Shown one piece after another: positions 1-41,332 of a stretch of 41,332 nucleotides of DNA. The position numbers and the translations under genes were made by a program. The notes below the pieces were generated by a model. The model searched no databases. It was not told the DNA's origin and worked only from the letters and a program-made list of their open reading frames with translations. The stretch comes from Bacteroidales bacterium (GTDB lineage: Bacteria > Bacteroidota > Bacteroidia > Bacteroidales > Dysgonomonadaceae). The stretch is from contig JAAZCL010000374.1 of the NCBI GenBank assembly GCA_012513315.1, forward strand, positions 1 through 41,332. The letters are read 5' to 3'. The first letter of the stretch is position 1, and the number at the start of each line of letters is the position of its first letter.

Positions 1-312
<312 letters not shown>

Positions 313-433
313 TTCGTAACGAACCAGATAATAAGGGTTTGACAAATACTTTGTTTTTTGTGATTAATGATACTATTTTCGAGTAGTAAGTTTCTTGAAG
401 TATTGTTCTTGTTTTCATCATGTCTATCTTATT

Positions 434-542
<109 letters not shown>

Positions 543-554
543 TCTTTATAAAAT

Positions 555-592
555 GTCCCGGTTGGATTTAATTCCAGTCGGGACTTTTTTTT
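555..592 (+). terminator. Rho-independent terminator of the rRNA operon
   Basis: gtcccggttgg-atttaatt-ccagtcgggac 11-bp stem (two G.U pairs) followed by T8. Confidence 0.9.
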
Positions 593-775
593 GTTGAATT
601 AAGCAACAAAAAGATAATATTATATCTAAATAAAACGGATTAAATAAATTCCTAAAACAAAAGTGCTTATATGGCACTAAAATCGTGTTCAGTTTTATCA
701 ACTATATTGTTGAGGAGGACTTGTCTAAATAACTTTGTCTAATCCATAATTTAAGTTTGTTATTTACATCTCTTT

Positions 776-1948
776 TTATTTAAGTGTAATCAATTCTTCC
801 TCACATAAGGTTATATTTTCTAAGCCATTTTCATTTATAATATAGGTGTTCTCAATTCCCACTGCTCCAATTCCGGGTAATACAAATTTGGGTTCAAGAG
901 CAATAGCCATACCTACAGCTAGAGTTTCTTTTGAGCGTGGAGTGAATACTGGTGGTTCATTAATTTCCAATCCTACACCATGACCTATAAATTTGGCCTG
1001 TTGTTCAGTTCCCATAAAATAAGCATCTAGATTATTTTCTTTTGCTATTTCAAGTGCCGTATTATATATATCTGAACAAGATGTTCCGGGTTTTGCAAAA
1101 GCTTTAATTGTATTATGGATTTTAATAGAAACTTCATGGGCAAAGTATGCAATGTCTGGTGCTTGCTCTATTGCAAATGTACGACTCATATCATCCATAT
1201 AAGGGCGGTAGTTTCCAGCCATATCAATCATTATGGTAGTACCTGATTTGAGTATAGAGCCATTAGCGCCTAAAGGGAGAATTGGAGATATTCCTTCACC
1301 TCCTAATGCATAATCGAACGGAGATGCTGCTTGGGCGTTATCCCCCGCTAATAAACTTCCCATAAAGATGTCCATATTTTCGCCAAATGATCTGAAAATT
1401 CCAATAGAGCCATGAAGCCTCATTTCCCTTTCAATCTCTATTTGCAACTCAAGATCAGTCATACCTTTTTTATATAATGAAGGTATTCTCTTGTAAACTT
1501 CAGTATGTATTTCAGCTGATTCTTTAATTTGAGCAAGCTCTACTGAAGTTTTAATCATTCTAAGGTTTCTGAGATCTGATGATACATTAACAACGTTATC
1601 TGTTTTTAATGCTTTCTGAAGGCGGATTGTTGCATTAAATGAGAGATAATCAGTTTCCATCATTAGATGACTAGGTAAAGGATGTTTCATCTGTTGTAGA
1701 AGCTCTGGAATCTGTTCTGGTTTTCTCAAAAACACAGCTCTATCGTCTTTTAAATTGAAGGGCCGTCTTACAAATAATATGGCAGGTCCTTTAGGCTGTA
1801 TATAAATATAACCATCAAAAATATAGCCACATAGCCAGAATTGATTTACAGGAGATGAAATAATGCATCCATCCATCTGTTTATTTATTATAATGCTTTG
1901 TATGCTCTCAAGCTTTGAGTTTCTTTCTCCGTTTGACATTGCGATCAT
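776..1948 (-). CDS. M24 family metallopeptidase (Xaa-Pro aminopeptidase-like)
   Basis: Creatinase-like N-terminus plus pita-bread ligands MIDMAGNYRPYMDDMSRTF, GHGVGLEINEPP, ALEPKF, GIENTY. Confidence 0.9.
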   Translation of the reverse strand: MIAMSNGERNSKLESIQSIIINKQMDGCIISSPVNQFWLCGYIFDGYIYIQPKGPAILFVRRPFNLKDDRAVFLRKPEQIPELLQQMKHPLPSHLMMETDYLSFNATIRLQKALKTDNVVNVSSDLRNLRMIKTSVELAQIKESAEIHTEVYKRIPSLYKKGMTDLELQIEIEREMRLHGSIGIFRSFGENMDIFMGSLLAGDNAQAASPFDYALGGEGISPILPLGANGSILKSGTTIMIDMAGNYRPYMDDMSRTFAIEQAPDIAYFAHEVSIKIHNTIKAFAKPGTSCSDIYNTALEIAKENNLDAYFMGTEQQAKFIGHGVGLEINEPPVFTPRSKETLAVGMAIALEPKFVLPGIGAVGIENTYIINENGLENITLCEEELITLK

Positions 1949-2077
1949 TTTAATTTATCTTTGACTTCAAAAATACAACATTTTACGGTATTATATAATT
2001 AAAAAATACTTAATCAAAAGCTTATAATAGTTTTGATAACAATAAATGGTATATCTTTACGCTAATAAATAATTAGG

Positions 2078-3508
2078 GTGCGAAGACAAATATTGATAGT
2101 AGAGGATGATAGTACTTTTGGAGCTATGTTACTAAAATGGTTCGAAAGGAATGGGTTTACGGCAACATTATGTAATGGTTTGATGTCGGCACAGAATGTA
2201 TTATCAGATAAAACAACCTTTGATTTAATTCTTTCAGACTTAAGACTTACGGATGGTGACGGTATTATGCTTTTATCTTGGTTGAAGAAAAAGCAAATTA
2301 CTACACCCGTTATAATTATGACAGGGTATGGTGAAGTGAAGACAGCTGTATCAGCAATTAAACTAGGTGCGTTTGATTTCTTAGAAAAACCAATAAATCC
2401 TTCAATACTTACAAAAAAGATTCAATCGGTTTTTGATCAAAATAAATCTGCTGAAGAATTCTCTATTTCTTTAAAGAACAAGAAAGCAGTAAACATAAAC
2501 TACAAAGATAATCCTAAGATTGTAGAAGGTACCAGCCCTTTGTATGAGCAGATGTATTCTTTTATAGATTTAGTTGCACCTACTCAAATGGCCGTTATGA
2601 TCATTGGAGAAAGTGGTACAGGGAAGGAGCATGTTGCTCATATGATACATAGTAGGAGTAATAGAGGCAAGGGTCCTTATATTGCAGTAGATTGTGGTAG
2701 TTTATCAACTGAACTTGCGCCGAGTGAGCTTTTTGGTCATAAGAAAGGATCTTTCACTTCTGCTATAGATGATAAAAATGGCTTTTTCTGGGAAGCAAAT
2801 GGAGGCACCCTGTTTTTAGATGAAGTAGGGAACCTTCCTTATGGTGTACAAACTCAAATGTTACGTTCTTTACAAGAGAAAAAAATAAGACCTATAGGTA
2901 CATCAAACGATATTGAGGTAGATGTAAGAATTATAACAGCTACTAATGAAAATCTTGAACAAGCGATATCTCATGGTAAATTTAGAGAGGATTTATACCA
3001 TAGGTTAAATGAGTTTCTGATAAAGGTACCTGCATTGAGAGATTGTATTGAAGATATTTCTTTGTATGCCCATCATTTTATGGAGGAAGCAAGTAGTGAA
3101 CTAGAGAAGGATGTGAAATATATATCTTCAGAAGTGTTAAGTCTCCTTAAAAATTATAGTTGGCCGGGCAACTTGAGAGAATTACGCAATGTTGTAAGAC
3201 GGTCTGTTTTATTTTCTACAGGAGATACCATTACTATTGCTGGCTTTCCTAATCTATCAGAATTCAACTCTGAGTTGTCGAATAATAATTTAGATATTTC
3301 AGGAATAAAATCAAATTTCTTTGGTGCTGATTTAGAAGTCAATAATAGGAGTAACCATGCTTTATATAATAATCCTGAAGATGAAAAAGATAAGATTTTA
3401 AAAGCACTACACAAATCTAACGGTAATAAAACAAGAGCTGCAAAACTTCTAAATATAGATAGGAAGACATTATACAATAAGATTCATTTATACAATATCG
3501 AATTATAA
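2078..3508 (+). CDS. sigma54-dependent response regulator (REC-AAA+-Fis HTH, NtrC family)
   Basis: REC (ILIVEDD, LILSDLRL, FLEKPI), Walker A GESGTGKE, GAFTGA-type loop (GSFTSA), C-terminal Fis-like HTH (NKTRAAKLLNIDRKTLYNKI). GTG start. Confidence 0.93.
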   Translation: MRRQILIVEDDSTFGAMLLKWFERNGFTATLCNGLMSAQNVLSDKTTFDLILSDLRLTDGDGIMLLSWLKKKQITTPVIIMTGYGEVKTAVSAIKLGAFDFLEKPINPSILTKKIQSVFDQNKSAEEFSISLKNKKAVNINYKDNPKIVEGTSPLYEQMYSFIDLVAPTQMAVMIIGESGTGKEHVAHMIHSRSNRGKGPYIAVDCGSLSTELAPSELFGHKKGSFTSAIDDKNGFFWEANGGTLFLDEVGNLPYGVQTQMLRSLQEKKIRPIGTSNDIEVDVRIITATNENLEQAISHGKFREDLYHRLNEFLIKVPALRDCIEDISLYAHHFMEEASSELEKDVKYISSEVLSLLKNYSWPGNLRELRNVVRRSVLFSTGDTITIAGFPNLSEFNSELSNNNLDISGIKSNFFGADLEVNNRSNHALYNNPEDEKDKILKALHKSNGNKTRAAKLLNIDRKTLYNKIHLYNIEL

Positions 3509-6004
3509 GTAATCGGTTTTTATATTTTCAGAAAATCTCTTTATTTCTGAGATAGACTTTGTAATATCTTTTTTCCAATCAGGATACAATGACTCGTTAT
3601 TTCCTCTTAGTTTATCCATCTTAATAAGATTAGTAGTTAGGTGGGAAGCGCCTAGCTGACTAAGGAGTGGATGTATTTTGTGGCAGATATGCTGTGCTTC
3701 AATAAATTTACCCTCTTTTACAAGCTTGGATAGGATGTCTGTGTCTTCTGCTGTTGACTCCACAAAATTCAATAGAATTTCTTTTATCGATACAGTGTCT
3801 TCACCAAACATGGAAAACAGTTGTGGAAATCGTTCTTCTAATGATATTAATGATCCATTGTTTAATTGAGAAACATTAATTATAGCTTTCTTATCTTTGA
3901 TACTATCATCTGTTTCATTCTTTATATTTATGTAATCAGAGTTTAGTATGTCTATTAACATGCTCATTTTAATTGGTTTACTTATAAGTCCATTGAAACC
4001 CTCCATAACTGTTTTTTTGTTATTATATTCGTCATTGGCAGTCATTAGCCATACTGGGATTTCTTTATTGATTTTTCTTATTTCATTTAATATTTCAGTG
4101 CCACTAATATCTACCAACTGCATATCAGTAAACACAATATCAAAATCAGAGACTAAACGGATGAATCCTTTTATATCGCGTGAATTATTGCACAATTTTA
4201 TTTTAAAGCCTTTTTGTTTTAGAAACTCCTTTATAAGTTTTCCAAGAGGAATATCATCTTCAAAAATAAGTACTTTGTTGTATTTCCGTTCATTATCTAA
4301 TATATTATATTTCGATAAAGGCTCATCTGGAATAAAATCTTTAATCTGCTCTATTGGGAGGTTTATGATTACCTGAGTTCCCTTATTTTTTTCAGAGGTA
4401 AGTTTAATTTCACCATTCAATGTTTCGGTTAACCCTTTAGTAACATACAAACCAAAACCACTGCCTTCAGCTTTTAAAGGATTCGGTGTTCGTGAAAAGG
4501 GCTTAAATATTTTAGACTGATCATCTAACTCAATTCCAACACCTGTATCAGTCACTTTTAAAACAATGTTGTTATTATTGCTTTGTTTTAATTCAACTTT
4601 TACGCTTCCGTTTATTGTATACTTTACTGAGTTCGAGATTATATTTGTAAAAATCTGTTTAAGCACTGTATAGTCTGTCTCGATATAAAAAGGGGTTGAT
4701 GTTGAGGTTATGAATTCTAATTCAATGTTTTTGTCATTAATAAATGGGCGAAACATATTTAAAATATCTTCTATTAGTTCTATAAGATTAAAACTGCTTT
4801 TTTGTAATACAGCTGTTTTCTGCTCAAGTCGAGAAAACTCTAGCAGGTTAGATAGCATACTCAAAATATGTTGACCAGAATTAAGAGCCGATTTAATTTG
4901 TTTTTTTCTTGTATGATCTTTAACTTCTGAGTCCCAAATCTCCATATATCCCATTATAGAACTTAAAGGAGTTTTTATATCGTGTGAAACAGATAAGAGT
5001 AATTTATGCCGACTTTCTATAAGATTTTCAGTCAAATGCTTCTCTTTAGATAATTCAGTTCTTGCGGTTTTTCCTTTTTCAAGGTCATTTGCAATAAATA
5101 AAGTTATAATAAGAATCAATACTATTGAGATTGCACCCACCGTAATGGCAAAAGTGAATATTTTTTGTGTCAACATCTCACTATTTTCAGTGCCTATTCT
5201 ACTTGTTTGTATTGCTTCATTATAAAACTGAGATATTAACTGTGATATATGTAAAGATATACTTTGTTCAGCAAGCACAAGCTCTCTAACTTGTCTTTCT
5301 ATGCGCTGTATCTGTGATGAATAGGTCTTAGTAGCTTCCGCTGTTATACCTTTCAAGTCTTTATACATAAGAGTGTCTACTCTTGAAGCAGCCCTCTCTT
5401 TTTGTTCTGTATGGGTTATACTAATTACTGTGTCTGGTTCAAATTTAGGATCGAATAGTTGCGATAACCTACTCCAGAAATCTTTCCGTTGTTTATTAAC
5501 AATAGTAGTGTCACTGTTCATCGTAACCACTACGCTATCCTGAATTATCGGTTCAATAGTTTCTATTTTCCTGTCTAATTCAATTAAAGGACTCTCAGAC
5601 CTCAGTTGAATTAATAACCTTTTTACAATTTGATTTTTCTCTAGCAACAGTGAATCAATATCCTCAAGGATAATTGCTTGTTCTTTATCGGGAGAGCTGT
5701 TTTTTATTATCTCTATTTGTTCATTTATATCTTGGGATATAGAATCGTACTGTTGCTGGTAAATTCTTCTTGGGGAAATTAGATAATTGTTTAATAAATC
5801 TTGTACTTGTTGAATTGATGTGATTAATCGATTGGTATATGCGAGTATCCTGTAGGAGTTATCCATCTCTTCTCTTTGTTTATCTATGCTTTTCTTAAGA
5901 CTAGTTGAGTAAATAAACAGTCCTGCAAAAAATAGAATCACAACAAGAAAAATAAGTCCAATTTTAATTGTTATCCTTTGTTCCGGAGATTTTATTTTGT
6001 TCAT
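3503..6004 (-). CDS. Hybrid sensor histidine kinase with receiver and Hpt domains
   Basis: Two TM segments flanking an extracytoplasmic region; HisKA SVSHDIKTPLSSIMGYM, HATPase GSGFGLYVTKGL, REC VLIFEDD...IVFTDMQL, Hpt AQHICHKIHPLLSQLGA. Confidence 0.93.
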   Translation of the reverse strand: MNKIKSPEQRITIKIGLIFLVVILFFAGLFIYSTSLKKSIDKQREEMDNSYRILAYTNRLITSIQQVQDLLNNYLISPRRIYQQQYDSISQDINEQIEIIKNSSPDKEQAIILEDIDSLLLEKNQIVKRLLIQLRSESPLIELDRKIETIEPIIQDSVVVTMNSDTTIVNKQRKDFWSRLSQLFDPKFEPDTVISITHTEQKERAASRVDTLMYKDLKGITAEATKTYSSQIQRIERQVRELVLAEQSISLHISQLISQFYNEAIQTSRIGTENSEMLTQKIFTFAITVGAISIVLILIITLFIANDLEKGKTARTELSKEKHLTENLIESRHKLLLSVSHDIKTPLSSIMGYMEIWDSEVKDHTRKKQIKSALNSGQHILSMLSNLLEFSRLEQKTAVLQKSSFNLIELIEDILNMFRPFINDKNIELEFITSTSTPFYIETDYTVLKQIFTNIISNSVKYTINGSVKVELKQSNNNNIVLKVTDTGVGIELDDQSKIFKPFSRTPNPLKAEGSGFGLYVTKGLTETLNGEIKLTSEKNKGTQVIINLPIEQIKDFIPDEPLSKYNILDNERKYNKVLIFEDDIPLGKLIKEFLKQKGFKIKLCNNSRDIKGFIRLVSDFDIVFTDMQLVDISGTEILNEIRKINKEIPVWLMTANDEYNNKKTVMEGFNGLISKPIKMSMLIDILNSDYINIKNETDDSIKDKKAIINVSQLNNGSLISLEERFPQLFSMFGEDTVSIKEILLNFVESTAEDTDILSKLVKEGKFIEAQHICHKIHPLLSQLGASHLTTNLIKMDKLRGNNESLYPDWKKDITKSISEIKRFSENIKTDYL

Positions 6005-6106
6005 AAATGTCCGTTGGTAATTAGCACCTTAATTAATAATTCAAATATACAGTAAATATTATTAAATGCCTATAGTTATAGAATCCTTTATAAAGTAACA
6101 GGATTT

Positions 6107-6144
6107 TGTGGATTTTGACATCAGTACTGTAGAATACATCCACA
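6107..6144. promoter_or_regulatory. Nested dyad, candidate activator/enhancer site
   Basis: TGTGGAT-N8-CAGTACTG-N8-ATCCACA; the outer 7-bp arms and the inner 8-bp palindrome share the same axis (between 6125 and 6126). Confidence 0.5.
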
Positions 6145-6215
6145 GTTTTCCATACTATTTCTACAACTCTAGATAATGCAAGATTTTAGTTTAGTGATTT
6201 AACACGCACATACAC

Positions 6216-6231
6216 AGGGATAAAAGATGCA
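6216..6231 (+). promoter_or_regulatory. Candidate sigma54 -24/-12 promoter
   Basis: aGGgataaaagatGCa: GG-N10-GC core, 7 of 12 specified positions of TGGCACG-N4-TTGCA. I found no perfect TAnnTTTG box between here and the start codon. Confidence 0.35.
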
Positions 6232-6330
6232 GTTGACGAAATAGCTTAACTTTAGTATGATAATTGTGTACTATATGTCAGACGAAGCGTCGTCAAAAAC
6301 TATTATGGAAATTATAAAAGTTTTATTATT

Positions 6331-7023
6331 ATGAAAAAAATGATTTTATCAATTGCAGTTATTGCAGGAATGTTTTTAATGACCAACCTGAATGTTGCAA
6401 CCGCAAGCGAAAAACCTTCTATATCTATTGTAACAGAAGATGATGGGTTTGTTGAAGTAAGGCTTCAAGATTTAAATGAGAATATTCAGGCATCTATCAA
6501 CGCACTTACTAGTGAGTATGATGTTCAGACATTAAAATATAACGAAGAAAAGAAACTTACAAAAGTTGTACTAATCAAGAAAGACGATCAGTCAACCAAA
6601 AAAGTGTATTTTAATGAAAACGGCGAAAAAATAGAAAAAGACAATGACGCCAACCAGAATGTTGAAAGAGAATCTATTCAACAAATTGAGCAGATACAAC
6701 AACCTCCATTTGCAGTATTAGATGATCCAAATCAAAATGACGGTTTTGTGGAAGTGAAGCTTGAAGACTTGAATGAAAATGTACAATCGGCTATTCGCGA
6801 AATAGGTAATACATATGATATTTCGACTATTACTTATAGCAGTGACAAGAAAATCACTAAAGTAATAAGCAAGAACAAGGCCGATCAGACTGAGAAAGTA
6901 TTTAAATTCGATGACGAAGGCAAAGAATTACAACATAAAGCCAAAGACAAAGAATTTGAAAAAGCTCAAGAGCAAAGAGAAGAACAAATTGAAAATATTG
7001 AAACACAATTACCATTATGGTAA
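6331..7023 (+). CDS. Secreted protein with two PepSY-like repeats
   Basis: N-terminal signal peptide; internal duplication DGFVEVRLQDLNENIQASI.../DGFVEVKLEDLNENVQSAI...; family assignment from remembered motif pattern. Confidence 0.75.
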   Translation: MKKMILSIAVIAGMFLMTNLNVATASEKPSISIVTEDDGFVEVRLQDLNENIQASINALTSEYDVQTLKYNEEKKLTKVVLIKKDDQSTKKVYFNENGEKIEKDNDANQNVERESIQQIEQIQQPPFAVLDDPNQNDGFVEVKLEDLNENVQSAIREIGNTYDISTITYSSDKKITKVISKNKADQTEKVFKFDDEGKELQHKAKDKEFEKAQEQREEQIENIETQLPLW

Positions 7024-7104
7024 TAATTGACGCAAACTACACTATTGCACCTCTATTTTTATCCTGGTCAATTTAGTCTACTTTTAAAGACCTGAGATAG
7101 TACA

Positions 7105-7147
7105 ACTGCCCTCTTAAATGTGATAATTAAGAGGGCAGTATTTTTTA
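7105..7147 (+). terminator. Intrinsic terminator between convergent genes
   Basis: actgccctcttaa-atgtgataa-ttaagagggcagt, perfect 13-bp stem followed by attttttat. Confidence 0.9.
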
Positions 7148-7149
7148 TA

Positions 7150-7920
7150 TTAAGAGTTCCAGATTCTCCAAGCTTCGATAGCTTGAAGCTCAAGCATTTC
7201 TTTCCCGTTTTTTATCATAGCCTCCTGTTCTCTCCCTTTTCTCAAGAAAAGAGTTTCTTCAGGATTATATACTAAATCGTAAAGTAAATGATCATCAGTT
7301 AGCATAGAATAAGGTATACCAGGACAGTTTTCTATATCCGGATAAGTTCCAAGTGGGGTAGTATTAACAATTAGTTTCCTATCAGCCATAATATCCGATG
7401 TCAACTCATTATAGCTAATTCTCCCTTCACCCTTGGTACGTGATACATAGATCCAATCAATACCCATGCTTGTAAGAGCATATGCAATTGCTTTAGATGC
7501 ACCACCAGTGCCTAGTATCAATGCCTTTTTATGCACTTCGGGATTAATAAGAGGCAACAAAGATTTCTTAAATCCTATATAATCTGTATTATAACCAGTA
7601 AGTTCATAAAAGTACATATCACCCTTAAGTCTCTTTATTTTAATAGTGTTTACAGCACCAATCTTTTCTGCTTCTGGCGACAATGTATGAAGAAATGGAA
7701 TAACCTTCTCTTTGTATGGAATTGTTACATTTAACCCCCTTAAGTATTGATTGAAAAGGATTACTCTTCTAATCTCTAAAATGTCCTCTATTTCAAAATT
7801 CAGATATTCAGCATCAATCTCTTCCCGATTGAATTTTTCGGTAAAAAACTTAGCCGAGAATGAATGAGCCAGTGGGTAACCGATTAATCCATAACAGTCC
7901 ATATCCCTATTTTTCTGCAA
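7150..7920 (-). CDS. aroE: Shikimate dehydrogenase
   Basis: YGLIGYPLAHSFSAKFF N-terminus, LNVTIPYKEKVIPFL, GTGGASKAIAYAL, NTTPLGTYPD. Confidence 0.93.
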   Translation of the reverse strand: MQKNRDMDCYGLIGYPLAHSFSAKFFTEKFNREEIDAEYLNFEIEDILEIRRVILFNQYLRGLNVTIPYKEKVIPFLHTLSPEAEKIGAVNTIKIKRLKGDMYFYELTGYNTDYIGFKKSLLPLINPEVHKKALILGTGGASKAIAYALTSMGIDWIYVSRTKGEGRISYNELTSDIMADRKLIVNTTPLGTYPDIENCPGIPYSMLTDDHLLYDLVYNPEETLFLRKGREQEAMIKNGKEMLELQAIEAWRIWNS

Positions 7921-8644
7921 TATACATAGTGGTAATCCCCAAAGTAAGCCTTCTTAACCTAATTCTTCTGAAACCATTCTTTTTTAATATAAGCATCATT
8001 TCTCTGCCTTGTGGAAATGCTTCAATAGAACTTGGAAGATAATTATAGGCCTTTTCTTCGGTTGCAAACAAGTCAGACAGAAATGGCATTACATGTTCAG
8101 TATAAGTATTATATAATTCTTTTAAAGGCCTCTTCTCTGGCCTTGTAAGCTCCACGAACATGAAAACTCCCCCAGGTCTCAAAACTCTAAGTACCTCTTT
8201 AAAACTTTTATCAATATCCTCAAAATTACGTACACCAAAAGACGAAATAACAGCATCAAAGGTGTTGTCATTCAATGTAAGGTTGGCACAGTCTTGGCGA
8301 TCGAATGTAATTACATCCTGTAATCCTCTCTCTCTCACTTTCTCTTCACCAACCGCCATCATTCCTTCAGATATATCAATAGCAGTTATGGCCTCAGGTT
8401 TAAGAATTTTGTGAGCCAGAATAGCAAAATCCCCTGTGCCAGTGGCAACATCCAAAATGTGATTATGAGGATACTTCTTTAATATACCAAGCGCTTCACG
8501 TCTCCAATAACCATCAATACCTAAAGATAATACACCATTAAGCCTATCGTACTTAGAGGCAATACTATCAAACATCTCTATAATCTGCTCCTTCTTAGGT
8601 CTCTCCGAGTCATATGGATTTACTGATTCAACTTTGTAATTCAT
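7907..8644 (-). CDS. menG: Demethylmenaquinone methyltransferase (UbiE/MenG family)
   Basis: [64 protein letters not shown]. Confidence 0.93.
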
Positions 8645-9582
8645 TTTTCTAAATATTTTGTGATGTTATTCTCAATGCGAGCCAGAATATTTACAGCATC
8701 TGCTTTTTCAAATTTATCGCCCACAATTTTTTCATATAATTCAATATACCTGTCCGAAACACTTTTGCAATACTCATCAGTCATTTCAGGTATTTCTTGA
8801 CCCTCTTGACCTTGAAAACCATTATCCATTAACCATTTTCTAACAAATTCTTTTGAGAGCTGTTTTTGTTCTTCACCTTTTTTAAATCTCTCTAAGTATC
8901 CATCACTATAGAAGTATCTCGAAGAATCGGGAGTGTGTATTTCGTCAATCAAATATATTTTACCATCTTTCTTTCCGAACTCATACTTAGTATCTACAAG
9001 TATTAATCCCTTTTGGGCAGCCATTTCGGTTCCTCTTTTAAAAAGCTCAAATGTGTATTTCTCTAGTAGTTCATAATCATCCTTGCTAACTAGGCCTTGA
9101 GCAATTATCTCTTCTTTAGATATATTCTCGTCATGACCTTCATCAGCTTTAGTTGTAGGAGTAATTAAAGGAGTTTCAAGCTTCTGATTCTCTCTAAGTC
9201 CGTCAGCAAGTTGAATTCCGCAAATAACTCGAGCTCCTTTTTTGTAATCACGCCAGGCACTTCCCGTAATATATCCACGAATAACCATTTCCACTTTAAA
9301 AGGATCGCATTTATGTCCCACTGTTACCATAGGGTCAGGAGAGTCCAGTTTCCAATTAGGCACTATATCAGAAGTTGCATCAAGAAATTGAGAGGCTATC
9401 TGATTTAGAACCTGACCTTTATACGGAATGCCTTTAGGAAGCACTATATCAAAAGCCGATATACGGTCTGTTGCAATCATAACCAGTGTGTCTTTTCCAA
9501 TTGTGTAAACATCACGCACCTTACCGTGATAAACATTTGTTTGATTAGGAAAATTAAAATTTGTTTTTGTTAAAGCTTCCAT
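8641..9582 (-). CDS. purC: Phosphoribosylaminoimidazolesuccinocarboxamide synthase
   Basis: [60 protein letters not shown]. Confidence 0.95.
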
Positions 9583-9591
9583 CTTGTTATT

Positions 9592-10617
9592 TTATTTATT
9601 CATTTCATAGTTATTTACATCCTCACCTTCATCGCTACTCAAATTCTTATTATATTTCTTGACAACTAATCTTTTCTCTTTTGCAGCAGTTTCCTTCTCG
9701 TAAGCTTCAACAATTCGTTGCACCAGCTTATGACGTACAATATCCTTTTTGTTAAACTCAACAGTGCCAATACCTTTAATATTACGCAGGATATTCATAG
9801 AATGAATTAGTCCCGATTGCTGAGAATGTGGTAAGTCAATCTGCGTAATATCCCCAGTAATTATCATCTTTCCATTCATTCCCAGTCGGGTTAAAAACAT
9901 CTTTATCTGAGGTTTTGTTGTGTTTTGCGCCTCATCTAAAATAATAATTGCATCATTCAATGTTCTACCCCTCATAAATGCAAGTGGAGCAATCTGAATT
10001 GTTTTATTTTCTAGATACTCCTTCAGTTTAAGTGGAGGAATCATATCCTCCAGTGCATCGTAAAGAGGTTGCAAGTAAGGATCAATTTTCTCTTTCATGT
10101 CTCCTGGTAAGAAACCAAGCTTTTCACCAGCTTCAACTGCAGGCCTGCTCAATATAATTTTACGAACCTGTTTAGTTTTTAGAGCACGAACCGCAAGTGC
10201 GATAGCCGTATAGGTCTTTCCAGAGCCAGCGGGACCTATTGCAAAAACCATATCATTAACATTAAACTCATCCACCAATCTCTTCTGATTGGGAGTACGC
10301 GCCAAAATAGGTTTACCGTTTAGCCCATGAATAATAAGATTGTCAACATTTATAATGGCTGGTGATTTACCTTTTACAATATCAATAATATCCTCTTCCT
10401 TCAACAGATTCATTTCAACACTAAACTTTTCAAGTTCGTGTATCTTCTCTTCAAAATCTGCCAGCTCCTCCTCTTCACCAATTGCTTTTATCACAATTCC
10501 ACGTGCCACCAAACGAAGTTTAGGATATAATGTTTTAAGCAGTTGTATATTACTGTTGTTTACTCCAAAAAAAACGATGGGGTCAATATTCTCTAATATG
10601 ATAATACGCTCTATCAT
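9592..10617 (-). CDS. PhoH family ATPase
   Basis: GPAGSGKTYTAIALAV Walker A, RPAVEAGEKLGFLPGDMKEKIDPYLQPLYDAL, IILDEAQNTT, GDITQIDLP. Confidence 0.95.
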   Translation of the reverse strand: MIERIIILENIDPIVFFGVNNSNIQLLKTLYPKLRLVARGIVIKAIGEEEELADFEEKIHELEKFSVEMNLLKEEDIIDIVKGKSPAIINVDNLIIHGLNGKPILARTPNQKRLVDEFNVNDMVFAIGPAGSGKTYTAIALAVRALKTKQVRKIILSRPAVEAGEKLGFLPGDMKEKIDPYLQPLYDALEDMIPPLKLKEYLENKTIQIAPLAFMRGRTLNDAIIILDEAQNTTKPQIKMFLTRLGMNGKMIITGDITQIDLPHSQQSGLIHSMNILRNIKGIGTVEFNKKDIVRHKLVQRIVEAYEKETAAKEKRLVVKKYNKNLSSDEGEDVNNYEMNK

Positions 10618-12542
10618 TGGCTGCTGTTTGTAAAGTTAAGTTTAAACTGATGTGGTCTATGCTCCTGACCCTCAATGAAATTAATGAAAGCATTATTAAC
10701 AAGCCTATTGCCTCCAGGAGTTGGATAATTGCCTGAGAAATACCAATCTCCCTTATGATCAGGGCAAGCCTTGTGCAAATCTTCAATTGTTTGAAATACA
10801 ATTTCCACGTTTGCTTTTATATCTTTTGAGGTTAACATTTGAGCAATCTTTGCAGATATCTCTTCCTCTTTAAAAGGAGCATAAATCTCCTTCACATAAT
10901 TAACAATATCTTCTTTCTTTTTATTCTTCTGTGCAACAGACTTTTCGTAAACCTCATCTATTACATTTTGCATACCACGCTCTTTTAGAAGTTCAATAGT
11001 GGCCTTAAATGCAATAAACTCACTCATGCGCGACATATCTATACCGTAGCAATCGGGGTAACGAATTTGAGGTGAAGAAGAAACAATAATAATCTTTTTT
11101 GGTTCAAGTCTGTCCAATATCTTTATAATACTCTGTTTAAGAGTTGTACCCCTAACAATACTATCGTCTATAATTACTAAATTATCTACACCCCTTCTTA
11201 ACGAACCATAAGTAACATCATATACGTGAGCCGCTAGATCGTCTCTAGAAACACCCTGAGCTATAAATGTACGTAACTTAATATCTTTAATAGCTACTTT
11301 CTCAGATCTAACTCGTTTAGAAAGTATAGTATCAATTTCTTCTTTGCTCAGTGAGCTTCCCTTCTCAAGAATAGTTTGTGCCTTTTTTTGATTGAAGTGA
11401 TCTTCAAGCCCCTGCTGCATACCGTAATATGCCACTTCTGCAGTATTTGGTATAAATGAAAATACAGTATTATCAAAATCGTCGTCAATAGCCTCAATTA
11501 TGTGAGGCACAAGAAGCTCTCCTAGTTTTTTTCTCTCACGATAAATATCATAATCAGATCCCCTTGAGAAATATATCCGTTCAAAAGAACATGGTGTAAT
11601 CTTCTCCTTCTTTTCCAGAACCTTATTAAGGCTGATATTACCATTACGTTTTATAACAATAGCTTCCCCTGGTTGAAGCTCATTAACATCATCTTTTTTA
11701 AGATTAAATGCAGTTTGAATTACCGGTCTCTCAGAAGCCACTACAGCAACCTCATCGTCATGATAATAAAAAGCAGTTCTTATTCCCCATGGATCTCTAA
11801 AAGCAAACGCATCGCCACATCCAACCAGTCCGCATAACGCATAACCACCGTCCCAATTCTTAGATGCTCTGTTAAGCAAAAAAGGGATATCAAGCTTCTC
11901 CTCAATAATATGACTTACCTGCTGTCCGTTTAAATTTACTTTATCAATATTGTCATACTGATATTGCACCTCCCTGTCGAGATAATGTCCAATCGATTCT
12001 AGCATTACAAACGTATCAGCATAATCTCTTGGGTGTTGCCCTTCGGTAAGAAGTTGTACAAACATCTCATCCACATTGGTCATATTGAAGTTGCCAGCCA
12101 GTGCCAGACTTCTAGAAGCCCAGTTATTACGTCTAAGTAAAGGATGCACATATGTTAATCCACTCTTTCCGGTAGTACTATATCGTAAATGACCAATAAA
12201 AAGCTCTGCAGCATAAGGGACCGACTTTTTCACAAAGTCTACATCCTTTAATTGCTCAGGTTTAAATTCAGAAAATGAAGAGTGTACTTTTGTAAATATT
12301 TCTGGTATTGCACCAGACCCCATCGCTCTTTCTCTAAATATGAACTCATTGCCTGGCGATGCTTCAAGCTTCACAGCTCCCAAACCAGCACCCTCCTGTC
12401 CTCTATTGTGTTGTTTCTCCATAAGAAGATACAGCTTATCTAGTCCATATTGCCAAGTACCGTATTTATTATAGTAATATTCAAGAGGTTTCAGTAGTCT
12501 TATTACTGCTATACCACATTCATGCTTTACGATGTCTGTCAT
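10614..12542 (-). CDS. Large amidophosphoribosyltransferase-like protein (PurF paralog)
   Basis: Class II glutamine amidotransferase start (HE|CGIAVIRL, NRGQEGAG), PRPP-binding VIIDDSIVRGTTLKQSI; 642 aa with C-terminal extension. Confidence 0.85.
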   Translation of the reverse strand: MTDIVKHECGIAVIRLLKPLEYYYNKYGTWQYGLDKLYLLMEKQHNRGQEGAGLGAVKLEASPGNEFIFRERAMGSGAIPEIFTKVHSSFSEFKPEQLKDVDFVKKSVPYAAELFIGHLRYSTTGKSGLTYVHPLLRRNNWASRSLALAGNFNMTNVDEMFVQLLTEGQHPRDYADTFVMLESIGHYLDREVQYQYDNIDKVNLNGQQVSHIIEEKLDIPFLLNRASKNWDGGYALCGLVGCGDAFAFRDPWGIRTAFYYHDDEVAVVASERPVIQTAFNLKKDDVNELQPGEAIVIKRNGNISLNKVLEKKEKITPCSFERIYFSRGSDYDIYRERKKLGELLVPHIIEAIDDDFDNTVFSFIPNTAEVAYYGMQQGLEDHFNQKKAQTILEKGSSLSKEEIDTILSKRVRSEKVAIKDIKLRTFIAQGVSRDDLAAHVYDVTYGSLRRGVDNLVIIDDSIVRGTTLKQSIIKILDRLEPKKIIIVSSSPQIRYPDCYGIDMSRMSEFIAFKATIELLKERGMQNVIDEVYEKSVAQKNKKKEDIVNYVKEIYAPFKEEEISAKIAQMLTSKDIKANVEIVFQTIEDLHKACPDHKGDWYFSGNYPTPGGNRLVNNAFINFIEGQEHRPHQFKLNFTNSSQ

Positions 12543-12639
12543 TCCTTTATTGTTCGTAGTTCTTTCCTAAAAGAAGAGACAAATTTAATCTTATTTGAGG
12601 ACAAACTCTCTATATTTTATTGATATTATTTCCAAATAT

Positions 12640-12671
12640 ATGTCAACTCACTGTATAATAACAATTGACAT
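12640..12671. promoter_or_regulatory. Inverted repeat in divergent purF-like/dgt intergenic region
   Basis: ATGTCAA-N18-TTGACAT directly upstream of the candidate dgt promoter. Confidence 0.3.
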
Positions 12672-12672
12672 G

Positions 12673-12705
12673 TTGGTAAAGGTATAAAACTTTGTCTTAT
12701 CTTTG
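12673..12705 (+). promoter_or_regulatory. Bacteroidetes-type promoter for dgt
   Basis: TTG at 12673-12675 and TATCTTTG (TAnnTTTG) at 12698-12705; ATG at 12730. Spacing (22 nt) is slightly long. Confidence 0.45.
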
Positions 12706-12729
12706 CCTATATAACCATATGAAATAATC

Positions 12730-14058
12730 ATGAATTGGGAACAGCTACTATCAATAAAAAGGTTTGGACTAGAGAATTACGAAAATGCCAATAAAGAGAA
12801 GCGAACAGAATATCAAAGAGATTTCGACAGACTAATTTTTTCATCTCCTTTTCGCAGACTACAAAACAAAACTCAGGTATTTCCCTTGCCTGGCAGTGTG
12901 TTTGTACATAATAGGCTAACACATAGTTTAGAAGTATCAAGTGTGGGTCGCTCTATAGGAGAAAATGTGGGTCGCGAACTACGTAAAAAATATCCCCAAA
13001 CAGATGCTCATTTTGAAGATATAGGATCAATAGTTTCTGCTGCATGCCTAGCACACGATCTGGGAAATCCTCCTTTTGGACATTCGGGCGAGGAAGCCAT
13101 TTCAACCTTTTTTTCTGAGGGCAAAGGTAAATATCTGCAAACATTAATTGAAGAAGAGAATGGAAGGTGGAGCGACTTTATATATTTCGAAGGAAATGCC
13201 AATTCTATAAGACTACTAATGCATCAGTTCAGGGGTAGGAGGAGAGGTGGGTTTGCAATGACCTACTCAACCATTGCCTCAATTGTTAAATATCCATACT
13301 CATCAGAGTTAAGTGGAGGCAAAAATAAGTTCGGCTTCTTTGCATCTGAAGAAGAAGATTACAAACAAATTGCAACCGAACTTGGCATAATCAAGGTTAG
13401 CAGTCAGCCACTTAAGTATGTTAGACATCCACTAGTATACCTCGTGGAGGCTGCCGACGATATCTGCTATCAGGTTATGGATATTGAAGATGCGCATAAA
13501 CTGAATATAGTTACCACTCATCAGGCTAAAGAGTTGCTACTTGACTTCTTTAATGAAGAGAAAAGAGAGCGTCGACTAAACACCCTTTCGTATGTAACCG
13601 ATATAAATGAGCAAATTGCCTACCTGCGCGCCTCTGTAATAGGTCTTCTTGTTGATGCTTGTTCGGTTATTTTTATGGAAAATGAATCCAATATTCTTAG
13701 TGGCAGTTTCAACAGTTCACTTATTAAAATGCTCCCCGATCGACTTAAAAACGCATATAACAATTGCTCGCAGTTTGCTTCTGAAAATATCTATCGTTCA
13801 AAAGATGTTTTAGATGTAGAATTGGCAGGATATCGTATAATTGGCTTTTTACTCGAGAGCTTCATAAAAGCTGTTAAAAACCCTCAGCATTCATATTCGA
13901 AGCTACTCTTAGACAGAATACCCGAGCAATATGATATATATTCAATAACACTATACGGAAGGGTGCAATCTATAATTGATTACATTTCAGGTATGACCGA
14001 TGTTTATGCTTTAGATTTATATCACAAATTAACAGGTATTGGCTTACCAAATGTTTAA
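12730..14058 (+). CDS. dgt: dGTP triphosphohydrolase (HD domain)
   Basis: RDFDRLIFSSPFRRLQNKTQVFPL, RLTHSLEVSSVGRSIG, AHDLGNPPFGHSGEEAI. Confidence 0.93.
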   Translation: MNWEQLLSIKRFGLENYENANKEKRTEYQRDFDRLIFSSPFRRLQNKTQVFPLPGSVFVHNRLTHSLEVSSVGRSIGENVGRELRKKYPQTDAHFEDIGSIVSAACLAHDLGNPPFGHSGEEAISTFFSEGKGKYLQTLIEEENGRWSDFIYFEGNANSIRLLMHQFRGRRRGGFAMTYSTIASIVKYPYSSELSGGKNKFGFFASEEEDYKQIATELGIIKVSSQPLKYVRHPLVYLVEAADDICYQVMDIEDAHKLNIVTTHQAKELLLDFFNEEKRERRLNTLSYVTDINEQIAYLRASVIGLLVDACSVIFMENESNILSGSFNSSLIKMLPDRLKNAYNNCSQFASENIYRSKDVLDVELAGYRIIGFLLESFIKAVKNPQHSYSKLLLDRIPEQYDIYSITLYGRVQSIIDYISGMTDVYALDLYHKLTGIGLPNV

Positions 14059-14111
14059 TTTTACTATCATTTTGACAAATATAAATATTTTTTGATTTTT
14101 TATTAAAATAA

Positions 14112-14143
14112 TTTGGTTTGTTTTAAATTCTTTTTTATATTTG
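14112..14143 (+). promoter_or_regulatory. Bacteroidetes-type promoter
   Basis: TTTG (14112-14115)-N20-TATATTTG (14136-14143), fits the TTTG/TAnnTTTG consensus. Confidence 0.5.
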
Positions 14144-14187
14144 TCTCGTGGTTTTTTCATAATAGTATTAGATTTAAGGTTAACATG

Positions 14188-14219
14188 TTTGGCAGGATGT
14201 CGCGAGACATTCTGCCAAA
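14188..14219. other. Strong RNA hairpin with GNRA tetraloop
   Basis: TTTGGCAGGATGTC-GCGA-GACATTCTGCCAAA, 14-bp stem (one G.U) closing a GCGA loop; followed only by a weak T-rich run. Confidence 0.7.
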
Positions 14220-14255
14220 TTAATTTAGAAACATTAAATTCCTCATAAATATTTA

Positions 14256-14263
14256 TATATTTG
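14256..14263 (+). promoter_or_regulatory. Second TAnnTTTG -7 box, close to the next ATG
   Basis: TATATTTG ending 17 nt before the ATG at 14281; no clear -33 TTTG. Confidence 0.3.
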
Positions 14264-14280
14264 TATATTAAAATTAAATA

Positions 14281-14697
14281 ATGAGAAAATCTTTATTGAT
14301 ACTAAGTATCGTTTTATTTATAATTCTTTTATCTGGAATTCTAATCACTCAATGTGATACTGATAAAAAGGCTATAAATAAGAAGCTTACAGAAATGGCC
14401 AGCAATCTCAATGAGTCTGCTCCCGTTATGCTCGATGATTTTACGCGATTCGATAATGCTACAGTAACCGGTGAAAATGTTTTTCAATATAACTACACCG
14501 TATTAAATACTCAAAACCCCGATTCTCTTATAAAGGAAGTAGAAAGCTCATTAATAAAAAATATAAAATTGGAGTTTAATACAAACCCACAATTGCTTTT
14601 TTTTAAAGAAAACAATGTTTCCATCGATTATGTTTATAATGATGAAAACAATCAAGTTATCCGACGAATACAAATAGATTCAAGTAATTACAAATAA
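14281..14697 (+). CDS. Hypothetical membrane-anchored or exported protein
   Basis: Single N-terminal hydrophobic segment (LLILSIVLFIILLSGILITQC), no recognised domain; first gene of the dispanin cluster. Confidence 0.7.
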   Translation: MRKSLLILSIVLFIILLSGILITQCDTDKKAINKKLTEMASNLNESAPVMLDDFTRFDNATVTGENVFQYNYTVLNTQNPDSLIKEVESSLIKNIKLEFNTNPQLLFFKENNVSIDYVYNDENNQVIRRIQIDSSNYK

Positions 14698-14708
14698 CAT
14701 CACATTCT

Positions 14709-15239
14709 ATGAATCGCTATTTTTATATTGACGCCACAGGCAAGCAGAGAGGAACATTCACTCCTCAGGAACTCAGAGTAGAAAACATCAAACGTGACAC
14801 ATTGGTATGGACACAGGGAATGGAGCAATGGAAAAGAGCCGATGAGGTAGAGGAATTGAAAATTGTATTCGAAACACCATACACACCACCCAATCAGCAT
14901 TATTCAGAACCAAAACACGAAACCACTGCAGTTGCTTATAAGCCAAAATCATGGTTAATAGAATCACTTTTAGTAACCCTACTTCCATTTGTATTTTGTG
15001 GAAGCTTTTTAAGTTTAGTAGGTATAATTGCAATTGTATATGCTACACAAGTAGATTCTCATTTCGCCAGAGGAGATTACAAGGCCTCAGAAGAAGCATC
15101 GCTTTTGGCCGGTAGGTGGACAAAGATTACACTTTGGGTATTAATAGCCTGGGTAGCTTTAATTGTTCTCGCACTGGTTATACTCTTCGGTTTTCTTGGT
15201 TTTAGCATGGCTGGATTTGGTGATTTAATTGATATGTAA
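14709..15239 (+). CDS. GYF_2 (DUF4339) plus CD225/dispanin membrane protein
   Basis: YFYIDATGKQRGTFTPQELRVENIKRDTLVWTQGMEQWKRADEV (GYF_2) then PKSWLIESLLVTLLPFVFCGSFLSLVGIIAIVYATQVDSHFARGDYKASEEASLLAGRWTKI (CD225-like). Confidence 0.82.
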   Translation: MNRYFYIDATGKQRGTFTPQELRVENIKRDTLVWTQGMEQWKRADEVEELKIVFETPYTPPNQHYSEPKHETTAVAYKPKSWLIESLLVTLLPFVFCGSFLSLVGIIAIVYATQVDSHFARGDYKASEEASLLAGRWTKITLWVLIAWVALIVLALVILFGFLGFSMAGFGDLIDM

Positions 15240-15291
15240 GAATAAATTTCAGAAATCATAAATATTATTTTTATTTAAATTAGCACACATA

Positions 15292-15726
15292 ATGGAAGAT
15301 CCATACGGAAACAACAGTAATTCAACAAACGATAATAACAATTTAGATAATTCTACTAGTTACAATACAATTCCGCCTACAACACCAGTTCCCCCTCCAC
15401 CCAGTGGCTATATTTCACAAGAAGATGAAATTCCTCCACTAAAGCCTTCAAACTGGTTGTGGCACTCAATAGTAGCAACAATTTTGTGCTGTCTCCCCTT
15501 TGGAGTAGTGGGAATTGTGTATGCTGCCCGAGTTGATTCACTCTATTACAATAAGCAATACAATGAGGCTGAGGTATTTGCCAGAAAAGCAAAAACATGG
15601 ACTCTTGTTTCCGTAGTAGCCGGACTGCTATATGTGGTATTCTGGATAGTAGCAATGTCTACAGGTAATTTGCCTGGTTATCTCGAGAATATTATAGAGA
15701 ACAACGCAAGTGGTTATAATTTTTAA
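15292..15726 (+). CDS. CD225/dispanin family membrane protein
   Basis: Asn/Ser/Pro-rich N-terminus then PSNWLWHSIVATILCCLPFGVVGIVYAARVDSLYYNKQYNEAEVFARKAKTW plus a second TM. Confidence 0.82.
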   Translation: MEDPYGNNSNSTNDNNNLDNSTSYNTIPPTTPVPPPPSGYISQEDEIPPLKPSNWLWHSIVATILCCLPFGVVGIVYAARVDSLYYNKQYNEAEVFARKAKTWTLVSVVAGLLYVVFWIVAMSTGNLPGYLENIIENNASGYNF

Positions 15727-15734
15727 AACACACT

Positions 15735-16118
15735 TTGAGTAAAAGATTTAAATTTGGTTTAGGTGCTGCTATAATTATAATGATTATAGTAGCACTATAT
15801 ATATTCTACATTATCGATCCCGAAACGAACTCTCTATTTCCTAAATGTCCTTTTTTATTGGCTACAGGCTTAGAATGCCCGGGATGTGGTTCTCAAAGGG
15901 CAATTCATCAATTGTTGCATCTAAATTTTTTATCGGCCCTCAGATATAATGCGTTTATGGTTTTTGCTATGCCCTACATCTTTTTGGGGGTGTATTTGGA
16001 ATATTTTGGAGGAAAGATGCGACATCCACGACTCGAAAAAATCTTTTTTGGCAGATGGTCGGCACTAATTGTTTTAATTATCGTAATTTCTTACTGGATT
16101 TTGCGGAATGTCTTCTAG
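15735..16118 (+). CDS. DUF2752 family protein
   Basis: FPKCPFLLATGLECPGCGSQRAIHQLLHLNFLSALRYNAFMVFAMPYIF; TTG start is a guess. Confidence 0.8.
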   Translation: MSKRFKFGLGAAIIIMIIVALYIFYIIDPETNSLFPKCPFLLATGLECPGCGSQRAIHQLLHLNFLSALRYNAFMVFAMPYIFLGVYLEYFGGKMRHPRLEKIFFGRWSALIVLIIVISYWILRNVF

Positions 16119-16219
16119 TCAAAAACAGTCTTCTTGCTAAGAATACTTTTGCATTTTTCTGACTTTTCTCTGACTCCACTCTTAATTTCCTATTACTTTA
16201 CTCTTACAATCTCCTATTA

Positions 16220-16249
16220 TATACGAGTCGTATACGAGCGAGGTACGAG
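16220..16249. repeat. Palindrome and short TACGAG repeats
   Basis: TATACGA-G-TCGTATA (16220-16234); TACGAG three times (16222, 16233, 16244). Confidence 0.4.
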
Positions 16250-16322
16250 CAAAGTAGGGACTAAGTGTGGAACAAATGTGCCTAGTTCTAGAAAACAGTA
16301 CAAATACTTTTCAATACTTTAC

Positions 16323-19115
16323 TTATAGTTTTTCCTTTAAAAAGCGACCGGTATGCGATTCGCTACACTTTGCAATTTGCTCGGGGGTGCCTTCGCAAAC
16401 AATATAACCTCCGGCTTTTCCTCCCTCTGGACCAATATCAATTATATAATCGGCACATTTTATTACATCCATATTATGCTCAATTATTATAATTGTGTGC
16501 CCTCGATCTATAAGCGAGTTAAATGCTTTGAGTAATGTTTTAATATCATGAAAATGAAGACCTGTAGTTGGCTCGTCAAATATAAAAATGGTTGGTTTAG
16601 CCTTCTCTTGACCTAAGTTGAATGCTAGTTTCACACGCTGGTTTTCTCCGCCCGAAAGGGTAGAAGAGGGTTGTCCTAGTTTGATATACCCCAAACCCAC
16701 ATCTTGCAATGGCTGTATTTTTTTTGCTATCTTCTTTTCGGTAGTTCCTTTCCTGGAGCCGAAAAACTCTAATGCTTCTGTCACAGTCATTTCAAGTATA
16801 TCATGAATATTTTGTCCTTCATACTCAACCTCAAGCACCTCTGACGAGAATCGCTTGCCATGACACGATTCGCACTCTAATTTAATATCTGCCATAAACT
16901 GCATCTCGATAGTAATAGTGCCATCGCCCTTGCATTCTTCGCATCTGCCCCCCTCAACGTTAAAAGAAAAGTATGCAGGTGTAAAATTTAACTGCTTTGA
17001 TAATGGTTGATCGGCATAAAGTTTTCTTATCTCATCATATGCTTTAAGGTATGTTACTGCGTTTGAACGTGATGATTTGCCAAGTGGATTTTGATCTACA
17101 AATTCAATAGCTTCTACCAAATTAATATCACCAGAGATACCATTAAATTCGGCCCTCTCTAATGCTGAACCGTTATATTCATGCTGCAATGCATTATAGA
17201 AGATATCGTTTACCAGAGATGATTTGCCAGAACCACTTACACCGGTTACCACTGTCATAATATTTAGTGGAAATTTAACATCAATGTTTTTTAAATTGTT
17301 ATGTCTAGCACCCTTTACTTCAATATAATTATTCCATTTACGGCGGGTTTCAGGCACCTCAATCTGCTCCTCGCCTATAAGATATTTTACAGTATAACTA
17401 TTGCTCTTTTTTTCAAGCTCCGATACAACGCCCTGATACATTACCTCACCACCCAATCTTCCTGCTTTGGGACCGATGTCAATTATATAATCGGCAGCTC
17501 TTATTATTTCTTCGTCATGCTCCACCACAATAACCGTATTGCCAATATTTTTAAGCTCTTTTAAAACTTGAATTAGCAGGTTGGTATCGCGTGAATGAAG
17601 ACCTATACTTGGTTCATCTAAAATATATAAAGATCCAACCAAGCTGCTCCCCAGAGATGAGACAAGGTTGATGCGCTGACTTTCACCCCCTGATAATGTG
17701 TTTGATAATCTGTTGAGAGTAAGGTAGCCTAGCCCCACATCGAGTAAGAATTGGAGCCTGCTGTTAATTTCAAGGAGCAGCCTCTTTGCAATGACGGCAT
17801 CTGTTTCATCTAGCTGGAGGTTTTGAAAAAAAACTTTAAGCTCAGATATTGGCATAACCACCAGCTCTGTTATTGATTTGCCGGTAACTTTTACATACTG
17901 TGCTTCTGGTTTAAGTCGTGCCCCTTTACACAATGAGCAATCAGTCTTACCTTTATAACGCGATAACATCACCCGATTTTGTATCTTGTAAAGGTTCTTT
18001 TCGAGCATCTCAAAGAAATGGTTGATACCATATATATTATATTCATGCCTGCCATTCCAAAGAATATCTTTTTCTTCTTCGTTTAAATCATAATAGGCAC
18101 GATGTATTGGAAAATCTACCTTATATGCATTATTCACAAAATGTTGTCTCCATTCGCTCATTTTTTCGCCTTTCCAGCACTTCACACATTCCTCTTGTAC
18201 AGAAAGACTTTTATCGGGAATTACCAAATTCTCATCAATGCCTAGTATTTTGCCGAAGCCTTCACATTTGGGGCATGCACCTGCAGGGCTATTGAAGTTA
18301 AACATCATTTCACTAGGCTCTTCAAAGATTATTCCATCTGCTTCAAACCTGTTTGAAAATGAAAATGATTCTATACCGTTTTCGCCCCAAAACCTTACTA
18401 TGCACTCACCATCGCCCTCGTGAAATGCCGTTTCTACAGAATCAGATAATCTGTTCACAGCCGATTTATCAGAAGAACAGGATAGGCGATCTATGACAAG
18501 TAAAACTTCTTCATTAGAAGGCAACTCTTCATGTTCTAAAAGCTCATCAATTCTATAAAACTGTTCACCAACATCAACACGAGTCAAGCCTTCTTTTAGA
18601 AGAATTTCAAGCTGTTCTCTCAGATTTCTATTGTTGCGTAATTGAACATGAGAAAGTACTGCCAAGCGAGTTCCTTCTCGGTATTCGCTCATTTTGTCAA
18701 TTACATCCTTTACGTAATGACGCTTTACTTCAACTCCCGAAATAGGAGATATTGTTTTCCCTATTCTGGCATATAGTAGTCTCAGATACTCATATATCTC
18801 GGTAGATGTGCCCACTGTAGAGCGAGGATTGCGAGATGTGGTTTTCTGCTCAATTGCAATTGCGGGTGGAATACCTCTTATATAATCTGCCTCGGGCTTG
18901 TTCATTCTGCCTAAAAACTGACGTGCGTATGCCGAAAGACTTTCAACATATCGGCGTTGACCTTCGGCATATAGTGTGTCGAATGCCAAAGATGATTTTC
19001 CTGAGCCCGAAAGCCCTGTTATAACAGTAAATGTATTTCGTGGAATGCTCACATCAATATTTTTGAGATTATTGACGCGAGCACCTTTTATTTCTATCAG
19101 CTTGTGATTGCTCAT
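16323..19115 (-). CDS. uvrA: Excinuclease ABC subunit A (UvrA family)
   Basis: [35 protein letters not shown], two ABC signature LSGGE motifs ([24 protein letters not shown]), Zn-binding CEECKGDG...CESCHGKRF. Confidence 0.9.
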
Positions 19116-19258
19116 AACTTAAACATATCTTTTCGTAAAATGCAACTTGCAAAGATAATCACTTTGCACTCTTTAAAAAAGGAGGTGGCTATCAAATAAA
19201 TCAAATTATTTTATATATTTTTGTTCTTAGCTAAGCTAATTGCGCTTCCCATCTATTT

Positions 19259-21352
19259 ATGGGAACACAAAAAGAAACAATGATGATTAATTTTCTTTCC
19301 ATATCATTAAGTGAGTTTACACTTCCGATTCATAACCCGGTTCTAATATTTGCTATTCTTCTATTTATTATTCTTATCGCACCCATACTGCTTAAACGCT
19401 TTAATGTGCCAAGTATAATAGGTTGGATTCTTGCAGGTGTTATTGTAGGTCCTTATGGATTAGGTTTGATAGATAGTGCTAATGCGGGGGTAGAGATGTT
19501 TTCTACAATTGGTCTGCTATATATTATGTTTATAGTGGGACTAGAACTCGATTTTAATGAATTTATTCAGAATCGAAATAAGAGTATAACATTTGGATTT
19601 TATACTTTCATTCTGCCTTTACTTATAGGATTTCCTGTGTGCTATTACCTCCTGGGGTATGATATAAACGCTAGCCTTATAACTGCAAGTATGTTCTCAA
19701 CGCATACACTTGTGGCTTACCCTATTGTTAGTCGTTTGGGTATATCGCGAAATCAGGCGGTTGCAATAACTGTGGGAGGAACTATACTTACAGATACTGC
19801 AGTGCTTATTATATTGGCGTTAATACTTTCAAATAGCGATGGTGGACTAAGTATTTTCTTTCTGTTGAGATTAATACTCTCTTTGAGCTTGTTCTCGGTG
19901 TTTATATTTGTATTGGTTCCACGTATAGCCAAATGGTTTTTTAAGAGTGCCGACTCAGAGAAATACACTAATTTTATATTTGTTCTTTTTATAGTGTTTT
20001 TGTCTGGTTTTCTTGTGGAGGTTGGAGGGATAGAACCAATTATTGGAGCATTTGCTGCCGGATTGGCTCTAAACCGACTCATACCTCACTCTTCTGCTTT
20101 GATGAACCGTATTGAGTTTTTTGGGAATGCATTGTTTATACCTATTTTCCTTATATCGGTGGGGATGCTGGTCGATCTTTCAATAGTATTTAACGGTCCC
20201 AGAACCCTTATAGTGGCAGTTACGCTCACTGTTGTTGCCCTTTTGGGTAAATGGCTTGCAGCTTATGCAACACAAAAAACATTTAAGTATTCAATTGTAC
20301 AGAGAGATTTAATTTTCGGACTCAGCAGTTCGCATGCTGCAGCCACACTTGCAATTATTCTTGTTGGATTTAGAGCTGGAATCATCGATGAGTATATATT
20401 AAACGGAACTATCATACTTATTTTAATTACCTGTCTGGTGGCAACTTTATTTACACAAAAGGCTGCGAAAAAGATAGCAATAAGTGAAGAAAACGAACCC
20501 CTTACACCGGCAATGATGGGCGATTTTGCTCAGGAGAAGATATTAGTGCCCATTGCCAATCCTTCTAATATTGGTTACCACGTTGAACTTGCACTATTAT
20601 TGAAAGATAAGAAATCGGTAAATTCAATCTCCCTTCTAGGGGTGCTGCCCAATAATGAGGAGGCCGAAAGGAATATTGTGAGCTTCAGGAAACAACTACA
20701 GGAGTTTATTTCTACTGCCACTGCAGCCGAGGTTAATGTAGATATTATTACAACTATTGATCATAACCCCTCGGATGGGATTGTAAGAATTGCACGTGAA
20801 ACAATGACAGATTTGGTTGTTCTTGGCTGGCCCGGTAAAACAGGTTTGTGGGATAAGATACTTGGAGAAAAGATGGATCTGATTGTAAAGAATCTCGATA
20901 AGAATATGTTTATATGCCATGTAGAGCAAAAACTATTTACACATAAACGTATAGTAGTGCTTTCTCCTCCTCTGGCAGAAAAAGAGTCTGGGTTTGCACT
21001 ATGGGTAAATAAATTATCTAAACTATCGTCTGAGTTATCAATCCCAATATTACATTTAGGTGATCCAGAGACCCAAAAGGTTATATTAGATCAGAAAAAA
21101 GCGGGCAGTAGTACGTTTGTTCCTTTCACCAACTGGGAGAGCCCTATGACTTTTTGCGATCAGGTTAAAGAGGATGATCTTATAGTATTGATCTCTGCGC
21201 ATGTTGGATATATATCTCATATTCCAATATTAGAAAACCTGCCTACTAAAATCGAAAATCGCTTTCCACATCATAGTCGCATAGTTATTTATCCTAAGCA
21301 ATATGTGGCCGCTGATCTACTTGGAGCTGAAGATTTTATTTTTACACCTTGA
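19259..21352 (+). CDS. CPA2-type cation:proton antiporter with C-terminal universal-stress-like region
   Basis: Multi-TM Na+/H+ exchanger pattern (VPSIIGWILAGVIVGPYGLGLI, GAFAAGLALNRLIP) and ILVPIANP...LVVLGWPGK in the C-terminus. Confidence 0.87.
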   Translation: MGTQKETMMINFLSISLSEFTLPIHNPVLIFAILLFIILIAPILLKRFNVPSIIGWILAGVIVGPYGLGLIDSANAGVEMFSTIGLLYIMFIVGLELDFNEFIQNRNKSITFGFYTFILPLLIGFPVCYYLLGYDINASLITASMFSTHTLVAYPIVSRLGISRNQAVAITVGGTILTDTAVLIILALILSNSDGGLSIFFLLRLILSLSLFSVFIFVLVPRIAKWFFKSADSEKYTNFIFVLFIVFLSGFLVEVGGIEPIIGAFAAGLALNRLIPHSSALMNRIEFFGNALFIPIFLISVGMLVDLSIVFNGPRTLIVAVTLTVVALLGKWLAAYATQKTFKYSIVQRDLIFGLSSSHAAATLAIILVGFRAGIIDEYILNGTIILILITCLVATLFTQKAAKKIAISEENEPLTPAMMGDFAQEKILVPIANPSNIGYHVELALLLKDKKSVNSISLLGVLPNNEEAERNIVSFRKQLQEFISTATAAEVNVDIITTIDHNPSDGIVRIARETMTDLVVLGWPGKTGLWDKILGEKMDLIVKNLDKNMFICHVEQKLFTHKRIVVLSPPLAEKESGFALWVNKLSKLSSELSIPILHLGDPETQKVILDQKKAGSSTFVPFTNWESPMTFCDQVKEDDLIVLISAHVGYISHIPILENLPTKIENRFPHHSRIVIYPKQYVAADLLGAEDFIFTP

Positions 21353-21397
21353 TTCGTTTGATTTTCTACAATTATAATTTGTTGAACTTATTATAAA

Positions 21398-22933
21398 TTG
21401 CCTCTTAACTTAATTATGGACAAATTTAAGTATTTATTTTATTTGATTTTTATTTCGGTTATTGCTTCGTGTGGCTCTTCCAGAACGGCTTTAACACACC
21501 ATCCTGATACAACTCCCAAAAGGGAGTTTAGAGGTGCGTGGATACAAACCGTAGGACAATCGCGCTATTATCAAATGAATAGTTCTGCTATGAAGCACTA
21601 TCTCTCTGAGATGGTTAGAAAGCTTGATGAAGCTGGCGTTAACGCAGTAATCTTTCAGATACGACCCGAAGCAGATGCTTTTTATAAGTCCAATCTTGAG
21701 CCATGGAGCAGATACCTAACAGGAATTCAGGGTAAATCACCAGATGACCCTGATTTTGATCCACTAGCTTATATAATTGAAGAGTGCCATAAGCGTGGTA
21801 TGGAATTGCATGCATGGCTAAACCCTTATAGAGTGAAAACCAATATGAGCAATATGCTTGCTACGGATCATATTTATTATAGATACCCCGAGCGTTTTGT
21901 GCAATATGGAAATAAATTATTATTTGATCCAGGTCTTCCCGAAAACAGAGCATATATATGTGATGTTGTAAGAGATATAGTTTCAAGATACGATGTTGAT
22001 GCAATTCATATGGATGACTACTTCTATCCATACCCAATTGCTGGTCAGTCGTTCCCCGACGATAATAGTTTTAATATGTTTGCTGCTTCTCAAGGCTTCT
22101 TTGATTCGCAAAGAGGAGATTGGAGAAGGAATAATGTAAATCTTCTAATTCAGCAGCTTAAGTTAACCATTGCAGGTACAAAACCTTGGGTGCGATTTGG
22201 AATTAGTCCTTTTGGTATATATCGTAATAAAAGAAGCGACAGTGGAGGTAGTGAAACTAATGGTTTGCAAAATTATGACGACCTGTATGCTGATATTAAG
22301 TTATGGGTAGAAAAGGGGTGGATAGACTATAATATTCCTCAGCTATATTGGGAGATTGGGCATAATGCTGCAGATTACACAACTTTACTGCATTGGTGGA
22401 ATGCTAATAATTTTGAGCAACATTTATATGTCGGGCAAGATCTGAAAAGGAGTATTGATAGGAATGAGCTGGGCATAAAAATTAATCAAACACGTGAAAT
22501 GTCTTTTGTTCATGGCAACTGCTATTGGTATGGATATCAGATTTTAGACAATTTTGAAGGTGTTGCAGGAATGTTAAAGAATGATATTCACCAATCTAAA
22601 GCATTAATACCCGCATATACCCATTTGCATAAAGGTTTGCCTGAGAGAGTTAAGAAGCTGACTAGTGTTTTTACTGAAGATATGCATTTTCTTACATGGG
22701 GGCATAATAGAGATAAGAAAAATCCGGAGACGGCACAAAAGTTTGTAGTTTATCGGTTTAGAGATGGTGAGAAAGTAGATTTAAGAAATGCAGATAATAT
22801 ATTATCGGTTACACCCGAGAATTTCTTTGTCCTTCCTTACGAAGGTGGAAACAGAAGATATACATATGTTGTAACTTCACTGGATGCTTTTGGGAATGAA
22901 TCGAAAGAGAGAAAAATAAAAGTTAGGTTGTAA
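21398..22933 (+). CDS. Glycoside hydrolase family 10-like lipoprotein (GHL10)
   Basis: Lipobox-like FISVIASCGSS; REFRGAWIQTVGQSRY, VIFQIRPEADAFYKSNLEPWSRYLTG, ELHAWLNPYRV, DAIHMDDYFYPYP. Confidence 0.88.
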   Translation: MPLNLIMDKFKYLFYLIFISVIASCGSSRTALTHHPDTTPKREFRGAWIQTVGQSRYYQMNSSAMKHYLSEMVRKLDEAGVNAVIFQIRPEADAFYKSNLEPWSRYLTGIQGKSPDDPDFDPLAYIIEECHKRGMELHAWLNPYRVKTNMSNMLATDHIYYRYPERFVQYGNKLLFDPGLPENRAYICDVVRDIVSRYDVDAIHMDDYFYPYPIAGQSFPDDNSFNMFAASQGFFDSQRGDWRRNNVNLLIQQLKLTIAGTKPWVRFGISPFGIYRNKRSDSGGSETNGLQNYDDLYADIKLWVEKGWIDYNIPQLYWEIGHNAADYTTLLHWWNANNFEQHLYVGQDLKRSIDRNELGIKINQTREMSFVHGNCYWYGYQILDNFEGVAGMLKNDIHQSKALIPAYTHLHKGLPERVKKLTSVFTEDMHFLTWGHNRDKKNPETAQKFVVYRFRDGEKVDLRNADNILSVTPENFFVLPYEGGNRRYTYVVTSLDAFGNESKERKIKVRL

Positions 22934-22944
22934 CTCAAAAAGAG

Positions 22945-22952
22945 TATCTTTG
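22945..22952 (+). promoter_or_regulatory. -7 box (TATCTTTG) upstream of THUMP methyltransferase
   Basis: TATCTTTG perfect TAnnTTTG match, ATG at 22997; no good -33 at standard spacing. Confidence 0.4.
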
Positions 22953-22996
22953 CACCATATAATATACGACGGTTTTATAATAAGGGTTATTAGAAA

Positions 22997-24721
22997 ATGA
23001 TGGTAGAAAACGATATCAAGGATGAGGTGAATGAGACGGAATTAATTAATGGCGAATTCCCAATGATTGCAAAAACAATGGCTGAACTTGAAGATGTGCT
23101 GGCCGAAGAACTTATTGGGTTAGGGGCTAATAATGTGGAGATTGGAACTCGCATGGTATCGTTTACCGGAGACAAAGCACTTTTGTATAAGGCGAATTTG
23201 CATTGTCGTACAGCTTCGCGCATTCTTAAGCCCATTTATAACTTCAAAGCAGATTCTGCAGATGAGGTTTATGAAGCGATAAAACTGCTTAACTGGGACG
23301 ATTATTTAACGTTAGATAAAACATTCTCAATTGACTCTGTTGTATTCTCACATATTTTCACACACTCTAAGTTTGTGGCATATAAAGTAAAAGATGCAAT
23401 TGCCGATTGGTTTGTAGAGAAGTATAAAAAGCGTCCATCGGTGAGTGTTTCTAATCCGGATCTCATTTTTAATATACATATTTCTCATAACAAGTGCACC
23501 CTGTCTCTCGATAGCTCGGGTGAATCTCTGCATAAAAGAGGTTATAGGATAGATCAAACTGAAGCTCCGTTAAGCGAAATTCTGGCTGCCGGAATGATAC
23601 TTAAATCGGGCTGGCGCGGTGAGTCGGCATTCTTAGATCCGATGTGTGGCTCTGGCACAATTCTAATTGAGGCTGCTATGATAGCTCTTGGAATTCCTCC
23701 GGGTATTCACAGAAAGAATTTCGCCTTTGAGAAGTGGAACGATTTTGATAGTGATCTTTTTAGTGATATATATAATGAGGATTCAGGATTAAAAGAATTG
23801 AAATTTCCAATAATTGGTTCTGATATCTCCCCCAAGGCTATCTCAATATCTGAAAAGAATATTAAAAATGCAGGATTAAAAAAATATATAGAGCTAAGTG
23901 TAAAGCCTATTCAACAATATACAGAAGCTCCGGCAGAAAGTGGTGTGTTAATTACAAATCCACCTTATGGAGAGCGAATTAAAGTTGATGAGCTGGAAGG
24001 GCTTTACGCAATGTTAGGTGAGCGACTCAAACATGTATTCTCTGGATTTAGAGCTTATATTCTTAGTTATCATAAAGAGTCTTTTGACGCAATAGGACTA
24101 AGACATAATAGACGTTTCTTTCTTTATAACGGTCCCCTAGAATGTGAAATGCGCGAATATGAGATCTTTTCGGGAAAGCGAAATGAGCAGGCGAGAGACT
24201 CGTCTTCTAGTTCAAGGCCAAGTAGAGGAGATAGTTATCACAACGAGAGGAACTCAAGAGAAGGCTATCGCAGATCGATGCGGAGTGAGAGAGAAGATAA
24301 AGAGTTTACTCCCGACTCTGACCGCCAAAGAAGTAATTGGAAGAGTGAGGAACCGTATAAAAGAAGAAACGATAATAGAGAGCCTAGAGAACGTAAATTT
24401 AGAGATTCTTCATCTGAAAGAGACACTGGAGCCAGAAGTTACAGAGGTTCTTCTTCCGAAAGGGAGCCTCGTGCATTTAAATCAGATAATAAAACCTATA
24501 GGGGTGGCAAAAGTACGGGTGGACGATCTTTTGATGCACGAAGTAAAGATCGCCCTGGTAAACCTTTTAGAGAGTCGGACAGAGATAATTATTCACGAAA
24601 GGATAATTTCAAAAAAGATGGCGACAAACGAGGTAGTTCCGATTCGCGAAAGCCAAACAGAGAAGGCAGCGGTGGTAAGAATGTGCTTAAGATACGCCGT
24701 GGCCCAAAAGATAAAGAGTAG
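22997..24721 (+). CDS. THUMP domain class I SAM-dependent RNA methyltransferase (RlmL/RlmKL N-terminal-like) with disordered C-terminal tail
   Basis: DPMCGSGTILIEAAMIALGIPPG, LITNPPYGERI; final ~180 aa are R/S/D/G/E/K-rich. Confidence 0.9.
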   Translation: MMVENDIKDEVNETELINGEFPMIAKTMAELEDVLAEELIGLGANNVEIGTRMVSFTGDKALLYKANLHCRTASRILKPIYNFKADSADEVYEAIKLLNWDDYLTLDKTFSIDSVVFSHIFTHSKFVAYKVKDAIADWFVEKYKKRPSVSVSNPDLIFNIHISHNKCTLSLDSSGESLHKRGYRIDQTEAPLSEILAAGMILKSGWRGESAFLDPMCGSGTILIEAAMIALGIPPGIHRKNFAFEKWNDFDSDLFSDIYNEDSGLKELKFPIIGSDISPKAISISEKNIKNAGLKKYIELSVKPIQQYTEAPAESGVLITNPPYGERIKVDELEGLYAMLGERLKHVFSGFRAYILSYHKESFDAIGLRHNRRFFLYNGPLECEMREYEIFSGKRNEQARDSSSSSRPSRGDSYHNERNSREGYRRSMRSEREDKEFTPDSDRQRSNWKSEEPYKRRNDNREPRERKFRDSSSERDTGARSYRGSSSEREPRAFKSDNKTYRGGKSTGGRSFDARSKDRPGKPFRESDRDNYSRKDNFKKDGDKRGSSDSRKPNREGSGGKNVLKIRRGPKDKE

Positions 24722-24724
24722 TAC

Positions 24725-25831
24725 TTAAAGCTCAGATTTGTATTCATTATAAGACCGTAAAGCAAGTTCTTTTATTGCTTTACGATCTTTTTTGCCACTA
24801 TCGGTCAAAGGAATTTTACTTACGGTGAAAAAACATATTGGTTGATTGTACTGTGGTTTTGTATTAAATGCCTCTTTAATTATTTCATCAAAATTATATT
24901 GCTGATCAAAGGGCTCAACTAATAGTACAATTGCTTCGCCAAGTTTTGAGTGAGGAATAGATGTTATTGCAAAATTACTTCTCAAGTGTGGACGTAATTG
25001 TTGCTCTACCTCCTCAATCTGAACTTTAATACCTCCGGTGTTTATTATATTATCTATTCTTCCTAATATTTTGAAACTACCATCCGACTTGATTTCCGCT
25101 ATATCATTGGTTGTTAATATATGGTCTGAAATGTGTGGTGCATTTATAATCAATGTTTTATCATTAGAAAGTTTAAGGTCAACACTCGCAAGAGGTTTGT
25201 AATATAAGCTGGCATCATCACCATTAATCTTCCTCAACCCAATATGAGAAAGAGTTTCTGTCATACCGTAAGTTGAATATATCGAATTAGGGAAATCTTT
25301 AAGAGATTCTTCTAAATCACGATCTATTGATCCTCCACCTATTATAATGTTTTTTATCATAGAGAGTCTACTTCTCTCTATAGTAGTAGAAAGAGAGTTA
25401 TAAGCCTGTAGGGGAATCAGTGCAGCGAAATCAAAAGATATCGCAGTGGAGTCAAAAGATAAAAGAGGGTGACCAGAAACCTCAACCGGGTAAAGATTCA
25501 TTCCACTATATATTGCGCGCACAATCATCATCTTTCCTGCTATATAATCGGTTGAAAGACATAATAGTGCTTTGTCATTTTTATTTAGATTGAAGAAACG
25601 GCATGTCATCGCTGCACTTTGTAGCATATGACTTTTGCGTACTACAATCTCTTTAGGCTTTCCTGTTGAGCCGGAAGTATATAGACTTATTGTTTCTTCT
25701 GGCGAGAACCAATCTTTAAGAAACAAAAAGAGTTTTTTGTGAATAGAGTTTTTTGTAAAAAATAAAGGCATTTGATTTGATATGAAATCTTCAGCATCAA
25801 AATATGTGCCTTCAATCTGTATCTTATTCAT
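24725..25831 (-). CDS. menE: o-Succinylbenzoate-CoA ligase
   Basis: AMP-binding motif SLYTSGSTGKPKEIVV, STYGMTET, GRIDNIINTGGIKVQIEEVE; position in men cluster. Confidence 0.9.
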   Translation of the reverse strand: MNKIQIEGTYFDAEDFISNQMPLFFTKNSIHKKLFLFLKDWFSPEETISLYTSGSTGKPKEIVVRKSHMLQSAAMTCRFFNLNKNDKALLCLSTDYIAGKMMIVRAIYSGMNLYPVEVSGHPLLSFDSTAISFDFAALIPLQAYNSLSTTIERSRLSMIKNIIIGGGSIDRDLEESLKDFPNSIYSTYGMTETLSHIGLRKINGDDASLYYKPLASVDLKLSNDKTLIINAPHISDHILTTNDIAEIKSDGSFKILGRIDNIINTGGIKVQIEEVEQQLRPHLRSNFAITSIPHSKLGEAIVLLVEPFDQQYNFDEIIKEAFNTKPQYNQPICFFTVSKIPLTDSGKKDRKAIKELALRSYNEYKSEL

Positions 25832-26885
25832 TTATTACAAAAGAGTTTAAATCGGGAAATGAACCATTGGGGTTAAACCGCAATTGGTCGCCCTCGATAT
25901 TTAAGGGCAAAGAAATATTATTCATGTAAAGAGAGCCAGTACCTAATCCTTGTGGGAGATTGTTTTTTAATGTAGCAAACCATTGGGCAATGCTATTTAG
26001 TCCTATATTCGACTCCAATGCTGATGTTACCCACCATAATATATTTAATTTTTGAGCTATATCTATCCACTCTTCGCATCCATTTATCCCTCCATGTAGA
26101 GAAGGCTTTAATATAATATATTGAGGTTTTATTTTTTCAAGTAAGCTCATTTTATCCTCATAATTGTTTATGCCAATAAGTTCTTCATCTAAGGCAATAG
26201 CCAGTGGTGAGGTTGCGCACAGCTGAGACATCTTTTTCCATTGTCCGGCTTTAATTGGTTGTTCAATAGAATGTATATCTAATTCAGCGAGGAGGTTTAA
26301 TTTATCTATTGCCTCTTCATTAGTGAAAGCGCCATTTGCATCCACACGTAATTCTAATTCCTCTTTTGGATATTGTTTTCTTATGTGTCTTAGCAGCTCC
26401 AGTTCGCAATTGAAGTCTATTGCGCCAATTTTCATTTTGATACAGCGAAAACCTTTGTTGATAGCAACTTCTATACGCTGTATCATCTCGGAGTAATTGC
26501 CCATCCATATTAATCCATTTATTGTAATACCTTCATCACCCTTACTGAAAGTAGATTCCCAAAGCTTCCACGATTGTTGCTGGTAGTGACGCATTGCAGT
26601 CTCCATTCCAAATAGTATAGAAGGGTAGTCCCTTAGAATCTCAACATCAACCATCTGCTTCTCTTCAGTGAGCTTGCAAAACGATATAAATTGTTTTTCA
26701 TAATCATCATTATAGTCGCAGCTTAAACCTTGAAGAGGAGCACATTCACCAATACCATAGTGAGTGGGATTTTCGGTATTAATAAACAATAAGTACCACA
26801 CCTTATGCTCTTTATACACTCCGCGAGAAGTGCCGGCGGGGTTTTTGAACTTAAGTGTATATGGAATGATGTTGATTTTAAACAT
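25824..26885 (-). CDS. menC: o-Succinylbenzoate synthase (enolase superfamily)
   Basis: GFRCIKMKIGAIDF, LRVDANGAFTNEEA, IEQPIKAGQW, ALDEELIG; men cluster. Confidence 0.9.
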   Translation of the reverse strand: MFKINIIPYTLKFKNPAGTSRGVYKEHKVWYLLFINTENPTHYGIGECAPLQGLSCDYNDDYEKQFISFCKLTEEKQMVDVEILRDYPSILFGMETAMRHYQQQSWKLWESTFSKGDEGITINGLIWMGNYSEMIQRIEVAINKGFRCIKMKIGAIDFNCELELLRHIRKQYPKEELELRVDANGAFTNEEAIDKLNLLAELDIHSIEQPIKAGQWKKMSQLCATSPLAIALDEELIGINNYEDKMSLLEKIKPQYIILKPSLHGGINGCEEWIDIAQKLNILWWVTSALESNIGLNSIAQWFATLKNNLPQGLGTGSLYMNNISLPLNIEGDQLRFNPNGSFPDLNSFVINE

Positions 26886-27035
26886 TGGGAACTTGTAAAT
26901 ATATTTGTCTCAGACAACTAATATTGTGACCTTCCTCAAGATTCATGGATACCACAAAAGCTTTTATAGATCTCAATTATTGCATCATTAATTTCAAATT
27001 ATTTAATCTGAATCTAGAATAATTAGAATAAAACA

Positions 27036-27857
27036 TCAAGGAAGTTTAGGGAATTTGCTGTAATCAGGGTCACGTTTCTCCAAAAATGCATTCTTTCCCT
27101 CTTGTGCCTCTTCAGTTAAGTAGTAAAGCATTGTTGCATCGCCCGCAAGTTCCTGTATTCCAGCCTGACCATCAAGCTCAGCGTTGAGTCCCGCCTTTAT
27201 CATACGTAATGCAAGTGGACTGTGCTTCATCATTGTTTCTGCCCACTCTACAACTTCATCTTCTAATTTATCAAAAGGCACAACTTTGTTTACAAGACCC
27301 ATATCAAGTGCTTCCTGAGCTGAGTATTGGCGACAAAGGAACCATATTTCACGTGCTTTTTTCTGTCCCACTATTCGTGCCAAGTATGATGAACCAAAAC
27401 CGGCATCGAAGCTGCCAACACGTGGACCAGTTTGTCCGAATATTGCATTTTCTGAAGCAATTGACAGGTCGCATACAACATGCAATACGTGGCCGCCACC
27501 AATGGCATACCCATTAACCATAGCTATAACAGGTTTGGGGATAGATCGAATTTGCTTTTGTACATCCAGAACGTTTAACCGTGGTACGCCATCTTTACCA
27601 ATATATCCACCTTTACCTTTCACGTTTTGATCACCTCCCGAACAGAATGCTTTATCGCCTGCTCCGGTTAAAACTACAACACTAACTTTTTCCATTTCAC
27701 GACATAGTCGTAATGCATCACTCATCTCACCAGTTGTAGTGGGCGTGAAAGCATTTCTATATCGAGGCCTGTTTATAGTTATACGTGCAATACCATTGTG
27801 GTAATCAAATAGAATATCTTCATACTCTTTTATCGTTGTCCAATTCCTTTGAGTCAT
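27036..27857 (-). CDS. menB: 1,4-dihydroxy-2-naphthoyl-CoA synthase
   Basis: [91 protein letters not shown]. Confidence 0.96.
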
Positions 27858-29535
27858 AATTATTTAATTTCTGTTTTTGATAAAACGCTTTTATCTCTTT
27901 ACTGTTCTTATCTATTGATGTAAAAACTTCCAGTACTACAGGGGCAGTAATTTCATTGCTTAAAAAAGTGGGTAGATGTTTCTTTAAATCATCTTCGTTG
28001 TTGACAGAGAAATAAATAAAACCTTGTTGCTCTGTCCAACTTTTAGCTGATGTAGAATGTTCGGTAGTAATAAAATCAGTAAGCGCAGTTGAGTTTTTCA
28101 ACCCTGCTAGTGTATCAAATATGCCACCTCCACCATTATTATTAATCATTATACGTAGTTTAGGTGAAATATGTCGATTCCAAATGCCATTCATGTCGTA
28201 AAAGAAGCTTAAGTCGCCAATAAGTAAGATGGTCAATTCCTCACCAGCTGCCGCATACCCAACAGCAGTAGATACAGAACCCTCTATGCCATTTGTGCCA
28301 CGATTGCTGAAGCATCTTACCGATTTAGGTATATTATATAACTGCGAAAGGTAAACAGAATGACTGTTAGCAAAATGAAGAGAAACATTTTCTGGTAGAG
28401 AACTTAATAACAGGCCAACTGCGTATAAATCTGAGTATTGAATCTTTGGAGCTGTAAGCAAAGCTCTTTTTTTATTCCATAACTCCTTATAGCTCTCAGC
28501 TTCATTTTGAGCTTCATCTTGAGAAGGAGATAGTTCATTAATATAAGAAAGAAACGTTTCATTGTCACTTTTTATAATGTCAGTTAGCTGTTGATAAGTA
28601 TCTACAACATCTCCTGAATTTGATATATGCCAATGCTCGCTTACACCAAAAGTACGTAGAAAATATTTTATTTTTTTAGAGACGGTGTGACCACCAATTG
28701 TGATAAGCAGATCAGGTGCAAGTTTTTTTAACTCTGTTTCTGATGATGAAATTATAATTGTATCATAATGCAGATTATCGTCAACAATTATATTCGATAG
28801 GTGATCTGAGAGCACTACTACATTATGTTTTCTGCTAATACTTTTGAGCAGTTCCGATATATTATTTTCGGGTGGAAGTTGACCCACAACAATCATCTTT
28901 TTTGAGTGTTTTTGAAATCGCTCAGCATATCTATCCTTCTCCGATATATTATAGTTTAATGTTGATTGTTTTATCACCCTTGTTTTGGGAAGCTCCTCGC
29001 TGGTGAAATTAAAGAGAGGTTCGTCTAATGGGATATTAATGTGAGCCGGACCTTTTGCTCCATTATTTAAACTAATAATTGCTTCATTAATTAATCTATT
29101 GCAATACCATAACTCTTTATTGTTATTTACAATAGGAAGCTGAACCGTGCAGAGTGCCATTTTGCCGAACACATCTGTCTGATGTATAGTTTGACCCTCC
29201 ATCTGACCAATCCACTCAAGTGGCCTATCGGCACTTATTATTAGGAGAGGCAACTCTTGATAATAGGCTTCGGCAACTGCAGGAGCAAGATTAAGTGTGG
29301 CGGTTCCCGATGTGCAACAAACTGCAGCTGGCTTTCCAGTTGCTTGAATAATTCCTAAAGTAAAAAAGCCGGCACTTCGCTCATCTACTACGCTATAGCA
29401 GGTGAAATCTTTATCCGTTGCAAATGATTGAATCAAAGGTGAGTTGCGTGAGCCTGGAGATAGCACGATATTTGTGATGCCATGTGCCTTTAGTAATGCA
29501 ACAAGTTCTAAAACGTTCTTTTTATCTGAATACAT
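27820..29535 (-). CDS. menD: 2-succinyl-5-enolpyruvyl-6-hydroxy-3-cyclohexene-1-carboxylate synthase
   Basis: ThDP enzyme: [49 protein letters not shown]. Confidence 0.95.
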
Positions 29536-29544
29536 CTGTAATCC

Positions 29545-30615
29545 TTAATTAACAATACTTGCCATTGTCTTAAGTTTTTGCTCTGTCTCCTTCCACTCAT
29601 CTTTTGCGGTGGAGGATAAAACTAGACCGCTACCGGCAAACAAAGTAAGTAAACTTTTACCTATTTCCATACATCTGAGGTTAACGTATATATTAGTTTC
29701 ATTATCCAAATCAATCATCCCAAGAAAGCCGGTGTAGTATTTGCGATTATAGCCTTCGTGTTCTTCAATATATCTGTAAGCTTCCTCTTTTGGAAGACCC
29801 GATACAGCCGGAGTTGGATGAAGAGATTTTATGAGTTTGCCTAGATTATTTGTTTCTGGTAGCTGAAACACTAAATCGGTGCGTAGATGAGCAAGGTTGG
29901 CTGCTCTGGTGGTGTATGGACCATTTATTTCTGGAGTAATTTTAAATGTTGCAAGCTGATTTAAAATATAAGAGGTTACAAGATGTTGCTCTCGCAAGTT
30001 TTTATCGTCCCATGATACAATACATTTATTCGGATATCGTGTACCTGCAAGTGCCACTGTTTGCCATACATTTTGACTGCCCGAAAGCAACATTTCGGGA
30101 GTGCTACCAAGCCATGTGCCACTTATTGGGGTATTAACAAGATAAACATATGAATGTTTGTACTTTTCCATAGCTCTATAAAAAGCCTCACCTGGTGAGA
30201 AACCTCTGTTTTTGGAAATTGTTTTACTCCTTGACAGAACAATCTTTTTTAAAGTTTTATCACTTAGAGGTTTATAGAACTTGTGATATAGTTTGGTATA
30301 CCCATTTCTATCAATATTGCATATTTTTTCTTTTTCAATTCTTTCCGAAGTTGAGGAATCAGTCAATTTTACTTCATCGAGGTCGGTGCAGTCGGGGCGA
30401 ATCATTATAATTGGTGTCCCTTCTGATATCCTAAAAGGAGCAATCACAAATCCGTTCTTACCGCTAAGATGTTCGTAGTCGTGAATAAGTTCGGATTCAC
30501 CTCCAGACTGCATTACAAACTGCGGAGCTGTTGCACTGGGCAGTCTGAATATTGCGAAGCTTACGTTGTTTTTTATAAGGAAATCGAGTTTTTTAGAATT
30601 GTAATGTAGTGTCAT
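29545..30615 (-). CDS. menF: Isochorismate synthase
   Basis: Chorismate-binding domain: KIVLSRSKTI, ALAGTRYP, LHPTPAVSGLPKEEAYRYIEEHEGYNRKYYTGFLG. Confidence 0.92.
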   Translation of the reverse strand: MTLHYNSKKLDFLIKNNVSFAIFRLPSATAPQFVMQSGGESELIHDYEHLSGKNGFVIAPFRISEGTPIIMIRPDCTDLDEVKLTDSSTSERIEKEKICNIDRNGYTKLYHKFYKPLSDKTLKKIVLSRSKTISKNRGFSPGEAFYRAMEKYKHSYVYLVNTPISGTWLGSTPEMLLSGSQNVWQTVALAGTRYPNKCIVSWDDKNLREQHLVTSYILNQLATFKITPEINGPYTTRAANLAHLRTDLVFQLPETNNLGKLIKSLHPTPAVSGLPKEEAYRYIEEHEGYNRKYYTGFLGMIDLDNETNIYVNLRCMEIGKSLLTLFAGSGLVLSSTAKDEWKETEQKLKTMASIVN

Positions 30616-30995
30616 TTTTGCTTTAGTATCATGTTCGAAACCCTAGCAGATGATATTAATCTCCCATGGGAGTTATTAATATCTACATTCCATATGTGTG
30701 TAGTTGCACCAAGATGAAGCAAGGTGCCCACGGCATGAACTACTTCGCCTTCCTTAGCAGCAGAAATATGATTACAGCTAACCTGCGTACCCACAGGGAT
30801 TTCATGTTCTTTACAAAGAAAAAGAGAACCTTTGCCTGCAACAGACTCTGCAAGTGCAATAGTAGCACCACCGTGCAAAATACCAAATGGTTGGCATACA
30901 CGTTTATCAACAGGCATAATAGCTTCCACTATTCCTTTGGAAACACTTTTAAATTCAATCCCAAGTGTTTCCATCAAATTATTTGTTTCGCTCAT
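30612..30995 (-). CDS. Hotdog-fold thioesterase, likely DHNA-CoA thioesterase of the men operon
   Basis: RVCQPFGILHGGATIALAESVAG PaaI-like motif; 4-bp overlap with menF. Confidence 0.83.
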   Translation of the reverse strand: MSETNNLMETLGIEFKSVSKGIVEAIMPVDKRVCQPFGILHGGATIALAESVAGKGSLFLCKEHEIPVGTQVSCNHISAAKEGEVVHAVGTLLHLGATTHIWNVDINNSHGRLISSARVSNMILKQK

Positions 30996-31015
30996 ACTGA
31001 GTTATATTTTATCTG

Positions 31016-31023
31016 CAAAAATA
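31016..31023 (-). promoter_or_regulatory. -7 box (TATTTTTG) for men operon
   Basis: CAAAAATA on plus = TATTTTTG on minus, 21 nt upstream of the thioesterase ATG. Confidence 0.4.
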
Positions 31024-31124
31024 GTGATAACTTCAGTAAAACGGAATTATGAACTTAATGTTTATAATTATTCATGGAAGTTCCTTTATGTGTACAATTC
31101 CAGCTTTTAGTGAAATGGTCAATA

Positions 31125-31856
31125 TTAGGTTACTTTTTTATTGATTAGAATTTCTATCTCTTTTTCATTCAATATCTTAACGTTGGTAAAAAGAAACTTC
31201 GTGTCAAGGAAGTTGCCATATTGGTTACACTCCTCTACAGCAGAGTTAAGTCTCGATTTAATATCTTCATCAAAATGGAATAGTAGCAATAAAGTGAAAT
31301 AGTTGTTTTCTATTTCAAATTTTTCTATCAATACATCTGTTGAATTGAGATGAAATGTAAACTCATGATCTATAATCTCTTTTTGAAAACTCGTAAATTC
31401 CTGACGATTATTTGAAGTGAAGAGAGAGAAGAATCTCAGTCTTTTATCCTGCCCGCCCAATCCCGATGAGATGTATACCTGTTGTTGTCCCGAAAGGTCG
31501 GAAGTCAATATAATTCTGCTGCTAACAAGAGCCATTGACGACCAGTATACCAATTCTTTATCGGCTGGGCTGCTATGATAAGTTTCTATTGTTCGGTAAG
31601 CTCCAACATCAGGTATAGAAGCCAATAAGGTTAAGCTCTTTTTCTTCCTTTCAATATCTTCTTCCTGAGAGAATAAAATTGAAACTTCTTCATCTCTGTT
31701 GAAAGGTGGGTTTTCTTTTCTCAGTTTATCAAAGTATTTGAAGTAATCCATTTGTATATTTAGAGGAACTAAATCTTCAAGAATATGAAAGAAGTCTACT
31801 TCTTGTTGATTCAATGTCTGCCTAAGCCTTTCTAATAGATCATCATGTTCGCTCAT
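31125..31856 (-). CDS. Conserved-looking hypothetical protein
   Basis: Intact 243-aa ORF, no domain recognised; candidate -7 box immediately upstream. Confidence 0.7.
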   Translation of the reverse strand: MSEHDDLLERLRQTLNQQEVDFFHILEDLVPLNIQMDYFKYFDKLRKENPPFNRDEEVSILFSQEEDIERKKKSLTLLASIPDVGAYRTIETYHSSPADKELVYWSSMALVSSRIILTSDLSGQQQVYISSGLGGQDKRLRFFSLFTSNNRQEFTSFQKEIIDHEFTFHLNSTDVLIEKFEIENNYFTLLLLFHFDEDIKSRLNSAVEECNQYGNFLDTKFLFTNVKILNEKEIEILINKKVT

Positions 31857-32016
31857 AAAACAAAGATATAGTTTTTGGTTTAAAGTTTAAAAAATTGAGT
31901 GTTAATTCCTCAGAATTGTATAAATTCGCATAATCAATATATATTATACGTTATTTGTATAGTTTGATAAGATTACACTTAATTTAAGGTGATTAGAAAG
32001 AAAAGGAATCAGTTAT

Positions 32017-32451
32017 ATGAAAATAAAAATAGTAAATAAGTCCAAACATCCTCTTCCCAACTATGCCACAGCACTGGCGGCAGGTATGGATTTGCGAGCT
32101 AATTTAGAGGAATCGGTGGAATTGTTCCCTTTGGAACGTTCATTAATACCAACCGGTGTCTTTATTCAACTTCCAGAAGGTTACGAGGCGCAGATTCGTC
32201 CAAGAAGTGGTTTGGCAGTAAAGTATGGTGTTAGTATAGTAAATGCGCCAGGAACGATTGATGCAGATTACAGAGGAGAAATTAGAGTAGTTTTAGTGAA
32301 TTTGTCTAATGAAATTTTTACAGTCAATGATGGTGAAAGAATATGCCAAATGGTTATTTCTAAGCACGAGAGGATTGAATGGAGTGAAGTTGATGTTCTT
32401 GATGAAACTGAACGTGGAGAAGGTGGATTTGGACATACAGGCAAATTATAA
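32017..32451 (+). CDS. dut: dUTP diphosphatase
   Basis: [48 protein letters not shown]. Confidence 0.97.
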
Positions 32452-32458
32452 AAAAAGA

Positions 32459-34150
32459 ATGATATATATTATAATAGCATTTTGTCTTACACTGGTTAAT
32501 ATACCATTGTCTGTCAATGCTCAGATTGAAGATAGCAATAGAAAATTCGACTACTACTTCTATGAAGCTTTAAACGCAAAAGCTCAAGGTAAATATAGTG
32601 AGACACTAGATTTGCTATTACATTGTTATGATTTAGATTCAACCAATGCTAATGTCTTAATGGAGTTAGGATCATTTTATAGTGTTTTAGAAGAAAAAGA
32701 AAAAGCACTAGAGTATTATAAAAAAGCATTCCATTACGATAATTCAAACTACTATTATGGGATGCTTCTTGCAAACATGAGTAAGGAATTAAATTTAAAT
32801 CAGGAGGTGGTTGATATATACAGCCATTTACTGGAATTATATCCTGATAAGCTTGAGCTTCACTTTGAAATGGCAAATGCGTATGCTGATAATGGTGAGA
32901 TAGAAAAAGCAATAAAAGCACTTGATGAGCTTGAAAAAAGTGTAGGAGTTTCTGAAGCGCTTGCAATTAATAAGTTTAGGCTTTACTCAGTAATAGACAA
33001 CAAAGAAAAAGCTTTTGAGGAAATTCAGCAAATTATTGATAAAAATCCAGGTGATTTAAGATACATCATCCTTATGGGCGATCTTTACATGGATGATAGT
33101 CAAAAAGAAAAAGCCTTAAGTTATTACAAGCAAGCAGAAATAATCGACCCCGATTATCCGGCTCTGATACTTTCAATGGTTAATTACTACGAAAGAACTG
33201 GCAATAGTGAAGCGGCTCAGCATGAATTAAGAAATGCAATAACTGGCACTACAATGGATGTTGATACTAAAATTCAGCTTCTTACTAGATATTTAGGAGT
33301 ATTACAACAAAATAGCCTAGATTTAAAACAAGCAAATCCTCTTTTTGAATCACTTTTCGAGCAACACCCAAATAACACCCAAATAAATCTTATATACGGT
33401 AATGTCCTTTCACTACAAGATGATTACACGAATGCAGTAAAACAGTTTGAAATTTACATTGAAGACAACCCCGATAATCCAGTAGGGTATGAACAGATAA
33501 TTAGAGTTGCTCTACCTAAAGAAGACTTTTTGAAAGTTAGAGAGGTGACAACTAAAGCATTGGAGTATCTACCCCAAGAACCACAATTTTATTATTATCT
33601 GGGAGCTGTAAGTTATCAAGAAAAAAAATACAAAGAAGCACTCTCTATTTTCGAAAAAGGAATTAAAAATGCTAAATTCAATAATCCTATACTTGAGTCT
33701 GATTTCTATGGACAAATAGGCGATCTAAACTACTTTCTTGGTAACGAACAAACCGCATTTTCAAGTTACGAAAAAGCACTTCAGCTGAATCCTCAAAACC
33801 TCCCTGTATTAAACAATTATAGTTATTATCTGTCATTAGATAAAAGAGATTTAGATAGAGCCGAACTGATGAGTGGAATCACAGTTAAAGCTGAGCCACT
33901 AAACCCTACTTATCTCGATACATATGGTTGGATATTATATGAGCAGGGTTCTTATATAATGGCCAAAATATATATAGAAAAAGCTATCGAATATGAGGAT
34001 GGCCCATCTGCAGAAGTGTATGAGCATTATGGAGATGTATTATTCAAAACCGGCGAGGAAAATAAAGCCATTGAACAATGGAAAAAAGCAAGAGAACTAG
34101 GAGGAGACTCAAAAGCTCTTAAACGAAAAATCAGAAGAGGTAAACTATAA
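32459..34150 (+). CDS. Tetratricopeptide repeat protein, exported
   Basis: Likely start MIYIIIAFCLTLVNIPLSVNAQ (signal peptide) at 32459 rather than 32309; many TPR units (ALEYYKKAFHYD, ALSYYKQAEIIDPDYP, SYEKALQLNPQN). Confidence 0.88.
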   Translation: MIYIIIAFCLTLVNIPLSVNAQIEDSNRKFDYYFYEALNAKAQGKYSETLDLLLHCYDLDSTNANVLMELGSFYSVLEEKEKALEYYKKAFHYDNSNYYYGMLLANMSKELNLNQEVVDIYSHLLELYPDKLELHFEMANAYADNGEIEKAIKALDELEKSVGVSEALAINKFRLYSVIDNKEKAFEEIQQIIDKNPGDLRYIILMGDLYMDDSQKEKALSYYKQAEIIDPDYPALILSMVNYYERTGNSEAAQHELRNAITGTTMDVDTKIQLLTRYLGVLQQNSLDLKQANPLFESLFEQHPNNTQINLIYGNVLSLQDDYTNAVKQFEIYIEDNPDNPVGYEQIIRVALPKEDFLKVREVTTKALEYLPQEPQFYYYLGAVSYQEKKYKEALSIFEKGIKNAKFNNPILESDFYGQIGDLNYFLGNEQTAFSSYEKALQLNPQNLPVLNNYSYYLSLDKRDLDRAELMSGITVKAEPLNPTYLDTYGWILYEQGSYIMAKIYIEKAIEYEDGPSAEVYEHYGDVLFKTGEENKAIEQWKKARELGGDSKALKRKIRRGKL

Positions 34151-35001
34151 TGAGAAAACATAACTCGATATACATAATCGTACTATTTTTTTGTCTACTA
34201 AATGTTACACTTTTTACTGCGTGTAAATCCAAACATAAGGTTATTCACTCTACTACCCCTATTGAAGAGAAGGCAAACAGTGATCTTTTTATAGATATCA
34301 TCTCAAATGGCTTAAATTACACTACCTTTTCGTCTAGATTAAATCTTAATATTACCAATGGCTCTAAAACTTTAAGCTCAAAAGCAACACTTAGAATAGT
34401 AAAAGATAGTTCTATTCAGATTTCGGTGCAACCTCTCTTTGGTGTAGAGATGTTTAGATTTTACATCGATCCTTATCAGGTTGTATTGCTAGATAGAATG
34501 AATAAGAGGTATGTAGAAGAAACAATCTCTTCACTAAAAGAGCATTATCCCGTAGGATTCGACTTCTATACCCTACAATCTATGCTTACTAATACCCTCT
34601 TTATCACAGATGAAAGCAGAATTGAATACACCGATTTTAGAACGTTCAAATATACTCAAACATCAGATCTTTATTCTTTAACAGGCAAAGATCCCAATTC
34701 TGGAATTGAGTATTCGTTTACTGTAAACGGTGATGATAGGATTACAAATACTCATTTATTACACTCTCAAGATCAAATGTCTCTAAACTGGACTTATGAT
34801 GAATTTGCCCAGATGACAGAGTCAATATTTCCGCATAGAATGATGGTTTCTATTAATACTCAAAACAGAAAGCTCGACTCAGAATTAAAGTTTACAGGAA
34901 TAGAAATTAACGAGCCATTCAGTATATCCATAAGTATACCAAATGGGTATCGAAAAGTAGCTATTGCCGATATTATAAAAATTATTGCACCAAATCAATG
35001 A
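34150..35001 (+). CDS. DUF4292 family lipoprotein
   Basis: Lipobox LFTACKSK; FSSRLNLNITNGSKTLSSKATLRIVKDSSIQISVQPLFGVEMFRFYIDP. Confidence 0.82.
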   Translation: MRKHNSIYIIVLFFCLLNVTLFTACKSKHKVIHSTTPIEEKANSDLFIDIISNGLNYTTFSSRLNLNITNGSKTLSSKATLRIVKDSSIQISVQPLFGVEMFRFYIDPYQVVLLDRMNKRYVEETISSLKEHYPVGFDFYTLQSMLTNTLFITDESRIEYTDFRTFKYTQTSDLYSLTGKDPNSGIEYSFTVNGDDRITNTHLLHSQDQMSLNWTYDEFAQMTESIFPHRMMVSINTQNRKLDSELKFTGIEINEPFSISISIPNGYRKVAIADIIKIIAPNQ

Positions 35002-36347
35002 AAATACTAGTTCTCATTTCTGTTTTTTTATTTTCTGTAACTTTACTATTCTCTCAAACAGAGCAAATAGAGAAACTGCAAAGACAGAGGCAAGCAATTC
35101 AGGAAGATATAAGAAATACAAATAAACTTTATCTCGATGTTAAAAAGCAGACAACCACAATCCTAGATCGAATAAATCTTATCAACAAGCAGATTTCTTC
35201 AAGAAGAGAGCTAATAGATGTACAGAGAAAAGAAGTTGAAGCTTTAACTAGAGAGGAGGCACGACTTCAAAAAGAAATTGAAAGACTTCAAATTGAATTA
35301 AAGAAGAAACAAGATAACTATGCCGATGCGATAAAGGGAATGGTTAATCAGAAGTTTAATCAGAATAAATTACTCTTTATATTATCAGGCAAGTCATTTG
35401 GTGAATCTATAAGAAGGATGCAATATCTTAGAGAGTACTCTAAATGGCAAAAGTCTCAGGCAGAGGAGATTAAAAAACAGAACACTGAGATTGCCAGCAA
35501 GCATAATGCTATTGCACAAGCCAAGGTAGATAAGCTAAAGGTCTTAGAGTCTATGCAACAGGAGAGGCAGAAACTTGAAAGTGAAGAACAAAGTTATCAG
35601 TTAGAAGTCTCTCAAGTTAGAGGTAAAGAAGAGCAGCTGCGAAAAGAATTGCAGAATAAGCAACGACAAGACAATCAGCTTAATAACCAAATAGAAAAAC
35701 TAATTGCAGAAGAGGTAGCGCGACTAGAACGTGAGGCCGAAGCACAAAGATTAGCCGAAGCACAAAGACTAGCTGAAGCTGCAAAACGACAAGAAGTTGA
35801 AAAGAAAGCAGATAAAAAAGAAGAAACAAAAGAAGTTGAAGCCGTTGAAGAGAAAGAGGTAAGTCCCAGCAGAGGAGTTGCCCCCAGTATAGGAACCAGT
35901 ACCAGCACTGCCTCAACAGAAAGTTTTAATTTATCTAAAGACTTTGCTTCAAACAGAGGTAGGTTGCCCATGCCAGTTGCAGGCACTTCATCAGTTGTAG
36001 GCAATTTTGGCACAAAGCAGCATAAAGAGTGGAACATCACCACAAATAGTAATGGAATAGACATTCAAGCCGAGAGGGGGGCAGATATACGTTCGGTGTT
36101 TGATGGAGAGGTCTCTAAAGTATTCTCATTCCCAGGATCTAATACTTGCGTTATTGTTCGACATGGCGAATATTATACATTCTACGCAAATATATTCGAT
36201 CTTTTCGTCAAACAAGGAGACAAGGTCAAAACAGGTCAGTCATTAGGCAGAATATTTACAGACCCTGATACTGGAGTGTCTACAATGCATTTTCAGTTGT
36301 GGCAAAAAACATCAAAGCTTAATCCTGCACCGTGGTTGAGCAGGTGA
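34998..36347 (+). CDS. EnvC-like murein hydrolase activator (coiled coil plus degenerate LytM/M23)
   Basis: Signal peptide, long coiled coil (EKLQRQRQAIQEDIRNTNKLYLDVKKQ), C-terminal LytM fold GIDIQAERGADIRSVFDGEVSKVFSFPGSNTCVIVRHGEYYTFYAN...TMHFQLW. Confidence 0.9.
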   Translation: MKILVLISVFLFSVTLLFSQTEQIEKLQRQRQAIQEDIRNTNKLYLDVKKQTTTILDRINLINKQISSRRELIDVQRKEVEALTREEARLQKEIERLQIELKKKQDNYADAIKGMVNQKFNQNKLLFILSGKSFGESIRRMQYLREYSKWQKSQAEEIKKQNTEIASKHNAIAQAKVDKLKVLESMQQERQKLESEEQSYQLEVSQVRGKEEQLRKELQNKQRQDNQLNNQIEKLIAEEVARLEREAEAQRLAEAQRLAEAAKRQEVEKKADKKEETKEVEAVEEKEVSPSRGVAPSIGTSTSTASTESFNLSKDFASNRGRLPMPVAGTSSVVGNFGTKQHKEWNITTNSNGIDIQAERGADIRSVFDGEVSKVFSFPGSNTCVIVRHGEYYTFYANIFDLFVKQGDKVKTGQSLGRIFTDPDTGVSTMHFQLWQKTSKLNPAPWLSR

Positions 36348-36374
36348 ACTAATAACTGTTTAGAAAGAGCTTAA

Positions 36375-36464
36375 TGTGAAAAGTATACTATGAAGAGTTT
36401 AATGTTATTATCTTGCTGTGAAAAGTATGCTGTAGAAAATTTAGTGTGAAGTGTATAGTAAAAA
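36375..36464. repeat. Three imperfect direct repeats upstream of MFS gene
   Basis: TGTGAAAAGTATACTATGAA (36375), TGTGAAAAGTATGCTGTAGAA (36417), TGTGAAGTGTATAGTAAAAA (36445). Confidence 0.55.
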
Positions 36465-36486
36465 ATATTTAAAATAACTAATAATC

Positions 36487-37776
36487 ATGTCATTGAAAAA
36501 TCGTCTTATAATAATGAATTTCCTCCAGTTTGCGGTTTGGGGGGCATACCTCACATCCTTGTCCCGCTACCTTGGTCCAGCAGGCATGGGAGCGTATATT
36601 GGTATTTTTTATTCAGTTCAGGGAATTGTTTCTATTTTCATGCCCGCATTTATAGGTATTATTGCCGACCGGTGGGTTTCTGCACAAAAGCTATTAGGTG
36701 CTTGTCATCTACTTGCAGCAGTCTTCATGGCTTCAGCAGCACTTTATGCAATTAACAGTGGGGGAAATGTGTCGTTTGCAATTTTCTTCACACTTTATAC
36801 ATTAAGTGTTGCGTTTTATATGCCTACTCTAGCACTTTCTAATTCTGTTGCATATACAATTCTAGACAGATCTGGATTGGATACAGTAAAAGCCTTCCCA
36901 CCAATTCGCGTATTTGGTACTATAGGCTTTATTTGTACAATGTGGATAGTTGATATTTTAGGTTATCAAACAACTCCGATGCAATTTATTATCAGTGCTT
37001 TAATTGGATTGCTTCTAGGGTTGTATTCTTTCACACTGCCTAATTGCCCTATTAGTACAGATACTAATGATAAGACGTGGGCACAACGATTAGGCTTAGA
37101 TGCTTTTAAGTTGTTTAAGCAGAAAAAGATGGCACTTTTCTTTATATTTTCAATGCTATTAGGTGTTTCACTTCAAATTACAAATGGTTTCGCCAACCCT
37201 TTTATTGCAAGCTTCGAAGCTGACCCACAATTTGCTAACAGCTTTGGTGTACAACATTCAAATATACTTATTTCACTATCACAGATATCCGAAGCACTTT
37301 GTATTTTATTAATTCCTTTCTTCTTAAGTAGATTCGGAATAAAGAAGGTTATACTAATAGCAATGTTTGCTTGGGTGCTTAGGTTTGGTTTATTCGGACT
37401 TGGTAATCCTGGAGGAGGACTTTGGCTGCTAATTATGTCTATGCTTGTTTATGGTGTGGCTTTTGACTTCTTTAATGTTTCCGGATCACTCTTTGTGGAT
37501 AAGGAAACGCCTCATAATATTCGCTCAAGTGCACAAGGAATGTTTATGTTAATGACAAATGGAGTTGGTGCTACAATAGGTACATTAGTAGCGCAGATGG
37601 TAGTAAACAAATTTACATCATGGCAAGATGTATTAGTAAATGGAGAAGTTAAATCGCTAATGATAGGCGATTGGCAGTCGGTTTGGTTTATATTTGCCGG
37701 ATATGCTTTAATCATTACAATTCTTTTTGCTATCCTATTTAAATATAAGCATACTCCCGATTTAAAGAAAAATTAA
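36487..37776 (+). CDS. MFS nucleoside permease (NupG/XapB-like)
   Basis: 12-TM MFS, N-terminus LKNRLIIMNFLQFAVWGAYLTSLSRYL...IFYSVQGIVSIFMPAFIGIIADRWV typical of nucleoside:H+ symporters. Confidence 0.85.
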   Translation: MSLKNRLIIMNFLQFAVWGAYLTSLSRYLGPAGMGAYIGIFYSVQGIVSIFMPAFIGIIADRWVSAQKLLGACHLLAAVFMASAALYAINSGGNVSFAIFFTLYTLSVAFYMPTLALSNSVAYTILDRSGLDTVKAFPPIRVFGTIGFICTMWIVDILGYQTTPMQFIISALIGLLLGLYSFTLPNCPISTDTNDKTWAQRLGLDAFKLFKQKKMALFFIFSMLLGVSLQITNGFANPFIASFEADPQFANSFGVQHSNILISLSQISEALCILLIPFFLSRFGIKKVILIAMFAWVLRFGLFGLGNPGGGLWLLIMSMLVYGVAFDFFNVSGSLFVDKETPHNIRSSAQGMFMLMTNGVGATIGTLVAQMVVNKFTSWQDVLVNGEVKSLMIGDWQSVWFIFAGYALIITILFAILFKYKHTPDLKKN

Positions 37777-37807
37777 ATCATATATTATTATCACAAAGTT
37801 TATATTA

Positions 37808-37848
37808 AAAGAGAGGGAATCAAAACGTGAAACCCTCTCTTTCTTTTT
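37808..37848. terminator. Bidirectional intrinsic terminator
   Basis: aaagagaggg-N15-ccctctcttt followed by ctttttaa, preceded by tatatta; between convergent genes. Confidence 0.88.
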
Positions 37849-37869
37849 AAACCTGTAATGGTTGTTTAT

Positions 37870-40677
37870 TTATTCCTCTACCACTGGTAACATTACAACT
37901 GTTTTAAGATCACCGTTCTCAAGTAGATTCGAAGCAAACTTCTTAATATCATCAGCAGTAATACTATTTACTGTCTCTAAATAATTAGTGTGATTATCCT
38001 CACTATAGAAATATTTAGTATTAAGATTATTAAGCCAGTATCTATTTTCTTTCAAATTCTCATCAAAGCTCTTGTTCATATATTCCTTAACCTTGCTAAA
38101 GTCGCCTTCACGAGGACCTTCGCTAGCAATTAAATTGAGTTCTCTGAGTACTATGCTATTCAAATGCGACATTTTATCAGGATCAGTATCATACATAATC
38201 TGCAAAAGTGTCTGTCCTTCCGGGTAACGAGAAATAGACCCCGAAGAGTAAACACCATATGTTCCACCTTCGTCTTCACGAATTTTCTCTGTATAAACGA
38301 TATCAAGAATCTGATCGAACATACTCATTAAAATCTGATTTCTTAATGTACGTTCTGTTGTTCCAGAAACTGTATTAAATACAGAAGCTTTAGGGTTTTG
38401 CATCTCTCTATTGAAAATATTCTCCATGTTCCCTTTCTCAAAATCCATTGGAACTTTTATGAATTCACCTTCTACAGCTTCGCCAGGTAATGATGCCAGA
38501 TACTGTTCAATAACCGGTCGCACTGAATCTTCATTTATATTTCCCACAAATGTAAACACAAAACTACCCGGATTAATAAAGATTTGTTTATACATCGTCA
38601 TCACCTTGTCATAATCAAGCTTTTTTATATCATCTGCTTTTACTCTCGCAGCTAGTGGGTTGTGACCATACAATGCATAATTTATAGAATCGCTAAATGC
38701 AACCATCGGATCAGCCTCCTGGTTTTTGAGTGCAGTTTCACTACGTTGTGCGTACGATAAAAATGCATCGTTATCTTTACGTGGAGATGTAAAGTATAGA
38801 TAAACCAGTTGCATCATACTTTCAAAATCCTTAATAGAAGATGACCCATTAAAATTTTGAGTTGTAAGAGAAACTGATGGAGCTGCAGAAACTGTTTTTC
38901 CTGCCAATACTTTTGGTAAATCTGTGGCACTGAAATTTCCTACACCTCCAAGTGTGATAATAGATCCCATTATTTTACTGTTAAGCGGATCTTGAATTGC
39001 ATACTGCGAATATCCACCTACACTGCTAGCAGTCATAAGTATCTCGTCATTCTTGAAATCGGTATCTTTAAGTATAACCTTAATGCCATTTTCAAGAGTC
39101 CATACTGTAGCACCCAAAACCTCATCCTTTTCTTCCTTAACAATCTTTCCAGGTGTAGGAGGATTAGACACCAGAGGCTCATCAATAACTTCACCTGCAT
39201 AAGGATCAATTGTTTCACCTTTCACATTGCTCAATACTGCAAGCAAGCTTTCTTCAGTAGGATAAACAAGACCCTCTTTATCTGGTCCTGTAATTGCAAT
39301 TACAATGTTTTCATCTCCAATAAGTTGTTGAATAGTTTGATTTATAGCTTCAACAGGAATATTAGGAGCAACCGCTTGTATAAACTGATATTCAAACTCG
39401 ATACCAGGAATAGGCTCACCATCAGTAAAAGCTCTTACATACTCATCCGAGTATGTTGAGTTTCTTTGTTTATCACGATTGTTATAAGAATCCTCGTAAT
39501 TTTTTAGAATATTAGTTCTCGCAATCTCATATTCACTTGCAGTAAAACCAAACTGTTTAGCCCTTTCAGTCTCACGAATCATTGCAGCAAGAGCATCTTC
39601 AATTTTATCTTCTGCGCTACCTGCTACCACCGTCCATGCGTCTTTAGTTTTTGCAACAAAATAGTCATCATCATACGCATAAGCAGATGTAAACGGAGCA
39701 TCTGGCTTCTGTAGTATTTCATCGAATCTCTGATTCATCATTGCAGATGCAGCATTCAATATATACTGAGTTAAATAACCTGCCTGAGTGTTTTTTAATT
39801 CATCAGGCATTGCATCATGCTTATAGAACATCATTATACTTGTGTTCCTAGCTTCTTTATCGGTAGCAATAGCTATGATAGGATCTTTGTTGTTGGGAAC
39901 TGGGAAATATTCACGCTCTGCCCTTTCAGTATCTAAAGGAATAGAAGCAAAAAGGCTTTTTACTTTTTGTTCCATTTCATCAACATCAAAATCACCTACA
40001 ACTATAATGCCTTGCAGATCCGGACGATACCACTTGTGGTAATATTCTCTAATCTCTTCCGGTTTGAAGTTGTTAATAACATCAATACTACCAATAGGCA
40101 TTCTGTTAGCATACTTGCTATCAACATACATCTTTGGCAATAACTGTTCCCATAGTCTTTGTTGTGCACCACCTCTTGTACGCCACTCCTCACGTATTAC
40201 ACCTCTCTCATTTTCAAGCTCCTCTTCTTCAAGAGCAATTTCAGAAGACCAGTCGTATAGCACCAACAGTGCCGAATCCATAAGATTAGCGTTTGTAGTT
40301 GGAATATTGGTCAAATAATATACAGTTTCATCAAAAGACGTGTAAGCATTAATGTTTGTACCAAACTTAATACCGTTATCCTGTAAATAATTGAGCATGT
40401 TTTTACCCGGAAAGTTAGTTGTTCCGTTAAAAGCCATGTGCTCTAAAAAGTGTGCAAGCCCTGCCTGATTATCCTCTTCCTGCATCGAGCCTACACGCTG
40501 GGCTATATAAAAATCGGCCCTGTTTTCTGGAAGACTGTTATGACGAATATAATATGTCAATCCATTCTCCAATTCACCTTTTCTTACTTCAGGATCAACC
40601 GGAAGAACTGGGTTTTGCTGTGCAAAAGCAGTTAAGCCAATCACAAACAGCAATAAGGTAATAATACTTTTATTCAT
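37870..40677 (-). CDS. M16 family zinc metallopeptidase (pitrilysin/insulinase)
   Basis: HFLEHMAFNGT (HxxEH), signal peptide MNKSIITLLLFVIGLTAFAQ; ATG at 40675-40677 preferred over TTG at 40704. Confidence 0.93.
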   Translation of the reverse strand: MNKSIITLLLFVIGLTAFAQQNPVLPVDPEVRKGELENGLTYYIRHNSLPENRADFYIAQRVGSMQEEDNQAGLAHFLEHMAFNGTTNFPGKNMLNYLQDNGIKFGTNINAYTSFDETVYYLTNIPTTNANLMDSALLVLYDWSSEIALEEEELENERGVIREEWRTRGGAQQRLWEQLLPKMYVDSKYANRMPIGSIDVINNFKPEEIREYYHKWYRPDLQGIIVVGDFDVDEMEQKVKSLFASIPLDTERAEREYFPVPNNKDPIIAIATDKEARNTSIMMFYKHDAMPDELKNTQAGYLTQYILNAASAMMNQRFDEILQKPDAPFTSAYAYDDDYFVAKTKDAWTVVAGSAEDKIEDALAAMIRETERAKQFGFTASEYEIARTNILKNYEDSYNNRDKQRNSTYSDEYVRAFTDGEPIPGIEFEYQFIQAVAPNIPVEAINQTIQQLIGDENIVIAITGPDKEGLVYPTEESLLAVLSNVKGETIDPYAGEVIDEPLVSNPPTPGKIVKEEKDEVLGATVWTLENGIKVILKDTDFKNDEILMTASSVGGYSQYAIQDPLNSKIMGSIITLGGVGNFSATDLPKVLAGKTVSAAPSVSLTTQNFNGSSSIKDFESMMQLVYLYFTSPRKDNDAFLSYAQRSETALKNQEADPMVAFSDSINYALYGHNPLAARVKADDIKKLDYDKVMTMYKQIFINPGSFVFTFVGNINEDSVRPVIEQYLASLPGEAVEGEFIKVPMDFEKGNMENIFNREMQNPKASVFNTVSGTTERTLRNQILMSMFDQILDIVYTEKIREDEGGTYGVYSSGSISRYPEGQTLLQIMYDTDPDKMSHLNSIVLRELNLIASEGPREGDFSKVKEYMNKSFDENLKENRYWLNNLNTKYFYSEDNHTNYLETVNSITADDIKKFASNLLENGDLKTVVMLPVVEE

Positions 40678-40700
40678 TCTTTTGTTTATTTGATTTAGAG

Positions 40701-41332
40701 TCAAATTCTTTCTAGTACAATTTTAATCAGATCTTCAATAGATCCAGTATAATCGGTTTCAGATTCAAGTGCAACACGGTTTGCTATAATTGTGCAAACA
40801 GTCATAGCTTTGTGTCCCATCAATTTACTTAGTCCTGCAATTGCCGAACTCTCCATTTCATAATTAGTAATTGAGTGCTCGCCAAAACGGAAAGACTCAA
40901 TTTTTGAGTTAAGGTCTGGATCTGCCAGAGGAAGTCGTACATATCTTCCTTGCGGTCCGTAAAAGCCAGTAGCAGAAATTGTTACACCCTTAATCATATC
41001 ATGCCCTATGCGATCTACCAGCTCATCGTCAGAACTTACCACATATGGCAGGCAGTGAAATGGCGACCAGTTAACATGTTTTTGAAAAGCATCCTCAAAA
41101 TCCTCTTCTCTAACAGCTTTTGAGCCCTCATAGTAATGTATAAGACCATCAAATCCAATAGATTTCTCCGAAACTACATAGGTTCCAACAGGACAATGTG
41201 GCTGCATCCCTCCAGATGTACCCACTCTCACCATTGTAAGTTGTTTGAAGTTGTTATTAACAGTTCTGGTTTTAAAATCTATATTAGCCAATGCATCAAG
41301 TTCAGTAACAACTATATCAATATTGTCTGTAC
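40701..41332 (-). CDS. Nucleoside phosphorylase family (PNP_UDP_1), N-terminus beyond window
   Basis: VRVGTSGGMQPHCPVGTYVVSEKSIGFDGL, YEMESSAIAGLSKLMGHKAMTVCTIIANR; reading frame stays open to the window edge. Confidence 0.88.
   Translation of the reverse strand, partial: TDNIDIVVTELDALANIDFKTRTVNNNFKQLTMVRVGTSGGMQPHCPVGTYVVSEKSIGFDGLIHYYEGSKAVREEDFEDAFQKHVNWSPFHCLPYVVSSDDELVDRIGHDMIKGVTISATGFYGPQGRYVRLPLADPDLNSKIESFRFGEHSITNYEMESSAIAGLSKLMGHKAMTVCTIIANRVALESETDYTGSIEDLIKIVLERI

Follow-up and report, generated by a model that had tools for sequence, protein, structure and literature searches.

Hybrid kinase, HPt and sigma54 regulator are linked to a conserved RNA output in the LuxO-Qrr system of Vibrio, and CpxR, the regulator of the CpxAR system, is not known to be a sigma54 activator. 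CpxP and CpxQ are a two-component-induced periplasmic protein and an sRNA carried on one transcript (PMC4817254), while in E. coli the sigma54 two-component pair ZraSR controls the gene for the periplasmic protein ZraP, within a very small local regulon (PMC7657598). The DUF2874/PepSY-like periplasmic proteins of Bacteroides have a signal peptide, one to several repeats and a BLIP-like fold, and are thought to be inhibitors (PMC2954215). Among the papers that we searched, none describes the enhancers of two-component sigma54 activators in Bacteroidales, and none a module that joins such an array to its regulator and an exported protein.

The locus analyzed here lies in a 41,332-nt stretch of Bacteroidales DNA ("the window") and combines features of these systems. 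It shares with ZraSR-ZraP an NtrC-type regulator (REG), a promoter of predicted sigma54 type, a linked periplasmic-protein gene (PEP) and a very small local regulon, but differs in its hybrid kinase with a receiver and probable HPt, its targets (PepSY-fold or acidic repeat proteins), its upstream activating sequence (UAS) and its conserved 3' RNA element. By analogy, ZraSR-ZraP appears to be the closest functional counterpart; for PEP itself kinship with ZraP finds no support, as it has no credible Pfam match and its structural model matches PepSY-like structures. As in CpxAR-CpxP/CpxQ, the predicted mRNA of a periplasmic protein ends in a conserved, terminator-ended segment, although the activator here is of the sigma54 type and the RNA is a candidate. 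Unlike LuxO-Qrr, the transcript is also protein-coding, and the array and lineage are different. PEP resembles the Bacteroides DUF2874 proteins in its signal peptide, repeats and modeled BLIP-like fold, but without a Pfam sequence match.

Locus, half-site array and promoter

REG comprises receiver, sigma54-activating AAA+ and Fis-type HTH domains (Pfam), with orthologs in 30 of 37 same-genus genomes, the window's included. Its GAFTGA loop reads GSFTSA, as in most orthologs (the remainder have GSFTTA or GAFTSA), which we take to be a conservative variant. The kinase gene is convergent with REG, and PEP is divergent from the kinase gene. The closest named relative of the genome is Fermentimonas sp. 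NTP30 (87% in the kinase), which places it in the Dysgonomonadaceae. The kinase has HisKA, HATPase and receiver domains; two hydrophobic segments can be read in its N-terminal sequence, and its HPt match (PF01627) is sub-threshold (E 0.024). RpoN was found in the genome. A 23S rRNA gene ends, and a 5S rRNA gene lies, within positions 1-544 of the window, just upstream of the module. Coordinates are given in Table 1.

Table 1. Features of the kinase-REG-PEP locus, in window coordinates.
Feature	Position	Strand	Basis
REG, NtrC-type response regulator	2078..3508	+	Pfam PF00072, PF00158, PF25601, PF02954
Hybrid histidine kinase, membrane, C-terminal receiver, probable HPt	3503..6004	-	Pfam PF00512, PF02518, PF00072
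Possible housekeeping -7 box of kinase gene, TATATTTG	6042..6049	-	Kept in intergenic sequences of orthologs; inference
UAS half-site 1, TGTGGAT	6107..6113	+	Ortholog comparison
UAS half-site 2, TGTAGAA, left arm of strongest dyad	6128..6134	+	Ortholog comparison
UAS half-site 3, ATCCACA, right arm of strongest dyad	6138..6144	+	Ortholog comparison
UAS half-site 4, TTCCATA, displaced outward by one base compared with most relatives	6148..6154	+	Ortholog comparison
UAS half-site 5, TTCTACA	6159..6165	+	Ortholog comparison
Conserved block between array and promoter, TAAnnnnCnnATAnnCAG	6200..6217	+	Alignment, most orthologs
Sigma54-type promoter, TTTAGTATGATAATTGTG (-24 TAGTAT, -12 TTGT)	6251..6268	+	Conserved in orthologs; best score in window
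Predicted transcription start (+1 near 6279) with 5' hairpin GACGA-AGCG-TCGTC	6279..6294	+	Compensatory stems in relatives
PEP, exported protein, two PepSY-like (DUF2874-fold) repeats	6331..7023	+	Structural model match
Nearly invariant 23-nt 3' element, AACTACACTATTGCACCTCTATT	7035..7057	+	Ortholog comparison
Intrinsic terminator, CTGCCCTCTTAA/TTAAGAGGGCAG and T run	7106..7147	+	Covarying, compensatory change in 4 of 10 pairs

A preliminary description had pointed to a dyad upstream of PEP as the site of the regulator. This dyad (TGTGGATTTTGACATCAGTACTGTAGAATACATCCACA, 6107-6144, symmetric at 13 of 19 positions) is located as claimed, and a scan for TGTGGAT-N24-ATCCACA finds it as the only exact copy within the window. 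In the ortholog alignment its outer arms are conserved and its central CAGTACTG is not; the dyad pairs half-site 1 with half-site 3, and the conserved upstream site turns out to be a larger element of five TGTGGAA/TTCCACA half-sites (6107-6165) in ~10-bp helical phase. In orthologs this array reads TGTGGAA, N14, TGTGGAA-N3-TTCCACA, N2, TTCCACA, N4, TTCCACA (offsets 0, 21, 31, 40 and 51), the 17-bp dyad TGTGGAA-N3-TTCCACA being its strongest unit. The window's copy is among the more degenerate, keeping all five half-sites with substitutions and with one extra base ahead of half-site 4; at a few orthologous loci there is a shift of 1 nt, or half-site 5 is degenerate. All 24 readable same-genus loci examined have the array in register ahead of this gene, and a matrix from orthologous loci other than the window and its sister gives 18.5 at position 6105 (maximum in 100 random windows, 12.2). 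Conservation thus argues that the dyad is functional, and the distance of the dyad sites from the promoter falls within the ~80-150 bp expected of NtrC-type enhancers. The conserved block between array and promoter is perhaps the site of a DNA-bending protein.

The promoter is not where it was initially placed. The GG-N10-GC sequence at 6217-6230 is present, but it is not conserved, is lost in the sister genome and occurs at chance frequency (the window has 121 copies, and 0.95 would be expected in the PEP-kinase intergenic region); by promoter score it ranks ~21,000th in the window, and we rejected it. The conserved element is instead the one at 6251, with a score of 17.3 (next best in 41 kb, 9.7), which moves the predicted +1 from near 6242 to near 6279. 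Its genus consensus, TTTkGYAYG-NN-ATTTG[AT], retains the -24/-12 geometry and, in each element, the second G, but neither the first G nor the -12 C; in the window the -24 element has no canonical GG (it reads TAG) and the -12 element no C. The groES gene of Bacteroides thetaiotaomicron is reported to be sigma54-dependent (PMC12316311), and as an internal control the groES promoter in the window's genus reads TTTGGCACAGAATTCGCA, with a -24 matching that of the 6251 promoter, while the -12 C of groES promoters is variable in other Bacteroidales families. At orthologous loci of other families the -24/-12 elements are canonical or nearly so (TTTGGCAC-N5-TTG), with textbook promoters following the array at L231 (TTGGCACGACGATTGTA), L236 (TTTGGCACGGAGATTGCAT), L233 (TATGGCATATAGATTGCAA) and L252 (TTTGGCACGCTGATTGCAT). 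The array core is 76-122 bp from the -24 element at most loci, 177 bp at L236 and ~107 bp in the window.

The predicted start falls two bases ahead of a 5' hairpin whose stem varies by species (GACGA/TCGTC, GGCGA/TCGCC, GACAAT/ATTGTC, GATGATTG/CAATCATC, GACGT/ACGTC), with no clear form at four or five loci. These compensatory changes provide independent support for the start site.

The exported protein and the conserved 3' region

PEP has no credible sequence match in Pfam, including DUF2874 (PF11396), or among PDB sequences. Its earlier designation as PepSY-like holds for the modeled fold and finds no counterpart in Pfam. Each repeat is modeled as a helix and three strands (pLDDT ~90), and Foldseek matches the model to DUF2874/PepSY-like periplasmic proteins (3U1W, E 4e-5; 4HBR, 4K61, 4IPB, 3DUE, 3DB7); six of the top 11 matches are DUF2874-type entries, the match being local, with a global TM-score of ~0.2, kept low by the uncertain placement of the repeats. 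The model thus points to a PepSY-like (DUF2874), BLIP-like fold. The number of repeats varies by species (one, two or more), and targets in other families are short exported proteins with acidic or lysine-rich repeats, and the output is therefore better seen as a class of proteins than as a single family. At L251 (G202:C9) the target consists of several near-identical repeats of SLAFVQEPEKKDSTENKTENK and appears to be an expanding exported repeat protein.

The region that follows is conserved. AACTACACTATCGCACCTCTATA occurs after PEP, with few changes, at every readable same-genus locus; among 31 sequences the 3' element takes 13 forms, with a mean pairwise identity of 0.89, and it is single-copy at that level of similarity. 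It was not found in five same-genus genomes without REG (G004, G012, G019, G020, G030), and G032 has a match with 3 mismatches. In G022 and G023 only remnants of PEP are left and the array, promoter and 3' element are kept (both are drafts, and assembly error is possible); the loci at which the element is kept without PEP are L032 and L053. Its persistence in two PEP-deleted genomes suggests that an RNA effector may be a further product of the module, and the element may be a 3' UTR-borne RNA effector or a regulatory element. Roughly two thirds of the sequences can form a strong stem around it, which is absent from the window's own clade. Rfam gave no credible match over the 3' region, and a search for trans base-pairing targets of the 16-nt core of the element gave no recurrent complementary site. 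We rejected a small 3' ORF (NYTIAPLY frame): although its substitutions look codon-like, a start codon is missing at several loci, and at L031 the frame is immediately preceded by a stop. In one genus of another family (f109; L228, L231, L242), a conserved 3' UTR stretch, CGTTCTTATTTTT-TATCTGTTTTAGTGAAGATGATG, follows variable repeat ORFs and is perhaps a counterpart of the 3' element.

Distribution of the array and alternative readings

An array model built from sequence alone (R1) gives a single strong match per genome in 26 same-genus genomes, each time at the PEP/kinase locus. Same-genus genomes without REG have no strong match except G028, where PEP and the array lie on a contig without REG; G019 has a 26-bp partial match, and in neither genome was the regulator contig found. 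Across 295 Bacteroidales genomes, 23 have an array match (E ≤ 1e-3), and 21 of these 23 have a REG ortholog (E ≤ 1e-100) compared with 67 of the 295 overall (Fisher p ~3e-13); G147 and G252 have an array-like match without one. In 46 of the 67 regulator-bearing genomes R1 has no match, so either spacing or motif differs there, or the array was missed.

In at least nine families (f1, f12, f30, f59, f60, f78, f101, f105, f109) the array or its core is found within a few kb of REG, often right after the REG stop codon; the array-REG linkage thus outlasts changes in gene order. Outside the window's family a sigma54 promoter usually follows the array at a distance of ~75-180 bp, with a small exported protein after it. 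By these sequence features the same switch recurs, with differing exported proteins, in at least nine Bacteroidales families. Individual loci vary. L229 (G066:C42, minus strand, ~5941-6800) carries two tandem units, each with an array, a sigma54 promoter and a small exported ORF, and the two ORFs have diverged. At L236 (G294:C23, minus strand, past 5948), the array and a textbook promoter, TTTGGCACGGAGATTGCA, are followed by a terminator-like hairpin with no evident small ORF between them, and the output is possibly RNA only. At L260 (G325:C19, ~7000-7300), the regulator gene itself comes directly after an array core and a sigma54 promoter, which suggests autoregulation there. At L243 (G201:C3, ~6005-6062), an array-like match distant from the regulator lies upstream of another exported protein, a possible second target.

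Three other readings of the array were weighed against this distribution. The half-sites could be DnaA boxes (TTATNCACA-like) that mark an origin or a DnaA-controlled promoter: TTATCCACA and TTTTCCACA are similar to half-sites, and ATCCACA of the window fits the box core. All the genomes have DnaA, yet the array is missing from same-genus genomes without REG and tracks REG in other families, a co-occurrence (genus and 295 genomes) at odds with boxes present regardless of REG; it is also palindromic and fixed in position relative to a sigma54-type promoter, and we regard the DnaA reading as very improbable. That some other DNA-binding protein binds the array and co-occurs with REG by chance is a little less remote, and still quite unlikely. 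Binding by REG is a prediction, and two genomes have the array-like match without a REG ortholog, but array and REG stay physically linked in at least nine families despite changed gene order, and a Fis-type HTH dimer would fit a dyad of 17 bp whose half-sites are spaced 10 bp apart.

The strongest of the three, though we consider it unlikely as well, is that the array serves chiefly to control the divergent kinase gene, as a form of autoregulation, and that PEP is incidental. The array sits between the kinase and PEP genes, G022 and G023 keep it though PEP is deleted, and the regulator gene itself is preceded by an array core and sigma54 promoter at L260. These two genomes also retain the PEP-side promoter and 3' element, however, and both this sigma54-type promoter and the array-PEP distance are conserved; elsewhere the array lies downstream of REG and ahead of small exported genes.

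The proposed module and its implications

We consider it highly probable that 6107-6165 is the enhancer of REG, driving the sigma54-type promoter of the PEP transcript within one local module. The idea that kinase, regulator and exported target form a unit in which the regulator activates PEP is thereby upheld from the preliminary description: the array is locus-specific, it tracks REG across families, and RpoN is present. Weighing against it are the noncanonical -24/-12 element of the window's genus, the GSFTSA loop, the 46 regulator-bearing genomes without an R1 match and the degenerate state of the window's own array. In the proposed mechanism, the kinase would phosphorylate REG, probably through its own receiver and HPt, and dimers or higher oligomers of REG would bind the phased TGTGGAA/TTCCACA half-sites, which would act as the upstream activating sequence of this adjacent NtrC-type regulator. 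Bound REG would then remodel sigma54-RNA polymerase at 6251-6268, making transcription RpoN-dependent. The transcript would start near 6279 and comprise the 5' hairpin, the exported PepSY-fold protein, the 23-nt element and the terminator. With one array per genome in the genus, the circuit would be local and would probably serve in sensing the cell envelope, and the exported protein could be an effector or a feedback partner of the kinase. REG very probably switches on both an exported-protein gene and a conserved RNA tail.

A broader reading, which we put forward tentatively and at somewhat less than even chances, is that a Bacteroidales-wide sigma54 envelope-signaling family, equipped with an enhancer code of its own, drives the expression of rapidly evolving exported proteins, and that in the Dysgonomonadaceae the transcript also yields a conserved 3'-end small RNA. 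The small RNA would be the more constrained output, because deletion of the protein gene has left the array, promoter and 23-nt element in place. What is gained is a readable enhancer/promoter code, at least nine families that serve as natural replicates, small exported proteins as an output class, and an RNA candidate; the code, replicates and outputs together make the circuit directly testable in culturable relatives.
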